In this document: piece by piece, positions 1 through 64,000 of the stretch
How positions within the stretch are numbered: the first letter of the stretch is position 1
Layout: the number at the start of each line of letters is the position of its first letter
Source: Spirosoma luteum DSM 19990
GTDB lineage: Bacteria > Bacteroidota > Bacteroidia > Cytophagales > Spirosomataceae
NCBI RefSeq assembly: GCF_000374065.1
Contig: NZ_KB893246.1
Coordinates: 62,001-126,000 of the forward strand
Direction of reading: 5' to 3'
DNA length: 64,000 nt
Position numbers and translations under genes: made by a program
Notes under the pieces: model-generated
Database searches by the model: none
Seen by the model: the letters and a program-made list of their open reading frames with translations, nothing else
Told to the model about the DNA's origin: nothing

Positions 1-2772
1 ACAAACTGGACTAGCCTGGGTAATAATCGCTGGCAGGCTTCCTGCTCTGATTGTGGCGACCGCCTGACGGGGCTATATATGAACGGAATACCCCAGCCAT
101 TAGGCCGCTACCCGAACGCCGACGCACCCAATCGGGGCAGCTTGACAGTACAATCGCACGTGGTTACGAGTCAGTTAACAACGCAGGAAGACCTGACAAG
201 GGACTGGACAGGGGCTGAAATTGTGTTATTTCCCGGATACTGGGTTATAGACCGTGCAGCCATCAGGCAGCAGCAGGGAAATACCCTCTTTTTAGATGAC
301 CCATCCACCTATCCAATCTCGGACGGTTGGCCCTGTTTTATCCAGAATCACCCGGCAACGCTCGACCAACCGGGAGAATGGTCTTATAATTCAAAAGATA
401 GGACAATTCAATTGTATTCGGATCAGGTGAACCCGACCCAGCAACGCATCAGGGCTACGTCGGTTGACCGGGTTATCGATATTTCCAGCGCGTCTTTCAT
501 TACCATTCAGAATCTGCACGTTGCTCAAGCCCGGGTATCGAACCTGTACGCATCGAACGTATCAAATTTAACGCTGATACAGGATGACTTTTCGGAAGCT
601 GGCGAAGATGGTGTGGTCATAAAGGGTACAGGACATACGATTCTGGTTGATAACAGTTCCATTACGAACTGCAACAACAATGGATTTTATATTGACTCCT
701 ACCAGGATTTTATTTTTCGGAATAGTACCATTCGCCACATTGGAGTGGTGGCGGGGCGGGGTAAGGGGGGCGATGGTCAGTATATCGGGTTTCAGTCCCA
801 CGCCACGCAGCAGACGCTTATCGAAAACAACACGATTGACAGCGTTGGCTATAATGCCATCACCGTAGCGAATAACAGCATAGTCAGGAAGAACCTGATC
901 GCTAATTTTTGCCTGGTGAAAAGCGACGGGGGGGGCATATACCTTTTTAATGGTAATCTGGCTTCCCTTCATAATATTCGTATCGAATCAAATATCATTC
1001 AGCGGGGTATTGGTACCTACGGAGATTTATCGGGTAAAACGCTCAGCGCAGCACATGGCATATTTTTAGACGACTGTGTAGAAAATGTGTCTATACTGGA
1101 CAACACCATTTTCAACTGCAATGGCTTTGGTATTCTTATGCACGCAGTTAACCACGTCAACGCACTCCGGAATACAAGTTACGATAATAGCCTTGGTCAG
1201 CTTTTACTATATAACTACAAAGCACCCTGTTTGCTCCGAGATAATACATTGACCAGAAACGTGCTGCTGGCCAAAACATTGGCTCAGTCGGTGGTTAGTT
1301 ATGCATCAGGTAATGACGACCTCGTCAAATTTGGCTTGATGGAGCATAACTACTACGCCCGCCCGTTCAAGGACCTATCGACTATCAAAACGGTTTCTAA
1401 CCACGATATAGTTGACAGCCTGGATCTACAGCAGTGGCAATCTCAATACGGCAGGGATCTTACCTCTGGGCAAAGCCCGCTTACGTATAAAGAGTACGCG
1501 GTGAAAAGCATGAACCCCGCAAGCCACCTGCTCACCACTTTCGACAAAACAACGGACGGGTGGGACACCTGGAGTCCGTATGGCAACAGTCAACTCACCT
1601 GGATCAACAGTCCCTTGCTTGATGGGGGGAGTTTACATTTTGGCATTCCCGACGTATCGAACAAGCGGGATTCCTACGCATTGCTGTTCAGAAGCATTCC
1701 GACCGTAACGAAAGCCCAAACATACCTGCTTCGGTTCGACGCTACCTCTTCTGCCCATAAAAAGATGGTTGTCTATATTCGACAGCGCGTCAGTCCTTAT
1801 CAGGATTTAACCCCTCGTTACGAGTTTTCAACGGGTCCCACCCGCCAGAGCTATGAATTTGCCCTGACGGTTTCTGCTACCGAAGCAGACCCACTGATCA
1901 GCTTTCAACTCCAGGACGAGAGACAGCCTGTCCTGTTCGACAATATCCGGCTCCAGAAAGCAGCTATCGAGTCAATCGATCCCAACAGTTGTATCAAACT
2001 AGTGTATAACCCTACCCAACGGGATAGTGCCGTTTTGCTGGATAAACCATACCGGGACGTTAAAAACCATTATTATGCCAGTCGGGTTACGCTGAAGCCG
2101 TTTACATCCGTTGTTTTACTACATGACACGTTACCCCCGGTTGATGTTAGGATGTCATTACGGACTAACCGGACAGCCGTGGACGTTAACGAAATCATTA
2201 CCGTGTCGCTTTCCCTACACAGTGAATCAATCGGTCAGAAAAGGAGCCAGGTGCAGTGGACCTGCCGACTGCCTGCCAATCTACTACTGGTAAACGGCAT
2301 GGGACTTACTTATAAAGATAGTACTCTAACCGGCACGGTTTATCAGCTCAGCACCGATACTACATTTACATTCCAGGTTAGATCGTTGATTCCTGGATCC
2401 TACAGTATAGCGGCCGAAGTAACAAAAACAACCTTTGCCGATCCAACCAGTACGCCCGATTCTGGCACCGAAGACGGAGAAGACGACATGGCCCATCTTA
2501 CGCTGCTGGTCAATGACCGGGGGGCCATACTGCTGCCGGAGTCCGTTATAGTTTATCCCAATCCAACGTCCGATGAGTTTACTCTTACTGCCGGAGCCGA
2601 TATATCGGCCATTCGGATTGTGGACCTGCTGGGGCGGCAACAACTCACTCTGGAACCGGTTCGTAAAGGGGAAACCATTTATTTTGGGAAGGAATTGGTC
2701 AATACACCTTACCTGCTTTGCATTGACTACGAATCGGGTGATAAACGAGTAATTAAACTTATAAAGAGATAA
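1..2772 (+). CDS. T9SS-secreted right-handed beta-helix protein (5' partial)
   Basis: The frame is open from base 1, and the residues before the first ATG (position 79) already align with the neighbouring paralogue at 2880-6632 (same TGLY..N..PLGRYPN segment), so the gene enters from the left and lacks its start and signal peptide. Residues of the first ~450 codons are rich in N/D/I/G with recurring short strands (for example NNTIDSVGYNAITVANNS), typical of a parallel beta-helix (pectate-lyase/NosD-like) fold that often binds or cleaves polysaccharide. A jelly-roll-like middle segment (FDKTTDGWDTWSPYGNSQ) resembles a carbohydrate-binding module. The last ~75 residues (VIVYPNPTSDEFTL ... YLLCIDYESGDKRVIKLIKR) form a type A Por secretion sorting domain, so the product should be exported by T9SS. 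Substrate unknown; no catalytic residues assigned. Confidence 0.85.
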   Translation, partial: TNWTSLGNNRWQASCSDCGDRLTGLYMNGIPQPLGRYPNADAPNRGSLTVQSHVVTSQLTTQEDLTRDWTGAEIVLFPGYWVIDRAAIRQQQGNTLFLDDPSTYPISDGWPCFIQNHPATLDQPGEWSYNSKDRTIQLYSDQVNPTQQRIRATSVDRVIDISSASFITIQNLHVAQARVSNLYASNVSNLTLIQDDFSEAGEDGVVIKGTGHTILVDNSSITNCNNNGFYIDSYQDFIFRNSTIRHIGVVAGRGKGGDGQYIGFQSHATQQTLIENNTIDSVGYNAITVANNSIVRKNLIANFCLVKSDGGGIYLFNGNLASLHNIRIESNIIQRGIGTYGDLSGKTLSAAHGIFLDDCVENVSILDNTIFNCNGFGILMHAVNHVNALRNTSYDNSLGQLLLYNYKAPCLLRDNTLTRNVLLAKTLAQSVVSYASGNDDLVKFGLMEHNYYARPFKDLSTIKTVSNHDIVDSLDLQQWQSQYGRDLTSGQSPLTYKEYAVKSMNPASHLLTTFDKTTDGWDTWSPYGNSQLTWINSPLLDGGSLHFGIPDVSNKRDSYALLFRSIPTVTKAQTYLLRFDATSSAHKKMVVYIRQRVSPYQDLTPRYEFSTGPTRQSYEFALTVSATEADPLISFQLQDERQPVLFDNIRLQKAAIESIDPNSCIKLVYNPTQRDSAVLLDKPYRDVKNHYYASRVTLKPFTSVVLLHDTLPPVDVRMSLRTNRTAVDVNEIITVSLSLHSESIGQKRSQVQWTCRLPANLLLVNGMGLTYKDSTLTGTVYQLSTDTTFTFQVRSLIPGSYSIAAEVTKTTFADPTSTPDSGTEDGEDDMAHLTLLVNDRGAILLPESVIVYPNPTSDEFTLTAGADISAIRIVDLLGRQQLTLEPVRKGETIYFGKELVNTPYLLCIDYESGDKRVIKLIKR

Positions 2773-2783
2773 AAATTAAAAAA

Positions 2784-2851
2784 TAGCCCGGTCATCAAAA
2801 AGCCGATTGTAGTCAATAATAACTACAATCGGCTTTTTGATGACCGGGCTA
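2784..2851. terminator. Bidirectional hairpin terminator, 30-bp perfect stem
   Basis: Arms 2784-2813 and 2822-2851 are exact reverse complements with an 8-nt loop. The hairpin lies between two convergent genes ending at 2772 and 2880, and the A/T-rich blocks inside the arms give U-tracts on either strand. It probably terminates both transcripts. The stem is far longer than an ordinary intrinsic terminator. Confidence 0.8.
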
Positions 2852-2879
2852 CGCGGAGGATATAATTAAGATAGACTAA

Positions 2880-5800
2880 CTACTCTACCAGTAAAATCTT
2901 CCGGGTAATTCTCTTTTGCCCCTGCACCAACGTCAATATATATGACCCTCTATTCAACTCGCGAACGGGAATATGAATCAGATTCTCGCCCATCATCACT
3001 TTGTGATTCATTACCATACTCAGTTGCCCGGCAATGGTAGTTAGTTGCAGATTTACAGCGCCTGTTTCTGTTGCGTGATAACGCACCTGAACTGCCTCGC
3101 GGGCCGGTACTGGAAATACCACTGTAGTAGCCTCAAATTCATCCGAGTTAATGGCAGCCGCCCGTGCATTACTACTACCGGCTGCGGGGTACAGGCGTAA
3201 TTTGGGAACCGCCTGCTGATCCTGGCCCGGATAGGCCCACATCAGCTTGGCTACCGCCCCACCAAAATTGTCGAAGTACTCCATGCGGATGTCATACTTC
3301 TGACCCCCATTCAATACGATACCGGCCCCCGTGTTCAGCTGGGGAGCGTGCCCGTTCCAGTCATCGATCAGCAGCACCCCGTTCACCCACAACCGGATAC
3401 CGTCGTCGCCCAGGGTGCTGAAGATGTACTTGCCATTCACCGGAGCCTCGACCTGGCCCGTCCAGCGAACCGAGAAGTAGTCCGACTTTACTCCTCTTCC
3501 AGTCGGCGATTTGTCACCCCAATCGAAATCTACCGTTTCCTCCACCCGGCTCACCACAATGGGGGTTGTCAGGTTAGTGTTGTTGAAGTAGTCGGCCCGC
3601 AGCCCTGTTCCGCTGCCACGCCCACTCCCACCAGCCGGAGTGCCCCCCCCGGTACCTCCCCGTAGATAAGCGGCTGCCGGAATGAGCTGCTTGTCCAGAC
3701 CCGGCCCGTTGTAGCTGACGTTCAGGGCCTGCCCGCCGTTGCCCTGGTAAAAGAGCACACTCAGGGCATGCACCCCCGCCTTGAGCCCGATACTGCCCGA
3801 GCGTTCCTGCTCAGGATGGTTTCCGTCGTTGTTGACCACCTCGGTAGTGCCAATCAGCAGCTTGCTGCCATCGTCGGAGAAGGTGTAAAACGTGTACATC
3901 CCATCGGTAGGTACGCTAAGGTAGCCGGTGAAGCGCAGGCCATAGTTGCTATCACGGCTGCGCACCGAGAGGGCGGGTACGCTGGCCGTTCCGGATTTGA
4001 GAGCCGTCAGGGCGTTAAAGTCGGGCAGGGCGCTCCAGCTTCCTTCATAGTACTGGTAGGTCAGGCCAGCCACCGCATTAGCCGGATTCTCCGGGTCTCG
4101 CAGGGCGACCGGTGTGGGCGTAGTGGTGGTACTGTTCTCCCTCATCAGCACAATTGAAGAGAAAGGAGCAATAATTACCTGACCCGAATACACGTTGTTT
4201 TTCACGTCCCGGAAGGAACCATCCAGGGTCTGAACTTTATCCTGAAATGTAGTATTGTAGTACAGCTTGATCTTATCATCTGGGTCAACGTTTACCAGGG
4301 TGGCTTCCCTTAATCTGAGGTTATCGATCCAAGCTGTTTGCCCATCCTCATATACCTGAATCAGCAGAATAGCATTCGATTCATCCATCGTAGCCGTAAA
4401 AGTAGCTTCGTACGTCTGCTGTCCTGTACTCAGGACCAGAGCGGTCCGGTTAGCCAGATCCTGGTAGCCTCCCGATAGCTGACGGGGATACACCTGAAGG
4501 CGCTTATCCGCCTTCGAAGCGATCCCATTAAACAACAATTGATAGGTTTTCCCTTTAGTAACGGCTCCAATGTTGATGAAGGCTAACAGATAGGAATCAC
4601 TCTTGCCAGAAGCCGACCCAAATGATAAGCGCATGGAACCACCATCAAGTTTGTTTGTATTATCCCAATCGATTCGACCATTGCCATAGGGTGCATAGCC
4701 GTTCCAGCCGTTTGTATTACTGGTAAATGACTGATCCAGCAGGGTGGCCCCCGTTTGACCAACGGTTTGCGTCTTATAGGTAATCGGGCTGTTGAATGAG
4801 TTACGGTCCATCCCCCACCGCGATTGCCATTCGGCTAAAGTAAAGTTATCACCCGTTACCCCCGATCCCGGATTATAGATGGCCCGAATCTTAAACAGGT
4901 CTTCAAACGGACGGGCATAATAATTGTAGTCGAACGAACCGTACTGGCTTAGGTCATTTTCAAACGATTCATACTCGACTACGCCCTGTGTGGGGTATTT
5001 ACTAAAAAGTATGTTGTTTTGAACCTGGTTATTCCGCATTTGGCATACCCCATTGTAACTAAATTTGAGTTGTTCCTCGCCGTTGCTAAAACTAGTGTTG
5101 TTCTTAATGATAATGTTGGACGAGCCCCGAATCATAAGTCCTTTACCACTTGAGTTGAACGATGTATTATTGGAAATCTCAGAATTTTGCATGCAGTCGT
5201 CCAGAAAAATACCGTTTGCCCCGGAATAGACGCTAGGGGGCATTCCCTCTGCCGCACCGATACCATTATATACAATGTTCGACATAATTTGCAGCCCACC
5301 GGGGTTATTGCGGTTACCATTCCAGGCGTAAATCCCGCCCCCATCACTTTTTGTCAGGCAGAAATTGCTGATCTGATTGTAGCGGATAACGGTATTACTA
5401 GATACCGACATACCGATATACCCAATATTGTCCAGCACATTGCTTTCAATCAGACCATTTTGGTTTACACCCGATATTAGCCCGGTATAACTGCCATCTC
5501 CACTTTTTCCACGCCCTGGTACGAGGCCAATTCGCCGGGCGGTATTGTTCCGGAAAGTGAAGTTCTGATATCCCTCAATGCTTACGCCGACGTTGTTAAT
5601 ATCTTCAATCAAGTTATTTTCAATCAGCACATTTGTGTTTGACCCTAAAATAGCAATACCATCGAACCCGCAATTCGTAATATCATTGCTGGAAATACTC
5701 AGATTAGAACCCCCATTGCCTACTATGCCCGTTGCAAGCGTTTGGCTGATCTGTATATTGCGGATAGTGATGAACGACGAATTGTTCAGGTTTATGCCCA

Positions 5801-6632
5801 CGTCGAAAGCGGTAGCCGTAATGAGCTGACTGTTGACATCATTCTGACTATCGTACAGTTGGATGGTCTTATTACTTGGGTTATAGTACCATTCACCGGT
5901 TTGATCCAGCGTAGCCGGGTGATTCTGAATAAAAAAGCCCCATCCATTGGCAAGGTTATAATTGCTAGTGTTGTTGAGCGAAAGCGTATTACCATTTTGC
6001 CCCGTAATTGGTGCCCGATCCATAATCCATTGAGTCGGACGAACCACTACCTCGCCACCAATCCAGTTTGTCGGCAACCCCTGCTGGCTAGTAAGCTGAT
6101 TTTTACCGTTGTGCGACTCCACCGTCAGATACCCCCGGTTGGTATCAGTCAGGTTAGGATACCGGCCTAGCGGCAGAGCTGTTGCATTGCGGTAGAGCCC
6201 TGTCACCTGACTTCCGCACGCAGCGCATATAGCCTGCCAGATATTGCCGTTGCGGCTCCATTTGCCAACGGTAGCTGAACCTGCAATAATTGGCTTATTC
6301 CCTGATCCGTACGCTTCAATAACTATGGGGTTGCCCGATGAACCGGAATGCTTAATTGATAGAGTACCCTGAAATGTATCCCCCCGGCGTAGTAGTATGG
6401 CATCTCCGGCTCTGAGGGTCATAGTATTAACCTTCGCTAAACTCTGAAATGCAGCCCCTGATGAGCGTCCGTCATTGGAATCCTTCCCATCAGTGGCTAC
6501 ATAATACGTGGCTTGGGCACAAACCAACTGGCTTATCAGACTGAAAAGAAAGAGGGTAGAATAGCGAGTGTAAGCACAAGGAGAGGTGTTGTACAAGTGC
6601 ATTTTGTACAGAAAAAACCTGAGTAGATACAT
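2880..6632 (-). CDS. T9SS-secreted beta-helix protein with two PA14 domains
   Basis: A 1250-residue secreted protein. A hydrophobic signal segment (STLFLFSLISQLVCAQA) is preceded by a long n-region, so the in-frame ATG at 6602 may be the true start. Order of parts: a short Ser/Asp-rich entry, a parallel beta-helix of ~400 residues, a jelly-roll-like domain, two PA14 domains (about residues 850-985 and 1005-1140) joined by a Gly-rich linker (GGTGGGTPAGGSGRGSG), and a type A T9SS sorting domain at the end. PA14 domains usually bind glycans; the beta-helix may act on them. It is a convergent paralogue of the gene at 1-2772, sharing many blocks (GRYPN, FIQNHPATLDQ, NNTSFSN-like turns), but that copy lacks PA14. 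The PA14 part is visibly GC-richer than the rest. Function is inferred from folds only. Confidence 0.85.
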   Translation of the reverse strand: MYLLRFFLYKMHLYNTSPCAYTRYSTLFLFSLISQLVCAQATYYVATDGKDSNDGRSSGAAFQSLAKVNTMTLRAGDAILLRRGDTFQGTLSIKHSGSSGNPIVIEAYGSGNKPIIAGSATVGKWSRNGNIWQAICAACGSQVTGLYRNATALPLGRYPNLTDTNRGYLTVESHNGKNQLTSQQGLPTNWIGGEVVVRPTQWIMDRAPITGQNGNTLSLNNTSNYNLANGWGFFIQNHPATLDQTGEWYYNPSNKTIQLYDSQNDVNSQLITATAFDVGINLNNSSFITIRNIQISQTLATGIVGNGGSNLSISSNDITNCGFDGIAILGSNTNVLIENNLIEDINNVGVSIEGYQNFTFRNNTARRIGLVPGRGKSGDGSYTGLISGVNQNGLIESNVLDNIGYIGMSVSSNTVIRYNQISNFCLTKSDGGGIYAWNGNRNNPGGLQIMSNIVYNGIGAAEGMPPSVYSGANGIFLDDCMQNSEISNNTSFNSSGKGLMIRGSSNIIIKNNTSFSNGEEQLKFSYNGVCQMRNNQVQNNILFSKYPTQGVVEYESFENDLSQYGSFDYNYYARPFEDLFKIRAIYNPGSGVTGDNFTLAEWQSRWGMDRNSFNSPITYKTQTVGQTGATLLDQSFTSNTNGWNGYAPYGNGRIDWDNTNKLDGGSMRLSFGSASGKSDSYLLAFINIGAVTKGKTYQLLFNGIASKADKRLQVYPRQLSGGYQDLANRTALVLSTGQQTYEATFTATMDESNAILLIQVYEDGQTAWIDNLRLREATLVNVDPDDKIKLYYNTTFQDKVQTLDGSFRDVKNNVYSGQVIIAPFSSIVLMRENSTTTTPTPVALRDPENPANAVAGLTYQYYEGSWSALPDFNALTALKSGTASVPALSVRSRDSNYGLRFTGYLSVPTDGMYTFYTFSDDGSKLLIGTTEVVNNDGNHPEQERSGSIGLKAGVHALSVLFYQGNGGQALNVSYNGPGLDKQLIPAAAYLRGGTGGGTPAGGSGRGSGTGLRADYFNNTNLTTPIVVSRVEETVDFDWGDKSPTGRGVKSDYFSVRWTGQVEAPVNGKYIFSTLGDDGIRLWVNGVLLIDDWNGHAPQLNTGAGIVLNGGQKYDIRMEYFDNFGGAVAKLMWAYPGQDQQAVPKLRLYPAAGSSNARAAAINSDEFEATTVVFPVPAREAVQVRYHATETGAVNLQLTTIAGQLSMVMNHKVMMGENLIHIPVRELNRGSYILTLVQGQKRITRKILLVE

Positions 6633-7253
6633 AAACCAAATTAAGAGAGGTTGTAATTAAAAGAAGTAGTTCAAAACTTAATGGAATGGGCTCGGAGAAT
6701 AATAAACCGTTGGGGAGAATTTATAAAAGTGTGGTAGTTGTAGAAATGTGCGGTTAAATAAAGGCACTGATTAAAAATCACTTCTTTTATAGAAGTGGAA
6801 GTTTACTGGATAAATATAGTTGGCAAATTTGGCTTCTTTAAAGCCGATGGGATTAGGTTAAGCCTTTTAGTTTTTCAGAATAAACATTAATATTTCTCTT
6901 GATTATCCCTATATACATACACTATTTCCTATAAACAACCAAATAATTAAGACCTTGACTAATGAACCAATGTTAGTCGTTGAGCTGCTTTGTTATGCTC
7001 AGAAGTTCAAACAAATAAGTTGCCAAAGAATACATTTTGCTATAAATAAATTAAATTTTTTTGAAATTTTTACAGCAATTACGTGAGTTAGAAGTTAGTT
7101 TGTTTATAATCATGAAACGGGTAAGACTCACGAGAGGATACTATAACTTCCTTCGGCGTCAGCCAAAAGACAGGTATAAATTTCGTATGCTACTGGAATA
7201 AATTTACAAAGAAAAAAAACTGATTATCAGCTTGATATTGGGCATTTCCGAAT
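6633..7253. other. AT-rich gene-free gap
   Basis: About 620 bases upstream of the leftward beta-helix gene with no convincing ORF on either strand. The sequence is clearly AT-richer than its surroundings, with short palindromes such as ACTTCT-N5-AGAAGT near 6781-6797. It should hold the promoter of the beta-helix gene; I could not place the -33/-7 elements with confidence. Its composition and position beside transposase debris suggest an old insertion site. Confidence 0.5.
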
Positions 7254-7442
7254 CTAACTTTTTATGCAAGTACCAGTTTGAGGCAGATGGCCTTGACCCT
7301 GATGAGCACGATTAGACACCTTATAGCCTAAAGAAGCATGTGGCCGTATCGAATTGTAATCCATAATGACCTGCTCAAGGGCCATTTCATTCATGCTGAA
7401 AGTAGAAAAACCCACTCGGCCACCATATTTTCATCGCTCCAG
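7254..7442 (-). pseudogene. IS3-family transposase (integrase core) C-terminal remnant
   Basis: Read leftwards, one frame gives MNEMALEQVIMDYNSIRPHA followed by SLGYKV, AHQGQG and a stop at 7254-7256. This matches the end of IS3-family OrfB integrases (YN..RPH.SLGY, then AH...G). Just upstream, in a different frame, SDENMVAEWVFLLSA resembles the preceding DNA-contacting segment (ENAVAER..G.LK). A frameshift near 7396 therefore separates the two pieces. No start, no N-terminal part and no terminal inverted repeats are seen. It is a dead fragment. Confidence 0.65.
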
Positions 7443-7458
7443 TGGCCCAACCGGGTTA

Positions 7459-8130
7459 CTAGAGCGATTTCTTTAGTCTACGTAAGAGAAAGGCATAAAA
7501 TTTGTCATAGTCTTCACCCCGCTCAACGACCGTATAATCCCAGCGAATTAGTTTGTCGCGAACCGCGTTGAGTACCAGCATTTTGTTTTTGCCTTTGGCC
7601 ATTTTGCCGCACTGGCAGACTGACTGATAACACGCCTGTAGCTCATAGTTGACTTGAATAGCCGACACTGCCCGGCACAGGCCGCCCTGCTAAATGCAAT
7701 AATGACTTGAGTCATTTTTGCGCCCGGTGACTTACTCGGGTCTTACTGCAGCATAGGCGGTCCGATCTTTTTCTAAAGCTGCTAATAAGGTCTTACAAGT
7801 GTGCCGGGCCTGCTTTTGCATGGTAGAGCTAACGAACGTATCTTGTTCATCGAGTAGTCGAGCCAGTTGCTTATAGACTTGTATCACTCGTTGACGAGCA
7901 GCACTCAAGAAGGCTATTTGTCAGATGATTGGACGGGGTAGTTGCCACAAACGGGTTCTATCCCAAAAGCGATACGGGACCGCCCGTGCAGGCATACTCG
8001 TCCATCAGCTGAGCCTCAACTTTATCCGTCTTACCTCACTGCATACCACCAGGCTGTTTGATTTGAAGCGATGACTCTAGCTAAATTGGTTTTGTCCAGG
8101 TATTCTAGCAGATGCGCATTAATAGATACC
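7459..8130 (-). pseudogene. IS110-family transposase remnant, frameshifted and internally deleted
   Basis: Leftward fragments of an IS110-type transposase lie in order but in different frames. GKTDKVEAQLMDEYA (about 8010-8036) is the conserved K.D..DA...A.YA motif of the DEDD domain. A coiled segment (ARQRVIQVYKQLARLLDEQD) follows near 7800-7910. The C-terminal end, about 7459-7668, reads NYELQACYQ then GKNKMLVLNAVRDKLI, typical of the family's end. The transposase_20 region with the catalytic Ser is missing between the last two. Several stops interrupt the frame. It abuts the IS3 remnant, so the area is a small insertion graveyard. Confidence 0.7.
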
Positions 8131-8503
8131 TGCGTGTTGCATGAAGAACACCGCTTCCGTTAGTTGCCAGTTCGTTAGGGCTTTCAAATTCTTAAGCCTA
8201 TTTTGACTCCAACCACCGAATTTGGTGTTTGGGAATATAGTTGATTGCCTTGTTACGAGTAAACGGCAGCATCGGCCGTCCGCCTTTTTATGGGCCGCGA
8301 ACCGCACAGGGACCCCTGCCTATTTTCAATCCGAGCCTTTGCAAGTCTAACCGAATGGGGTGCTGACCGCGACAGCGGACCGTTTGAAGCATATATCTTT
8401 GACTCCTCGGCGCCCCGTTTGCATACCCCCTCGGGTTGCCTGTTAGCAAGATACCAAAGCTGGGAATCTTACTAACTCTCAAACCTAGATGGCGACCCGG
8501 CTG
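8131..8503. other. Gap without recognisable gene
   Basis: Only short ORFs of 60-65 codons occur here, none with recognisable motifs, signal peptide or plausible context. It may contain the rest of the IS110 element's 5' end, too decayed to identify. Confidence 0.4.
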
Positions 8504-8584
8504 CTTTTATTCCTCTTTCCAATCACCAGTGAAAAGCAGGGTAAAAAACTAAATTTCACTGGTGATTGGAAAGAGGAATAAAAG
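8504..8584 (-). terminator. Hairpin, 31-bp perfect stem
   Basis: Arms 8504-8534 and 8554-8584 are exact reverse complements with a 19-nt loop. The hairpin begins 8 nt past the stop of the leftward gene ending at 8593, which fits a terminator for it. The right arm end is A/T-rich. Confidence 0.7.
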
Positions 8585-8592
8585 TCTGTTGC

Positions 8593-9096
8593 CTATTTTA
8601 CAAGTATTTCGTTATGGGGAAGTGCGTACTGGTTGTTCACCGTTAGCAATACGATGCGGTCCCCTTTTTTGCAGGTAATCAGTACTTGTTGCACGGGCAA
8701 CTGCTGATACGTTTTATTCGAGAACATACGGAGCGTGTTGGTCGCTTTGTCACGAATGGCCACATGAAAATCAATTTTGTCAACGGCTTTATTTTTCGTC
8801 GGCGACAAAGCGACTGTTTGCACGGTCAGCTTACCAGTAGCGGCAGCCGAAAGTCGGCACTGGCCTGTTGGCGAGTAGTTGTTAACGATCATTTTGCCGG
8901 GGATAAAAGCGGCCGGGCAACTGTTGAACGGTGCCTGAGCGAAACTTACCGCAGTAATACCGCAATTAACGGCCAGCAGGAAAATCAGCACTGTCTGTTT
9001 AATGATGTTTGATTTATTGGTTAGTGATGAAGCAAATCTACCAATCGACTTATTTCTCCCTGTCAAACATTGTAAAGGAAATGTAAAAATTAGCAA
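8593..9096 (-). CDS. Small secreted protein of unknown function
   Basis: A 167-residue protein with a hydrophobic stretch followed by Ala-rich cleavage context (QTVLIFLLAVNCGITAVSFAQA), so probably periplasmic or secreted. The n-region before this stretch is ~33 residues if translation starts at the ATG at 9096; a GTG inside the segment (VLIFLLAV) is a possible alternative start giving a standard signal peptide. The mature part has two Cys early (NSCPAAF, GQCRLS) and one later (ITCKKGDR). No family recognised. It follows the last ABC permease of the locus, 20 nt downstream, and could be co-transcribed with it. Confidence 0.6.
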   Translation of the reverse strand: MLIFTFPLQCLTGRNKSIGRFASSLTNKSNIIKQTVLIFLLAVNCGITAVSFAQAPFNSCPAAFIPGKMIVNNYSPTGQCRLSAAATGKLTVQTVALSPTKNKAVDKIDFHVAIRDKATNTLRMFSNKTYQQLPVQQVLITCKKGDRIVLLTVNNQYALPHNEILVK

Positions 9097-9116
9097 CAGT
9101 ACTGGCTATCAATAAC

Positions 9117-11513
9117 TTACTCAATCCGCAGCGACTTCACCGGGTCCATCAGGGCGGCTTTTACACTTTGGAAACTTACCGTGATTAGCGCAATCCCTAC
9201 GGCCAGCAAGCCCGCCAGAGCAAATACCCACCATCCAATGCCTGTTTTGTAGACGAAGCCCCGCAACCACTGATTTATAGCATACCAGGCCAGTGGGCTG
9301 GCAATGATAATAGCCACCAATACAAGTTTGACAAAGTCTCTGGAAAGTAGGGCAACGATGCTGCTAACACTCGCGCCGAGCACTTTACGGATGCCGATTT
9401 CCTTAGTCCGCTGCCCAACGGTGAACGTAACCAGTCCATACAAGCCTAAACAGCAAATAAGGATGGCAATACCCGTGAATGCGTTGATAAGACGGGCGGT
9501 CAGGGTTTCGGTTTTGTAAAAACTGGCTACCTGCTCATCCAGAAACTGGTATTCGAATACCTCGTTTGGGTACAGTTTCAGCCAAGCCTGACGGATGTAC
9601 TCCAGCGTTTGGATTGGATTCCGGCCCGATAGTAGAATACCGGCCCGCACATAAGCGTCAGCCCTACTGGCGATAAGGCAGGGGTCGATTTGTTCCCGCA
9701 GTGATTTGAGGTGAAAATCACGAACAACACCCACAATGGGCAACGGAACCGACGATAAGTGGTACTGCAATCGCCTACCCAATACCTGTTCCGGCTTCTG
9801 GAAGCCGAGTTTGTGCAACAGCGTCTCATTGATGAGATACTCGCGAATGGTATCGCTCGGTGCCAGGTTTCGCCCGGCTATTACTGTTAGCCCGAAGGTT
9901 TTCACAAAATCAGCATCGGCCAGCCGTTCGCGAACCGGATAACGCTCCCAATCGGGTTTACCATCGAACTTGACTTGTCCGCCATACATCAGCCCATTGG
10001 TAGGTAATAAAAGGCTTAGACTAACCGCCTGGACATCACTATACGCTTGTAGTGTTTGTTTGAAGGCATCCTGCAATGGTTTTGTACCGAAGGGCATCGT
10101 CACAGCAACGATATTGTCTTTACGGAAACCCAAATCGGCCCGCTGCATGTAGCGGACCTGCTGAGCGACCACCAATGCTCCGAGAATAAGGGCCTGACAA
10201 ACGGCAAACTGCACAACTACCAGCACCTGACGAACACGTATAGTTCTACCACCTGATACACCCGACTTACCCCGGAACGCCGAAGCTGGCGTAACACCGG
10301 ACAATACGAATGCCGGGTACGCACCCGCCAGCAACGTTACACCAACGAGCAGCCCGCCAATGAACCCAATGGTTATCCCGTCGGGGTGCAGAGCCAAAGG
10401 TAGCTCTACCCAGTCAACAAATAGGGGCAGGATAACTACCGTCACCAGCACTGACAAACCCGTAGCAGCAGTTGTGATGAGGCCGGTTTCGAGCAGAAAC
10501 TGACCTATCAATTGCTCCCGGTTGCTGCCCAGAGTTTTCCGGATGCCCACTTCTCTGACGCGCCGGAGGGCCTGCGCTGTAGCGAGGTTGACGAAGTTGA
10601 TACTGGCTGCCAGCAGCAATAACACACCGACTGTGCCCAGTGACCAGAGAAGTGACGGTCGGATGCTGCCTCCAATCCGGGCTACGTCGAAATGTATTTC
10701 CCGCATAGGCTGGACAACGAACCGATAGTAGTTGGCTTCTGGGCCGTAGGATTTCCGAGCTAGAGCGGGCATAGCTTCCTGCAAACTGGCTACGTCTCTG
10801 GGACTTTTCAAGGTAACGTATAGCCGGTTGGTACTGTTGAGTTGCCGCCAGTTTGCCTGGTCGTAGTCGGGGTCGAGCTGATGGAGCGTTGCCATTGAAA
10901 CGAACAGGCCCAGCTTTGTATCGGTCGTGGTGGGTGGTTCGGCCAGCAAACCCGTTACGGTTGCGCTGATTTTGTTGTTGAGTAGCAGCGTCTGCCCAAT
11001 GGGATCTTTATCGCCAAAATATTTTCTGGCCCAGGATTCTGTCAATACAACGCTGTTGGGCTGACGCAGTGCTGTTTCGGGATTTCCCCGTAGCCACACG
11101 TAGCTTAATACATCGAACCACTGCGGCTCAGCCAGCCCTGCTCCGCTACGTTCCAGAAAACGTCGGCTTGTCCCTTCGCGGGGCTGGTTTACGCTGACGG
11201 TCAGTTCCCGAAACATTCGCAGAAAAGCGGCCTGTTCCACCTGTGGGAAGTCCGTTCGTAGTACTTTAGCCATAGGCAAGGGTGCCTCCGGGTAATACTC
11301 AACCGACCCGTCGTCGAGGTGCAGGTCGGTACTGATGCGAACCATGCGGTCGAATTTGGTGTGATACCGGTCGGTGCTGAGGTGATGGCGGATGAACAGG
11401 AAAACAAGCAATCCGCCCGCCATGCCAACGGATAAGCCAATGATATTAAGCAGTGTATACGTCCGGTGCGTACGCAGGTTACGCAAGGCTATTTTAACGT
11501 AGTTTTGAAGCAT
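9117..11513 (-). CDS. FtsX/MacB-like ABC transporter permease (third of three)
   Basis: A 798-residue inner-membrane permease. The N-terminus (ALRNLRTHRTYTLLNIIGLS VGMA in outline) gives TM1, followed by a periplasmic MacB-type core domain, a cluster of three TM helices around residues 285-410 with the motif RRVREVGIRKTLGS, a second TM and periplasmic domain, and a final FtsX block with RTKEIGIRKVLGASVSSIVALLS near the C-terminus. This double-FtsX layout is typical of large Bacteroidota MacB-like permeases used for efflux or lipoprotein handling by mechanotransmission. It has no ATPase of its own and probably uses the one at 17428-18105. It ends with DPVKSLRIE, like its two tandem paralogues. 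Confidence 0.88.
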   Translation of the reverse strand: MLQNYVKIALRNLRTHRTYTLLNIIGLSVGMAGGLLVFLFIRHHLSTDRYHTKFDRMVRISTDLHLDDGSVEYYPEAPLPMAKVLRTDFPQVEQAAFLRMFRELTVSVNQPREGTSRRFLERSGAGLAEPQWFDVLSYVWLRGNPETALRQPNSVVLTESWARKYFGDKDPIGQTLLLNNKISATVTGLLAEPPTTTDTKLGLFVSMATLHQLDPDYDQANWRQLNSTNRLYVTLKSPRDVASLQEAMPALARKSYGPEANYYRFVVQPMREIHFDVARIGGSIRPSLLWSLGTVGVLLLLAASINFVNLATAQALRRVREVGIRKTLGSNREQLIGQFLLETGLITTAATGLSVLVTVVILPLFVDWVELPLALHPDGITIGFIGGLLVGVTLLAGAYPAFVLSGVTPASAFRGKSGVSGGRTIRVRQVLVVVQFAVCQALILGALVVAQQVRYMQRADLGFRKDNIVAVTMPFGTKPLQDAFKQTLQAYSDVQAVSLSLLLPTNGLMYGGQVKFDGKPDWERYPVRERLADADFVKTFGLTVIAGRNLAPSDTIREYLINETLLHKLGFQKPEQVLGRRLQYHLSSVPLPIVGVVRDFHLKSLREQIDPCLIASRADAYVRAGILLSGRNPIQTLEYIRQAWLKLYPNEVFEYQFLDEQVASFYKTETLTARLINAFTGIAILICCLGLYGLVTFTVGQRTKEIGIRKVLGASVSSIVALLSRDFVKLVLVAIIIASPLAWYAINQWLRGFVYKTGIGWWVFALAGLLAVGIALITVSFQSVKAALMDPVKSLRIE

Positions 11514-11514
11514 G

Positions 11515-11553
11515 AATGTCCGTACCAGATTACATCATCAAGGTACGGACATT
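11515..11553. repeat. Inverted repeat between permease genes, 12-bp stem
   Basis: Arms 11515-11526 (AATGTCCGTACC) and 11542-11553 with a 15-nt loop, 40 nt downstream of one permease stop and touching the start of the next. It could attenuate read-through between the tandem genes or protect the upstream mRNA end. Confidence 0.5.
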
Positions 11554-11592
11554 GCTTATAGACAGGCTGTTAAAAAAAGTTAAGCGTTGTTA

Positions 11593-14025
11593 TTACTCGC
11601 TCCGTAAACTCTTCACCGGGTTCGTCAGGGCGGCTTTGATGCTCTGGAAACTCACCGTCAGCAGGGCAATGCCCACGGCTATCAGACCTGTCAGCGCAAA
11701 TACCCACCACTCAATGTCGATCTTATAGGCAAAATCCTGCAGCCACTGGTGCATGGCATACCAGGCTAGTGGACTGGCAATAACAATTGCCACCAGCACC
11801 AGCTTGAGAAAGTCTTTGGAGAGCAGCGTAACGATGCTACTAACACTCGCGCCGAGCACTTTACGCACACCAATTTCTTTAGTCCGCTGCTGAATCGAAA
11901 TCAGGGCGATGGCAAACAAACCCATGCACGACAGGAGGATGGCGACCCCAGCGGCAGAGGAGAAAATAGTAGCCAGCCGCTGCTCCTTTTTGTACCAGCG
12001 TTCAGTATTTTCATCCAGGAAGGAGCCGATAAATTCCTGCTTCGGGGCTACGGTTTTCCAGGTCGCTTTAATGGTTTCCATTGCCCCCGTCAGGTTCTGG
12101 GGATTTACCCGAATCAGGATGTACTGAATCGGACTCATCGACTGCATTTGGAGGGTGATTGGTTTGGCTTCCTGACGCAGCGAATACAGGTTGAAATCCG
12201 AGATGACCCCAACAATCTGGAACGATTTATTATCGGGTTTGATAAACTTACCGACTGGATTATTCTCCCCAAGTGCCTTAGCCATACTTTGGGTAATAAG
12301 CACCGCCGAACTGGTATCAGTACCAAACGCCGTACTAAAATCGCGCCCCTGCAACAGCTTGATACCCATCGTTTTCAGGTAGTCTGTGTCGACCCGTAGC
12401 CAGTCGCAGGTAACGTCGCGTTTGCCATAGAGGAAGCCAAATAGCTGCCGCGATGAACTACCATCCAGCCCGGCACCAATGTTGACACCCGACCCCGAGA
12501 TAGCTATGATGTTCGGCTGGTTGGCCAACCGGTCGCGCATAGTTTTCAGGGCTGCACCACCGTTCAGTTCATTCCCAACCGGAATACTCACAACCTGTTC
12601 TTTATCCAGCCCCATTGGTCTTTGCTGGAGATAACTAATTTGCTGACGCACAATCAGCGTAGAAATTATGAGCAGACAGGCAATGGCAAACTGAGTAACT
12701 ATTAACGAATTACGCAATAGTCCCGGTCGGCTCGATTTACCCCGGAGGGCAGCCCCGTTGCCCTTCAGTACATCCACGACGTTGAAGCGCGTTACAAACC
12801 ACGACGGGTACCCTCCTGCCACCAGCGTGATGAGTAAAAAGCCCAGGCCCGTTGTGAGCAGAGATACCGGTTTCAAAAAATCGGTCAACCTCAAATGGCT
12901 TCTGAATAGCTGGTTAAAGGTGGGTAAGGTCAGATAGGCCAGCCCCAAACCCAGCAGCAGAGCAATCAGACTAAGCAGAACGGTTTCGCCCCAGATCTGA
13001 CCGAATAACTGCCCCCGCTGCGCCCCCAGCGATTTACGAACACCCACCTCCCGCGCCCGTGTGAGTGACTGGGCAATAGTGAGGTTAATAAAATTGATGC
13101 AGGCAATAGCCAGAATGAATAATCCAACCAGCAACAGTGTATAGACATACGTCCGGCTGATGGCCTGACCGCCAACCGTTTCCGTATCAAAGTGTACGTC
13201 CGTCAGCGGTTGCAGGAGCAAACTTTTCTGGTAGCCGAGGGTATTTTTGGGGTAACCCTGCTGCTGCTGTTCGCTGATGTCTTTAGCGAAGTACTTGGCG
13301 ATAAATGCCTGCGTGCGCCGTTGCAGGGTCTGCGGGTCGGTACCAGCTTTGAGTTTCACGTAAACATCATGACTGCCGTGGTCCCATCGAGTTTTATTAC
13401 CGGCATAATCAGCCGCGTTTTCGCTGCGGATGAAGGCATCGTACTTGAGTGTTGAATTATCTGGAAAATCGTTGACCACGCCCGTTACGGTGAAGGCTTG
13501 CCACGCGCCATTCAGGCGGAGTTGCAGCAGCTTGCCAAGGGGATCCTGCCTGTCGAAAACCGCTTTCGCCATGTTTTCGCTGATGACGATATCGCTGAGA
13601 CCGTTCAGGGCGGTTTTGGCACTGCCTGTACGCATCGGAAAGGTGAACATCCGCAGGAAATCCGCATCGACCAGCCGGACATCTTTGCTGTATGTCTGCC
13701 CATTCTCCCGAACACTCATGCCACTATCGAAGACGCGCGATACGCCCTCTATTTCGGGAAACTCGGCTTTGAGAGCGGGCGTAATCGGGAACGGCATCGT
13801 GCTGCTGCGGTCAGGCGTACCATCGCGGTTGGATTCCAAAAAATTGAGCCGGAAGATGCGGTCACCATCGGCATGAAACCGGTCGTACGATAGTTCAAAA
13901 GTGGCCGTTAGAAACAGCAGGATGCACGTACCGAAGGCTACTGATAAGCCAACAATATTAATGGCCGTATGCGTCCGGTTTTTCCAGAGCGTACGCCAGG
14001 CAATTTTGAGGTAGTTACGGAACAT
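11593..14025 (-). CDS. FtsX/MacB-like ABC transporter permease (second of three)
   Basis: An 810-residue paralogue of the permeases on both sides. TM1 lies near residues 20-42, a periplasmic domain follows, the first FtsX cluster carries LTRAREVGVRKSLGAQRGQL, a repeated TM/periplasmic unit follows, and the C-terminal FtsX block has QRTKEIGVRKVLGASVSSIV and ends NPVKSLRSE. The C-terminal 120 residues are very close to those of the 9117 gene, including at DNA level, suggesting recent duplication or gene conversion. The ATG at 14025 is 12 nt from the stop of the upstream permease, so translation is probably coupled within one operon. Confidence 0.88.
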   Translation of the reverse strand: MFRNYLKIAWRTLWKNRTHTAINIVGLSVAFGTCILLFLTATFELSYDRFHADGDRIFRLNFLESNRDGTPDRSSTMPFPITPALKAEFPEIEGVSRVFDSGMSVRENGQTYSKDVRLVDADFLRMFTFPMRTGSAKTALNGLSDIVISENMAKAVFDRQDPLGKLLQLRLNGAWQAFTVTGVVNDFPDNSTLKYDAFIRSENAADYAGNKTRWDHGSHDVYVKLKAGTDPQTLQRRTQAFIAKYFAKDISEQQQQGYPKNTLGYQKSLLLQPLTDVHFDTETVGGQAISRTYVYTLLLVGLFILAIACINFINLTIAQSLTRAREVGVRKSLGAQRGQLFGQIWGETVLLSLIALLLGLGLAYLTLPTFNQLFRSHLRLTDFLKPVSLLTTGLGFLLITLVAGGYPSWFVTRFNVVDVLKGNGAALRGKSSRPGLLRNSLIVTQFAIACLLIISTLIVRQQISYLQQRPMGLDKEQVVSIPVGNELNGGAALKTMRDRLANQPNIIAISGSGVNIGAGLDGSSSRQLFGFLYGKRDVTCDWLRVDTDYLKTMGIKLLQGRDFSTAFGTDTSSAVLITQSMAKALGENNPVGKFIKPDNKSFQIVGVISDFNLYSLRQEAKPITLQMQSMSPIQYILIRVNPQNLTGAMETIKATWKTVAPKQEFIGSFLDENTERWYKKEQRLATIFSSAAGVAILLSCMGLFAIALISIQQRTKEIGVRKVLGASVSSIVTLLSKDFLKLVLVAIVIASPLAWYAMHQWLQDFAYKIDIEWWVFALTGLIAVGIALLTVSFQSIKAALTNPVKSLRSE

Positions 14026-14037
14026 AATCGGACAAAT

Positions 14038-16455
14038 TTATTCGCTGCGTAATGATTTCACCGGATTGACCAGTGCCGTTCGGATGGACTGGAAGCTAAC
14101 TGTAAAAAAGGCAATCAGAATTGTTAGCAGGGCCGCCACGGCAAACGTCCATCCGCTGATGCTGATGCGGTAGGGATAGTTTTCCAGCCATTGCTGCATA
14201 GCATACCAGGCCAGCGGAAAGGCAACCAGAAGCGAGAGCACCACCAGTTTTAGAAAGTCAGACGACATCAGTTGAATAATACTGGCTACAGAAGCTCCCA
14301 GCACCTTCCGAATTCCGATTTCTTTAGTGCGCCGTTCGGCAGAGAGCGTGGCAAGGCCGAACAAGCCGATGCAGGAAATAAAAATGGTCAGGATGGCCCC
14401 AAACAACAAAATCTGTTTCCATTTCGCTTCCGACTCATACTGCTTCAGGTTGGCCTCCTCTAAAAAGGTGTATGAATAAGGATGAAATGGGAAGAGTTTT
14501 TTGAACGTCTTTTCAATGTACTTCAGACTGGCCGTTGTTGTGTTCGGTTTGATTTTCATGAACACCTTTCCAAATTGATTGCCCGGTTTCATGGTGAATA
14601 ACTGCGGGCCGATTGCCTCGTTCAGCGCGTTGAAATGATGGTCCTGTACCACCCCTACCACCGTATATTTTTCATCGGGTTTGTACCAGAAGTCAACCAC
14701 CTGCCCAATGGGATTTGTCCAGCCCGCTTTTTTGGCAAACGTTTCGTTGACCAGTACCGAGCGGGTTGAATCAGCCGGAAAATCAGGGGAAAAATTTCGA
14801 CCTTTTCTAATCGGAATATGGAATAGGGGCAGGTAAGTCGGGTCGACCGTTTCGTACTTGAAGTTGATCTCCGTGTTCTGGTTTACTTTAGCAATGGTGC
14901 CCCATTGGCCGCCGTTTTTGGGTGCTACATCAACTATATTTCCATTTTTCAGCAGTTCCCGTTTCAGCAACAGAACTTCGCTCCGCTTCAGGTTTGATTT
15001 ATCGACACTGATAATATTGGCATCGTCATAGCCTAAATCCTTGGTTGTCAGGTAATCGAACTGCGAATAAATGGTGAGGGTAGCAATGATCAGGAATGAA
15101 GCCAGGGCAAATTGGATTACGACCAGGGAGCGCTGTAGATAATTCTTTTTCGACAGATTAAATCGGTTGTACAGCGTTTGGACCGGGTTATAGCTAGACA
15201 GGACCAGTGCCGGATAAAAGCCAGCCAGGAAGCCCGTAGTCAGGAAAAGCCCCACATACCCCAGTACCAGTTTAGTATCCAGCAGGTAGGCCAGATCCAG
15301 CGCTTTGTTGGCCAATTGATTAAAGGTAGAAAGCACCAGCTGTAGCCACAGCAGGGCCAGTAAAAACGCGCCCAGACACAATAGAAACGACTCGCCCAGG
15401 AACTGCAACGTAAGTTGCAGACGCCCTCCGCCCACTACTTTCCGAACGCCGATTTCTTTAGCCCGCTTCAGGGAGCGGGCAACCGTCAGGTTCACGAAGT
15501 TGATGCAGGCAATCAGCAAAATGAACAGGGCGATCCCCGACAGAATGTAGGAGAACATGGGACTGCTGCCATCCACCAGTCCGTTGTTGGCGGGCAACTC
15601 TTTGCTCAGGTGCATGGCCGTGAATGGTTGCAGGCCATAGGCTACCTGGTTTTTGAACCCGTACTTATCCGCCATCATTTTAATGGAGGAAGCGGCATTG
15701 GCCCGGTAAATCTGGTTCATTTTAGCCTCGATACGCATAATCTGGTCTTGCGTAGTGCCAGGGTGAAGCAGGACAAACGTATTCAGGAACATGTTGAACC
15801 AGTTTTCATTATTCGTCATTTCGGCCTGGTCTATAACCATGGGCAAAAGAATATCGAACTTGATGGATGAGTTCTGCGGGCTATTCCGGACCACACCCGT
15901 TACGGTATACGGGTCAAACCTGATCTTGTCGTCAACGGGATTATTAAAGAAAATGAATTTCCCCAGGGCCTCAGTAGTACCAAATTGCCTGCGGGCCATG
16001 TCCTCCGAAATAACCACGGAGCGGGGCTCCCGCAGGGCCGTTCGGGTATCACCGCTGAGCAATGGAAACGAGAAGACGGAAAAAAAACTGGAGTCGGCAA
16101 AGAACACTTCCTGACTAGCTATTTCAGTACCATTTTTCAGGTCCATCCGGTCGCTTCTGTACCGTACGAACGATTGTATTTCGGGAATGCCCGCGCTGAA
16201 CGTTGGTCCCTGAAAAAGGCCAGTATTGCCCTCTACATGGTCTATTTTGCCCGCCGGTGTCAGTTCCTGACGGGCAATACGGTACAGCCTGGTGCTGTTG
16301 GCATGAAACCGGTCGTAGCTGACTTCGTCTTTGGTATACAGAATAATCAGCATGGCCGCAGCCAGCCCAATGCTTAGCCCCACGACGTTAATAATCGAAT
16401 ACGCCTTGTTGATAGCCAGCGTACGGAGAGCGATTTTGAGGTAGTTACGGAACAT
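14038..16455 (-). CDS. FtsX/MacB-like ABC transporter permease (first of three)
   Basis: An 805-residue inner-membrane protein with the same two-unit FtsX design: N-terminal TM (KAYSIINVVGLSIGLAAAML), periplasmic domain, cluster with LKRAKEIGVRKVVGGGRLQL, second periplasmic domain, and final block RRTKEIGIRKVLGASVASII ending NPVKSLRSE. It is the most diverged of the three. The gene lies after the adaptor, ATPase and small secreted protein genes, separated from them by the short rightward Uma2-like ORF. Three different permeases with one ATPase suggest alternative or mixed dimers; that is inference. Confidence 0.88.
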   Translation of the reverse strand: MFRNYLKIALRTLAINKAYSIINVVGLSIGLAAAMLIILYTKDEVSYDRFHANSTRLYRIARQELTPAGKIDHVEGNTGLFQGPTFSAGIPEIQSFVRYRSDRMDLKNGTEIASQEVFFADSSFFSVFSFPLLSGDTRTALREPRSVVISEDMARRQFGTTEALGKFIFFNNPVDDKIRFDPYTVTGVVRNSPQNSSIKFDILLPMVIDQAEMTNNENWFNMFLNTFVLLHPGTTQDQIMRIEAKMNQIYRANAASSIKMMADKYGFKNQVAYGLQPFTAMHLSKELPANNGLVDGSSPMFSYILSGIALFILLIACINFVNLTVARSLKRAKEIGVRKVVGGGRLQLTLQFLGESFLLCLGAFLLALLWLQLVLSTFNQLANKALDLAYLLDTKLVLGYVGLFLTTGFLAGFYPALVLSSYNPVQTLYNRFNLSKKNYLQRSLVVIQFALASFLIIATLTIYSQFDYLTTKDLGYDDANIISVDKSNLKRSEVLLLKRELLKNGNIVDVAPKNGGQWGTIAKVNQNTEINFKYETVDPTYLPLFHIPIRKGRNFSPDFPADSTRSVLVNETFAKKAGWTNPIGQVVDFWYKPDEKYTVVGVVQDHHFNALNEAIGPQLFTMKPGNQFGKVFMKIKPNTTTASLKYIEKTFKKLFPFHPYSYTFLEEANLKQYESEAKWKQILLFGAILTIFISCIGLFGLATLSAERRTKEIGIRKVLGASVASIIQLMSSDFLKLVVLSLLVAFPLAWYAMQQWLENYPYRISISGWTFAVAALLTILIAFFTVSFQSIRTALVNPVKSLRSE

Positions 16456-16543
16456 AAACTAGCTGATTTTTAGTATCTTTAATAAGCAAAAGCTGTTAAC
16501 AAAGTCTGATGGCTCATCAAGCTGATCTGCTTCCGCAAAGTTT

Positions 16544-16879
16544 ATGATTCAGGACGACGGCAGTAACGCTCCGCTTATACACCAGCATACAATTGCCCGC
16601 CTGACCGCAAAGCTATATCCCTACTTCGAGCCTGGAATGATTCCGTTTGAGCCAATTCCTGAAATGATGGTTGGCGAGTACAATAGCCCAACGCCGGATG
16701 TAATTCTGTCTGATTATACGACCGGGCAGGCGCATATTAGTATTGAAGTGACACAGACGAAAGGAGTAAAAGCGGACCTGAGGAAAATAATAAATTGGCC
16801 CTGCTTCGGCGACGGTGGGCTATCAATCGAATCGTCGTTCTCCGAACGGCTTCAGCTTGATTTGAATGCCCTTCTGTAA
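16544..16879 (+). CDS. Short Uma2-family (DUF820) nuclease-like protein, internally deleted
   Basis: A 111-residue protein. The middle (NSPTPDVILSDYTTGQAHIS then IEVTQTKGVKADLRK) matches the PD-(D/E)xK core of Uma2 proteins: PDV, IEV, then D..K. The end (GDGGLSIESSFSERLQLDLNALL) matches the family's C-terminus. The usual central stretch with K..Y...GV.EYW is missing between them, so the protein is about half the usual ~190 residues. Both ends stay in frame. It is the only rightward gene in a leftward ABC operon, which suggests a later insertion or a relic. Probably inactive. Confidence 0.5.
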   Translation: MIQDDGSNAPLIHQHTIARLTAKLYPYFEPGMIPFEPIPEMMVGEYNSPTPDVILSDYTTGQAHISIEVTQTKGVKADLRKIINWPCFGDGGLSIESSFSERLQLDLNALL

Positions 16880-16885
16880 ACCTTT

Positions 16886-17410
16886 TCACTTCACCAGTAC
16901 AGTGTTTTTCTGATCGGTTTTTACCACAAAAGGCAACTGCATTTGCAGCACATCGTTCTGCCGATACTCGTACTGATAACTACCCGGCGGCATCTCCAGA
17001 TCGAACGGGAAAGCCGGTTTATTTTTATCGTCCTCTATCTCGCGTTCTGCCGAAAATCCGTTTCCACTAATTGTAATTTTGGTTTTTCCGGTGCAGGTTA
17101 AGCAACTGAATGTTACTTTCATTATGCCCGGAGCCCCCGCCGTATTAGGTAGGGCAGGAGTAGGTGGTGCTTCGCCCAGACCAAGTGAATCCAATACCCG
17201 GGTTTTCATGGCTTCTTTCTGTTCTTTGCTCATTCCCACCACGTTGAACGTTCGGTTGTAATGAATGGCCTTCCCATTACGATCACCGTCGATACGTATC
17301 GAATAGGTCTTGTCGTCATCATTGATCGACGTATTCAAATTTGAATGGACGGATGTCTGCGCTAGGGTTATAAAACTGGTTAATAGCAGGCCGAGAAGCA
17401 GGATTCTCAT
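16886..17410 (-). CDS. Small secreted protein with CxxC motif in ABC locus
   Basis: A 174-residue protein with a clear signal peptide (MRILLLGLLLTSFITLAQT). The mature part has a beta-rich region (YSIRIDGDRNGKAIHYNRTF), a Pro/Ala-rich linker (GEAPPTPALPNTAGAPG) and a C-terminal domain with FSCLTCTGKTKITISGNGF and ending in KNTVLVK. The paired Cys (CLTC) could form a disulfide or bind metal. No family recognised. It starts 17 nt after the ATPase stop, so it is probably part of the export system, perhaps a periplasmic accessory or substrate. Confidence 0.7.
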   Translation of the reverse strand: MRILLLGLLLTSFITLAQTSVHSNLNTSINDDDKTYSIRIDGDRNGKAIHYNRTFNVVGMSKEQKEAMKTRVLDSLGLGEAPPTPALPNTAGAPGIMKVTFSCLTCTGKTKITISGNGFSAEREIEDDKNKPAFPFDLEMPPGSYQYEYRQNDVLQMQLPFVVKTDQKNTVLVK

Positions 17411-17427
17411 AATCTGATTTAATGACG

Positions 17428-18105
17428 CTACACGTGAAAATTCTCCGTCACTACTTTCCCATCGAACAGGTTCACGATGCGGTGCGCAAACCCGGCATCG
17501 TAAGGGGAGTGCGTTACCATAATGATGGTCGTACCTTCGTCGTTCAGTTCACTTAATACTTTCATCACTTCTTCCCCATTTTTCGAGTCGAGGTTACCCG
17601 TCGGTTCATCAGCCAGAATAAGTTTGGGTTTGGCGACTACCGCCCGGGCAATGGCTGTACGCTGTTGCTGACCACCCGACAGTTGCTGGGGGAAGTGATT
17701 GCGCCGGTGCATAATGCCCATTCGCTCCAGAGACGTTTCTACCCGGCTTTTACGCTCATCGGCAGGGGTTTTCAAATAGAGAAGGGGCAGTTCTACGTTT
17801 TCATAAACGGTTAATTCATCAATCAGGTTGAAGCTCTGGAACACGAAGCCGATAGAGCCTTTGCGTAGCTGTGCCCGTTGCCGTTCGGTCATGTTCGCTA
17901 CGGCCGTACCGTAGAAATTATACTCCCCATCGCTGGGATTATCGAGCAAACCCAGGATGTTGAGCAGGGTCGATTTGCCACAACCGGATGGCCCCATAAT
18001 GGCGACAAACTCGCCATCTTTCACCTCCATGTTGATGCCATTGAGGGCGGTGGTTTCTACTTCTTCGGTAGCGAAGAGTTTCTGAAGATTAACTGTCTGG
18101 ATCAT
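17428..18105 (-). CDS. ABC transporter ATPase, LolD/MacB type
   Basis: A 225-residue nucleotide-binding subunit. Visible motifs are Walker A GPSGCGKST (about residues 38-46), a Q-loop in FVFQSFNLIDEL, signature LSGGQQQR, Walker B LILADEPTGNLD, and the H-loop in IIMVTHSP. This set and the length are typical of the LolD/FtsE/MacB group, which drive FtsX-like permeases. It lies 41 nt after the adaptor gene and before three such permeases, and no other ATPase gene is nearby, so it probably energises all of them. The substrate (peptide, lipoprotein or drug) cannot be told from sequence. Confidence 0.93.
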   Translation of the reverse strand: MIQTVNLQKLFATEEVETTALNGINMEVKDGEFVAIMGPSGCGKSTLLNILGLLDNPSDGEYNFYGTAVANMTERQRAQLRKGSIGFVFQSFNLIDELTVYENVELPLLYLKTPADERKSRVETSLERMGIMHRRNHFPQQLSGGQQQRTAIARAVVAKPKLILADEPTGNLDSKNGEEVMKVLSELNDEGTTIIMVTHSPYDAGFAHRIVNLFDGKVVTENFHV

Positions 18106-18146
18106 GATCTATAAGAATGTCTGAACGGGGATTTAAAATCAAGGAG

Positions 18147-19394
18147 TTAAAACTCTAATACGTCATTGTCACCAAAGTTCTCGTACGAACTCGTGATGAC
18201 CTGATCGCCGGGTTGCAGACCCTCCAGCACTTCGTAATATTCGGGGTTTTTGCGACCCAGGGTAATATTCCGTTTTACGGCCCGGTTGCCAGTTTGGCTA
18301 ACCACATATACCCAGTTTCCACCCGTATCAGAGAAAAACCCGCCAACAGGTAGCAGCGTAGCTTTAGCCGCTTTCCCTAATTCTAACTGGATGGGTGTCG
18401 ACTGCCCGCGCTTGAGTCCTTTGGGCGCTTCTTTCAGGAACTTCATATCCACATCAATACGACCATTACGGGATTCCGGATAGACGCGGGTAATTTCCAG
18501 TGCGTGCTGTTGTCCATTGTACTCAAAGGAACCAGTTAGCCCGGTAAACAGGCGGTTGTTATAGTGTTCATCAACGCCCACCCGCATTTTGAAGCCGTTC
18601 ATGTCATCAATCTGACCAATATTCTGCCCCTGGTTGATATTTGAGCCAACTTCAATATCCATGGAGGATAGCAGACCGGATACGGGAGCCTTCACCACCA
18701 GGTTATTGAGCGTTTGCTGCCAGAGCGACACGTTTTTCTGGGTTCGGGCCAGGGTGCCTTCCAGTAGTTTAATTTGCGTCCGAGCGTTGTCATCCTGGTA
18801 CTTCTGTGATTCGACCTCAATTTTCCGTTGTTCAATCAACCGTTCGTAGTCCAGTTTGGCCTTTGTGTATTCCTGAGCTGAAATAACTTTCTGGTTGTAC
18901 AAAGTAGCCTGCCGGTCAAACACATCTTTGGCCTGGTTAATCTGAAAATCGAGGTCCGATAGTGTTTTGCGCAGGGCAAACCGTTCCACGCGCAGCCGCT
19001 GCCGGGTATTCTGCAAGTCATTCACCAGCCGGTTGGCTTCGGTTTCCGACTGTAGGAAGTTGAGCCGCAGGGTTTGGTTTTCCAGGCGTAGCAACACATC
19101 ACCCTGTTTTACGTTGGTACCACCTTCAACGAGTTTTTCCGTTACGTAGCCCCCGGCAATAGCATCGAGCCGGATGGTTTTCAGCGGTTGTGCTACACCC
19201 GTTACGGCAATGAAGTCCTCAAATGGTCCGGTCGAAACGGTCGAAACGGTTATTTTATCTTTTTCAACGTTCAGTTTCGACCGGCGGTCGGTAAAAAAGA
19301 ACGTGTACACCAGTAAGCCCACTATCAGCGCACTGCCCCCAAATAAAGCCGTGCGCTGGGTTGTCCAAAATCGTTTAGGTAAGACGCGATCCAT
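18147..19394 (-). CDS. Membrane-fusion periplasmic adaptor (HlyD/MacA-like)
   Basis: A 415-residue protein anchored by one N-terminal TM (TALFGGSALIVGLLVYTFFF). After it come the first barrel/lipoyl half (GGYVTEKLVEGGTNVKQGDV LLRLE in outline), a long coiled-coil hairpin (about residues 110-220, rich in Q/R/L/E), the second lipoyl half (VVKAPVSGLLSSMDIEVGS), and the beta-barrel and membrane-proximal domains ending in GLQPGDQVITSSYENFGDND. This order is that of MacA/HlyD adaptors, which bridge an inner-membrane transporter to an outer-membrane channel. First gene of the leftward ABC locus. No TolC-like gene is in the window. Confidence 0.9.
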   Translation of the reverse strand: MDRVLPKRFWTTQRTALFGGSALIVGLLVYTFFFTDRRSKLNVEKDKITVSTVSTGPFEDFIAVTGVAQPLKTIRLDAIAGGYVTEKLVEGGTNVKQGDVLLRLENQTLRLNFLQSETEANRLVNDLQNTRQRLRVERFALRKTLSDLDFQINQAKDVFDRQATLYNQKVISAQEYTKAKLDYERLIEQRKIEVESQKYQDDNARTQIKLLEGTLARTQKNVSLWQQTLNNLVVKAPVSGLLSSMDIEVGSNINQGQNIGQIDDMNGFKMRVGVDEHYNNRLFTGLTGSFEYNGQQHALEITRVYPESRNGRIDVDMKFLKEAPKGLKRGQSTPIQLELGKAAKATLLPVGGFFSDTGGNWVYVVSQTGNRAVKRNITLGRKNPEYYEVLEGLQPGDQVITSSYENFGDNDVLEF

Positions 19395-19540
19395 TGTTCA
19401 ATACATTATTTAGTGAATGAGAAGCCATTGATACGTTGACTAATAACGCTGGACTCATCTCCTGATAAGGTATGTGCCAATAGTCATGCCAGTTGGAGGC
19501 ACCATTTGATTGTCAACGATTTAGTTCTGCATGCTCGTGT

Positions 19541-21292
19541 TCATTTGTCCGCTTTCGGACGAATCGTGTCCGTTTTTGGGGTACGTACTAATCCCTGTTG
19601 GCTCACCTCTGCCAGCACATAGGCCGATAACGTTCGGGAGCGGGTAACCGGATTCAGAAAATCATACGTTAGCTGACTGACGTGGTAATAGGGGAACACG
19701 GCCAGCGTACGGACCGTAAAACCCCGGTTACCAAGCGAATCGGCAAGGTCGGCCGATGTAAATACCTGCCGGGAGCCTGTTCGTAGTTGAGCACTCAAAG
19801 CAGAATCGGCACGGGCATACTGCGTGGGGGCTTTCGCGTAGAACTCATATGACCAGAAACTACCGCCCCCCACACCCGTACCCGGTTCGTACAGAATCGT
19901 TGGGCGGCTGGCGGTAGTCGGCTGTGTATTTGCGTAGTCGGCGGCTGCACTTCCGGCCTGATAGCGTAGAAAAGTAGGGTATAGAAACAAATTCAGGGCA
20001 CCGGCCAGCACCAACATAACCCCAACCATCCGTCCGGTTAACCCCAGCAAATTGTTTTGCCGAAAGAGCAGAAAGGTACCAATAGCGCTAACCAGCACAA
20101 AGGCCAGGGCCAGTTGAAGGTGTTCCGGTTTTACCAGGTTCAGTAGCCAGGCCATTACCGCTACCAGTAACAGCCCGATGATGGTTTGAGCAATAGTCCA
20201 CCGGCGCAGGGCAAGCGATTTCAGGCTGACCAAAAACTGCGCAGCCAGGATGGTGAAGAAGGGGAAAACAATGTTCAGGTAGTGGGGCAATTGAAAACTC
20301 GATAGCGAGAAAAGCGCGAACGTAGCCAGCCCGGAACCGAGCGATACGTACTCAGGACCCGGCTGGTTGAAGAACTGTTTTCGATGCCGGAACAGGTTAG
20401 CCAATGCATTGCCAATACCCGCGTACAGGGGCAGCGACCAGGGAATAAATGCCCAGAGCAGGGTATGGACAAAGAAAAACTTATCACCCTCGCCCTTGAT
20501 TGGACCTGTATTGAAGAATCGCCCAAACTGGCTATCCCAGAAGAAAAAACGAATTCCTGATATGCCCGTTTGGCCAAAGATTACTTTCTCCGGGTGCAAA
20601 TCGAACTGTTGATACAGGCAGTAAATTTCGGGGAGGGTAAAAACGAACGACAGCGCAACAGCTACATACCAGCGTGGTTTCACTAGCTCGCGCCAATGCC
20701 CGGTCAGTATCCAGTGAAAGACCAGCCCCGCGCCAATGGGGATGAGAACAAAAATACCCTTGGTCATCAGGGCACAGCCCGTGAGGAGTGAGCCAGCCAG
20801 CAAATGAAGGCCGCTGTTGGGTGTACGCTTAAACACCCGCCAAAAATGATATACCGCCCCGATAATAAGCGGCATCAGGTACGGCTCTGCCCGAACATCG
20901 CTGTTGGATAAAACACCGTGAAACGCTGTCAATAGCACTAGGGAAGCCACCTGAGCCACTACCTTTGGGTAAACGAGTCGGGAAAAGCGATAGGTGTACA
21001 CCACACTACCCAGGAAAAAAAGCAGAGCCGGAAACTTGTACGCGAAGGTGTTGATACCAAAAATCCGAAAACTTAGAGCCGCAACCCAGAAGGGGAAATG
21101 GGGCTTGTCGAGCCAATCTGTACCCACCGCGTAGAGGTTGACAAAATCACCCGTTTCCGCCATCTGTTTGGCAATGCAGGCGTATAATGCTCCATCAACT
21201 TCCATGATGGGCAGAAATAGGCCCGTCATGTTCAGCAGTACACCAACGGCTACAAGCCCATAAAACCAACGATCAGGGAGAGAATCACTCAT
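19541..21292 (-). CDS. Membrane glycosyltransferase, ArnT/PMT (GT39/83)-like
   Basis: A polytopic protein of ~583 residues with ~11 hydrophobic segments. The first periplasmic loop has EVDGALYACIAKQMAETGDF, where the acidic residues after TM1 match the catalytic loop of ArnT/PMT enzymes, followed by the family-like GTDWLDKPHFPFW. Such enzymes transfer sugars from a lipid-phosphate carrier to glycolipids or proteins at the outer face of the inner membrane. I place the start at the ATG at 21292 (MSDSLPDRWF); the frame stays open to 21415, but that extension is built from the ATGAC/GTCAT repeat array and carries no plausible protein signal. Acceptor unknown. Confidence 0.85.
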   Translation of the reverse strand: MSDSLPDRWFYGLVAVGVLLNMTGLFLPIMEVDGALYACIAKQMAETGDFVNLYAVGTDWLDKPHFPFWVAALSFRIFGINTFAYKFPALLFFLGSVVYTYRFSRLVYPKVVAQVASLVLLTAFHGVLSNSDVRAEPYLMPLIIGAVYHFWRVFKRTPNSGLHLLAGSLLTGCALMTKGIFVLIPIGAGLVFHWILTGHWRELVKPRWYVAVALSFVFTLPEIYCLYQQFDLHPEKVIFGQTGISGIRFFFWDSQFGRFFNTGPIKGEGDKFFFVHTLLWAFIPWSLPLYAGIGNALANLFRHRKQFFNQPGPEYVSLGSGLATFALFSLSSFQLPHYLNIVFPFFTILAAQFLVSLKSLALRRWTIAQTIIGLLLVAVMAWLLNLVKPEHLQLALAFVLVSAIGTFLLFRQNNLLGLTGRMVGVMLVLAGALNLFLYPTFLRYQAGSAAADYANTQPTTASRPTILYEPGTGVGGGSFWSYEFYAKAPTQYARADSALSAQLRTGSRQVFTSADLADSLGNRGFTVRTLAVFPYYHVSQLTYDFLNPVTRSRTLSAYVLAEVSQQGLVRTPKTDTIRPKADK

Positions 21293-21298
21293 TTGGCG

Positions 21299-21432
21299 GT
21301 CATTATGCTTTGCTGTCATAAGGTTGCCATCATACCTCGCTGTCATGACAATCGTGCCCAGTGATAGCGAAGCACAATGACCATTAATGACTATCAGATG
21401 ACCAAAAATGACCACCTAATGACGATAATGAC
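21299..21432. promoter_or_regulatory. Helically phased ATGAC/GTCAT array in divergent promoter region
   Basis: Six direct ATGAC words start at 21377, 21387, 21398, 21408, 21419 and 21428, i.e. every 9-11 bp, one DNA turn. Another lies at 21345 (three turns upstream, inside GTCATGAC), and inverted GTCAT words lie at 21299, 21315 and 21342. One half-site, CTGTCATA at 21313-21320, equals the half-site of the PhoB box. OmpR/PhoB-family regulators bind direct repeats at this spacing. The array lies between the divergent genes at 21292 and 21535. The binding protein is unknown. Confidence 0.55.
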
Positions 21433-21534
21433 CATTCACGACAATTTGAGAATCAAAGTACGGAAGAAAACCGTAATTCGTTGTTGAATCGGGTTGGGTG
21501 TGCAACAAATTCGCCAGTCCGTTATCTTTAGACT

Positions 21535-22950
21535 ATGCAAGATGCCAAACTCTTACTCGTAGATGACGACCCAGACGTGTTGCTGGCAGCCCGGTTGTTG
21601 CTCAAACGGCACGTTGGCTCGGTAGATATTGAAAAAAATCCCGAAAAACTGCCGTTTCTGCTCAACAACAATCGCTACGATGCCATTGTACTCGACATGA
21701 ATTTTCAGCGGGATGTGAGCAGCGGGCGCGAAGGTTTTGCCTGGCTCGACCGGATCCTGGACATCGACCCCAATGCGCGGGTTGTGCTGTTTACGGCCTA
21801 CGGCGATGTAGAAATGGCCGTGCGGGCTATCAAAGCCGGTGCAGTCGATTTTGTGCTGAAACCCTGGCAAAACGATAAGTTTCTGGATACCATTCGCGGG
21901 GCTGTCCGTAAAGGAGAGGAAGATAAAAATCAGATTGAAGCCGACGGGCAGGGGGTATTGGCCCGGAAAACGGGCAAGCAGTCCGGCATTATTGGAGCAG
22001 CCATGCGGCCTATTCTGGATACGGTTGCCCAGGTAGCTCCCACCGATGCCAATGTATTGATTCTGGGCGAAAACGGTACGGGTAAAGACTTGATTGCCCG
22101 CGCTATTCATGACCAGTCGAACCGGCACGACAAACCCTATGTAAGTGTTGACGTGGGTGCATTGACCGAGAGTTTGTTTGAAAGTGAGTTGTTCGGTCAC
22201 GTGAGGGGAGCCTTTACCGATGCCCGCGACGACCGGGCCGGACGCTTTGAAGAAGCTAACGGGGGCACTATTTTTCTGGACGAAATTGGCAACCTGAGCG
22301 CATCACAGCAAGCCAAACTGCTCACGGTGCTGCAACATCGTCAGGTTACGCGTGTTGGCTCGAACAAAGCCCGACCGATTGACGTGCGGCTCATCTGCGC
22401 AACCAATTCCGACATTTCTGAGCGGGTAAACTCCCAGGATGGTCCGGCGGTTCGGTTCCGGCAGGACTTACTCTATCGAATTAACACGATTGAATTCAAC
22501 CTGCCCCCCCTGCGTAGCCGCCCGTCCGACATTGGACCATTGGCTGACCATTTCGTGAAAAAATACGCGAAACAGTATAACCGGCCCGTTTCTGGCCTGA
22601 GTCCGGCATTGCTGGCCGATATGAAGCAATATCAATGGCCGGGCAACGTGCGGGAATTGCAACACGCCATCGAACGAGCCGTTATCCTCGCCCGGCCTGG
22701 TGCGGTCCAGCCGGGGTTGACCCAATCGGGCGAAGCTTCAGGAACCCTGCTGGAACCCAATCATTTTATCTTTAAAAATGGATCGGCAGCGGCATCACCC
22801 GTTAACGAAACGCTGCAACTGGAAGATATGGAGCGTCAATTGATTCAGCAGGCGATGCAGAAACACCGGGGCAGCATCACCGATGTGGCACGGGAACTTG
22901 GCCTGTCGAGGCAGGCACTTTACCGGCGGCTGGAGAAGTTTGGGCTCTAG
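21535..22950 (+). CDS. NtrC-family sigma-54-dependent response regulator
   Basis: A 471-residue regulator with three parts. The receiver domain (residues 1-120) has the acidic pocket VDDDPD and the phospho-acceptor Asp in IVLDMNF (about residue 53). The AAA+ domain (about 150-380) has Walker A GENGTGKD, the sigma-54-contact loop GAFTDA (GAFTGA with one change) and Walker B GTIFLDEIGN. The Fis-type helix-turn-helix at the C-terminus reads GSITDVARELGLSRQALYRR. It should activate sigma-54 promoters when phosphorylated. The likely partner kinase is at 24884-26245. A TATCTTTA box at 21523-21530 would place transcription start almost at the ATG, so the mRNA may be nearly leaderless (inference). 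Confidence 0.93.
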   Translation: MQDAKLLLVDDDPDVLLAARLLLKRHVGSVDIEKNPEKLPFLLNNNRYDAIVLDMNFQRDVSSGREGFAWLDRILDIDPNARVVLFTAYGDVEMAVRAIKAGAVDFVLKPWQNDKFLDTIRGAVRKGEEDKNQIEADGQGVLARKTGKQSGIIGAAMRPILDTVAQVAPTDANVLILGENGTGKDLIARAIHDQSNRHDKPYVSVDVGALTESLFESELFGHVRGAFTDARDDRAGRFEEANGGTIFLDEIGNLSASQQAKLLTVLQHRQVTRVGSNKARPIDVRLICATNSDISERVNSQDGPAVRFRQDLLYRINTIEFNLPPLRSRPSDIGPLADHFVKKYAKQYNRPVSGLSPALLADMKQYQWPGNVRELQHAIERAVILARPGAVQPGLTQSGEASGTLLEPNHFIFKNGSAAASPVNETLQLEDMERQLIQQAMQKHRGSITDVARELGLSRQALYRRLEKFGL

Positions 22951-22972
22951 TAGTCGGATGTACTAAGTCAAT

Positions 22973-23749
22973 TTACACCTCCTCAAGTTGTCCCAACTCA
23001 CGGGCAATCATTGTCCGGGCTAGTTGTACGACCTCATCTACCGGGCGGTTCGCGGGTTCGATACCGGGCAGCACCTGCCAGGACATGCGCGAAAAAGACG
23101 TGAGCGGGAACATCCCCGTTGGGTTAAAATGGCCCGTGCCGCGAATGACAACCGGAACCACCAGCGCATTGGGTGCCCGCTTCAGCAGGGTAGCAACCCC
23201 GCCCGCCACAAATGGGCCCATAGGATAGGCGAAGGAATCTTTTTTTCCATCCTTGGGAGCGCGGCTCCTGGTTCCCTCCGGAAAAATCACCGCCGAATGG
23301 TTTGTGTCCCTGATAAGCTTTCCCAGACGGGCAATCTCCACGATAGCCTGCTTGGGGTCTTTTCGATTGATGAGAGCCGCGCCACTCTTTCGCAGATTGT
23401 ATGAAATCCCCGGTATGCCGTGCGCCAGTTCTATTTTCGATACGAAAAGGGGCGTGTGTAGGCGCAGAAACCAGATCATGGGCGAGATATCGAACATACT
23501 CTGGTGGTTGGCCACGAAAATAATCGGTCGGTTGGTGGGTATATCGGTTCGGTTAATGAACTGGATGGTACTACCGGTCAGATACCAGCCATAGGCGATA
23601 AAAGCATTCATCCAGTCAACCGATTTCTTATGCGCCCCTCTGCCAAAGCCGTGCCAGGCAACAACCTGCGCTACGTGAAAAAAACACAGTACCAGACCAA
23701 AGTAAATCAGGTAAACAACCGTTAGTATATAATCAAGGAGTTTTTTCAT
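22973..23749 (-). CDS. plsC: 1-acyl-sn-glycerol-3-phosphate acyltransferase
   Basis: A 258-residue membrane-bound acyltransferase that makes phosphatidic acid from lysophosphatidic acid. It has an N-terminal membrane helix (ILTVVYLIYFGLVLCFFHVAQ), the catalytic NHQSMFD (HX4D) near residue 82, and the glycerol-phosphate-binding FPEGTRSR near residue 155, followed by a basic segment (APKDGKKDS). It faces the acyl-ACP desaturase gene divergently and converges with the NtrC-type regulator, placing two enzymes of membrane acyl-chain supply side by side. An unrelated-lysolipid acyltransferase role is possible, as for any PlsC paralogue. Confidence 0.9.
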   Translation of the reverse strand: MKKLLDYILTVVYLIYFGLVLCFFHVAQVVAWHGFGRGAHKKSVDWMNAFIAYGWYLTGSTIQFINRTDIPTNRPIIFVANHQSMFDISPMIWFLRLHTPLFVSKIELAHGIPGISYNLRKSGAALINRKDPKQAIVEIARLGKLIRDTNHSAVIFPEGTRSRAPKDGKKDSFAYPMGPFVAGGVATLLKRAPNALVVPVVIRGTGHFNPTGMFPLTSFSRMSWQVLPGIEPANRPVDEVVQLARTMIARELGQLEEV

Positions 23750-23904
23750 ACAGCATAATCTGTCAGAATTCGACGCACCAAAATTAATGCGCCGACACGA
23801 TTCTCCATGTAGAAAAAGCGAAGTCCAGCCTGATTCAATCAGTTATATTGTCGAACTTTACCCAATCATTTACTTAGTCGTTCATTTTTTTGTTTGATCA
23901 GTCC

Positions 23905-24882
23905 ATGAGCTTATCTGGCACACGTTTGGAAGTTATGCGATTCGTCGGTGAGAAAATCGACGCGTCCATTGATGCGTACCTGAAACCTATTGAAACAAAC
24001 TGGCAACCTACCGATTTCCTACCCGATACAACCAGGGAAACGTTTCTGGACGAGGTAAAGCAATTGCGGGAAAGCACCCGCGAGCTGTCGTACGATTACG
24101 TAGCGGTGCTGGTGGGCGATACGATTACGGAGGAAGCGTTGCCTACCTACGAATCGTGGCTGATGGATATGGAAGGCGTTAATCAGTCAGAACCGAATAG
24201 CTGGACACGCTGGATTCGGAGCTGGACTGCCGAAGAAAACCGGCACGGCGATTTATTGAACAAGTTTTTATACCTGTCGGGGCGGGTGAATATGCGGGCG
24301 ATGGAGGTGTCGACCCAGTACCTGATTGCCGATGGTTTCGATATCGGCACCGGCCGGGACCCCTACCGGAATTTTATTTATACATCCTTTCAGGAGCTGG
24401 CTACCAACGTATCGCACCGCCGTACGGCTACACTGGCCAAGCAGGCTGGCTGTGTGCAGTTGTCCAAAATTTGTGGGGTCATTGCCTCCGACGAAATGCG
24501 CCATGCGAAGGCTTACAAAGGCTTTGTAAGTCAGATTCTCGAAGTTGACCCAACTGGTATGATGCTGGCTTTTGAGGATATGATGCGCAAGAAAATTGTA
24601 ATGCCCGCCCATTTCCTGCGTGAATCCGGCGTAAAAATCAGCGACACATTCAGCCATTTCTCCGATGCCGCTCAGCGTTTGGGGGTGTACACAACAATGG
24701 ATTACATCGAGATTGCAGAGTCTCTGCTGATCGACTGGAACATTGGGTCTGTTAATGACCTCAACGACGCCGGGCAACGCGCCCGCGATTACCTGATGGC
24801 CCTACCCAGCCGGTTGCGCCGGGTAGCCGACCGGACTAAAGTACCAACCCTGGAGTATCCGTTTAGCTGGATTGCTGCTTAA
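23905..24882 (+). CDS. Soluble acyl-ACP desaturase (ferritin-like di-iron)
   Basis: A ~325-residue enzyme of the fatty acid desaturase type 2 family, which inserts a double bond into acyl-ACP with O2 and reduced ferredoxin. Di-iron ligands are visible in the two ExxH helices: EENRHGDLL (about residue 117) and DEMRHAKAY (about residue 204), with an upstream E in ALPTYESW. I chose the ATG at 23905 (MSLSGTRLEV); the frame extends 5 codons to a TTG. The next gene starts 1 nt after its stop, so the kinase gene is probably co-transcribed. With plsC opposite, this suggests control of membrane fluidity. A ferredoxin reductase lies far away at 56945. Confidence 0.92.
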   Translation: MSLSGTRLEVMRFVGEKIDASIDAYLKPIETNWQPTDFLPDTTRETFLDEVKQLRESTRELSYDYVAVLVGDTITEEALPTYESWLMDMEGVNQSEPNSWTRWIRSWTAEENRHGDLLNKFLYLSGRVNMRAMEVSTQYLIADGFDIGTGRDPYRNFIYTSFQELATNVSHRRTATLAKQAGCVQLSKICGVIASDEMRHAKAYKGFVSQILEVDPTGMMLAFEDMMRKKIVMPAHFLRESGVKISDTFSHFSDAAQRLGVYTTMDYIEIAESLLIDWNIGSVNDLNDAGQRARDYLMALPSRLRRVADRTKVPTLEYPFSWIAA

Positions 24883-24883
24883 T

Positions 24884-26245
24884 ATGAATCGGTTTGCTAT
24901 CGGCATCGGCTGGCGTATCGGTAGTATTATCCTTTTGGTCAGCGCCCTTACGTATTATTGGTTACAGGCGGTAAACGGGTTGCTGCTTTTTCCTTTGGCC
25001 GTAGCACTGCTTTCCATCATTATCAGTCTATACCGGTTCGTTACCAGCCTAAACCGTAAACTAACCCGGTTTCTGGAATCGGTACGCTACTCCGACTTTG
25101 CCGTTGCTTTTCGTGCCGACAGTAATCTGGGACCTTCTTTCCACGCACTCAACAGCCAGTTCAACGAGGTACTGGATGCATTTCGGCAGGCACGGGCCGA
25201 GAAAGAAGCGAACCTGCACTATGTAAACACTATTGTACAGCATGTCGGCGTCGGATTATTGACCTTTGATGCAACCGGGCAGGTGGAGTTGGTCAATCAG
25301 TCTGCCCTTCGGTTGCTTGGTATCTACCGGCTCCGCACCCTGAATGATCTTGATGCCACTCATTCAGAGCTGAGTCATCTGTTAAGCTCGGCCAAGACAT
25401 CGTCTACCCCGGTTTCGTATCAGACCGGTACCGATGGTGAATTGTCGGTACGGTGTACATCGGTTCGATTACGCGGGCGTTTAGTCACCGTCGTTTCCCT
25501 GCAAAACATCCGGACAGAACTCCAACAGCGCGAACTGGAAGCCTGGCAAAACCTGACAAAAGTTCTCCGGCATGAGATCATGAATTCTATTACGCCTATC
25601 GTATCGCTGGCTGGCACTATGCGCGACATTGTTGAAATTGATTTGATGGGTGAAGGAGACAAGGAGGAGGGAGTGACGAAAAACCCCACCTTGTTGGCTT
25701 CTTCCCCCCTCGATGATTTACGGGATGCGTTGACAACAATTGAACAGCGGGGCGAGGGTATTATGCGGTTTGTGGATGCGTATCGAAACTTCACCACCAT
25801 TCCCCAGCCCGTTTTTTCCGATGTGCCGGTTGACCCTTTTCTGCGCAAAGTATGCCAGTTAGCGAAGGCCAATGCACCCCGATGCCAGATGTCCGTTCGG
25901 GTTGCCTCACCAAACCTGGTCATCCGGGCCGATGCAGCCCAAATTGAAATGGTATTGCTCAATCTGATCAAGAACGCGGTAGAAAGCCTGGGAGAAGTAG
26001 TGCAACCAACCATTCAGATCGAAGCCGAGTCGGTAGGAGCGCAAGTCATCATTCGGGTTATCGATAATGGGCCGGGCATCGAACCCGAAGCGATGGAGCA
26101 GATTTTTATCCCGTTCTACACCACCAAAAAAACAGGTTCCGGCATCGGCCTGAGTCTGTCGCGCCAGATTATGCAACTCCACAACGGCCAACTCACGGCC
26201 CTTTCTACCCCAGAAGCCGGTAGTACATTTAGCCTCAGTTTCTAG
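24884..26245 (+). CDS. NtrY-like membrane sensor histidine kinase
   Basis: A ~453-residue kinase. Two adjacent N-terminal TM helices with almost no periplasmic loop (SIILLVSALTYYWLQAV and LLLFPLAVALLSIIISL) suggest it senses the membrane itself or a cytosolic cue. A PAS-like domain follows (VQHVGVGLLTFDATGQVELV), then the H-box LRHEIMNSITPI (His about residue 230), the N-box NLIKNAVES, and the G-boxes DNGPGIEPE and GSGIGLSLS. Start chosen at the ATG 1 nt after the desaturase stop; a TTG four codons upstream is less likely. It is the natural partner of the NtrC-type regulator at 21535, though plsC and the desaturase lie between them. Confidence 0.9.
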   Translation: MNRFAIGIGWRIGSIILLVSALTYYWLQAVNGLLLFPLAVALLSIIISLYRFVTSLNRKLTRFLESVRYSDFAVAFRADSNLGPSFHALNSQFNEVLDAFRQARAEKEANLHYVNTIVQHVGVGLLTFDATGQVELVNQSALRLLGIYRLRTLNDLDATHSELSHLLSSAKTSSTPVSYQTGTDGELSVRCTSVRLRGRLVTVVSLQNIRTELQQRELEAWQNLTKVLRHEIMNSITPIVSLAGTMRDIVEIDLMGEGDKEEGVTKNPTLLASSPLDDLRDALTTIEQRGEGIMRFVDAYRNFTTIPQPVFSDVPVDPFLRKVCQLAKANAPRCQMSVRVASPNLVIRADAAQIEMVLLNLIKNAVESLGEVVQPTIQIEAESVGAQVIIRVIDNGPGIEPEAMEQIFIPFYTTKKTGSGIGLSLSRQIMQLHNGQLTALSTPEAGSTFSLSF

Positions 26246-26368
26246 AGGAATTGGGATCGGCAATCTGTATTTTTAATGCGCCTGCTGTAGCTGTAGAAGT
26301 GGGTGAGGTTAACGTTTTAGCCAGCTTCGCTCACCATTTTCTCTGGCATTACGGCCAATCTCATACAA

Positions 26369-26403
26369 AAACGGCCTGTAAGCTAATTGCTTACAGGCCG
26401 TTT
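26369..26403 (-). terminator. Terminator of tRNA-Leu
   Basis: Arms 26369-26383 and 26389-26403 form a 15-bp perfect stem with a 5-nt loop, 5 nt past the tRNA 3' end in the leftward direction, followed by a T-rich run on that strand. Confidence 0.85.
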
Positions 26404-26408
26404 CAATG

Positions 26409-26492
26409 TGCCGAAGGCGAGACTCGAACTCGCATGTCCGTAAAGACACACGCCCCTGAAACGTGCGTGTCTACCAATTTCACCACTTCGGC
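26409..26492 (-). tRNA. tRNA-Leu (anticodon CAG)
   Basis: Read leftwards, an 84-nt cloverleaf starts GCCGAAG and ends CTTCGGC plus discriminator A, with seven acceptor pairs. The D-arm has AAATTGGTAGACAC, the anticodon loop TTCAGGG is closed by CACGT/GCGTG, a long variable arm (GTGTCTTTACGGACAT) marks a class II tRNA, and the T-loop is TTCGAGT. CCA is not encoded. Decodes CUG. Confidence 0.96.
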
Positions 26493-26529
26493 AATTCTAT
26501 TGTGGTAACTTGTTTCCCGGAAGGGACTG

Positions 26530-26561
26530 CAAAGATACAGTTCACTAAACCGTACACGCAA
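26530..26561 (-). promoter_or_regulatory. Promoter of tRNA-Leu (TTG-N21-TATCTTTG)
   Basis: On the minus strand a TTG at 26559-26561 is followed after 21 nt by TATCTTTG (26530-26537), the Bacteroidota -33/-7 consensus. Transcription should begin near 26523, ~30 nt before the tRNA. Confidence 0.75.
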
Positions 26562-26586
26562 GGGTTTATACTAAAATATTTCGCGT

Positions 26587-27924
26587 TTACCGGCTAAACT
26601 GTAATCGTTTCCCGGCCCGCTCCGCCAGGAAGCGCCCGTTCTGGTATACTAATTCGCCCGATACGACGGTATGGGTTACGGTTGCCCCAAACGTATTTCC
26701 CTCCAACGGTGACCAGCCACACTGATACAGAATGTTCTGCTTCGTTACCGTAGTCGGCTCGTTTATATCCACCAGCACCAGATCGGCCCAGTACCCTTCC
26801 CGAACGTAGCCGCGCCGGTCGATCTGAAAACAGTCGGCGGGGGCGTGGCTCATTTTACGTACCATTGTTTCCAGCGTCAGCTTCTCCTGCTTCACAAACT
26901 CAAGCATCAGCAATAAGGGATGCTGAACCAGAGGTAGGCCGGATGGGGCCTGCCAGTAGGGCTGTTGCTTCTCGTCCCAGGTATGGGGGGCGTGGTCAGT
27001 GGCTATAATATCCAGTCGGTCATCCAATAATGCTTCCAGCAATGCCACTTTGTGGTGCGGTGCTTTGATAGCCGGATTGCATTTGATCTGATTTCCCAGC
27101 CGGGCGTAGTCGGTGCTGTCGAACCACAGATGATGGACGCATACTTCGGCCGTGATTCGTTTTTCGGTTAAGGGGATGGTATTGTCGAACAGGGCTAACT
27201 CGTCGGCTGTTGAAATATGCAGGATGTGTAATCGGGTGTTATGCCGTTTGGCTAGTTCAACGGCCATGGACGACGATTTCAGGCAGGCCTTTTCATTCCG
27301 AATCAGCGGATGCAGGTCAGCAGTTGCCCGGTCACTATACTCCTCCTTGTACCGTTCTGTATTTGCCCGAATGGTGGCTTCATCTTCGCAATGAGTGGCA
27401 ATCAGCATGGGACTTTGCCGGAACAGACTATCCAGCACCGACTCATTATCCACCAGCATATTCCCGGTCGATGAACCCATGAAGACTTTTATCCCACAAA
27501 CATTCTGGCTATCAGTGCGCAGCACTTCGTCGAGGTTGTTATTCGACGCACCCATGAAAAACGAGTAGTTTGCCAGCGCAGTCCGTTCGGCGATAGCGTA
27601 TTTGTCAGCCAGTAACTCCTGCGTGAGCGCATTGGGAACAGTATTAGGCATCTCCATAAACGTGGTGACGCCCCCTGCTACACCCGCCCGCGACTCGGAG
27701 TGAATCGTTGCTTTATGGGTCAAACCCGGCTCCCGAAAATGCACCTGATCGTCAATCACGCCCGGCAGTAGATACTGACCGCTGGCATCGATTACCTGAC
27801 TGACACCGGCATCGGACAAACCTGGTTTCATCTGGGCAATAAAGCCGTTTTCTATTAAAACGTCTGTTTCAACAATACGGCCTTCGTTGACCAGTCGGGC
27901 GTTACGAATCAGAATTTTAGTCAT
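26587..27924 (-). CDS. pyrC: Dihydroorotase, class I-type
   Basis: A 445-residue amidohydrolase that cyclises carbamoyl aspartate to dihydroorotate in pyrimidine synthesis. The family core is present: VIDDQVHFREPGLTHKATI, GVTTFMEMPNT, IATHCED, LHILHIS and IATDHAPHT. In the first metal motif the usual HxH reads QVH, so one canonical zinc ligand is replaced by Gln. I recall the same change in other Bacteroidota sequences annotated as dihydroorotase, but cannot verify it here. The start ATG overlaps the hemB stop by 4 nt, so translation is probably coupled. An allantoinase-like role is a weaker alternative. Confidence 0.88.
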   Translation of the reverse strand: MTKILIRNARLVNEGRIVETDVLIENGFIAQMKPGLSDAGVSQVIDASGQYLLPGVIDDQVHFREPGLTHKATIHSESRAGVAGGVTTFMEMPNTVPNALTQELLADKYAIAERTALANYSFFMGASNNNLDEVLRTDSQNVCGIKVFMGSSTGNMLVDNESVLDSLFRQSPMLIATHCEDEATIRANTERYKEEYSDRATADLHPLIRNEKACLKSSSMAVELAKRHNTRLHILHISTADELALFDNTIPLTEKRITAEVCVHHLWFDSTDYARLGNQIKCNPAIKAPHHKVALLEALLDDRLDIIATDHAPHTWDEKQQPYWQAPSGLPLVQHPLLLMLEFVKQEKLTLETMVRKMSHAPADCFQIDRRGYVREGYWADLVLVDINEPTTVTKQNILYQCGWSPLEGNTFGATVTHTVVSGELVYQNGRFLAERAGKRLQFSR

Positions 27925-28892
27925 AATAACCGGGCGGCTTCTTTGGCAAAGTACGTCAATATCACGTTGGCACCCGCCCGCTTAATGGCCATCAGGGATT
28001 CCATCATGGCGCGTTCCCCGTCGAGCCAGCCGTTTTGGGCGGCTGCTTTGATCATAGCGTACTCACCACTGACATTGTAAGCCGCAATGGGTAAGTGAAA
28101 GTTATCATCCAGTAGTTTGATGATATCCAGATAGGCCAGTGCCGGTTTTACCATCAGGAAATCGGCCCCTTCTTCAAAGTCGAGCTGGGCTTCAATTAAG
28201 GCTTCGCGGCTATTGCCGGGGTTCATCTGGTACGTCTTTTTATCGCCAAACTTAGGGGCCGAATCCAGCGCATCGCGGAATGGGCCGTAGAAGGCACTAG
28301 CGTACTTAGCCGCGTACGACATAATGGCTACGTCGTGAAAGCCGCCTTCGTCCAATACCTGCCGCAGATAGCCCACACGCCCATCCATCATGTCGGACGG
28401 GCCGATGATGTTGGCGCCGGCCTGCGCCTGCGCCAGGGTCATTTTGCCCAGTACCTCCAGCGTCTCGTCGTTCAGAATTTTACCGTTCTCCACAATGCCA
28501 TCATGCCCATCGGAACTGTAGGGGTCCATGGCCACATCGGTCATGACCATAACATCCGGGAAGCGGTCTTTTATGGCTCGAACAGCCTGCAAATACAATC
28601 CATCGGGATTATAACTTTCAGTAGCATATTTATCTTTTCTGGCTTCGGGCAGGTTCGGAAACAGATCAAACGTGTTGATGCCCAAATCAACGCATTCCTG
28701 AATTTCGTCCAGCAACAAATCGAGCGACAGCCGGTAAATTCCCGGCATAGACGCCACTTCTGACCGAACGTTTTTGCCTTCCAGGATAAAGAGGGGAAGA
28801 ATAAAATCGGTGACCGACAGGCGAGTTTCCTGCACCATATCGCGGATAACCGCCGACTGGCGATTCCGGCGTGGGCGACGTGTTAAGTTCAT
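27921..28892 (-). CDS. hemB: Porphobilinogen synthase (delta-aminolevulinate dehydratase)
   Basis: A 323-residue enzyme that joins two 5-aminolevulinates into porphobilinogen in haem synthesis. The two Schiff-base lysines are visible in YAAKYASAFYGPFRD (with the following flexible lid) and in FLMVKPALAYLDII. The metal region lacks the Cys-rich triad and reads DVAMDPYSSDGHDGI, so it is of the Asp-rich, Mg-dependent type. Length is normal. It is the first gene of a two-gene leftward unit with pyrC. A 34-bp palindrome separates it from the response-regulator gene upstream. Confidence 0.96.
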   Translation of the reverse strand: MNLTRRPRRNRQSAVIRDMVQETRLSVTDFILPLFILEGKNVRSEVASMPGIYRLSLDLLLDEIQECVDLGINTFDLFPNLPEARKDKYATESYNPDGLYLQAVRAIKDRFPDVMVMTDVAMDPYSSDGHDGIVENGKILNDETLEVLGKMTLAQAQAGANIIGPSDMMDGRVGYLRQVLDEGGFHDVAIMSYAAKYASAFYGPFRDALDSAPKFGDKKTYQMNPGNSREALIEAQLDFEEGADFLMVKPALAYLDIIKLLDDNFHLPIAAYNVSGEYAMIKAAAQNGWLDGERAMMESLMAIKRAGANVILTYFAKEAARLL

Positions 28893-28914
28893 TTGTTTCT
28901 GGTTTTCGGTTTAT

Positions 28915-28992
28915 GGTTTACGGTATTTGGTTTACGGTTGGCTGACGCATGCTTGTACGCGTCAGCCAACCGTAAACCAAATACCGTAAACC
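28915..28992. repeat. REP-like palindrome, 34-bp perfect stem (copy 1)
   Basis: Arms 28915-28948 and 28959-28992 are exact reverse complements with a 10-nt loop. The right arm ends at the base before the stop codon triplet of the response-regulator gene (28993). The inner core CGGTTGGCTGACGC and outer GGTTTACGGTAT recur in the palindrome at 46840-46907. The flank to the left repeats GGTTTATGG/GGTTTTCGG, so the unit looks locally amplified. It may terminate the regulator transcript. Confidence 0.8.
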
Positions 28993-29691
28993 TCAAACGA
29001 TCAATTTAAATCCTTCGCCGTGCACATTCACTAACTGAACATTCGGGTCTTCGCGAAGGTACTTGCGTAGCTTGGTCACGTATACGTCCATGCTTCGGGC
29101 GTTGAAATACGAGTCGTCCCCCCAAACCATTTTCAGGGCAAAACTACGACTGACGGGCTGATTGAGGTTCTGTGCCAGCAATTTTAATAACTCGGATTCT
29201 TTGCTGGTTAGTTTCTGAGGGGGGACGTCGGCACCCGACTCAGCACGTCTGGAGAGAAGTTGATGGGGATAATCGAATGAGAGCGAGCCAATCTGATAGG
29301 TAGTCTGCTCTACTATATCGGCCGTGCGCTGGTACCGACGCAGGATAGCCTGAATCCGCAGCAACAACTCCTCCATGCTGAAAGGCTTCGTGATATAATC
29401 ATCGGCACCAGCCTTGAAGCCCTGAATGGTGTCTTCTTTCATCGACTTGGCTGTCAGGAAAATAATAGGGACATCGCGGTTACCCATCCTCACTTCTTTG
29501 GCAAGAGTGAAACCGTCTTTTTTCGGCATCATCACATCAAAGAGACACAGGTCATACTCACCCGCCATAAATAATTCCAGCCCCTTATTGCCATCAGTGG
29601 CACGGTCGGTCTGGTAGCCTTTCATAGTCAGGTATTCCTGAACCAGTAGCCCCAGATTGGGGTCATCTTCAACGAGTAGTACGGTGGGCAT
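28993..29691 (-). CDS. OmpR/PhoB-family response regulator
   Basis: A 232-residue regulator. The receiver has the acidic pair LVEDDPN, phospho-acceptor Asp in LCLFDVMMPKKDG (about residue 52), the conserved Thr/Lys in FLTAKS and DYITKPF. The winged-helix DNA-binding domain (about residues 130-230) has LTSKESELLKLLAQN and VDVYVTKLRKYLRED-like helices. It lies just after the kinase gene at 29751 and is its clear partner. Family members bind direct repeats of 10-11 bp; such repeats lie at 31780-31795 upstream of the kinase. Confidence 0.94.
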   Translation of the reverse strand: MPTVLLVEDDPNLGLLVQEYLTMKGYQTDRATDGNKGLELFMAGEYDLCLFDVMMPKKDGFTLAKEVRMGNRDVPIIFLTAKSMKEDTIQGFKAGADDYITKPFSMEELLLRIQAILRRYQRTADIVEQTTYQIGSLSFDYPHQLLSRRAESGADVPPQKLTSKESELLKLLAQNLNQPVSRSFALKMVWGDDSYFNARSMDVYVTKLRKYLREDPNVQLVNVHGEGFKLIV

Positions 29692-29695
29692 AAGT

Positions 29696-29770
29696 GTGAA
29701 AGAGCGAAAGAACGAAAGAACGAAAGAGTGGCTTATGTGGCATCGCTCTTTTACTCTTTCGCTCTTTCAC
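29696..29770. repeat. Inverted repeat overlapping the kinase stop codon
   Basis: Arms 29696-29711 (GTGAAAGAGCGAAAGA) and 29755-29770 are perfect reverse complements. The right arm codes the last residues of the kinase (GERAKE), while the left arm reaches within 5 nt of the regulator's start. The left arm continues as a short tandem repeat (ACGAAAG x2), and GTGGC lies twice in the loop. A hairpin here would lie between kinase and regulator in the mRNA and could lower read-through or affect initiation. Confidence 0.6.
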
Positions 29771-31676
29771 CAATTGAGTAAGGTATAATAACTTCGAAGG
29801 AACTTCCTTTCCCGGGCTGACTTTCGACCGTTATCTGGCCGTGATGCTGGTCAATAATCTTTTTAACGTAACTCAATCCTAATCCAAACCCTTTCACGTC
29901 GTGCCGGTTGCCCGTGGGCACCCGGTAAAACTTCTCGAATATCCGGCCTGCCTCATCTTTGGTCATACCTATACCTTTGTCGGCAACGGTAATGCTCACC
30001 CCCTCGGGCAGGCTTCGGGTACTGAGGGTAATATGCGGGCTTGCGGGTGAATATTTCAGGGCATTGTCCAGCAAATTATAGACAATATTGGTCAGGTGAA
30101 GTTCATCGGCCTCTACCACTTCCTGGTCGGCATCAAAATGCAGGTCAACTTCACCGTTCCGCTGCTCGATTTGCAGCCCCAGATTATTCAGTACTTTTTC
30201 AATTACGTCATGCACATTGACGGATGACAGATTGAGTCGTATTTCACCCCGGTCCAGCAGGGCCATTTGCAGTACTTTCTCCACGTGCGAACCTAACCGG
30301 CGTGTTTCATCACGGATAATTCCCATGTACCGGGTTAGCCGGGAATCGGGCTGTTCGTCCGGCTCCCACTGATTTACCGGGGCGTACACTCCCACCAAGG
30401 CTTTCTTGGAAGACTGAAGCTGCTCCTGCGCCATTTCAACGGCCAGCGAGATGGTTGAAATAGGCGTTTTGAACTCATGGGTCATATTATTGATAAAGTC
30501 GTTCTTGATGTCGGCCAGTTTTTTCTGCTGAACAATCGTGTTGATAGCAATGTAGAAGCAGGCCAGAATAACCAGTATCAACACCACCGATGCCCCGGAC
30601 ATAAACCCCAGCCGATCCAGAATGAACTGCTGCTGGGTGGGAAAATACACATACACGTAGTTGCCGGTTTCCAGCAAATTATTCGGGAACAGTGCTGCTT
30701 TATAACCCACTTCATCAAATTGCCGGGCTTCGGTGCCCATCGAGGCAAACAGGAACTGGGGCTGATCCTGCACCCGGACTGCGTATGAAAACGGAATACG
30801 GATTCCCCGCTCTACCAATGCCTGCCGAAGTAAGGTATCGAGTGCCAGCCGGTTAATACGCGCCTGAATGGGCCGGTCGGATAGTAACAGTCCTTTAAGC
30901 ACGTCCTTAATCATGTGCGACTGTTTTTCTGCCCGGTTCTGACTAGTGCTGGTCGGCGAAGTGGGCAAGCCTGACTTCACCACTAGGCTCCCCCTGTTTA
31001 CGGATTCTTTTTTCTGGTATAGGTTTTTGTTAGCCATCCGTGGTAACGAATCATACTTGACCTGATTGTTAATCCGGATTAACTCGGTCGTCAACACCTT
31101 TTCGACCCAATGATCGAATAACTGTTTTTGTACGATTTGGGCCTGCCAGTCACCCACTGCCATAAACTCGTTCTGTTGCCGGATAAACTCCTCCACAATG
31201 GCCGATTGCTCATCCGTTAGTGGGTGAACGATGGGGTGCAGTACGTCGGACTGAACGACAATTGCCCCCGCAGAGGCCAGCCCGGGCGGCATCATTTTCC
31301 AGGCCAGTGGCCGTTCACTTTCTGCTCTTTCTTTTCTTGGGTGACCAGCCGGTTTTTTGGTGGATACCTCTTCTGACTGTCTGATAGATTTACTACGGTC
31401 GTCTGATGCCTCGGAAACGAGCTTATGATCTTTTTTTGCAATGGCCATCAGGCTATTCTGTTGTTCCTGCGCCTGAACCCGCTGCTTAGTCAGGTATACA
31501 ATCTCCTGCCGTTCCAGCGTTCGAACGACTTCCTGCAACGCATCTGTCACTTTATAGGCAAACTGCTCTTTCTGTAATTGTAGCGCACTATTAATCCAGT
31601 ACAATTGCAGGCCTACCAGCCCCACTAGTCCAATGGTCATCAGTGCAACAATCCAGCGTATTCGTTGTCTCGTCAT
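29751..31676 (-). CDS. Sensor histidine kinase, two TM, periplasmic sensor
   Basis: A 641-residue kinase. TM1 (IVALMTIGLVGLVGLQLYW) is followed by a ~340-residue periplasmic domain with long charged helices and no recognised fold, then TM2 (GASVVLILVILACFYIAINTI). The cytosolic part has the H-box NNMTHEFKTPISTISLAVEM, N-box NIVYNLLDNALKYS, and G-boxes VADKGIGMTKDE and GFGLGLSYVKKI. The layout is that of the common Bacteroidota OmpR-partner kinases. It is transcribed just ahead of the regulator at 28993. The signal is unknown. Its last six codons form one arm of a hairpin. Confidence 0.93.
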   Translation of the reverse strand: MTRQRIRWIVALMTIGLVGLVGLQLYWINSALQLQKEQFAYKVTDALQEVVRTLERQEIVYLTKQRVQAQEQQNSLMAIAKKDHKLVSEASDDRSKSIRQSEEVSTKKPAGHPRKERAESERPLAWKMMPPGLASAGAIVVQSDVLHPIVHPLTDEQSAIVEEFIRQQNEFMAVGDWQAQIVQKQLFDHWVEKVLTTELIRINNQVKYDSLPRMANKNLYQKKESVNRGSLVVKSGLPTSPTSTSQNRAEKQSHMIKDVLKGLLLSDRPIQARINRLALDTLLRQALVERGIRIPFSYAVRVQDQPQFLFASMGTEARQFDEVGYKAALFPNNLLETGNYVYVYFPTQQQFILDRLGFMSGASVVLILVILACFYIAINTIVQQKKLADIKNDFINNMTHEFKTPISTISLAVEMAQEQLQSSKKALVGVYAPVNQWEPDEQPDSRLTRYMGIIRDETRRLGSHVEKVLQMALLDRGEIRLNLSSVNVHDVIEKVLNNLGLQIEQRNGEVDLHFDADQEVVEADELHLTNIVYNLLDNALKYSPASPHITLSTRSLPEGVSITVADKGIGMTKDEAGRIFEKFYRVPTGNRHDVKGFGLGLSYVKKIIDQHHGQITVESQPGKGSSFEVIIPYSIGERAKE

Positions 31677-31696
31677 TTTTTCACCTCCCTGTGCAA

Positions 31697-31730
31697 CGGT
31701 TTACCATTTTTTTTCATCTATAGTAAACCG
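31697..31730. promoter_or_regulatory. Inverted repeat in divergent promoter region
   Basis: CGGTTTAC (31697-31704) and GTAAACCG (31723-31730) are exact reverse complements separated by 18 bp, 20 nt upstream of the kinase start. This spacing fits a dimeric or looped operator. Function inferred only from symmetry and location. Confidence 0.35.
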
Positions 31731-31779
31731 CTATAGCTATTGGTAAAACTACGAATGGAATGAGCTGTTCATTAATTCG

Positions 31780-31795
31780 TTAACAAACTTTAACA
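31780..31795. promoter_or_regulatory. TTAACA direct repeat, 10-bp spacing
   Basis: TTAACA occurs at 31780-31785 and 31790-31795, one helical turn apart, between the divergent kinase (start 31676) and secreted-protein (start 31855) genes. OmpR/CpxR-type regulators bind direct repeats of this form, so the adjacent regulator could control both genes. Inference. Confidence 0.4.
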
Positions 31796-31854
31796 GTCCG
31801 TCTACAACCCATTCACCAGTTTTTTAATCCTAACGTTTATACTTTTTTAATCGC

Positions 31855-32676
31855 ATGAAAAAAACAGTCTTAACCTTCTCCCGGTTCACATTGGCCCTGT
31901 TGCTAACCGTTGCCCTAAGCAGTTTTGCGCTGGCCCAGGCCCCGGCCACACCCTCGAAAAAAGCAGAAAAAGACGAGGTTACTGTCCGAATTATCGAACG
32001 CAATGGTACGACTGTCAGAGAAACGGAACGTACTTACCGCGCCGATGACATGAGTGATAATGACCGTGATAAACTCGTTACGAAGCTGGTCGATTCACTC
32101 AAAACAACGCGCAAGGATAAAGGACGCACGCAGATGACTATTGTTATCGAAAGCAACGATGGGAATCGGATAGTGACGCGCGAACGCGCCAGACCTGAAC
32201 TCAAAAAAGCGCCCAAAGATGCCTATGTACAACGGAACAGGCTGCCCAGAGCGAATAACAACTCCAACAACCAGGCATGGCGGTATGAGTTTCGGCAAAA
32301 CTTCGACTCGCTGGCCGACCGGATGAACCGGTTCCGATTTGAATTTCCCCGGGATTTTGACCGGCAGATTGCCCGTCCTTTTGAAAACTGGTCCCAGAAT
32401 TTCAGTAGCAAACCCGCCAGTATCCGTGGCCTGGATGCCTATCCCAATAACCCGGACCGTAATCAATTAAACGTCCGGTTTTCGGCCCCTGCCAAAGGGG
32501 ATGTCAGCGTCATTGTCACTAACACGAAGGGGAAGGAAGTGGCCAAACGCGAGATAAAAGATTTCTCTGGTGAGTTTGTTGGCCAAATTGACCTGGGTAA
32601 ACAATCACAGGGAACCTATTTTATTACCGTCACCCAGAACGACGATGGGGCAGTGAAACGAATTGTGGTAGAATAA
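31855..32676 (+). CDS. Secreted protein with T9SS-like C-terminal domain
   Basis: A 273-residue protein. A clear signal peptide (FTLALLLTVALSSFALAQA) is followed by a charged, beta-prone region (VTVRIIERNGTTVRETERTYR), an N/R-rich segment (RLPRANNNSNNQAWRYEFRQ) and a C-terminal domain of ~75 residues. That domain reads DRNQLNVRFSAPAKGDVSVIVTNTKGK then GTYFITVTQNDDGAVKRIVVE, the pattern of a type A Por sorting domain. It lies divergently from the kinase-regulator pair and may be under its control. Function unknown. Confidence 0.75.
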   Translation: MKKTVLTFSRFTLALLLTVALSSFALAQAPATPSKKAEKDEVTVRIIERNGTTVRETERTYRADDMSDNDRDKLVTKLVDSLKTTRKDKGRTQMTIVIESNDGNRIVTRERARPELKKAPKDAYVQRNRLPRANNNSNNQAWRYEFRQNFDSLADRMNRFRFEFPRDFDRQIARPFENWSQNFSSKPASIRGLDAYPNNPDRNQLNVRFSAPAKGDVSVIVTNTKGKEVAKREIKDFSGEFVGQIDLGKQSQGTYFITVTQNDDGAVKRIVVE

Positions 32677-32686
32677 CGATGATGCC

Positions 32687-32735
32687 AATCGGGTGAAGAA
32701 GACCTACTTCCGGTTCCGATCTTCTTCACCCGATT
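32687..32735 (+). terminator. Hairpin terminator, 16-bp stem
   Basis: Arms 32687-32702 and 32720-32735 are perfect reverse complements with a 17-nt loop, 11 nt after the stop of the secreted-protein gene. No strong U-tract follows. Confidence 0.7.
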
Positions 32736-32775
32736 CAACCAGCGAAAAATATTTTCAAAAATACAGTACTATGTA

Positions 32776-32807
32776 TTGCAAGATACCAAAGAAAACCCAT
32801 ATCTTTG
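32776..32807 (+). promoter_or_regulatory. Promoter TTG-N21-TATCTTTG
   Basis: TTG at 32776-32778 and TATCTTTG at 32800-32807 are separated by 21 nt, the same arrangement as at the tRNA-Leu gene. Start of transcription is expected near 32814, 18 nt before the ATG at 32832. The match supports the short gene there. Confidence 0.75.
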
Positions 32808-32831
32808 TATTGTTCTTAAACACATCCGCTT

Positions 32832-33092
32832 ATGAAAACTGTAGTTGTCGCTGGTATGTTAGTAGTAGGGAGTAGCCTTCAGGCATTTAGCATGGGGCAA
32901 CCGCACAATGTATTTGCGGCCCGGAAGCACATGCGTACAAAATACTCCGTATCCGCTGTAGAACAGAAGGCAGTAGAACAGAAGAGCGATGCCTCGCTGT
33001 GTTGGCAAACTGTAGTGAAGGCTACCAAAACCATGTTGAATGACCTGGTGTTCGTCGCTTTTTCGCACATCAGTCCAGTGCACAGCTTTTGA
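32832..33092 (+). CDS. Small secreted protein, unknown
   Basis: An 86-residue ORF with an N-terminal hydrophobic stretch (TVVVAGMLVVGSSLQAFSM) that looks like a signal peptide or anchor. The rest is polar with a repeated VEQK word (VSAVEQKAVEQKSDA) and one Cys. No family recognised. The strong promoter match 25 nt upstream and the clean ATG argue that it is expressed. It ends 1 nt before the convergent rhodanese gene's stop, with no terminator between them. Confidence 0.55.
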   Translation: MKTVVVAGMLVVGSSLQAFSMGQPHNVFAARKHMRTKYSVSAVEQKAVEQKSDASLCWQTVVKATKTMLNDLVFVAFSHISPVHSF

Positions 33093-33093
33093 G

Positions 33094-33594
33094 TTATTCG
33101 TATACTTTTTCCCCGCGTTTCAGCCAGATGCCCCACAACCGGGAGTAGGCATGAACACGCTGCGTTGGTTTCCCCTGCCCATTTACTACGGGATTCCCTT
33201 CATTTACCCACTCAAATAAGCTACCATAGAGATTGTGTACGTGCTGATAGCCAGCCGCCATTAGTTTCTCTCCTACCTTTTCGCTTCGGTAGCCTACCGA
33301 ACAGTACACAACGATATTCCCGTCTTTAGGAACGTCTGCTACCCGGTTCAGCTCAAATTCATCGTAGCCAACCCACTTCGCTCCGGGCAGATGGCTCACG
33401 TCATACTCCTCTTTCGTACGGGTATCCAGCAGAATAGCATCCGGCTGTTTCTGCAAAGTTGCTACGCTCATTAGTGGTACCGTCTTCTTGTATAAGGCAT
33501 CAAGCATAGTGGCATAGGCTTTGCTGTTTATTTGGGCATCACTACCAAACGATATACTAAGCAAGGCTCCCAGTAAAATCCATCCTTTTTCCAT
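33094..33594 (-). CDS. Secreted rhodanese-like sulfurtransferase
   Basis: A 166-residue protein with a signal peptide (WILLGALLSISFGSDAQ) and one rhodanese domain. The start of the fold reads AILLDTRTKEEYDVSHLPGA, and the active-site loop is YCSVGYRSEKV with the persulfide Cys at about residue 103, followed by GYQHVHNLYGSLFEWVNEG. It should carry a persulfide sulfur in the periplasm; donor and acceptor are unknown. The six-residue loop CSVGYR fits the single-domain sulfurtransferases rather than Cdc25-like phosphatases. A 26-bp palindrome lies 29 nt upstream of its start. Confidence 0.88.
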   Translation of the reverse strand: MEKGWILLGALLSISFGSDAQINSKAYATMLDALYKKTVPLMSVATLQKQPDAILLDTRTKEEYDVSHLPGAKWVGYDEFELNRVADVPKDGNIVVYCSVGYRSEKVGEKLMAAGYQHVHNLYGSLFEWVNEGNPVVNGQGKPTQRVHAYSRLWGIWLKRGEKVYE

Positions 33595-33622
33595 TAGTCA
33601 TTGTCAAAAAGCCAGAGGATGA

Positions 33623-33691
33623 CGTGTAATACACTGGTTATGACAAATAAACTACTGACGTTCAAATTTGTCATAACCAGTGTATTACACG
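33623..33691. repeat. 26-bp perfect inverted repeat in a divergent gene gap
   Basis: Arms 33623-33648 and 33666-33691 are exact reverse complements with a 17-nt loop. Genes start on both sides (leftward 33594, rightward 33880), so this one is not at a gene end. It is upstream of both genes and would form a hairpin in the rhodanese leader or act as a DNA element. Confidence 0.7.
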
Positions 33692-33879
33692 GATTTCGGG
33701 CTGTGAAAACTACATTTGATTTTGTATTAATCCATTACGAAGAACGATTTGGCTACATTATTTCGTTAAAAACTTAAACAATTCAATGATTAGAACCGTA
33801 TTTCGATAGTCTTTGGCTATTTTTATGGTTTGCCAGAAACTACCGGTAACTGACTTTACTCCTTACTGACCGATTGCCC

Positions 33880-36800
33880 ATGCGGAACATCATTGTACGA
33901 CCAATTTTGCTTGTTGTCCTGCTGTCCGTCAGTTTACTAACTGCATTTGGCCTAACCAAGCCGGGCCGTAGCTTCCTGCACCGCCTGTCTCACACCAAAC
34001 GAGTGAGCAGGCCTGTGGCCAAAAAACCCCTTGTTCGTGCCCTGGCAACAACGGTAGCATCTTATAAATTCGGGCCCGCTGCCCAGCCAGTTGAAGTATT
34101 TGCCCTGCCGGATAGTGGACAACAGTGGGTAGACAGAGTATTCCACTCCCTCACACCCGAACAAAAAATTGGTCAGTTTTTTATGGTGGCAACATTCTCC
34201 AACCGCCATGAAAATCATTATCAGTATATCGACAATCTTATTCAGAACAACCATATTGGCGGTTTGATTTTTTTTCAGGGTGGTCCCCATCGTCAGGCTA
34301 TTCTGACAAACCGTTATCAGGCAGAGTCGAAAGTACCCCTGCTCATTGGCATCGACGGAGAATGGGGCCTTGGTATGCGGCTGGATAGTACGATGGATTT
34401 CCCAAAACAAATGTCGCTGGGAGCCATTCGGGATAATGAGTTGATTTACCAGATGGGCGCGGAAATCGGACGCCAGTGCCAGCGGCTTGGTATTCATATC
34501 AATTTTGCCCCCGTTTCAGATATCAACAGCAATCCAGCCAATCCGGTCATTGGGGTTCGCTCCTTTGGCGAATCGAAAGAGAATGTGGCCCTGAAAGCTT
34601 CTGCTTATATGCGTGGTTTGCAGCAAACGCACGTGATTGCTACCGCCAAACATTTTCCGGGTCATGGTAATACCAGTGCCGACTCGCATCATACGCTGCC
34701 AACGGTAGCGCGGTCGTCGGAACAAATGCGCGAGATTGACCTTTACCCGTTTCGCAAGCTCATTGCCGACAGTTTGATGGGGGTTGTAACGGGCCATCTG
34801 TACGTACCGGTTATGGATAATACCCCGGCACTGGCCGCGACGTTATCCGAGAAAATCGTTACGGAACTACTTAAGAAAGAACTGGGATTCCGGGGGCTGG
34901 TCTTTACGGATGCGCTGAACATGGGGGGCATCAGCCGGTCAGCCAAAGCACTGGATGTCAACCTTCGGGCATTGATAGCGGGCAATGACATCCTGCTCTA
35001 CCCCGAAAACGTTCGTGAAGCGTCCCTGCATATCCTGAGTGCTGTTCAGCAGGGGATTATTTCGCAGGAGTTTATCGACGAAAAGGTAAAAAAGATTCTT
35101 CGCGCCAAGTATTGGGCGGGCCTCAATCAATACAAACCCATTGATCTGGCCAACTTATCCACCGACCTGAACGCGCCCGAAGCTGAACTGCTGAAACAGA
35201 ACCTTTGTGAGCAATCGGTTACGGTGGCTGAAAACAAATATGACCTATTACCCTTAAACCGGCTGGATACGCTGCGGCTGGCTTCGATAGCCATTGGTGC
35301 CGAGCCGGGAAATATATTCCAGAAAACACTCAATCAATACGCGCCCTTCGAGACGATTGCGCTGCCTGACAAACCCGTTTCGGAGGCTAATCTGGCCGGT
35401 ATACTGGAAGATATTGGCGATGCCAATACAGTAGTTATCAGCTACCATCGCATGAGCGAATCGGCCAGTCGACAGTATGGCCTTACAAAGCCATCCCTCG
35501 ATCTGATAAGCCGCCTTAAACAACGGGGTATAAAGGTGGTCGTTACCGCATTCGGGTCGCCGTACAGTTTGCCGAAGTTTGCCGCAGCCGATGCCCTGGT
35601 TTGCGCCTATCAGGACCTGGATGATATGGAGCGCGTAGTGCCTCAGATACTGTTTGGTGGGTTGGGCGCGCGCGGTATGCTGCCCATTTCTATGGGTGAG
35701 CTGAAAATGGGCATGGGCCTGAAGTTGAATCCGGCAGGGCGGTTATCGGCCGGTTCGCCCGAAAGTGTTGGCATGAAGTCGTCCATCCTGAATCAAATCG
35801 ATGCAATTGCGCAGGGAGCCGTCAAGAACCATGTAGTTCCCGGATGCGAGATTCTGGTGGCTCGTAAAGGCAAAATTGTGTACAGCAAAAACTTTGGTGC
35901 ATTGACCTACTCCCCCAATTCGGAGAAGGTAACGGACGAAACCCTGTATGACCTGGCTTCACTGACCAAAGTACTGGCCACGCTGCAATCGGTTATGGTT
36001 CTCTATGACCGCAAGCAGATTGACCTGAATCAAAAAGCATCCGTCTACCTGCCCGAATTGCGGAATACCAATAAGCAGAATATTGTGCTGACGGATTTAC
36101 TATGGCACCAGTCAGGGATGGTATCGTATTACCCCACGACCTGGGACCGGACCCGACTACCCGGCGGGGGGTTGAAAGCCAGCTATTACTCTGCTACCCA
36201 CGACAGTTTACACACCCTTCAGATTGCCCCTACCCTTTGGGGTATTCCGGCCCTGCGCGATTCGGTCTGGAAGTGGGTTATTCAATCGCCCATGTCGCGC
36301 AAGATGGACCAGTCGGGTAAACCTGCCTACGTATATAGCGACCTCAACTTCTTGACGCTGCAAAAGATTGTAGAACGGGTTAGCGGGCAACCCCTCAACA
36401 AGTTTGTGACCGACAATGTGTATAAACCGCTCGGGTTACACCAACTAGGATTTACCCCGTTGCAGCGGTTATCAGACCCTGTGTGTGCCCCAACCGAACA
36501 GGACACCTATTATCGGAACCAGCTACTGGTGGGCACCGTACATGACCAGATGGCGGCTGTACAAGGGGGTATTTCGGGCCATGCCGGCCTGTTTGGTAAC
36601 GCGCGTGATATTGCCACACTGCTACAGATGAACCTCCAGAAAGGCGTGTACGGTGATCAGCGTATTCTGAATTTGATGACTGTTCCTTATTTTACCCAGA
36701 CGCTCAGCAACCGAAGTCACCGCGCGCTGGGCTGGGATAAGCCAAATCCAACCAGTACGAGTAGTGTGTACATGGCCCAACAGGTTTCACCCCGGTCGTT

Positions 36801-36966
36801 CGGCCACACCGGTTTCACGGGTAATGTGGTTTGGGTTGACCCCGACGATGAGTTAATTTTTGTCTTTCTCTCGAACCGTATTTATCCTACAGCCGGTAAT
36901 AACTCCATCAACACGACAAAACTTCGTCGGCGTATTCACGAAGTAATCTACAGCGCGGTACAGTAG
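33880..36966 (+). CDS. GH3 beta-N-acetylglucosaminidase fused to beta-lactamase-type serine hydrolase
   Basis: A ~1028-residue envelope enzyme. A signal/anchor (ILLVVLLSVSLLTAFGL) leads into a GH3 domain (about residues 75-390) with the NagZ-type dyad loop KHFPGHGNTSADSHH and the nucleophile Asp in FTDALNMGG. A GH3 C-terminal domain follows (to ~590). The last ~400 residues are a class C/penicillin-binding fold: SxxK in ASLTKVLAT (Ser about residue 691), YSDLN as the YxN motif, and HTG in FGHTGFTG. Both halves keep their catalytic residues. It likely removes GlcNAc from peptidoglycan fragments and trims peptides or esters. ATG at 33880 preferred to a TTG two codons earlier. Confidence 0.93.
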   Translation: MRNIIVRPILLVVLLSVSLLTAFGLTKPGRSFLHRLSHTKRVSRPVAKKPLVRALATTVASYKFGPAAQPVEVFALPDSGQQWVDRVFHSLTPEQKIGQFFMVATFSNRHENHYQYIDNLIQNNHIGGLIFFQGGPHRQAILTNRYQAESKVPLLIGIDGEWGLGMRLDSTMDFPKQMSLGAIRDNELIYQMGAEIGRQCQRLGIHINFAPVSDINSNPANPVIGVRSFGESKENVALKASAYMRGLQQTHVIATAKHFPGHGNTSADSHHTLPTVARSSEQMREIDLYPFRKLIADSLMGVVTGHLYVPVMDNTPALAATLSEKIVTELLKKELGFRGLVFTDALNMGGISRSAKALDVNLRALIAGNDILLYPENVREASLHILSAVQQGIISQEFIDEKVKKILRAKYWAGLNQYKPIDLANLSTDLNAPEAELLKQNLCEQSVTVAENKYDLLPLNRLDTLRLASIAIGAEPGNIFQKTLNQYAPFETIALPDKPVSEANLAGILEDIGDANTVVISYHRMSESASRQYGLTKPSLDLISRLKQRGIKVVVTAFGSPYSLPKFAAADALVCAYQDLDDMERVVPQILFGGLGARGMLPISMGELKMGMGLKLNPAGRLSAGSPESVGMKSSILNQIDAIAQGAVKNHVVPGCEILVARKGKIVYSKNFGALTYSPNSEKVTDETLYDLASLTKVLATLQSVMVLYDRKQIDLNQKASVYLPELRNTNKQNIVLTDLLWHQSGMVSYYPTTWDRTRLPGGGLKASYYSATHDSLHTLQIAPTLWGIPALRDSVWKWVIQSPMSRKMDQSGKPAYVYSDLNFLTLQKIVERVSGQPLNKFVTDNVYKPLGLHQLGFTPLQRLSDPVCAPTEQDTYYRNQLLVGTVHDQMAAVQGGISGHAGLFGNARDIATLLQMNLQKGVYGDQRILNLMTVPYFTQTLSNRSHRALGWDKPNPTSTSSVYMAQQVSPRSFGHTGFTGNVVWVDPDDELIFVFLSNRIYPTAGNNSINTTKLRRRIHEVIYSAVQ

Positions 36967-37029
36967 TGGTGTCCTGATTGAATGGAGGCACACAGCTTTC
37001 ATTTACATCTATTTATTGCGTCATTTGTG

Positions 37030-37060
37030 GCCACTTCCGGCATGAAGTGGCATTTTTATT
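37030..37060 (+). terminator. Intrinsic terminator after the GH3 fusion gene
   Basis: GCCACTTC (37030-37037) pairs with GAAGTGGC (37044-37051) around a 6-nt loop, followed by the T-rich CATTTTTATT. It lies 64 nt after the stop. Confidence 0.7.
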
Positions 37061-37233
37061 GCTATGTGTACCAAACGGGATTATTGCTATAATAATTTAC
37101 TAACTACCGGCAGCTAAAATACTGATAGCCAGTAAACTAACAAAAGCCAATCCGTTATACTCTCCCATCGAAATTCCTCTTCCCTGCGTATGCAGTTTAC
37201 CTTTAGACGCTGTTGCGCCTGTTCATTTTTCAT

Positions 37234-40200
37234 ATGAGACGTACACTTTACGCTTATCTATTCATCTGCCTGAGTATGGCCGGGTTGTCTACCCGCAGTA
37301 CAGCGCAGACTATCTCGACCGGGGTGGTCAGCCCAGTCAGCGTTTGTCCCGGTGGAGCCGTCTCTATTGCGTATACTGTATCTGCATCCTTTGCGGCTGG
37401 AAATACCTTCTCGGCACAACTCTCCGACGCAACCGGCGTATTCCCGGTAAAACCAGTGGCAATTGGTACACTGGCCAGCGTAACATCGGGGACTATCAAT
37501 GCAACAATCCCCTCATCGATTGCCGCTGGCACTGGTTATCGGGTTCGGGTATTGGCCAGTGCACCAGCGCAAACAGGGTCAACCAGTTTGGCCTCTCTCA
37601 CCGTTAACGCTCCACTTTCGCCGGGTATAACAACGCCCGTTGCGTACTGCGTGAACCAGGTTGCGTCTCCGCTGGTAGCCACCCCTTCTGCCGGAGGTAC
37701 GCTGCAATGGTACGCATTAAATGGTACATCAACGAGTGCCACAGCCCCAACCCCTGATACCAAATCAGCAGGTCCAACATCCTATTCGGTCAGCCAGGTG
37801 GTTGGTGGCTGCGAAAGTGCCCGTAGTGTTATTACGGTTAACGTATCAACAGGCCCCAATGCCCCCGGTGTATCATCCGTCAGTTACTGTATTGGTCAGT
37901 CGGCTACTTCATTAACGGCAACGCCATTGCCCGGTGCTGCCCTTACCTGGTACACGTCGACATCGGCAAGTGTAGGCTCTTCCATTGCCCCTACGCCTTC
38001 GACAAAAACCGCTGGTACTACTGTATATTACGTAAGCCAGCGTATAGGTTCCTGCGAAAGCCAGCGGGCCAGCCTGGTTGTGACGGTAAACGGCGCACCA
38101 GACGCACCAACCGCCATTGTCCCTGCTCCTTATTGCGCTGGAGCGGTGGCGACATCACTAACAGCAACCGGGCAGAATCTGAAATGGTACGGTACAGCCG
38201 CAACAGGTGGCACCAGTTCGTCCGTAGCAACGATACCCAACACCGCAGCGGCCGGTACACTGGATTATTACGTCAGTCAAACAGTGGGTGGCTGCGAAAG
38301 TGCCCGCACCGGTATTGTCGTGGTTATAAACCCTGCCCCATCCGTACCGGCAACTATTTCGCCTGCCTACTGCCAGAATCAGACCGCTAGTGCCCTTACA
38401 GCAACACCGGCTGCTGGTGGCACACTTAACTGGTATGGAACGGCACCAACGGGAGGAACTGCGTCTACTACAGCCACTATACCCTCCACCGCATCGGCGG
38501 GTACGGTCAATTATTACGTCAGTCAAACAGTAAGCGGTTGCGAAGGTCCCAGAGCCGCTATTGGCGTTATCACGAAAGCAACTCCCGTTGCTCCGGGCAT
38601 CATAACTCCCATTACTGCCTGTCAGAACCGGACCGGCTATGCCCTGGTAGCGACGCCCTCCGCTGGTGGTGCACTTAACTGGTACGGCACTTCGGCAATG
38701 GGGGGCACAGCAACCTCCAATCCTGCCTCCCCATCCACTGCGTCCGTAGGCTCGACCCTGTACTACGTCAGCCAAACGCTGAGTGGTTGCGAAGGCCCCC
38801 GGGCCTCCATTACCGTTTCTGTCAACGCTGTTCCTGCTCCGCCATCGGCAACTCCCCCCCGTACTTACTGCCAAACCGAAACGGCATCTCCGCTGGTAGC
38901 CAGTGGATCTGCTCTGAAGTGGTATGGACTAGATTCTACGAACCGGAGTCCAACCACGGGTGCAACTGTACCACTTACCAGTTCGGCCTTTGTAGGGAGC
39001 AGAAATTACTACGTTACCCAAACCGTTGTAGGGTGCGAAAGTTACGTTCGTGCCATTCCGGTTATTACCAAAGTTACCCCCAACCCACCCGCGGTTCAGG
39101 AGGTGAGTTTCTGCCAGAATTACCCAGCGGTGCCGCTTACGGCCACACCGGTCCCGAATGCAACTCTCAACTGGTATGGCGAGAATGCATCGGGCGGTAC
39201 GGCTTCTGCGGCTCCCCCGGCCATTCCCACCAGTGTCGATAAAACATACACTTTTTATGTTAGTCAAACACTCGATGGCTGCGAGTCGGGCCTGGGAAGT
39301 GCCGCGGGGCGGGCCGCTATACGGGCACGGGTCAAACCAACGCCTGGTGCGCCCGGTGTAAGCCCGGTAAGTTTCTGTAACAACGGTCCGGCTCAGGCAC
39401 TGACGGCGAACGGCACGGGGCTGACGTGGTACAACGGGGCAGACAGTCCGCTGGGAGTTACTCCCATACCCGGCACGAGTACGGTAGGGAATCAGGTATA
39501 CAAAGTAACCCAAACCTCCGGCGAGGGATGCGAAAGCCCTAAAGCCAGTCTAACGGTTATTATCAATCCCCTGCCCGGTCTGCCAGGGGTATCGAATTTG
39601 ACGTATTGCCAGACGCAGCAGGACCAGCCTCCGCAAAACCTCACACCCTTAACGGCCAGCGGACAAAATTTGAGATGGTACAATCCCGATGGCAATGCCT
39701 ACCCTAACGCCCCGATTCCGGTAATTGACCGGGCGGGTACCCAGTCGTATCAGGTTAGTCAGACCGTTAGTAATTGTGAGGGCGCCAAAGCAACCATCCA
39801 GGTCAATGTCAACACCTTGCCTGCTCCCACTACGCCAAAAGCTGTTGTTACCTATTGCGTAAACGCCAAAGCGGTTCCACTGGAGGCCAGTGGCGAAACA
39901 GGCAGTCAGTTAAGATGGATTGACCCCTACGGGCGGATTACCCCTGATGCGCCTACACCTTCGACCCTGAATACCAATGTAGTGCCCGGTGGGGATCCTT
40001 TTTACGTGTATCAGATTGGGACCAGCGGATGCTATAGTCCCCGGGCCATTGTAAAAGCAGTTGTTACGTCACCACCTACCCTGGCTCTGGTTGCCCCTGT
40101 TGCGAGTACGAACCTGGGGCAAAGAGTACCCCTTCAACTGACGTTTACCAGTTCCGGCCCGTTCACGTACACCCTTACCGGAGGGTACACCGGTAGTTCC

Positions 40201-41154
40201 ATCACATCCGATACCACTATTTCGGTGCTACCCAGGGGAAACACCATCTATCAGGTCGAGACCGTTTCAAATGGGTGTGGCCTAGGGTTACCCGGTAGTC
40301 CGGCTACGGCTCAGGTAACTGTTCGGGTACCAACTATAGCAACCAGTGCACTAACGGCTTCTACCCTTTGCGTTGGTGGGTCACTCTCCGTGCCTTTCAC
40401 CACAACGGGCGCGTTTAATACTGGTAATACTTTCAACTTCGAAGTGGTTAGCATGGTCGACACAACGAAGAAATACGATATACCCGCCACGGCCACCGGA
40501 TCACCGGTAACCGCTATGCTGCCCACTACCCTACCCGGAGGAGACTATTTTGTTCGTGTCAAAGCCAACAACCCGGAAATTGGCATTATCGGCAGCAACA
40601 GTCCTACCCCATTAACCGTGCGCGCACTGGCCAGTGCTGTTCTGACGGGTTCACAAACCATCTACGAGTCCATCCCGGTTAACCTGACCATGACGCTGGG
40701 GGGTGATGGGCCATGGGCCATTGTGTACTCGGACAGTCTCCGCAGTTATGCTGCTACGGCGGATAGTAATCCCTATTTTCTGGAAGCCCGACCCACTCAA
40801 ACAACTACCTACCGGTTGACGAGTGTACGTAATGTTTGCGGCAGCGGGCCCGTTTCCGGCCTGGCCACTGTTATAGTAGTACCCTTGCTGGGTGTAGTTG
40901 ATAACCCGCTCGATCCCCTGGTGAAAACCTATCCGGTTCCTGCCGCCACAACACTTCTGGTTGAATTAGATGTACCTTTGACCAAGCAACCGGCCACCCT
41001 GTTATTGACCGATGCGAGTGGGCGACCCATCCTGCAGCGCATAACCCGTGATCGGATTAATGAACTGGACCTGACCACTCAACCCAACGGACTGTACCTG
41101 TTGCGCATCCAGGTTGGAGACCGGCAAACCATTCGTAAAGTGATGAAACAGTGA
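37234..41154 (+). CDS. T9SS-secreted adhesin-like protein with ten Ig-like (CHU_C-type) repeats
   Basis: A ~1306-residue surface protein. Signal peptide RTLYAYLFICLSMAGLSTRSTAQ, then an Ig-like domain, about ten tandem repeats of ~75-80 residues, two further Ig-like domains and a C-terminal sorting domain (VKTYPVPAATTLLVELD ... GLYLLRIQVGDRQTIRKVMKQ). Each repeat has a Cys in a YC.N or YC.GQ strand, a central LNWYGT or LTWYTS, YYVSQ, and CES.R or CEGPR, so each probably holds one disulfide. The design suits adhesion or gliding. Start taken at the ATG at 37234, seven codons after a TTG in the same frame. A TACCTTTA box lies at 37198-37205. Repeat number may vary between strains. Confidence 0.9.
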   Translation: MRRTLYAYLFICLSMAGLSTRSTAQTISTGVVSPVSVCPGGAVSIAYTVSASFAAGNTFSAQLSDATGVFPVKPVAIGTLASVTSGTINATIPSSIAAGTGYRVRVLASAPAQTGSTSLASLTVNAPLSPGITTPVAYCVNQVASPLVATPSAGGTLQWYALNGTSTSATAPTPDTKSAGPTSYSVSQVVGGCESARSVITVNVSTGPNAPGVSSVSYCIGQSATSLTATPLPGAALTWYTSTSASVGSSIAPTPSTKTAGTTVYYVSQRIGSCESQRASLVVTVNGAPDAPTAIVPAPYCAGAVATSLTATGQNLKWYGTAATGGTSSSVATIPNTAAAGTLDYYVSQTVGGCESARTGIVVVINPAPSVPATISPAYCQNQTASALTATPAAGGTLNWYGTAPTGGTASTTATIPSTASAGTVNYYVSQTVSGCEGPRAAIGVITKATPVAPGIITPITACQNRTGYALVATPSAGGALNWYGTSAMGGTATSNPASPSTASVGSTLYYVSQTLSGCEGPRASITVSVNAVPAPPSATPPRTYCQTETASPLVASGSALKWYGLDSTNRSPTTGATVPLTSSAFVGSRNYYVTQTVVGCESYVRAIPVITKVTPNPPAVQEVSFCQNYPAVPLTATPVPNATLNWYGENASGGTASAAPPAIPTSVDKTYTFYVSQTLDGCESGLGSAAGRAAIRARVKPTPGAPGVSPVSFCNNGPAQALTANGTGLTWYNGADSPLGVTPIPGTSTVGNQVYKVTQTSGEGCESPKASLTVIINPLPGLPGVSNLTYCQTQQDQPPQNLTPLTASGQNLRWYNPDGNAYPNAPIPVIDRAGTQSYQVSQTVSNCEGAKATIQVNVNTLPAPTTPKAVVTYCVNAKAVPLEASGETGSQLRWIDPYGRITPDAPTPSTLNTNVVPGGDPFYVYQIGTSGCYSPRAIVKAVVTSPPTLALVAPVASTNLGQRVPLQLTFTSSGPFTYTLTGGYTGSSITSDTTISVLPRGNTIYQVETVSNGCGLGLPGSPATAQVTVRVPTIATSALTASTLCVGGSLSVPFTTTGAFNTGNTFNFEVVSMVDTTKKYDIPATATGSPVTAMLPTTLPGGDYFVRVKANNPEIGIIGSNSPTPLTVRALASAVLTGSQTIYESIPVNLTMTLGGDGPWAIVYSDSLRSYAATADSNPYFLEARPTQTTTYRLTSVRNVCGSGPVSGLATVIVVPLLGVVDNPLDPLVKTYPVPAATTLLVELDVPLTKQPATLLLTDASGRPILQRITRDRINELDLTTQPNGLYLLRIQVGDRQTIRKVMKQ

Positions 41155-41194
41155 GTAATCAGTCGGGTAGTGGCTGATTGCCGAATCGATCCTT

Positions 41195-41629
41195 ATGCCT
41201 GACGAGTACTTTATGGAAATGGCACTGATCCTGGCCGAAGAAGCCGCCGATAGCGGGGAGATTCCCGTTGGTGCGCTGGTCGTTTGCCGGAATCGGATTA
41301 TTGCCAAAGCCCGTAACCAGACTGAGCAACTCAACGATGTAACGGCTCATGCCGAATTGATGGCCATCACAGCAGCCGCGCACTACTTAGGCAGTAAATA
41401 CCTGACTGACTGCACGCTGTACGTAACCCTGGAGCCCTGTGTTATGTGTGCAGGTGCTTTATTCTGGGCGCAGCTGAGTCGGCTTGTTATTGGCGCACCC
41501 GATCCAAAACGGGGCTATAGCCGCATCCAGCCCCCCTTACTCCACCCTAAAACCCGACTCGAAACGGGTGTACTGGCCGAAGAAAGCAAAGCGTTGCTTT
41601 CAAAGTTTTTCGACCGGTTAAGAACATAA
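41195..41629 (+). CDS. tadA: tRNA-specific adenosine deaminase
   Basis: A 144-residue zinc deaminase that converts A34 to inosine in tRNA-Arg(ACG). The zinc site is visible in TAHAELMAI (HAE) and TLEPCVMCAGAL (PCxxC). An N-terminal helix EYFMEMALILAEEAADSGEIPVGA matches the family. Length is normal. It starts 40 nt after the adhesin gene and is followed by sodA; a general nucleoside deaminase paralogue is possible but the core matches TadA. Confidence 0.92.
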   Translation: MPDEYFMEMALILAEEAADSGEIPVGALVVCRNRIIAKARNQTEQLNDVTAHAELMAITAAAHYLGSKYLTDCTLYVTLEPCVMCAGALFWAQLSRLVIGAPDPKRGYSRIQPPLLHPKTRLETGVLAEESKALLSKFFDRLRT

Positions 41630-41686
41630 ACTCCTGTCGACGTGTTAATTTAACCGAATAATCATTCATTCTAACCAAGCAATATA

Positions 41687-42301
41687 ATGGCTTTTGTATT
41701 AGATCCTCTTCCCTACCCTAGTGACTCGCTTGAACCTAATATCGACAAGCAAACGATGGAAATTCACCACGATAAGCACCATAACGCTTACGTGACAAAC
41801 CTGAATAATGCCATTGCCGGTACAGAAATGGAAAGCAAATCAATCGACGATATTCTGGCAAACATCAGCAAAGCACCCGTTGCTGTTCGGAACAACGGCG
41901 GTGGCCATTACAACCATACATTGTTCTGGAATACCATTTCTGGCAATGGTGGTGGCGAACCAACGGGTACGCTGGCCGATGCCATCGATACAAAATTTGG
42001 CTCTTTTGCTACTTTCAAAGAAGAGTTTACCAAAGCAGCAACCACCCGCTTTGGTTCGGGTTGGGCCTGGCTTATCGTAACCGCGGAGGGAGAACTAGCC
42101 GTTACGTCGACACCAAACCAGGATAACCCGCTAATGGATATTGCCGAAATGAAAGGCTTCCCAATTATTGGGCTTGACGTTTGGGAACACGCTTATTATC
42201 TGAAGTACCAGAATAAGCGTCCCGACTATATTGCTGCCTATTTTAACGTGGTTGACTGGGCTGCCGCTGAAAAGCGCTATCAGAAAGCCAAACAGGCTTA
42301 G
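41687..42301 (+). CDS. sodA: Superoxide dismutase, Mn/Fe family, probably Mn
   Basis: A 204-residue cytosolic enzyme that disproportionates superoxide. Metal ligands are His in [12 protein letters not shown] (about residue 28), His in HYNHTLFW (about 80), and Asp and His in [10 protein letters not shown] (about 164 and 168). The GGG before HYNH and the Gln in PNQDNPL fit the manganese type. No signal peptide. Followed by a hairpin at 42308. Confidence 0.94.
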
Positions 42302-42307
42302 GGCGTT

Positions 42308-42363
42308 ATGAATTATAAATGATGAATGCTCTTTTTTTTGGTCATTCATCATTTATAATTCAT
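42308..42363 (+). terminator. Hairpin after sodA, 21-bp stem
   Basis: Arms 42308-42328 and 42343-42363 are perfect reverse complements around a T-rich 14-nt loop, 6 nt after the sodA stop. Both arms are AT-rich repeats of ATGAAT/ATTCAT, and a further partial copy (AATTCATCAT) follows. Confidence 0.7.
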
Positions 42364-42373
42364 AATTCATCAT

Positions 42374-42381
42374 TACTTTTG
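42374..42381 (+). promoter_or_regulatory. -7 box TACTTTTG of the tRNA-His gene
   Basis: TACTTTTG matches TAnnTTTG and lies 13 nt upstream of the tRNA, so transcription would start a few bases before it. No clear TTG is found at the -33 distance. Confidence 0.5.
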
Positions 42382-42394
42382 CACTCCCAAAAAC

Positions 42395-42469
42395 GGTGAT
42401 TGTAGCTCAGTCGGTTAGAGCGCCGGATTGTGGTTCCGGAGGTCGCGGGTTCGAGCCCCGTCTTTCACC
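42395..42469 (+). tRNA. tRNA-His (anticodon GTG)
   Basis: A cloverleaf with the extra 5' G (42395) facing discriminator C (42469), as required for His. The anticodon loop TTGTGGT is closed by CCGGA/TCCGG, the D-arm is AGCTCAGTCGGTTAGAGC, and the T-loop TTCGAGC is closed by GCGGG/CCCGT. The acceptor stem GTGATTG/CTTTCAC has two adjacent T-T mismatches (42400-42464 and 42401-42463). CCA is not encoded. Confidence 0.93.
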
Positions 42470-42475
42470 CTGGTT

Positions 42476-42504
42476 AAAGCCCTGACGTTGTCAGGGCTTT
42501 TTTT
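42476..42504 (+). terminator. Intrinsic terminator of tRNA-His
   Basis: AAAGCCCTGAC (42476-42486) pairs with GTCAGGGCTTT (42490-42500) around a 3-nt loop, followed by more T. A classic rho-independent terminator 7 nt after the tRNA. Confidence 0.92.
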
Positions 42505-42658
42505 GTTTGTACTCAAGCTCATTGGTACTTGCCCGGCTGTAATCTTCTGCAATAAACGCATAGTCTTTTTGTAGTTATTTATCTTGTTTAACGTTTAATT
42601 GAAAACATTGAACAAAATTTCCAGAGATGGCGTTAACGGGTTACTAATCAGCACAACT

Positions 42659-43534
42659 ATGAGTACGTATTCAATCAAAGATCTGGAACAACTTTCGGGC
42701 ATCAAAGCCCATACGCTCCGTATTTGGGAGCAACGCTATGCTATTATAGCCCCACAACGGTCAGATACCAACATTAGAGCTTACGATGACCAGGATTTAA
42801 AACTGGTACTGAACATCGCGATGTTGAAAGATAATGGCTATAAAATCTCGGATATTTCAAAATTATCCTTGGATGACCTGTACAACAAGGTAATTACGGT
42901 CACCAATAAACAGCTTAACTACCCTGATCAGATTCAGGCACTTACGCTGGCCATGCTTGATTTCAATGAAGACAGATTCGAGCAGATTATCTCTAGCAAC
43001 ATTGAGCGATTTGGCTTCGAGAATACGATGATCCATATCATCTATCCCTTCCTGAATCGTATCGGAGTCTTATGGGTAACCGATACGGTGGGCCCCGCTC
43101 AGGAACATTTTATAATCAACCTGATTCGACAGAAACTAATCGTAGCAATCGAGGAAAACAGGCTTGCCAAGCGGGCAAATGCGGAAAAATACCTGTTGTT
43201 TCTTCCGGAGGGCGAATACCACGAAATCAGTCTGTTATTTGCCAATTATCTTATCTCAGCCCGGTCAAACAAAGTTATTTACCTGGGGCAGAACCTTCCG
43301 TTCGATGAGTTGCAACCAGTTTACGAACGGTATAAACCCGATTATATATTTACCGTTCTAACCTCTTCATTTTCAAACCATGATGTGCAGCCCTATGTAA
43401 ATCGGCTAGCTGCGACCTTCCCGGATACGCAAATACTGTTGACTGGGTATCAGGTAGTAGGACAAGACATTGATACGCCGGACAATGCCAGAATAATAAA
43501 TCAGATAAGCGACCTCATTCGTATCCTGACGTAA
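42659..43534 (+). CDS. MerR-type regulator with B12-binding domain (CarH/LitR-like photoreceptor)
   Basis: A 291-residue regulator. The MerR helix-turn-helix (YSIKDLEQLSGIKAHTLRIW EQRY in outline) is followed by a four-helix bundle and a Rossmann B12-binding domain. The bundle has W139 and E149-H150 in the Wx9EH pattern that contacts adenosylcobalamin in CarH photoreceptors. The lower-ligand motif reads EYHEIS (His 188), an ExHxxG with Ser in place of Gly. Such proteins bind DNA in the dark and release it in light. Start taken at the ATG at 42659; the frame stays open from a TTG at 42599. No carotenoid gene is adjacent, so its targets are unknown. Confidence 0.87.
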   Translation: MSTYSIKDLEQLSGIKAHTLRIWEQRYAIIAPQRSDTNIRAYDDQDLKLVLNIAMLKDNGYKISDISKLSLDDLYNKVITVTNKQLNYPDQIQALTLAMLDFNEDRFEQIISSNIERFGFENTMIHIIYPFLNRIGVLWVTDTVGPAQEHFIINLIRQKLIVAIEENRLAKRANAEKYLLFLPEGEYHEISLLFANYLISARSNKVIYLGQNLPFDELQPVYERYKPDYIFTVLTSSFSNHDVQPYVNRLAATFPDTQILLTGYQVVGQDIDTPDNARIINQISDLIRILT

Positions 43535-43590
43535 GTTAATCCAATTGGCAGCGTGTCTATCAGGCATACGTTGAATATCATTCTTAGAAA

Positions 43591-44550
43591 CTATTGTTCG
43601 GCAAATGCTAATGCCCGTCGTTCTGCATAGGTATACAGGTCGCCCGGTACCTGAAAACCTACGTGACCACCCGTTCGGGGCGTTTCCAGAAAAATATGTT
43701 TGTGGGTTTCCGCTAACCAGCCCGGCGAGCATTCGGGTGATAGCAGTGGGTCATTCTGCGCGTTGAGCAATAGCGTCGGGACGGTGATACCCGCCATAAA
43801 ATTGATGGCTGAGGCCTGGTTGTAGAAATCATCAGCATCCCGGTAATTATTGACGGGTGCCGAAAAAAACTCGTCGAAATCACGCCATCGCTTCACCTGT
43901 TGTAGTTTACTCATATCCAGCCGTCCGGGAAAGCGGGTAGCCTTCTGATTTATCTTGACCAGCAGCTTTTTCCGGAACCGATTCCGATAGAACCGGTTGG
44001 AGGGCTGGTCGAGCAGGACAGCACTGGCTCCCAAGTCAGTAGGCGCTGAAATAGCTATGCCCCGCCTAATAACATCGGGTAGCTGATGGCCATTGACGCC
44101 AAGGTATTTTAGGGTAATATTCCCCCCCATGCTGTAGCCAACCAGTACTACTTTCTGGTAATCTCTGGTTTTCAGCGCATGGGCAATCACTTCGCCAAAG
44201 TCACCGATTTCGCCGTGGTTGTACAGCCGGAATGCCTGATTCATCTCCCCGCTGCACGACCGGCAGTTCCAGGCTAATACGTCGTAATTATGCTCGGAAA
44301 AAAGTTTGGCCGTTCCCCGAATGTATTGCCGGTTACTGTCTCCTTCCAGTCCATGCGTCAGAATAACCAGTTTCTTTTGTGCCTTGTCGATCCAGTCCAG
44401 ATCAACGAAATCACCATCGTGCAGGATCAGGCGTTCGCGCTCATAGGTAACGTTGCGCACCAGCCGCGTGAGGCTGGGCAGAATAGTTTGCAGGTGGCCA
44501 TTATACTGGTGAGCGGGTGGCCCGGGATAAGTAGAAAGAATTAGCGGCAT
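43591..44550 (-). CDS. Alpha/beta hydrolase, YheT family
   Basis: A ~319-residue hydrolase. The family's start motif HLQTILPS is near residue 15, the oxyanion loop LTHGLEGDSNRQYI near 65, and the nucleophile elbow GYSMGGNITLKY has Ser at about 134. The acid lies in LLLNAQNDPLLS and the catalytic His in RTGGHVGFQV. YheT-type enzymes are esterases of poorly known substrate. I took the ATG at 44550 (MPLILSTYPG), as the 14 codons upstream overlap the divergent gene's control region. Confidence 0.9.
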   Translation of the reverse strand: MPLILSTYPGPPAHQYNGHLQTILPSLTRLVRNVTYERERLILHDGDFVDLDWIDKAQKKLVILTHGLEGDSNRQYIRGTAKLFSEHNYDVLAWNCRSCSGEMNQAFRLYNHGEIGDFGEVIAHALKTRDYQKVVLVGYSMGGNITLKYLGVNGHQLPDVIRRGIAISAPTDLGASAVLLDQPSNRFYRNRFRKKLLVKINQKATRFPGRLDMSKLQQVKRWRDFDEFFSAPVNNYRDADDFYNQASAINFMAGITVPTLLLNAQNDPLLSPECSPGWLAETHKHIFLETPRTGGHVGFQVPGDLYTYAERRALAFAEQ

Positions 44551-44560
44551 ATTAACTAAA

Positions 44561-44583
44561 CAACGGATACATTTATACCGTTG
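44561..44583. promoter_or_regulatory. Palindrome CAACGG-N11-CCGTTG between divergent genes
   Basis: A 6-bp inverted repeat with 11-bp spacer sits midway between the starts at 44550 and 44605. This could be an operator shared by both genes. Symmetry and position are the only evidence. Confidence 0.3.
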
Positions 44584-44604
44584 TTCCAGCATAATTTTAT
44601 CGTC

Positions 44605-45048
44605 ATGCCCATTGCCAAATACGCATCCGTCATCATTGCCAGTACGATAAAGTTTCTGGGTGGGCCACTGTCGGGCGCTGCGCTGGGATTATCATGGCTG
44701 GAAACGGCCCTTTGCACTACCCTTGGAATGATGATCAGCGTAATAGTCATAACCTACGCCGGGTCCGCTCTACAGGCCTTACGGCAACGCTACAACCCCA
44801 CCCCCACCCGGCTCTTTACCAAACGGACACGCATGGCCATTCGGGTTTGGCAACGCTCGGGTATGGCAGGAATTGCGTTACTAACCCCCGCAATACTCAC
44901 TCCCATTGGTGGTACTATTCTGGCCGTTTCGTTCGGTGTAAAGCCGGGCCGACTGATTCTATATATGCTCATCAGCGGGATTCTCTGGGCTATCGTACAA
45001 ACACTGCTTATTTATCAGATTCCCGGCCTGAAGGGTATTATGGGGTAA
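44605..45048 (+). CDS. Small multi-pass membrane protein (small-multidrug-export-like)
   Basis: A ~147-residue membrane protein with about four hydrophobic segments: KYASVIIASTIKFLGGPLSG, ALCTTLGMMISVIVITYAG, a third GIALLTPAILTPIGGTILAV, and LILYMLISGILWAIVQTLLI. A basic loop (RQRYNPTPTRLFTKRTRM) lies between the second and third. The TPAILTPIGGTI segment resembles the Sm_multidrug_ex/DedA-like group, but the match is weak. Start at the ATG at 44605; a TTG eight codons upstream is less likely. Confidence 0.7.
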   Translation: MPIAKYASVIIASTIKFLGGPLSGAALGLSWLETALCTTLGMMISVIVITYAGSALQALRQRYNPTPTRLFTKRTRMAIRVWQRSGMAGIALLTPAILTPIGGTILAVSFGVKPGRLILYMLISGILWAIVQTLLIYQIPGLKGIMG

Positions 45049-45056
45049 CATGACGC

Positions 45057-45827
45057 TCAGCGGCTTACCGTCTGAGGAGGAGCAGTAGCCGACTTTTTCC
45101 GGAAGTCACCCTGCGAGAAGTGTTTCTCAATCAGGCAGTACATCAAGATAAAGAAGTAGCGGCTACCCATTTCCTTGATTTTCAGTTTCGACTCCCCGTA
45201 CTTCCGGTTTGTCCAGCTGTTGGGCACTACTTCGTAGGTATAGCCGCGCACAATCGCTTTCAGGGGCAGTTCAACGGTCAGGTTAAAGTGCGGAGCCAGA
45301 AAGGGTTTGATTCCTTCAATGGTTTCACGCCGGTACAGCTTGAACGCGTTTGTGGTATCGTTGTATTTGATGCCCATCGTCATCCGAACAATGAAGTTGG
45401 CGATGCGATTGATGAACTTCTTTAATTCGGGGTAGTCGACTACTTTCCCTCCCTCTTCCCAACGGGAGCCAAATACAGCATCGGTACCGGTCTCCTGCAT
45501 TTTACGATAGAACTTTACCAGATCCTCCGGGTCGTCGGACAGGTCGGCCATGAACACGGCTACACAGTCGCCGGAGAAACGCTCTAACCCGTAGCGCACG
45601 GCGTACCCAAACCCATTAGGCCCCGGATTGGTGTAGTACACCAGCGTTGGTATTTCTGTAGCGGCAAGCTGCTCCAGAACCCGTAAGGTGCCATCCTTTG
45701 AATTGTCGTTCGTCACACAGATTTCGTGATCGATTCCGTGTTTAGACAATGTCTGATAAAGCGCGCGCAGTGTAGGGGGCAGCGACTCTTCTTCGTTGTA
45801 GGCGGGTATGACAACGCTTAATTTCAT
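45057..45827 (-). CDS. Glycosyltransferase family 2, polyprenyl-phosphate sugar transferase-like
   Basis: A 256-residue GT-A enzyme. The nucleotide-sugar site begins LSVVIPAYNEEESLPPTLRAL, the DXD-like site is VAVFMADLSDDPEDLVKFY, and the acceptor part has GSRWEEGGKV and FKLYRRETIEG. It lacks the C-terminal TM pair of larger DPM/GtrB proteins, so it is closest to soluble dolichol-phosphate mannosyltransferase-like enzymes. Such enzymes charge undecaprenyl phosphate with a sugar for the ArnT-like transferases. It is the last gene of the leftward glycan cluster. Confidence 0.88.
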   Translation of the reverse strand: MKLSVVIPAYNEEESLPPTLRALYQTLSKHGIDHEICVTNDNSKDGTLRVLEQLAATEIPTLVYYTNPGPNGFGYAVRYGLERFSGDCVAVFMADLSDDPEDLVKFYRKMQETGTDAVFGSRWEEGGKVVDYPELKKFINRIANFIVRMTMGIKYNDTTNAFKLYRRETIEGIKPFLAPHFNLTVELPLKAIVRGYTYEVVPNSWTNRKYGESKLKIKEMGSRYFFILMYCLIEKHFSQGDFRKKSATAPPQTVSR

Positions 45828-45868
45828 AGGTAATCAGGTGCGGGTCTTCCCGCCATTAGGGTGGATAC

Positions 45869-46825
45869 TTACCGATAGGGCAGCAGGCGTAGGGTGCTAT
45901 AGAGCTTAGCTATCGGCCCTGGTACAATATATTTTCTAATAACGTCTTTGGCGGCAGGCCAACCGGGTTTGGCCATATTGAGGTACTTTATGGCGATGCG
46001 CGCCCGCCGGAAGTAACTGCCCTCATATTGCCTGGCATCAAGCATCATGCGGTAATAACGGGCCATGTTCCGGCGCAGAACGGTATCGTACCGATAATCG
46101 AGTTCCCGATTGATGTCGCTGTACATCTGGATACGATTGCGCAGAAAAACCTCGTTCTGATAGTTATCGTGAAAACTGGCTCCCGCACTGTTTTTTCGGT
46201 ACACCGACATCACGTCGGGTATGTAGCCAATCTTACCCAGTTTGGCCTTTAGAATCAACCGCGGAATATCCCCACTCGACGATTCCCGGAACCAGGCCGG
46301 GTATTCGCGGATGCTGTTCCGGTATAGAGTACTGGACGTAGCCATAAACCAGATTTCATCATCGCCAATTAAATCATCGACCGTATAAAACGGCTTCATG
46401 TCGGGTCCGTTGAGTACGTGCGACGGACTACCGTCCTCGTAGGTAATCAGCGCATTATGGAAGGTCATGGAATAATCCGGATGCGCGTCCAGGAGATCAG
46501 CCTGTTTCTGGAGTTTCAGCGGGTCAGTCAGGTAATCGTCTCCATCTATGAGGGCATAATACTCCCCTTTGGCCAGTTTCAGGGTTTCCAGAAAATTGAT
46601 TCCCCCATTTTTGCCCATGTTGTGGGGGTGCAATACGCCAATCACCAGGCCCGGATGCTGACGTTCGTATTCCTGAATGATTTCCCGCGTGCCATCCGTT
46701 GAAAAATCATCCCCAACCAAAATTTCGATAGGAAACGTAGTCTTTTGCGCCAGAACACTGTCAATAGCCTGCCGAATAAAATTCTTCTGATTATAGGTGA
46801 TAATCAGTACGCTGACTTTGGGCAT
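45869..46825 (-). CDS. Glycosyltransferase family 2
   Basis: A ~318-residue GT-A enzyme. It begins MPKVSVLIITYNQKNFIRQA then SVLAQKTTFPIEILVGDDFSTDG, has the metal-binding EYYALIDGDDYLTDP (DGDD) near residue 90, and a later ESSSGDIPRLILKAKLG. No TM segment. The frame extends upstream to 46987 through a palindromic repeat and the end of the previous gene, so I take the ATG at 46825. It likely adds one sugar to a surface glycan; donor unknown. Confidence 0.88.
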   Translation of the reverse strand: MPKVSVLIITYNQKNFIRQAIDSVLAQKTTFPIEILVGDDFSTDGTREIIQEYERQHPGLVIGVLHPHNMGKNGGINFLETLKLAKGEYYALIDGDDYLTDPLKLQKQADLLDAHPDYSMTFHNALITYEDGSPSHVLNGPDMKPFYTVDDLIGDDEIWFMATSSTLYRNSIREYPAWFRESSSGDIPRLILKAKLGKIGYIPDVMSVYRKNSAGASFHDNYQNEVFLRNRIQMYSDINRELDYRYDTVLRRNMARYYRMMLDARQYEGSYFRRARIAIKYLNMAKPGWPAAKDVIRKYIVPGPIAKLYSTLRLLPYR

Positions 46826-46839
46826 AATCAAAAGTTTTG

Positions 46840-46907
46840 GGTTTACGGTATCCGGTTGGCTGACGCATAAGGTATATTGGCGCGTCAGCCAACCGGATAC
46901 CGTAACC
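46840..46907. repeat. REP-like palindrome, 24-bp perfect core stem (copy 2)
   Basis: Arms 46843-46866 and 46882-46905 are exact reverse complements with a 15-nt loop, and the pairing continues with a one-base bulge to 46840/46907. The inner CGGTTGGCTGACGC and outer GGTTTACGGTAT are shared with the palindrome at 28915-28992. As there, one arm ends right at a stop codon (46909). Confidence 0.8.
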
Positions 46908-46908
46908 T

Positions 46909-47721
46909 CTATACAGTCACCTCTTTGGCCGATTGGATTTGTGCTTTCCAGCCCTGAGGTTCGTCTTTTTCGGCTGGCTTGGCCCAAGGGTCGTAAAAGG
47001 GTAGAATAGCCACCCAGCGCCCGGCGGGATCATCCCAGCTAAACCGGTCGGCAAAACTCGATGGGCTAACCCAGTGCGGCAAATCGTACCGGAACAGAAT
47101 CAGATCGCCCATGTCCTGATACCCTTCCGTTTCAACAATATGATCGTTGATAACGTAGCCCGTACCACCCGATGAGTAGTCCTTTCCGTACTGATTCAGG
47201 GCTAGAATAGTCCCTACTTTTTGCGGGTTGAGCGGGTGCCAGTGCCGCCCAAAAAAGCTGCCGCCCAGTGGGTAATGCGTCACCTGCGGATGGAAATAGG
47301 GTTGCCCTTTCCGGATACCGTATTCTTCGTTATTGCCGGTCAGGCTATTCCAAAAATTACGCATCGGCTGGAATACCTGCATCAGCGTCTGCTGGGCTGG
47401 CTCTTCCAGGTCAAGGATAGCATCGAATGTGTGGTCGTGGAACAACTGCGGAGCCTGCTGAATTTTAGCAATGTGCAGCCGTTGTTTGTGCTGGTTGTTG
47501 TCGAACGGATCGGGGGCTTCGGCCAGGGGTGTTTTAGCTGCCCAGGTATGGGTAGCCGTAATCACACTACGCAAGGTTTCTTCCGGAATCCCGGTTTTGA
47601 TGATGACGATGTTCGGCTCGTTCACCAGTTTCATTACCTCATCGTACGGAATTTCCGGTATAATCCGGCCATCCTTAAATTCGGCATCAACTTTTATCAG
47701 ATATTTTGCTACTTCTTTCAT
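46909..47721 (-). CDS. Putative Fe(II)/2-oxoglutarate oxygenase-like protein in glycan cluster
   Basis: A 270-residue soluble protein. The middle and end resemble a double-stranded beta-helix oxygenase: FFGRHWHPLNPQKVG (possible metal His), SGGTGYVINDHIVETEGYQD, DLILFRYDLPHWVSP (second His) and DPAGRWVAILPFYDPW (Arg for the co-substrate). The usual HxD/E pair reads HWH, so the metal site is uncertain. The first ~130 residues are not recognised. It lies between the beta-propeller and GT2 genes on one strand and may modify a sugar or lipid precursor. Family assignment is tentative. Confidence 0.5.
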   Translation of the reverse strand: MKEVAKYLIKVDAEFKDGRIIPEIPYDEVMKLVNEPNIVIIKTGIPEETLRSVITATHTWAAKTPLAEAPDPFDNNQHKQRLHIAKIQQAPQLFHDHTFDAILDLEEPAQQTLMQVFQPMRNFWNSLTGNNEEYGIRKGQPYFHPQVTHYPLGGSFFGRHWHPLNPQKVGTILALNQYGKDYSSGGTGYVINDHIVETEGYQDMGDLILFRYDLPHWVSPSSFADRFSWDDPAGRWVAILPFYDPWAKPAEKDEPQGWKAQIQSAKEVTV

Positions 47722-47793
47722 GGTCGTCGTCTTACTGATTTACTACAAAATAGGTGGCTATCTTCATAAAATCCAAATTCTACCGGGCTGATA

Positions 47794-48741
47794 TTAATCT
47801 GTTTTGGGCTGGGTGGCATAGCCAAATCCTGACGCACCAAAACCATTACCATTGTAGAACATAATCCATTGATTCTGGTGCGGAAAAATATGACAATAAT
47901 CCATCATCATTGAATCCCATCCCTCATCCGACCGTTCGATACCAGCCAGTTCATCGCGCCGGGTCCAGTTGATACCGTCTTCCGATTCGGCGTACCCAAT
48001 TCGGTAACTACGCTGCACATCGGTACGGTAGTTGGTCGCATTCCGGTAGGAAAAATACATTTTGTACAAATTTCCTTCTTTGTACACCGTTGGTCGCCCG
48101 ATGGCATCGGTAAATTCATCGTAACTAACACAAACCTGTCCCGTTCGTTTCCAGTCAAGCCCGTCGTGAGATTCGGCGTATTTTACATCGTAGAACGGTT
48201 CCGGATGGCCATCAATGACTTCAATCTTCGTGCAGGACAGGTACCACATCCGCCACAACATCGACCCATCGGCCTGTTTTTCACGCATCACACAGGGCTG
48301 CGCCACCCATACCTGGTCAAAGATGTAGCGGTCCATGAGAGGCCCGGTAAATTTCCGCTCGAACGTCAATCCGCCATCCCGACTAATGGCCAGTCCAATG
48401 GCCAGTCGGTAACTGGCTGTTTCGCTTTTGTTCCAGCCCGTATAGTACAACCAGATTTCGTCGTCGACGGGCAGGAACCAGGAAGGCATCGTTCCGGTTT
48501 CGTCAAACATGCCCACTTCGCCCCTGGTCAGGCAGGCTTTGTCGTGTACGTACGTTACCTCGGACAAGTTATCGGGATTCAGCTCAACGAAAGAGACCGC
48601 CGATGCGATGCTCTCATCGCGGGTAGAGAAATATACCCGCAATTTGTCGGCCATAGGGTAGCCAAACGGAACCTGTGCGTGCGTACGGCTGAATGGCTGA
48701 GTGCCATCGGGTTTGTAAATTAAACCTTGTTTGTTCCACAT
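47794..48741 (-). CDS. Five-bladed beta-propeller, glycosidase-like protein
   Basis: A 315-residue protein without signal peptide. Repeated strands such as LRVYFSTRDESIASAVSFVE, EIWLYYTGWNKSETASYRLA, GLAISRDGGLTFERKF, VKYAESHDGLDWKRTG and IGYAESEDGINWTRRD are the Asp-box-like turns of GH43/GH130-type propellers. Acid residues that might be catalytic are present, but I cannot assign them. It starts 11 nt after the membrane transferase stop, in the glycan cluster, so it is more likely to act on or sense a cytosolic sugar precursor than on an external polymer. Confidence 0.7.
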   Translation of the reverse strand: MWNKQGLIYKPDGTQPFSRTHAQVPFGYPMADKLRVYFSTRDESIASAVSFVELNPDNLSEVTYVHDKACLTRGEVGMFDETGTMPSWFLPVDDEIWLYYTGWNKSETASYRLAIGLAISRDGGLTFERKFTGPLMDRYIFDQVWVAQPCVMREKQADGSMLWRMWYLSCTKIEVIDGHPEPFYDVKYAESHDGLDWKRTGQVCVSYDEFTDAIGRPTVYKEGNLYKMYFSYRNATNYRTDVQRSYRIGYAESEDGINWTRRDELAGIERSDEGWDSMMMDYCHIFPHQNQWIMFYNGNGFGASGFGYATQPKTD

Positions 48742-48752
48742 AAGAAACTAAT

Positions 48753-50453
48753 TTATTGAACGTGAGCGAGTGGTTTTCCGGTATCCGGACTGGCATTGAC
48801 TCTGTCTTTCCGAACGTAAATACGGGTATCGTTTACCAACCCCAGGTAGGTATAGTGCGTTGCCACAAACCGACCGAGCGGTTTAATCATCTCATGCCCC
48901 TGCGTTTTTCGGTCATTCATCCAGAGGTTCTGGCTACCAACGGCATCCACAAACACCGGCGGAAACGAGCGCAGGAAGTCGGCTAAGTATCGCTGTTTGT
49001 AAACAGCCTGCATGGGATGCATGAAAGCACTTCGAATGGTATGATTTTCGGCAACACCCTGCTGCATATTCGCCTGAACGTAATAATCGCAGCGCCACCC
49101 CCAAACGGCCAGTTTTTCGCCGGGTTTAGCATAGTGCCGTACTACGTTGGAAACCGGCGACTGCTGAACAGTCCAGCCATTCTGCCCATCGGATGGATAC
49201 ATATTGAGAGGAATCTGTTGCCTATAGTGCTGAATGGCCTGTATCCCGAACAACCCCAGAAAAATAGCCGTTGCCGCTACCCCAATCCATTTACCGACAG
49301 CCCCGCTTAAACTAAGTTGCTGCCACCCGTAGGCGAAGCTAAAAAACAAGGGGCCAATGATAAAAAACAGATAATGCACGTAACCGGAACCGGTTCGGGT
49401 AATGGCAAACAAAGTAGCTACGAACAAAGCACCAACAAACCCGCTGATACGCCACATACCCTGGTTTGTGCGAATACCACGACGCAGGGATAGCACAAAA
49501 CCCACCAGCCAGATACTAAAAATAAGCTTAACCAGCCAGTCGAATTCGCTGCCTCGCTGCAGAAACGTTGGCAGTTGGAGCAGGCTCTCCAGCTGATTGG
49601 TATCACCACCGTATTGAAAATTACCTTTCAGATAGAACGTGACGAAGTCATCGTACACCCCGGTTGCTGTTGTCAGTAGAACAACGAGTAGCGGAAAGGC
49701 AAAACTACCAATAACCAGCCACGCTATCCGGCTCACTTTGGCCTTTGTGGTTAGTTCGACCCGTGTCAGTATATCCAACAGCATAAACAGCCCTACCACG
49801 GCAGCTAATGGTATGGCCTGTAATTTTCCAAACGGAACCATCCCGAGCAGAAGACCAATAAGACCAATCCGGACCAGAGAAGGTTTCTTTTGGTCTAGCA
49901 AAGTAGCGTACAGGTAATAACTCAGGCCAAGCAGCAGGAGTGCAACCAGTTCACTGTTGTAGTGTAAAAAATCACCATTCTGGGTCAGGCCCAGCATGAA
50001 CACAAACGGCAGTAGTACTAATGCAGAAACCACCTGACCAAACCACCGGCCTGCTACCACAAAAAGTAACCACAGGTAGCCGGAAACCAGACAGAAAGCC
50101 GTAAGATGAGCGGTAATATAATCGAAAGGTAGTCCGAAAAGCCCCGGTATAATAAGGAAATAACTATCCAATGGGCCACCCGTTGTTCCATCCACGGACC
50201 GAAAATAGACGGGGTCATGGTACAGGGTAAAGGCCTGCGTTATCATCTGACTCTCGTCCGGATTTATTTCAGCATTGAAAACGATGGTCGACAGCCGCAA
50301 TAGAAAAAACAAGGCGATTGACAATAACCCAACCAGTTTCCAGTCGATAAGCGGCCGCTGAATCAATGACCGGGCGGCCAGCCAGAGCAACGCCCAGCAG
50401 AGCGCATAAACGGGTAACCAATAAGCAATCGGGTATGTGTCGAAGTGGGGCAT
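48753..50453 (-). CDS. Polytopic membrane glycosyltransferase (GT-C, PMT/ArnT-like)
   Basis: A 566-residue protein with ~11 hydrophobic helices. After TM2 the first outer loop carries NAEINPDESQMITQAFTLYH, with the acidic DE typical of GT-C catalytic loops, then VDGTTGGPLDSYFL. A soluble C-terminal domain (~130 residues) follows the last TM. These enzymes use lipid-linked sugars on the periplasmic side. It sits between the epimerase and the propeller genes, 11 nt from the latter. Acceptor unknown. Confidence 0.82.
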   Translation of the reverse strand: MPHFDTYPIAYWLPVYALCWALLWLAARSLIQRPLIDWKLVGLLSIALFFLLRLSTIVFNAEINPDESQMITQAFTLYHDPVYFRSVDGTTGGPLDSYFLIIPGLFGLPFDYITAHLTAFCLVSGYLWLLFVVAGRWFGQVVSALVLLPFVFMLGLTQNGDFLHYNSELVALLLLGLSYYLYATLLDQKKPSLVRIGLIGLLLGMVPFGKLQAIPLAAVVGLFMLLDILTRVELTTKAKVSRIAWLVIGSFAFPLLVVLLTTATGVYDDFVTFYLKGNFQYGGDTNQLESLLQLPTFLQRGSEFDWLVKLIFSIWLVGFVLSLRRGIRTNQGMWRISGFVGALFVATLFAITRTGSGYVHYLFFIIGPLFFSFAYGWQQLSLSGAVGKWIGVAATAIFLGLFGIQAIQHYRQQIPLNMYPSDGQNGWTVQQSPVSNVVRHYAKPGEKLAVWGWRCDYYVQANMQQGVAENHTIRSAFMHPMQAVYKQRYLADFLRSFPPVFVDAVGSQNLWMNDRKTQGHEMIKPLGRFVATHYTYLGLVNDTRIYVRKDRVNASPDTGKPLAHVQ

Positions 50454-50471
50454 TCGGGTTGTACAATGGAA

Positions 50472-50510
50472 CCATGGTGGCTGATTTCTTCGGCGAATCA
50501 GCCACCATGG
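50472..50510. repeat. Inverted repeat, 15-bp stem with TTCG in the loop
   Basis: CCATGGTGGCTGATT (50472-50486) pairs with 50496-50510, loop TCTTCGGCG. It lies between the epimerase stop and the next gene's start on the same strand, so it may attenuate read-through. It shares the TGGCTGA word with the two REP-like copies. Confidence 0.65.
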
Positions 50511-50523
50511 AACCTAGTAATAA

Positions 50524-51597
50524 CTACTTGGCTAGCGCCAGGCGGGCTGCCATACTATCGTGAATCTGGGCCATCGTTTCTTTCAGGTCGTAAGTCCAGT
50601 TCCAGTCCGGGTAGTGCTGCTTGAATTTCGTAAGGTCGGAGATGTACCAGATATGATCGCCACTGCGGTTTGTTTCCGAATACTGGTAATTCATTTTGTT
50701 GCCCGATATTTCTTCGCACAGCGTAATGGCTTCGAGCATGGAGCAGTTGGCATATCGGCCACCGCCCGCGTTGTATACCTCGCCCGGACGCGGGTTCTGA
50801 TAGAAATGCCAGAACATGTTGACAAGGTCCCAGCTGTGAATATTGTCGCGAACCTGCTTACCCTTATACCCGAAAATGGTGTACTGGTTGCCGGTGATAG
50901 CGCATTTCATCAGATACGACAGAAAACCGTGCAACTGCGCACCCGAATGGTTTGGCCCCGTCAGGCAGCCGCCCCGGAACACGCCGGTATTCATCCCGAA
51001 ATAGCGACCGTACTCCTGAACCATAATGTCAGCCGCTACTTTAGAGGCCCCGAAAACCGAGTGTTTGGTATGGTCGATGCTCATGTGCTCGTCGATACCG
51101 TTCTCAAAATAGGGGTGGTTCCGGTCAATTTCCCAGCGCGTTTCGGTTTCAATCAATGGCAGGAAGTTCGGGTTATCGCCGTATACTTTGTTGGTCGAGG
51201 TAAAGATGAACACCGCTTCCGGGCAGTGCAGCCGGGTCATTTCGAGCATGTTGAGCGTCCCAACGGCATTGACACCAAAATCGGTGAACGGTTCGCGGGC
51301 GGCCCAGTCATGACTGGGTTGGGCAGCGGTGTGTAAAACCAGTTTTATATCGGTGCCAAATTCCTGGAAAATTACCTCCAGTTGCGATACCTCCCGAATG
51401 TCGGCTGCCCGATGCTGGTAATTTGGGTAGGCTTCAGCCAGGCGGTTTTTATTCCACTCGGTCGAGCCGTCAGCCCCGAAGAAATACTGCCGCATGTTGT
51501 TATCAATCCCAATAATGAGATCAAATTTATCGGCAAAAAAGGCAACGGCTTCACTCCCAATCAAACCGGCCGAACCTGTGACTAATGCAATTTTCAT
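50524..51597 (-). CDS. NAD-dependent sugar epimerase, CDP-paratose 2-epimerase-like
   Basis: A 357-residue extended SDR enzyme. The NAD site is [16 protein letters not shown], the catalytic Ser/Thr region is [14 protein letters not shown], and the substrate part has [36 protein letters not shown] and [14 protein letters not shown]. These match CDP-tyvelose/paratose 2-epimerases. In the YxxxK position the sequence reads [10 protein letters not shown], so Phe replaces the usual catalytic Tyr. It is the first gene of the leftward glycan cluster and likely makes or alters a nucleotide-sugar for it. Confidence 0.85.
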
Positions 51598-51756
51598 GTC
51601 TCTATTTTTGCTTAAAAGCGACTAGCTATTTAAATAGTACTCTTTTACTGAGTCGGTACTGCTGAACAAAGTAACGTAAAAATTTACACCTATTATAGCC
51701 AACAGACCGTTTAGGCGTGGTAACAAAAGAGCTTTTCAGTAAGCGGTCTCATACTA

Positions 51757-51800
51757 TAAAAGCGATTAACCAGTACGTACGCACTGACTAATCGCTTTTA
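51757..51800 (-). terminator. Hairpin terminator of the small lipoprotein gene
   Basis: TAAAAGCGATTA (51757-51768) pairs with TAATCGCTTTTA (51789-51800), with four more inner pairs (CAGT/ACTG). It lies 20 nt beyond the leftward stop at 51820 and ends in a T-rich tract on that strand. Confidence 0.75.
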
Positions 51801-51819
51801 CATTTTCGATTGCTAGCCG

Positions 51820-52098
51820 TTATATTCCCTGGCCGGATGTACCAGGGCCAAACAGTTTTTCGCGAATTTTTTGGGTTCTTGCGTCCAGCGCCGGGTTTGG
51901 CGTGTACTGATAGCGTGACTGTACAGCGACTGAATCCCTGCCTAACCCATATACTTCTTCATCGCCAGCGCGGTAATCTGAGCTGTAATCATTAGCCCGG
52001 TTGTCGGTTTGGCGAATGGTATTATATTTTTGATAGTCGCAGGAGGCCAGTGATAATACCGACACCACCAAAAGACCTATATTTAGTACGCGCTTCAT
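51820..52098 (-). CDS. Small lipoprotein of unknown function
   Basis: A 92-residue protein with a lipoprotein signal: VLNIGLLVVSVLSLASC, lipobox LASC with Cys at residue 20. The mature part is polar (DYQKYNTIRQTDNRANDY) with a Tyr/Asp-rich middle and no recognised domain. Likely anchored to a membrane by lipidation. Confidence 0.75.
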   Translation of the reverse strand: MKRVLNIGLLVVSVLSLASCDYQKYNTIRQTDNRANDYSSDYRAGDEEVYGLGRDSVAVQSRYQYTPNPALDARTQKIREKLFGPGTSGQGI

Positions 52099-52234
52099 AG
52101 CTACTTAATTACGAATTGATTCGGCAAAAATAAGCAACAGTCTTTAGTCAACCGTATTTGTGCATTAGTTTTTTCTTCATCCGTTGCGCATTTATTAAAA
52201 TGTGGGGTTACATCCTCCATATGCCACGGTGCAG

Positions 52235-53968
52235 CTACTGTTTCAACTGACGAATTTCTTCCGCTACAAACCCCATCAGTTCCCGGATATAATTGCGGGA
52301 GAAGTCGAACGGTACGTTGGCAGCCGCGTATATGTCCCGGATAGGGGTTTTGTAACCCAGACTGAGCGCCCTTTTGTAACCTGCCAGACCCAGCGCCGGA
52401 TCTTTACGGTAGTTTCGCCAAACCCCGATGGCTCCTAGCTGCGCAATACCATACTCAATGTAGTAGAAAGGAACTTCATACAGATGCAGTTGCCGCTGCC
52501 AGATGTATTCCTTATAAAAAGCGAATCCGCTCCAGTCCGTTACGGTATCAGCAAACTGCGTATATATCCGTATCCAGTTTTCGCGCCGTTCAGCATCGGT
52601 GTGGGTCGGATGCTCATAAATCCAGTGCTGAAATTTGTCGATGGTCGCTACCCAGGGCAGGGTTTCAATGATGGATTCCAGATGCTGTAGTTTGGCCCGG
52701 CGCAGTTCGTCCGGGTTATCGAAAAATACGTCCCAGTGTTCCATCGACAGGAGTTCCATGCTCATGGAAGCCAGCTCGGCCACCTCCATTGGCGGGTTAC
52801 GGAATGCTTTTAAAGGCAGTTCGCGGGTCAGGAAAGAGTGGACTGCGTGGCCTCCCTCGTGTACCATCGTGACCAGGTCGCGCAGGCTCGACGTGGCATT
52901 CATGAAAATAAATGGTACGCCAATTTCTTCGAGCGGATAATTGTATCCGCCAGGTGCTTTCCCTTTTCGTGATTCCAGGTCGAGGTGACCCATAGCCCGC
53001 ATAATCCGTAGGTCGTCGCCCAGTTCCCTATCCAGCCGGTCGAAGCACTTGATGGTTTTTTCGAGTAACTCTTCACCCGTAGCAAAGGGCTTCAACGGCG
53101 GGCGCCCTTCCACATCCACTTTAGTATCCCAGGGACGTAGCGGATTTACCTGTAGCTTCTCTTTCCGAGCAGAAGCCAGTTCGTCCAACAGGGGAACAAC
53201 CGCTTCGGCTACCGACTCATGAAAGTTTACACAATCCTGCGGGGTATAGTCAAACCGCCCGAGAGCTGCAAAGGAGTAGTCCCGGAAGTTGGCAAAACCA
53301 GCGTTGATCGCTATCTGATGGCGCAAATCGCGCAATCGGTCGAATAACTGGTCCAGCGCTTCGTGGTCCTGATACCGCCGTTCCCATATTTTGCGCCAGG
53401 CATCTTCCCGCACCGCCCGGTCGGTAGATTGCAATCGGTCGCTGGCTTCGGGCAAAGTCATCTCCCGGCCATCGATGTTTACCGTCATAGCCCCGGCAAT
53501 AGCTCCGTACTTCCGCTCTTCGGTCTGCAAGTCGGTTTGCAACGGGATATTTTCATCGCGGAAGATTTCGATGGCTTTTTTCATACCCCGCACCATCACC
53601 TCATAGCCTTCATCGGTCAATTCATTGATGTAAGGGCTATTTACGGCTTTCAGGTCCAGGTCGTTGCCATAGGCAGTCATGGGAGGTTGAATCTCCGCAA
53701 TAAAAAAATTAAGGTTGTTCACCAGCTCTTCGTTGGCCGTATCGCAGGTCATGCGGATGTACCGCCAGGCAAAATCCTCCGACAGATAGGACTCCAGTTC
53801 ACTACGGTCCACAAGCCACTGCTTCAGTTCATGAGCGGTGCTGATTGGGCGGTCCAGTAATTCGTCGTAAAATGGTTTCACATCGTCCCAACTCTGCAAC
53901 GCTATGGATTCGCCAATGAACAGGCGTGCCGGACGGGTGGGTACAGTTATCGTTTCGTCAAAAGTCAT
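52235..53968 (-). CDS. M3-family oligoendopeptidase (PepF-like)
   Basis: A ~577-residue cytosolic zinc peptidase. The site MVHEGGHAVHSF gives HExxH (His about residue 375), with the third ligand Glu downstream in PPMEVAELASMSMELL. N-terminal helices and a C-terminal family helix (FHYIEYGIAQLGA-like) fit M3B. Length matches the family. Start at the ATG at 53968; the frame extends three codons to a GTG. No signal peptide. It likely cleaves peptides of moderate length; context does not refine this. Confidence 0.9.
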   Translation of the reverse strand: MTFDETITVPTRPARLFIGESIALQSWDDVKPFYDELLDRPISTAHELKQWLVDRSELESYLSEDFAWRYIRMTCDTANEELVNNLNFFIAEIQPPMTAYGNDLDLKAVNSPYINELTDEGYEVMVRGMKKAIEIFRDENIPLQTDLQTEERKYGAIAGAMTVNIDGREMTLPEASDRLQSTDRAVREDAWRKIWERRYQDHEALDQLFDRLRDLRHQIAINAGFANFRDYSFAALGRFDYTPQDCVNFHESVAEAVVPLLDELASARKEKLQVNPLRPWDTKVDVEGRPPLKPFATGEELLEKTIKCFDRLDRELGDDLRIMRAMGHLDLESRKGKAPGGYNYPLEEIGVPFIFMNATSSLRDLVTMVHEGGHAVHSFLTRELPLKAFRNPPMEVAELASMSMELLSMEHWDVFFDNPDELRRAKLQHLESIIETLPWVATIDKFQHWIYEHPTHTDAERRENWIRIYTQFADTVTDWSGFAFYKEYIWQRQLHLYEVPFYYIEYGIAQLGAIGVWRNYRKDPALGLAGYKRALSLGYKTPIRDIYAAANVPFDFSRNYIRELMGFVAEEIRQLKQ

Positions 53969-54060
53969 CGGTATCACAGACTTTAGTCTGTTTTAAAGAG
54001 AAAAAAACGGCACAAAGTCCGTACTAACTTAATCCCGTTTAAAACTTTTTTGTTCACAAG

Positions 54061-54110
54061 TTTGTATCTACGAAAAAATTCGTATATGTTTACTACGAAA
54101 TTATTCGTAG
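54061..54110 (+). promoter_or_regulatory. BlaI-type promoter and double operator
   Basis: TTTG at 54061-54064 and TATGTTTA at 54085-54092 are 20 nt apart and form a Bacteroidota promoter. Two 16-bp palindromes of form TACGAA-N4-TTCGTA lie at 54069-54084 and 54094-54109, centres 25 bp apart. The first fills the spacer between the promoter boxes and the second covers the expected transcription start. A dimer on each would block initiation. The ATG of the repressor follows 8 nt later, so autoregulation is likely. Confidence 0.8.
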
Positions 54111-54117
54111 ATTAATT

Positions 54118-54495
54118 ATGAAGCCAACTGACGCTGAACTGGAAATTCTGCATGTACTCTGGACCAACGGCCCCAGCACAGTACGGCAGGTACACGACGC
54201 CCTGAGTCAAAACCGGGATTTAGGCTATACGACAGCCTTAAAGCTGATGCAGATTATGGTTGAAAAAGGCTTGCTTACCCGCCAGGAGGATGCCCGGTCG
54301 CACACGTACACGGCAGCCGTCAGTGAAGAAGCAACACAGCAGGGATTAGTCGACCGCTTTGTTGAAACGGCGTTCCGGGGATCGGCGTCCAAACTGGTTA
54401 TGCAGGTATTGGGCAACCACAAAGCCTCGCGGGAAGAGCTGGACGAGATTAAGCTGTTGCTGGATAATCTGAACCGTCACGATACCCCGGCGTGA
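54118..54495 (+). CDS. BlaI/MecI/CopY-family transcriptional repressor
   Basis: A 125-residue winged-helix repressor. The N-terminus PTDAELEILHVLWTNGPSTV RQVHDAL in outline and the wing YTTALKLMQIMVEKGLLTR are typical of the family, and the C-terminal helices (DEIKLLLDNL) dimerise. Repressors of this type are cleaved or released when the partner M56 protease is activated. The partner gene starts 108 nt later on the same strand. Its own operators overlie its promoter. Confidence 0.93.
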   Translation: MKPTDAELEILHVLWTNGPSTVRQVHDALSQNRDLGYTTALKLMQIMVEKGLLTRQEDARSHTYTAAVSEEATQQGLVDRFVETAFRGSASKLVMQVLGNHKASREELDEIKLLLDNLNRHDTPA

Positions 54496-54602
54496 TTTAC
54501 AGATTTACCGGATTGCCCTGATTTTGTGGCTATAGTGTGTCATCAGTCGACTGTACATATAGTCTTTTTCGATTTTTCCCAACCAAAGAAACTTACTTTC
54601 TC

Positions 54603-56852
54603 ATGAGCGTCTATTATTTTCTAACAAGCCCAATTGCCGATGCCTTAGGCTGGACGTTACTACATGCCATTTGGCAGGGCTTTGCACTGGTGTTGCCCGC
54701 TGCGGTACTACTATATTTTCTTCGGCATCGGTCGGGGATAATCCGTTACCGCGTGGGGGTGTCTACCCTGCTGGCACAGGTGCTGGTTTCGGCCGCAACG
54801 TTTTTCTGGTACTACCAGCCCATTTCCGCTACGCAGCCTCTATCGCCAGCTACTACAGCCCGATATGCATCGCAGATCCGATGGCAAACAGTGGCCCAGT
54901 CGATACCCTGGCATCAGCAAACCCAGCAATTTCTGGAGAATCACCTGAGTCAGTTTGTGCTTATCTACCTGATTGGGGTGGCCCTGTTCGGGCTACGACT
55001 GGCTGGTGGGTGGATTTACCTGCAACAACTGAGCAAAACAGCTATGCTCCCTACATCGCAGCACTGGCTGGAGATGGCCAATCAAATTCGTTCTACATTG
55101 TCTATTCGGGCAGTCGTGCAGGTTCGTGAGTCGGCGCGCATAGCCATGCCAATGGTAGTGGGCGTATTGAAACCCGTTTTACTACTCCCCATTGGCCTGG
55201 CCACGCATTTATCGACCCGTGAAATTGAAGCCGTTTTAGCCCACGAATTAGCCCATATCAAACGGCACGATTACGCCGTCAATCTGCTGCAATCGATGGT
55301 GGAAGTGCTGTATTTTTTCCATCCGGCCCTCTGGTGGCTGTCAGCACGGGTGCGAGAAGAGCGTGAGCATTGCTGCGATGACCTGGCCGTGCAGGTTTGC
55401 GGGGGCAATGGCCGCATTCTCGCGCAGGCACTGGCCCACGTGGAAGAACTACGGCTGACTCAATCCACGCAAACGCCCGTACTGGCGATGGCTTTTGCGG
55501 CAAAACGGCAGCATTTACTACACCGCGTTCAGAGGATGTTGGGTGTACCCACGCGCCCCTTTGTGTCGAATAGCAGTCTGGCAGGCCTGACGCTGGCTAC
55601 TATCCTGTTCATGAGTGTATCGGTATACGCCGTACAGCAGCAACCAAAACCAGCCGCCAAACAGCCAAAACCAGCTCATTCAACCCGAAAGCATACAGTT
55701 GACAGTAATTCAGCGTATGGTATGGTAGATAACCAGCGGATTAGCTACGTTCTCTGGAAAGGCCAGAAGCTACCGGCAACGCGTGTAGCCCGGCTGCAAC
55801 GCCAACTTGACCAGGTGATGGCCGGTAAACTTTCGCTCGACACCGTGAAGCAGCCCGACCGGGATATTCTGCTGACCATTATCGAGCAGAACAATGCGCT
55901 TGGTGGCGGAATGGCATCGTTGAACGAAAACGCAAATGCTGACTTAAACGCGAACTTGAACGAAGATTTAAATACGGATTTAAATGCACAAGTTTCAGCC
56001 CGAATTGACTACAACACGATTATAAAAACCGCGCTTGATGCGGCTAACTCGGCTGGTACGTTCCCGGTTGATGTTGATGGTGTTCTGAAGAGAGTCGAGA
56101 AAATAGATTATAACCGGATTATCAATGAAGCGATGGCTTCGGTTGACACTACTATTTTCGACAGGGTCCGCGTGGCGAACGGGCCGGGCAGTAATCGATA
56201 CAATCAACGCCGGATGGACAGCCTGAGTCAACTCATTGCCGAACGTTCCCGGCAGATGCAGGCTCTGCACCTCCAGATGGAAAAGTTGCGCTTTCCGGTG
56301 GAGGAAGTGGAACGGCAAAACGAAGTATTGAACTGGAAAAAGGATAAACTCATGGAGCAGCGTAACACGCTGATTGAGAAGCATCAGAAGTTACTCTACA
56401 ATGACGGGAAAACAAAACTAAGTCAGGCGGAGGTTGAAAAGCAGATAGAAGCACTCGAACCGGAAATTAAGAAACTGGAAGGGGGCATGGAAGAGTTGAA
56501 CCGGCAGATGGAGCAGTCTAATGCGAAGCAGGAAGAACTGAAAAAGCCAATGGAAGAGTTGGAACGCCAAACGCAACAGCTCGAAAATCAGGTGGAAAAG
56601 CTCTCTGACCAAATGGGACGATACGGCGATGATATGGCGCGCATAATGTCTATGATACCACCCATGCCCCCATCGGGTATTCGGGCAACACCCCGTCCCG
56701 TCCGGGCTCCCCGCCCGGCCCGCCTACCCCGGCCTGCCATAGCGCCCACTCCGCCTGCAAGCCCGAACCTGTCAGTTCCGGCCGTTCCTTCGGTAAACCC
56801 TCCCAGAGTTACCCCGCCCGCTGCTCCTAAGCCAGCGCCGAAGCCTAGATAA
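54603..56852 (+). CDS. BlaR1/MecR1-like M56 membrane metallopeptidase with coiled-coil tail
   Basis: A ~749-residue protein. Four TM helices surround the zinc protease domain with AHELAHIKRHDY (HExxH, about residue 215) and EREHCCDDLAVQ. The C-terminus does not resemble the beta-lactam-binding sensor of BlaR1. Instead it has a repeat NADLNANLNEDLNTDLNAQ, a long coiled coil (about residues 545-680, rich in E/K/Q/L/M) and a Pro-rich end (SGIRATPRPVRAPRPARLPR then PPAAPKPAPKPR). The N-terminus fits the ATG at 54603. It should cleave or activate release of the adjacent BlaI-like repressor; the signal is unknown and probably not a direct beta-lactam. Confidence 0.9.
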   Translation: MSVYYFLTSPIADALGWTLLHAIWQGFALVLPAAVLLYFLRHRSGIIRYRVGVSTLLAQVLVSAATFFWYYQPISATQPLSPATTARYASQIRWQTVAQSIPWHQQTQQFLENHLSQFVLIYLIGVALFGLRLAGGWIYLQQLSKTAMLPTSQHWLEMANQIRSTLSIRAVVQVRESARIAMPMVVGVLKPVLLLPIGLATHLSTREIEAVLAHELAHIKRHDYAVNLLQSMVEVLYFFHPALWWLSARVREEREHCCDDLAVQVCGGNGRILAQALAHVEELRLTQSTQTPVLAMAFAAKRQHLLHRVQRMLGVPTRPFVSNSSLAGLTLATILFMSVSVYAVQQQPKPAAKQPKPAHSTRKHTVDSNSAYGMVDNQRISYVLWKGQKLPATRVARLQRQLDQVMAGKLSLDTVKQPDRDILLTIIEQNNALGGGMASLNENANADLNANLNEDLNTDLNAQVSARIDYNTIIKTALDAANSAGTFPVDVDGVLKRVEKIDYNRIINEAMASVDTTIFDRVRVANGPGSNRYNQRRMDSLSQLIAERSRQMQALHLQMEKLRFPVEEVERQNEVLNWKKDKLMEQRNTLIEKHQKLLYNDGKTKLSQAEVEKQIEALEPEIKKLEGGMEELNRQMEQSNAKQEELKKPMEELERQTQQLENQVEKLSDQMGRYGDDMARIMSMIPPMPPSGIRATPRPVRAPRPARLPRPAIAPTPPASPNLSVPAVPSVNPPRVTPPAAPKPAPKPR

Positions 56853-56936
56853 TTTTTGTCATGGCTCCGCAGTAGAGAATCTCAGGCTTGACGAATACGC
56901 AGCGTTGAGATTCCCCCTGCGGAGCCATGACAAAAA
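56853..56936. terminator. Bidirectional hairpin, 20-bp outer and 8-bp inner stem
   Basis: Arms 56853-56872 and 56917-56936 are exact reverse complements ending in T5/A5. An inner stem GAATCTCA (56877-56884)/TGAGATTC (56906-56913) lies within. The hairpin separates convergent genes ending at 56852 and 56945. Confidence 0.8.
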
Positions 56937-56944
56937 CGGTTGGT

Positions 56945-58015
56945 CTACTCAATCTCGATTACCACATCGGCCCCTACAGGGTGAGCGACGCAGGTTAGTA
57001 TGTAACCTGCCTTCAGTTCTGATTCCGACAGGCCATCTTCCTCATCCAGTTTTACTTTACCCGATAGGCAGCGACCCATGCAGGCCGTACACATACCCGC
57101 CTGACAGGAGTAGGGCAGGTCAATATCTAGGTCCAGTGCTGCTTCCAGAATGGTTTGGTGCGGAGCAACGGCAAATTTATACTCGCTGCCTTCGTACAGG
57201 ACCGTCACTTCGGGGGTACCACTGTCGGCAGCCGTGAGGGGTTCTTCTACTACATCACCCGCCATGACCGGTGCCGTAGCGTAGCTCTCCTTATGAACGT
57301 GCTCTGCCGAAACACCGACCAGTGCCAGTGCCGAACGGGCCTCGGCCATCATCCCATCGGGACCGCACAGGTACACACTGGCATTTTGCCGGTCTGTAGC
57401 AGGCATTTCTTCCAGAAGTTTGGTCAGCGTAGACTGATTCAGTCGTCCTTCGGCACCCGTCCAGCCCGCCGATGGCTGGCTAAGTATGTGGGTGGTCTGA
57501 AACCTGGATTTGCCATAGGCTTGCTCCATGGCATCCAGATGCGCTTTATAGATGATAGACGCCTGGTTTCGGTTGCCATAAATGAGCCATACCCGGCTAT
57601 TGGGTTCAACGTGCAACGCCGACTTAGCCATTGAGAAGAGGGGCGTAATACCACTACCGGCCCCAATCAAAATAATAGTCCGGCGATTTTGCAGGTCCAG
57701 TTTTGGCGTGAAAGTCCCCATTGGCTCCAGGGTTTCCAGTACATCGCCGGACCGGATACTGTCGCACAGATAATTGGAAGCCAGACCACCCGGCACCCGT
57801 TTTACGGATACCGACAGTGATACGTCGACATGGGGCGACGATGCCATTGAATAGGACCGCCTTATTTTCTGACCGTTGATGTTGAGTAAAAAAGTTAGAA
57901 ACTGACCGGGCTGATAGCGTACTTCCTCGTTGATAGGGTGCCAGAAACTGATTGTCACGGCGTCGGGCGTTTCCCGAACAATGTCTTTAACTTTTAAAAA
58001 ATACCGATTTGCCAT
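56945..58015 (-). CDS. Ferredoxin-NAD(P)H reductase with C-terminal 2Fe-2S domain (PaaE-like)
   Basis: A 356-residue electron-transfer protein. FAD binding is seen in RRSYSMASS (residues ~50) and NAD(P) binding in IILIGAGSGITPLF and VYLCGPDGMM. The C-terminal plant-type ferredoxin domain has CQAGMCTACMGRC with a further Cys in YILTCVAHP, giving four iron ligands. This order (reductase then ferredoxin) is that of PaaE/KshB-type oxygenase reductases. No oxygenase gene is adjacent; the acyl-ACP desaturase and the putative oxygenase elsewhere in the window are possible but unproven partners. Confidence 0.9.
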   Translation of the reverse strand: MANRYFLKVKDIVRETPDAVTISFWHPINEEVRYQPGQFLTFLLNINGQKIRRSYSMASSPHVDVSLSVSVKRVPGGLASNYLCDSIRSGDVLETLEPMGTFTPKLDLQNRRTIILIGAGSGITPLFSMAKSALHVEPNSRVWLIYGNRNQASIIYKAHLDAMEQAYGKSRFQTTHILSQPSAGWTGAEGRLNQSTLTKLLEEMPATDRQNASVYLCGPDGMMAEARSALALVGVSAEHVHKESYATAPVMAGDVVEEPLTAADSGTPEVTVLYEGSEYKFAVAPHQTILEAALDLDIDLPYSCQAGMCTACMGRCLSGKVKLDEEDGLSESELKAGYILTCVAHPVGADVVIEIE

Positions 58016-58159
58016 TACTATTCTTGTGGTTGCTATATACTAAACGCAGCAGGGAGCAGAAAAGCGAGGATACCTGAATAAAACCACCTGGCTTCCCTCT
58101 TTTTCTTCACCTGCCCGACGTTAGTTTTATCCGGCAAAGGTACGGCGAACGCCGGAAAT

Positions 58160-59011
58160 TTATCCATTTCGGTGGTACCCAACCAGTCCTTCGGCGGGTG
58201 CTTTGAGGAGGTTACCCATTGTTAATCCCGTTTGTTCAACAGCCGTACGCAATTGCCGGGAAAAATAATGAGCTATCGACCCGACAAAATGAACAGGCCA
58301 TTCAACCGATTCCGGAAAGCGGCTGACGTAGGTAGTAAGGAATGAAATAAACGCACCGGTTACCAGTTCTGTAACGTACGGGTGGGCCAGATGGTCGGAC
58401 AGAAAGGGGGTAAATGAGGCAAAGTACCGGTTCGGAAATGGCTTTCTGTAAGCGTTTTCGAGCAACGCAGGCCGGTCGAGCGCGTAACGAATCTGGAAAG
58501 CCTGATGCAGGTCGGCAGGCAAACGGTCCTGAAAAAAGTCCCGGACGAGGGTTTTCCCCAGATATCCACCGCTTCCTTCGTCGCCAAGCCAGAACCCCAG
58601 CGATTGAATACCCCGCGTAATCTGCCCATTTTCGTAACAACACGCATTGGACCCCGTTCCCAGAATACAGACGATCCCGGCCTGATGGCCCGATGCCCCC
58701 CGGGCTGCACCCAGCATATCGCTGTTTACATCGATATGCTTTGCATCAGGAAACAACGTTTTCAGCGCATTCCCCACAATACCGTTTACCGGGGAGCCAC
58801 TGCAGCCCGCCCCGTAGAAGAAGAGTTGTTCTATACGGGCATCGGTTACAGGCAAATGCAATTGATCTTTCAGTATATCTACCATTTGGGCAGACGACTG
58901 ATAATAGGGATTCAAGCCATCCGTTTGCCGGGCGTGGATAGTACCATCAGCATCCAACAACCGCCAGTCGGTTTTGGTAGAGCCGCTATCCGCAATTAAC
59001 TGTGTAGTCAT
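58160..59011 (-). CDS. BadF/BadG-family ATPase, N-acetylglucosamine kinase-like
   Basis: A ~283-residue sugar kinase-like ATPase of the ASKHA fold. Phosphate-binding loops are LIADSGSTKTDW and CILGTGSNACCY; GFWLGDEGSGGYLG matches GlcNAc kinases. Such enzymes phosphorylate GlcNAc recovered from cell wall or chitin, which fits the GH3 fusion protein in the same window. Start at the ATG at 59011; a GTG seven codons upstream is less likely. Adjacent to a b5-like gene. Confidence 0.88.
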   Translation of the reverse strand: MTTQLIADSGSTKTDWRLLDADGTIHARQTDGLNPYYQSSAQMVDILKDQLHLPVTDARIEQLFFYGAGCSGSPVNGIVGNALKTLFPDAKHIDVNSDMLGAARGASGHQAGIVCILGTGSNACCYENGQITRGIQSLGFWLGDEGSGGYLGKTLVRDFFQDRLPADLHQAFQIRYALDRPALLENAYRKPFPNRYFASFTPFLSDHLAHPYVTELVTGAFISFLTTYVSRFPESVEWPVHFVGSIAHYFSRQLRTAVEQTGLTMGNLLKAPAEGLVGYHRNG

Positions 59012-59070
59012 TGACTCAATTGATAAATGCACTTGACCATAACTGATTGCCCATGACCACTACGGCTAAT

Positions 59071-59310
59071 TTATACCAGTTCCCCTATCACCGGAAAGCG
59101 ATTGAACACACTGTCGGAATGGGGTGCATCGGTCAACTCATCGGTCAGATCCTGACCCGCCCAGTGTTCATAGTGCTTTCCGTTGCGCCAAAGTCGTGAA
59201 GTCGACAAATCGTAGATAATTCCCTTGAATGCACACCAGATATCGTCGCGGTCCTGTCCATTACGTAGTGCTAGCTGTGAGCGGGTGTACTTTTGTACTA
59301 AATCAGGCAT
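59071..59310 (-). CDS. Cytochrome b5-like haem/steroid-binding domain protein
   Basis: A 79-residue soluble protein that begins LVQKYTRSQLALRNGQDRDD then IWCAFKGIIYDLSTSRLWRN, GKHYEHWAGQDLTDELTDAPHSDSV. This matches short b5/MAPR-like proteins of Bacteroidota. A His in GKHYEHW and one in DAPHSD are possible haem ligands, though the classic HPGG is missing. It may bind haem or a steroid-like lipid. No export signal. Confidence 0.75.
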   Translation of the reverse strand: MPDLVQKYTRSQLALRNGQDRDDIWCAFKGIIYDLSTSRLWRNGKHYEHWAGQDLTDELTDAPHSDSVFNRFPVIGELV

Positions 59311-59428
59311 AAAAAAAGCGGCCGCATCCGTTAAATAACCAGTGAATTATTAGGCATTACTTTTGCAGGGAGAAAACAAAATTAGCGTAACTTTAGCCAC
59401 TTCAAATCCTTGTGTAGTTGAATTACTT

Positions 59429-59875
59429 ATGAGAAAGACTCAATCAATCGCTTTCTTTTCGGCACTGGCTCTGTTTAGTGTAATCCTGAGTTGTAAAAGC
59501 AATAAAGTGGCACCCGTTTCAGAACGCATTGCCAAAGTGTGGACCGCCAGCAAGATAGACGAAAACAGCACGACCGTTTATACAAAGGGAGCTACTAGCA
59601 ACATTCGTAACTACGCTGGTTTCAAACTGGATTTAAGCGCTGCCCCAACCGTTAGATACACAGAATACGATGGCAATACCTTCGTTGGGCAGTATTCTGT
59701 TCCCGATGATAACACGCTCAAATTGACAAACCTGAACCCATCCCCCACCGGCGATAATGGTTCGATTACGTTTACCATCAATTCTATTGACGACAATAAC
59801 CTGAAACTCACCCGGACATCGGCTAGTCAGAAAACGGGTGGTACCACCAATGTGTATACCCTAACAAATCCGTAA
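59429..59875 (+). CDS. Lipoprotein of unknown function
   Basis: A ~148-residue protein. The lipoprotein signal is SIAFFSALALFSVILSCKS with the lipid Cys at about residue 22. The rest is a small beta-rich domain (VAPVSERIAKVWTASKIDEN, then FKLDLSAAPTVRYTEYDGN, FTINSIDDNNLKLTRTS), like the lipocalin-type lipoproteins of Bacteroidota. I chose the ATG at 59429; a TTG at 59363 is less likely. Two -7-like boxes (TACTTTTG 59358, TAACTTTA near 59388) lie upstream. Ligand unknown. Confidence 0.78.
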   Translation: MRKTQSIAFFSALALFSVILSCKSNKVAPVSERIAKVWTASKIDENSTTVYTKGATSNIRNYAGFKLDLSAAPTVRYTEYDGNTFVGQYSVPDDNTLKLTNLNPSPTGDNGSITFTINSIDDNNLKLTRTSASQKTGGTTNVYTLTNP

Positions 59876-59894
59876 GTACGTCCTTAACGTTGTT

Positions 59895-59942
59895 TTCGTT
59901 AAAAAGCCACTCTGTCATCATTCGGAGTGGCTTTTTAACGAA
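59895..59942 (+). terminator. Hairpin terminator, 18-bp stem
   Basis: Arms 59895-59912 and 59925-59942 are perfect reverse complements with a 12-nt loop, 20 nt after the lipoprotein stop. The arms contain A5/T5 runs. Confidence 0.82.
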
Positions 59943-60011
59943 TTATGGGTAATAATCCGTTTTGTCTATCTTTAGGGTCTATCACTATTTGCACACCTTA
60001 TATCTCTCCCT

Positions 60012-61046
60012 ATGACTGATTTAAACACCCTTGGCGAGATCGGTTTAATTGATCGAATACGCCAGACAATACCAAAACCAACTCACAAAGAAACGATTCA
60101 GGGTATCGGGGACGATGCTGCTGTGTTTGACTGGGGTGACGATTTTGGGCTGTTTTGTACCGATATGCTTGTAGAAGGTATTCACTTCGACCTTACCTAC
60201 GTCCCCTTAAAGCATCTTGGTTACAAAGCGGTGACGTTTGCGGTATCCGATATTGCCGCCATGAACGGTTTACCGATACAAATAACCGTTAGTATCGGAT
60301 TAAGCAGTCGATTCACCGTCGAAGCCATCGACGAACTGTACGCCGGTATAAGAGCAGCCTGTAAGGCGTATAACATTGACCTGGTGGGGGGCGATACAAC
60401 CTCTTCGCGTTCCGGCCTGATTATCTCGGTATCTGCTTTGGGAAAAGTACCGAAAGAGGCAATTACCTATCGGGACAAAGCGCAGGTCAATGACATACTT
60501 TGTGTTACCGGCGATTTAGGAGCAGCTTACATGGGTCTGCAGCTACTGGAGCGTGAAAAGCAGGTGTTTATGGCCGACTCCGGGATGCAGCCAAACCTGT
60601 CCGAAGAGAGAACCTACCTGGTTCAGCGTCAACTTCGTCCCGAGGCCCGTACCGATATTGTTCACGAACTTCGCGACCTCGGTGTGGTTCCTACTGCCAT
60701 GATTGATGTGTCGGATGGGTTAGCCTCCGAACTGCTTCACCTGTGCCGTCAATCAAAGTTGGGAGCCATCATCTTTGACGAAAATATACCCATCGACGAC
60801 CAGACTTATCTGGCGGCCGATGAATTCAACATCAGCCCGATAACCGCGGCTTTGAACGGAGGAGAAGATTACGAGTTGCTGTTTACCGTTCGACCGCAGG
60901 CGTTTGAAAAACTGGCAACCAACTCGCGTATTACCGCTATTGGTTATATCTCCAGCGATTCCAAGTACGTTGGCCTGTCAACCAAAGCGGGCCAGTTGAC
61001 TCCTATCAAGGCACAGGGCTGGCAAGGTATATTTTCGTTGACGTAA
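60012..61046 (+). CDS. thiL: Thiamine-monophosphate kinase
   Basis: A 344-residue ATP-dependent kinase that makes thiamine diphosphate from thiamine monophosphate. The PurM/ThiL fold shows GIGDDAAVF (Mg/ATP), CTDMLVEGIHFDL, FAVSDIAAMNG, VGGDTTSS, and DVSDGLASELLH. The end is GGEDYELLFTV, also typical. Normal length. A TATCTTTA box lies at 59967-59974. No thiamine riboswitch was seen upstream. Confidence 0.95.
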   Translation: MTDLNTLGEIGLIDRIRQTIPKPTHKETIQGIGDDAAVFDWGDDFGLFCTDMLVEGIHFDLTYVPLKHLGYKAVTFAVSDIAAMNGLPIQITVSIGLSSRFTVEAIDELYAGIRAACKAYNIDLVGGDTTSSRSGLIISVSALGKVPKEAITYRDKAQVNDILCVTGDLGAAYMGLQLLEREKQVFMADSGMQPNLSEERTYLVQRQLRPEARTDIVHELRDLGVVPTAMIDVSDGLASELLHLCRQSKLGAIIFDENIPIDDQTYLAADEFNISPITAALNGGEDYELLFTVRPQAFEKLATNSRITAIGYISSDSKYVGLSTKAGQLTPIKAQGWQGIFSLT

Positions 61047-61047
61047 T

Positions 61048-61088
61048 CAAAATCGGGCCGTTCTTATAGATAGAACGGCCCGATTTTG
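61048..61088. terminator. Bidirectional hairpin terminator, 17-bp stem
   Basis: CAAAATCGGGCCGTTCT (61048-61064) pairs with 61072-61088 around a 7-nt loop. It sits between convergent thiL and the copper-chaperone gene, with A/T ends suitable for both directions. Confidence 0.85.
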
Positions 61089-61101
61089 GTTGATGCCAGC
61101 A

Positions 61102-61323
61102 CTAAGGCCTGGGTATGGGTTCGGCTTTGAAACCTGCCTTCTCAACAGCCTCCCTGACTACATCGCCAATTCGGTTATCGGTGGTTTGTACAGTCAGAAT
61201 TTTCTCGGGGCTGCTGGTGTCTACATTCCAGCCGTCGAGTTGTTCGATGTCGTTCAGGAAAGGAGTTACGGTGGCTACGCAGCCACCACACTTGATATTT
61301 GTTTTGAAATTGAGCGTTTCCAT
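61102..61323 (-). CDS. Heavy-metal-associated domain protein, CopZ-like copper chaperone
   Basis: A 73-residue ferredoxin-like HMA protein. The metal motif reads IKCGGCVATVTPFLN (CxxC at about residues 12-15) and the C-terminal part is VVREAVEKAGFKAEPIP. It lies 54 nt downstream of a CopA-type ATPase on the same strand and likely delivers Cu(I) to it. The CGGC core replaces the more usual MxCxxC with K before the first Cys. Confidence 0.87.
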   Translation of the reverse strand: METLNFKTNIKCGGCVATVTPFLNDIEQLDGWNVDTSSPEKILTVQTTDNRIGDVVREAVEKAGFKAEPIPRP

Positions 61324-61377
61324 AGTTTGATTAACGTTTTACTTTTCTAGAATCTACACAAAAGACCAGTAATCGGA

Positions 61378-63672
61378 TTATAACTTAACCGTCTTCAACC
61401 GCAGACTGTTCGTTACGACCGATACAGAGCTAAGCGCCATAGCTGCCCCGGCAATCATCGGGTTAAGCAGAAAACCGTTGATTGGGTACAACAGTCCAGC
61501 CGCCAGCGGAATGCCGATAAGGTTATAAATGAACGCCCAGAATAAGTTTTGCCGGATAGTCTGCACCGTCCTCTTCGACAGGTACAAGGCCTTCGGTACA
61601 CTGGTCAGGTCCGAGGTGATAAGCGTCATTTTAGCTACGTCCATTGCAATATCCGACCCGTGTCCCATAGCAATACTAACATCGGCCTGAGCCAAGGCCT
61701 GTGAGTCATTAATGCCGTCGCCAATCATGGCCACTACTCGGCCTTTCGCTTGTAACTGTTTAATAAAATCGGCTTTATCGGTAGGCAGTGCTTCAGCCTT
61801 GTATTCCTCAATACCAACGGCCTGCGCTACGGCCGCTGCGGTCTGCTCGTTATCACCCGTTAGCATATATACGGCAATACCGCGCTGTTTCAGCGTATCA
61901 ATGGCCTCCGCTGATGTTTCCTTAACCGGGTCGGCGATGGCCAGTATGGCTAGTACACGCTGTTCATCGGCAAAGAAAACCACTGTTTTTGCTTTCCGTT
62001 GCCATTGCGTTGCCTGCTTTTGTACGGCATCATCCGCTACAATTGCGCGGTTAGCCAGCGATCGGATATTTCCGACACTATACGTTTTACCCCCGTAAGA
62101 ACCCGAAACACCCTGCCCGGTGAGGCTCTCGAATGTATCCAGAGTAACCCCCATCAACTTAGGAGACTCATGATGTATCTTCTCTACCACGGCCGATGCC
62201 AGCGGGTGCTCCGACCGCGATTCCAAGGCGTATAAAATGGGCAGCAATGCCGTTACGTCCGGTTCTGCTACCTGCCAGACTGCATCCGTAACGGTAGGTT
62301 TACCCTGCGTAATTGTGCCCGTTTTATCCAGCACCACGGCATTGACCCGGTAACCGAGTTCCAGACTTTCGGCATCTTTAATCAGGATGTTGTTATCCGC
62401 CCCTTTACCCACGCCGACCATAATGGCGGTGGGCGTAGCTAGCCCCAGCGCACAGGGACAGGCAATAACCAGGACCGTAACCGACGTGAGCAAAGCATGG
62501 GTAAACGCATTTTCTCCCGCAAAGACCATCCAGGCAATAAATGTCAGTATGGCAATACCCAGCACAATCGGCACGAAAATACCGGCAATTTTATCAACCA
62601 GTTTCTGCACCGGGGCTTTACTTCCCTGTGCTTCCTGCACCAGCCGGATAATTTGCGCCAGGACCGTGTCACCCCCAACCTTTTGCGCGGTAAAGCGAAA
62701 AGAACCGGTCTGATTGATGGTTCCGGCAAAGACCGATGCGCCACTATTCTTCTCTACCGGCACGGATTCCCCGGAAATCATGCTTTCGTCTACAAAAGAT
62801 GCCCCCGACTCAACCAGACCATCTACGGCAATCCTTTCGCCGGGCCGTACCATAAGCACCTGCCCTACCTGAACCTGCGCAATAGGCAGGTCTCGTTCTA
62901 TGCCGTTTTCTACAATCCGAACGGTACTGGGTTGTAAGCCAATCAGTTTTCTGATAGCCGATGAGGTATTGGACTTGGCCCGCTCTTCCAGCAGCTTCCC
63001 CAGCGAGATAAACGTGATGACCACCGCGGCCGCTTCAAAATAAACATCGGGGGTCAAACCGCGCTGCAACCAGAAGTCGGGGTTAACGGTGTTAAAGGCA
63101 CTGAATAGAAACGCTATTCCGGTGGACAGGGCAACGAGCGTATCCATATTGGCTTTACCATAGCGAGCCTGTTTCCAGGCATTGCTGAAATAGGATCGGC
63201 CCAGCCAAAAGACAACGGGAGCGGTGAGCACCATCATCAGGTAGTTCTTATACCCCGCCGTTCCGCCCGGTTCCATCAGAAACATGCCGATGATTACGAC
63301 GGGTACCGTAAGGATGGCCGCCCAGATGGTTCGCTTCTTCAGCGATTCATAATGCTTCTCCTGAGCTTCCTGCTGCACCTGCCGGGGGTCCTCCACGTTG
63401 ACCACTAAATCGTAGCCGATTGCCTGCAAAGCCTGCTGCAAGCCCGTTGGCGAAACCACGTTCGGGTCATAATCCACCGTAGCCGACTGATTGGCGTAGT
63501 TTACGGTGGCCTGCGCAACGCCCGGCGTATTGGTCAGCATCGACTCTACACTCACGGCACAGGCAGCGCAACTCATCTCCAGCACCGGAAACTGCTGATG
63601 CGTCAATGCCGAATGTATCTTTTTATTTGTAACAGGCTTGCTTGCCTGAGTCATTTTATCCGTCGGTATCAT
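61378..63672 (-). CDS. copA: Copper-translocating P1B-type ATPase
   Basis: A 764-residue Cu(I) exporter. One N-terminal HMA domain has MSCAACAVSVESML, followed by eight TM segments with the channel motif IACPCALGLATPTA. The cytosolic domains have DKTGTITQGKP (phosphorylated Asp), SEHPLASAV, and the hinge GDGINDSQALAQADVSIAM. The M7/M8 Cu motifs appear as NLIGIPLAAG and MALSSVSVVTNSLRL, typical of CopA. Followed by the CopZ-like gene. A copper-responsive regulator was not found nearby. Confidence 0.94.
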   Translation of the reverse strand: MIPTDKMTQASKPVTNKKIHSALTHQQFPVLEMSCAACAVSVESMLTNTPGVAQATVNYANQSATVDYDPNVVSPTGLQQALQAIGYDLVVNVEDPRQVQQEAQEKHYESLKKRTIWAAILTVPVVIIGMFLMEPGGTAGYKNYLMMVLTAPVVFWLGRSYFSNAWKQARYGKANMDTLVALSTGIAFLFSAFNTVNPDFWLQRGLTPDVYFEAAAVVITFISLGKLLEERAKSNTSSAIRKLIGLQPSTVRIVENGIERDLPIAQVQVGQVLMVRPGERIAVDGLVESGASFVDESMISGESVPVEKNSGASVFAGTINQTGSFRFTAQKVGGDTVLAQIIRLVQEAQGSKAPVQKLVDKIAGIFVPIVLGIAILTFIAWMVFAGENAFTHALLTSVTVLVIACPCALGLATPTAIMVGVGKGADNNILIKDAESLELGYRVNAVVLDKTGTITQGKPTVTDAVWQVAEPDVTALLPILYALESRSEHPLASAVVEKIHHESPKLMGVTLDTFESLTGQGVSGSYGGKTYSVGNIRSLANRAIVADDAVQKQATQWQRKAKTVVFFADEQRVLAILAIADPVKETSAEAIDTLKQRGIAVYMLTGDNEQTAAAVAQAVGIEEYKAEALPTDKADFIKQLQAKGRVVAMIGDGINDSQALAQADVSIAMGHGSDIAMDVAKMTLITSDLTSVPKALYLSKRTVQTIRQNLFWAFIYNLIGIPLAAGLLYPINGFLLNPMIAGAAMALSSVSVVTNSLRLKTVKL

Positions 63673-63889
63673 ATCTTTATAAGGACAAGACCTATCTTCC
63701 AGGTGTTCTTCTCTACCTTCAGATATAGAACAAAAAAAGGCATCGTTTGCGCTGATACTGACTTATATAATTCGGGTTACGCAGTACATTTTGACCCAGT
63801 TCTACGAATACCATAAAGCCCTGGCTACCTGGTGCAAAAGCTGAAACCGGACCAAAATAGCCATGCCCAGGGGTGACCTAGCAGCCAGT

Positions 63890-64000
63890 ATGAGTCATTA
63901 CTATATGATGCCTGACCAATTGTGCTTCCGAAAGCGGCTCCCCCTGCCTGGTATCTATTTGTTGTTAATACTGTTAACCAGTTGTCAGAAAACTGAACAA
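63890..64000 (+). CDS. Lipoprotein, N-terminal part only (cut by window end)
   Basis: An ATG at 63890 opens a frame that runs to the window end. It reads MSHYYMMPDQLCFRKRLPLP, then GIYLLLILLTSCQKTEQ: basic n-region, hydrophobic core and lipobox LTSC, so a lipoprotein signal peptide with the lipid Cys at residue 32. An ATG at 63905 is also possible. The gene is divergent from copA; nothing can be said about the mature protein. Confidence 0.6.
   Translation, partial: MSHYYMMPDQLCFRKRLPLPGIYLLLILLTSCQKTEQ

Follow-up and report, generated by a model that had tools for sequence, protein, structure and literature searches.

The phased ATGAC array ahead of an NtrC-type regulator gene of Spirosoma luteum DSM 19990 is one member of a family of dispersed intergenic palindromes of about 100 bp, and similar arrays are found across Bacteroidota. 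Tentatively, we read these elements as palindromic phased arrays placed at gene junctions and recognized by a putative DNA-binding factor. The array was located in a stretch of 64,000 nucleotides (hereafter the window), in the 242-bp gap at 21293–21534. Ten copies of the pentamer or its complement had been claimed here and all ten were found where expected, seven of them on the + strand (21345, 21377, 21387, 21398, 21408, 21419, and 21428) and three on the − strand (Table 1). The spacing given for the six direct copies that begin at 21377 proved exact, and the letters of the PhoB-half-site-like CTGTCATA are present at 21313. The longest phased run in the gap was 6, compared with 2 at most in 5000 dinucleotide shuffles of the same 242 bp (a run of 2 was reached in 26 shuffles and a run of 3 in none), and the copies on both strands numbered 10 against a shuffle mean of 1.0 and a maximum of 6. 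No other pentamer gave a run above 3 in the 64-kb window. The observation in the earlier note was right and even stronger than claimed there; the point missing from it is that the array belongs to a palindrome.

Table 1. Features in and around the array (window positions).
Feature	Position	Strand	Remarks
Glycosyltransferase (PMT_2, PF13231)	19541..21292	-	Start at the ATG of MSDSLPDRW
ATGAC palindromic array element	21299..21432	.	3 inverted + 7 direct copies; counts, shuffles
Left arm, inverted GTCAT copies	21299..21346	-	Copies at 21299, 21315, 21342; steps of 16 and 27 bp
Right arm, six phased AATGAC-type units	21377..21432	+	Steps of 10, 11, 10, 11, and 9 bp
Inverted-repeat halves	21298..21318 and 21362..21382	.	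86% complementary
CAAAGTA (TACTTTG on -), candidate -7 element of glycosyltransferase promoter	21454..21460	-	By eye
TGCAAC...TATCTTTA, candidate promoter of NtrC-type gene, outside the element	21501..21534	+	Predicted, by eye
NtrC-type response regulator (Response_reg, Sigma54_activat, HTH_8)	21535..22950	+	Domain matches
Histidine kinase	24872..26245	+	Domain match

The regulator encoded to the right of the array comprises receiver, sigma-54, and Fis-type HTH domains, and the histidine kinase is, from its position, its probable partner. On the left, the glycosyltransferase frame of S. luteum has no stop codon as far upstream as a GTG at 21415, and translation of 21293–21415 as part of that protein was the outcome that the earlier note had held against its own proposal. 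Such an extension was rejected. Of the 30 congener loci, 27 yielded the frame, and in those relatives that have an array (L002, L005, L006, L008, L010, L011, and L012) it extends just 0 to about 20 codons further upstream than the conserved start; the start was placed at the ATG at 21292. By eye, letters resembling CAAAGTA recur at the majority of the 30 congener loci, and CAAAGTA/TACTTTG may be a −7 element. If TACTTTG serves the glycosyltransferase in this way, the array would fall in the leader of that gene, which is probably where the window element sits. The region of the candidate NtrC-type promoter is likewise similar among congeners by eye.

The architecture of the family follows the formula (GTCATTNNNN)n - centre - (NNNNAATGAC)m, with a consensus unit AATGACNAYN(N) in 86 de-duplicated elements from Spirosoma and Dyadobacter-type loci, of which three were one-sided and one irregular; some elements contain a 14-bp unit variant with GCGMAGC after the motif. 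The order of the arms, GTCATT copies, centre, and AATGAC copies, was the same in all 125 elements distinct by centre and reversed in none. Steps of 10 bp (574) and 11 bp (120) between consecutive copies predominated, in counts for which one arm was usually seeded by a 9–11 bp pattern and the other was unseeded. By our own arithmetic, the pair lags of 20 (156), 21 (89), and 22 bp (7) roughly match an independent choice of 10 or 11 and do not support a strict 10/11 alternation, and the mean unit spacing is about 10.2 bp. Since the choice looks random around this mean, the earlier view that the copies face the same side of the helix is supported as about one turn per copy rather than as exact helical tuning. 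The distance between the arms was weakly phased near 10.5 bp (Rayleigh p ~0.004, n = 77, for Spirosoma and Dyadobacter-type loci; p = 0.009, n = 122, with all loci; values uncorrected for the 13–15 periods tried). The phase was absent from 41 elements of other collections (p ~0.2 at 10.5 bp, with 8 bp fitting better), and decayed central units could be another source of it.

The number of elements varies widely among genomes. The triple pattern ATGACN{4,6}ATGACN{4,6}ATGAC gave 17 matches in the S. luteum genome compared with 1 for the reversed control pattern, and these 17 correspond to nine separate intergenic places, the array described here included, and one place within a called ORF (L059). 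Among 36 Spirosoma genomes, 20 had at least one match. The highest counts were those of G014 (108), S. spitsbergense (G025; 100), and S. telluris (G016; 92), followed by G028 (40), G004 (37), G021 (26), S. luteum, G009 (12), G015 (11), G002 (7), and G034 (5), whereas the remaining 25 genomes had 0–2 and the controls gave 0–1 in each of the 36. No match was found in G032 or G024, and relatives with similar NtrC-type proteins had unlike counts (108 in G014, 5 in G034, and 0 in G032). When the count was extended to 390 genomes of the order, high numbers occurred within the family, including two more genera, g26 (up to 102), which we infer to be Dyadobacter, and g25 (up to 20). Genomes of other families had 0–2 matches, with reversed controls of up to 6, except G174 (45) and G142 (4), whose listed matches are clustered in tandem on a single contig in each genome.

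A wider search of 84,980 named genomes, for four AATGAC units spaced by exactly 10 bp, returned at least 119 stretches. Record titles assign 91 of the 119 listed to Bacteroidota (Dyadobacter, Spirosoma, Fibrella, Bacteroidales, Saprospiraceae, and Chitinophagales among them, several MAGs being repeated many times), 3 to Melioribacteraceae, and 16 to other groups, and leave 9 unnamed. Inverted phased copies lay on the expected side in 43 of the 119 listed stretches and on the opposite side in none; some of the others are plain 10-bp tandem repeats, which need not be the same thing as the arrays. Units like AATGACNAYN were seen in other families and classes. Large arrays with a mainly 10-bp period were noted in a second genus, in Dyadobacter sp. 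CY343 (L192; 5 inverted and 13 direct copies) and at L193 of G107 (10 and 9 copies), as were near-pure decamer expansions of the same core (L251:7366-7476, L358:2688-2748; Ignatzschineria cameli and a viral contig), those of Ignatzschineria cameli and the viral contig being one-sided in the stretches shown.

The divergent setting of the window element is an exception within the family. In the context set (82 of the 86 elements, with both strands present), the flanking ORFs were co-directional for 67 elements, convergent for 10, and divergent for 5, compared with 343, 84, and 85, respectively, of 512 baseline gaps from 800 kb of two genomes; ORFs were mechanical longest-frame calls of at least 80 aa for the elements and 100 aa for the baseline. 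Elements take up nearly the whole gap, with median lengths of 114.5 bp for the gap and 102 bp for the element; element edges were a median of 5–6 bp from the ORFs, and called ORFs overlapped over half of the element in 5 of 82 cases. An array of translation starts and stops, conceivable because AATGAC contains ATG and TGA, was disfavoured on account of the 10 elements between convergent genes. The ten proteins encoded beside eight other S. luteum elements have unrelated functions (glyoxalase, esterase-like, acetolactate synthase small subunit, threonine dehydratase, deaminase, molybdopterin enzyme, MFS, DUF1549, HlyD, and AcrB type), and none of the ten is a phosphate-uptake protein.

These data bear on the proposal with which the array had been introduced, namely that a PhoB/OmpR-type regulator bound to the direct repeats would control the divergent glycosyltransferase and NtrC-type genes. 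PhoB/OmpR-type operators are direct repeats near one helical turn to which winged-helix response regulators bind, and the Pho box consists of CTGTCAT-type half-sites repeated at 11 bp and is situated upstream of phosphate-regulated genes. The ATGAC arrays resemble the Pho box in their direct repeats near one turn and their GTCAT core, TGTCAT is like a Pho half-site, and at least one OmpR-type regulator is encoded in the window, about 7.6 kb from the array (five window proteins scanned). They differ from it in their mostly 10-bp steps, their two inverted arms, and their numerous sites in co-directional and convergent gaps, and T precedes GTCAT in 35% of 677 units, making TGTCAT one of several variants. 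The check suggested at the outset, for phasing conserved upstream of the orthologous genes in relatives, showed that, of 30 orthologous gaps, S. luteum included, only 7 have three or more + strand copies in phase; 2 gaps had two phased + copies and 21 had one or none (congener loci L031-L036 and other-genus loci L037-L045 were left out of the count). The gap was also aligned for four species pairs. The nearest of the 58 other genomes compared is that of S. spitsbergense, with 95% identity in the NtrC-type protein. Blocks on either side of the array (CAAAGTAC... and TGCAAC...TATCTTT) are alike, by eye, in most gaps with or without it. As the array is missing from most gaps despite similar flanks, it is not a constant part of the promoter region. 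Together with the spread of the family beside unrelated metabolic, transport, and other genes, mainly away from divergent promoters, this poor conservation led us to reject a local PhoB/OmpR operator as the main reading, and we consider such control of the gene pair very improbable. What stands of the comparison is that the repeats are non-random, lie about one turn apart, and keep their motif, as fits a sequence-specific DNA-binding factor.

As judged from alignments of orthologous elements, the motif appears constrained while the spacers drift. In nine orthologous pairs, four of which represent one locus, 614 of 643 motif bases were identical compared with 999 of 1289 spacer bases, and 112 of 129 motif copies were intact compared with 412 of 1069 control 5-mers. 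Two more pairs, both of S. spitsbergense and G014 and poorly aligned, gave 10/15 versus 3/119 and 12/15 versus 13/88, so that the eleven pairs pooled to 134/159 motif copies and 428/1276 control pentamers, a contrast that is inflated because the pairs were picked with an array in both species. The contrast was strong at L403:10588 (15/16 versus 9/66) and at the window locus compared with S. spitsbergense (16/18 versus 25/141), weaker in the G021/G004 pair (6/9 copies intact), and lacking in the closest pair, L054 (12/13 versus 76/87). Since the motif is kept and the intervening letters change, something probably reads the motif. Under the reading that we tentatively prefer, AATGAC units 10–11 bp apart run outward in both directions from a short centre, and a putative sequence-specific DNA-binding protein would recognize each unit on approximately the same helix face and load as two back-to-back rows. 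The loaded rows may mark or separate adjacent transcription units chromosome-wide rather than act as a single promoter switch, in which case the place of the window element between a divergent pair would be happenstance.

The same elements might act in RNA. Under this alternative, a serious rival that we regard as possible but not probable, a REP-like element would be transcribed with its operon and would fold, at the ends of mRNAs or between cistrons, into a hairpin that tunes mRNA decay or translation, the motif being kept since the arms must pair or since an RNA-binding protein reads it. The prevalence of co-directional gaps and scarcity of divergent ones are in its favour, and REPs are reported in PMC3733652 to lie chiefly between unidirectional and convergent ORFs. 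When the 50 of 86 elements that met the size rules were folded against versions with swapped spacers, z was below −1 in 26 and below −2 in 15; the latter, clear hairpins are a feature needless under a DNA-only model and count against it. In relatives the gap is often filled by another palindrome, as though structure outweighed sequence. However, 19 of the 50 elements folded no better than with swapped spacers and so gain nothing from their own in-register ones, which indicates that spacer pairing is not required; ortholog pairs retain the motif while the spacers diverge, and a hairpin needs neither a 10–11 bp spacing nor a fixed motif. We read the constraint as lying on the motif itself, and the complementarity of the arms as a trace of origin or a second role. 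No known structured RNA family accounts for the element, the only Rfam matches in the window at gathering thresholds being two tRNAs.

Mobilization by a RAYT, as in REP families, was rejected as an explanation for these dispersed intergenic palindromes, and we give it almost no credence. REPs and REPINs in the strict sense are built of a short palindrome tagged GTAG or CGTC, and copies of the element flank the associated RAYT gene. A search of 46 genomes found Y1_Tnp genes in 40, and two of these genes are close to arrays by coordinates, in S. spitsbergense (gene C230:15953, 1.0 kb from the array C230:14884-14920) and in S. luteum (C13:216375, 4.3 kb). Against this, none of 20 Y1_Tnp loci, IS200-type transposases among them, held an ATGAC cluster within flanks of up to 1.5 kb; three of four loci inspected closely carry other repeat families (e.g. 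GTCCCTACGGGAC and GTCGCGTAGCGAC), and G015, with 11 array matches, has no Y1_Tnp match, which points against RAYT as a general mover. The repeats at the Y1_Tnp loci of G025 (L215), G014 (L209), and G192 (L217) are their own, with palindromic cores GTCCCTACGGGAC, GTCGCGTAGCGAC, and ATCGCGTAGCGAT. A phage origin was also rejected, as the four-unit 10-bp pattern matches just four stretches of IMG/VR.

Centromere iterons of the parC/ParR type form two clusters of short direct repeats of about 11 bp around a centre. The ATGAC arrays have the same two clusters of short repeats on either side of a centre but differ in being many per chromosome and in having inverted arms. In the broad sense they are REP-like, with many copies, intergenic positions, inverted symmetry, and few divergent gaps. 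According to PMC3733652, the REP/BIME/REPIN group is likewise dispersed, intergenic, palindromic, patchy by species, and mainly found in co-directional and convergent gaps, although REPs are 20–40 bp in length whereas the ATGAC elements are about 100 bp and absent at the 20 Y1_Tnp loci. Their arms also differ from those of REPs, as each repeats a conserved hexamer at intervals of about one helical turn and in a variable number of copies. The tandem repeats of Bacillus described in PMC8161180, of constant length and variable sequence, have units of 52 or 20–21 nt; there too the repeat length appears to be held while the sequence varies between families, but the ATGAC units are of 10–11 nt, palindromic, and fixed in motif. 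The arrays are classed as a dispersed-palindrome kind that belongs neither to the RAYT/REP nor to the Pho-box family. No description of palindromic arrays in Spirosoma or Dyadobacter was found among the papers listed in searches of the open-licence PMC literature, and the main text of PMC3733652 and PMC12306157 does not mention these genera.

Orthologous gaps in relatives hold the same family, a different palindrome, or nothing. After L191:7567, for example, S. spitsbergense and G014 carry an ATGAC element, the gap of S. luteum is occupied by a palindrome of the GGTTTAC type and that of G032 by a similar one, and the gap of G009 holds 7–10 bp. In three regions (L404 and L405 left out as queries), gaps whose reference had an ATGAC element contained ATGAC in 6 relatives, other inverted repeats in 10, and none in 9; gaps without a repeat in the reference contained inverted repeats in 6 and none in 30, and those with another inverted repeat in the reference contained inverted repeats in 8 and none in 6. 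Re-use of the same gap slots (10/19 versus 6/36; Fisher p = 0.011, ignoring shared ancestry) is suggestive only. The inverted-repeat finder misses imperfect palindromes, two of which (L402:2749 in G016 and L191:4008 in S. luteum) were scored as none and are visible by eye. A gap apparently gains an element in one piece, in many cases as a near-perfect palindrome, and the element is lost or replaced later.

Such turnover could be neutral or selfish, with inverted duplication and slippage making palindromes that spread, decay, and are replaced in gaps that merely tolerate them. Inverted repeats are abundant in G014 and G032, with 53 and 67 intergenic ones, respectively, in 400 kb each, or about one per 6–8 kb (64 and 75 at all positions, and 0 in three shuffles of each). 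Many of their arms consist of 7–10 bp units of other sequence (GTTTGAG, AAGGAGG, AGTGGAGTA, CACAGAGA, ATCCTGTTA, AATGGAT, and others; L362-L401), and the ATGAC family is therefore one among several. This abundance, the patchy counts of 0 to 108 within a genus, the orthologous gaps that are empty or otherwise filled, and the recent-looking pure 10-bp expansions in distant bacteria are all as neutral turnover would have it. Nevertheless, we judge it a serious rival but an unlikely account, given that motif retention far exceeds spacer retention and that AATGACNAYN-like units recur in other families and classes; the fixed order of the arms (125 to 0) also speaks against it, though a single founder element would yield the same.

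Bacterial intergenic space is usually taken to consist of promoters, terminators, or decayed DNA. Here, phased inverted motif arrays occupy many junctions, patchily among close relatives, and the same junctions elsewhere often have another palindrome. A speculative extension, to which we attach rather low confidence, is that Bacteroidota harbour an undescribed class of repeat-built palindromes, in which junctions keep a palindrome while the family is swapped (ATGAC, GGTTTAC, GAAAGAG, GTCAGG, and others), and in which ATGAC would be read by a dedicated factor in two outward rows as a genome-wide boundary or organizing mark. The arrays offer a testable case of either a multi-site DNA-binding system unknown until now or a REP-like class that is new and turns over fast, and serve as a warning that an operator-like array before a regulator gene may have no tie to that gene.

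Several other palindromes were noted along the way. In the window, GGTTTAC-unit palindromes ending in GGTTGGCTGACGC / GCGTCAGCCAACC lie at 28895-28998 and 46834-46914, and it is a palindrome of the GGTTTAC type that fills the S. luteum gap where S. spitsbergense carries an ATGAC element. A GAAAGAAC/GAAAGAGC-unit palindrome (29696-29770) directly precedes the start of a gene for an OmpR-type response regulator (29017-29691, minus strand), a long inverted repeat of ATTCATA-like 7-bp units occurs at 42306-42365, and further long inverted repeats are present at 8504-8584, 33623-33691, and 56853-56936. Two dispersed families of about 120 bp matching both strands were seen at L402:6598-6723 (many copies, mainly in G034) and L402:11503-11622 (in G032, G034, and G024), with most copies of both 76–94% identical among the matches listed.
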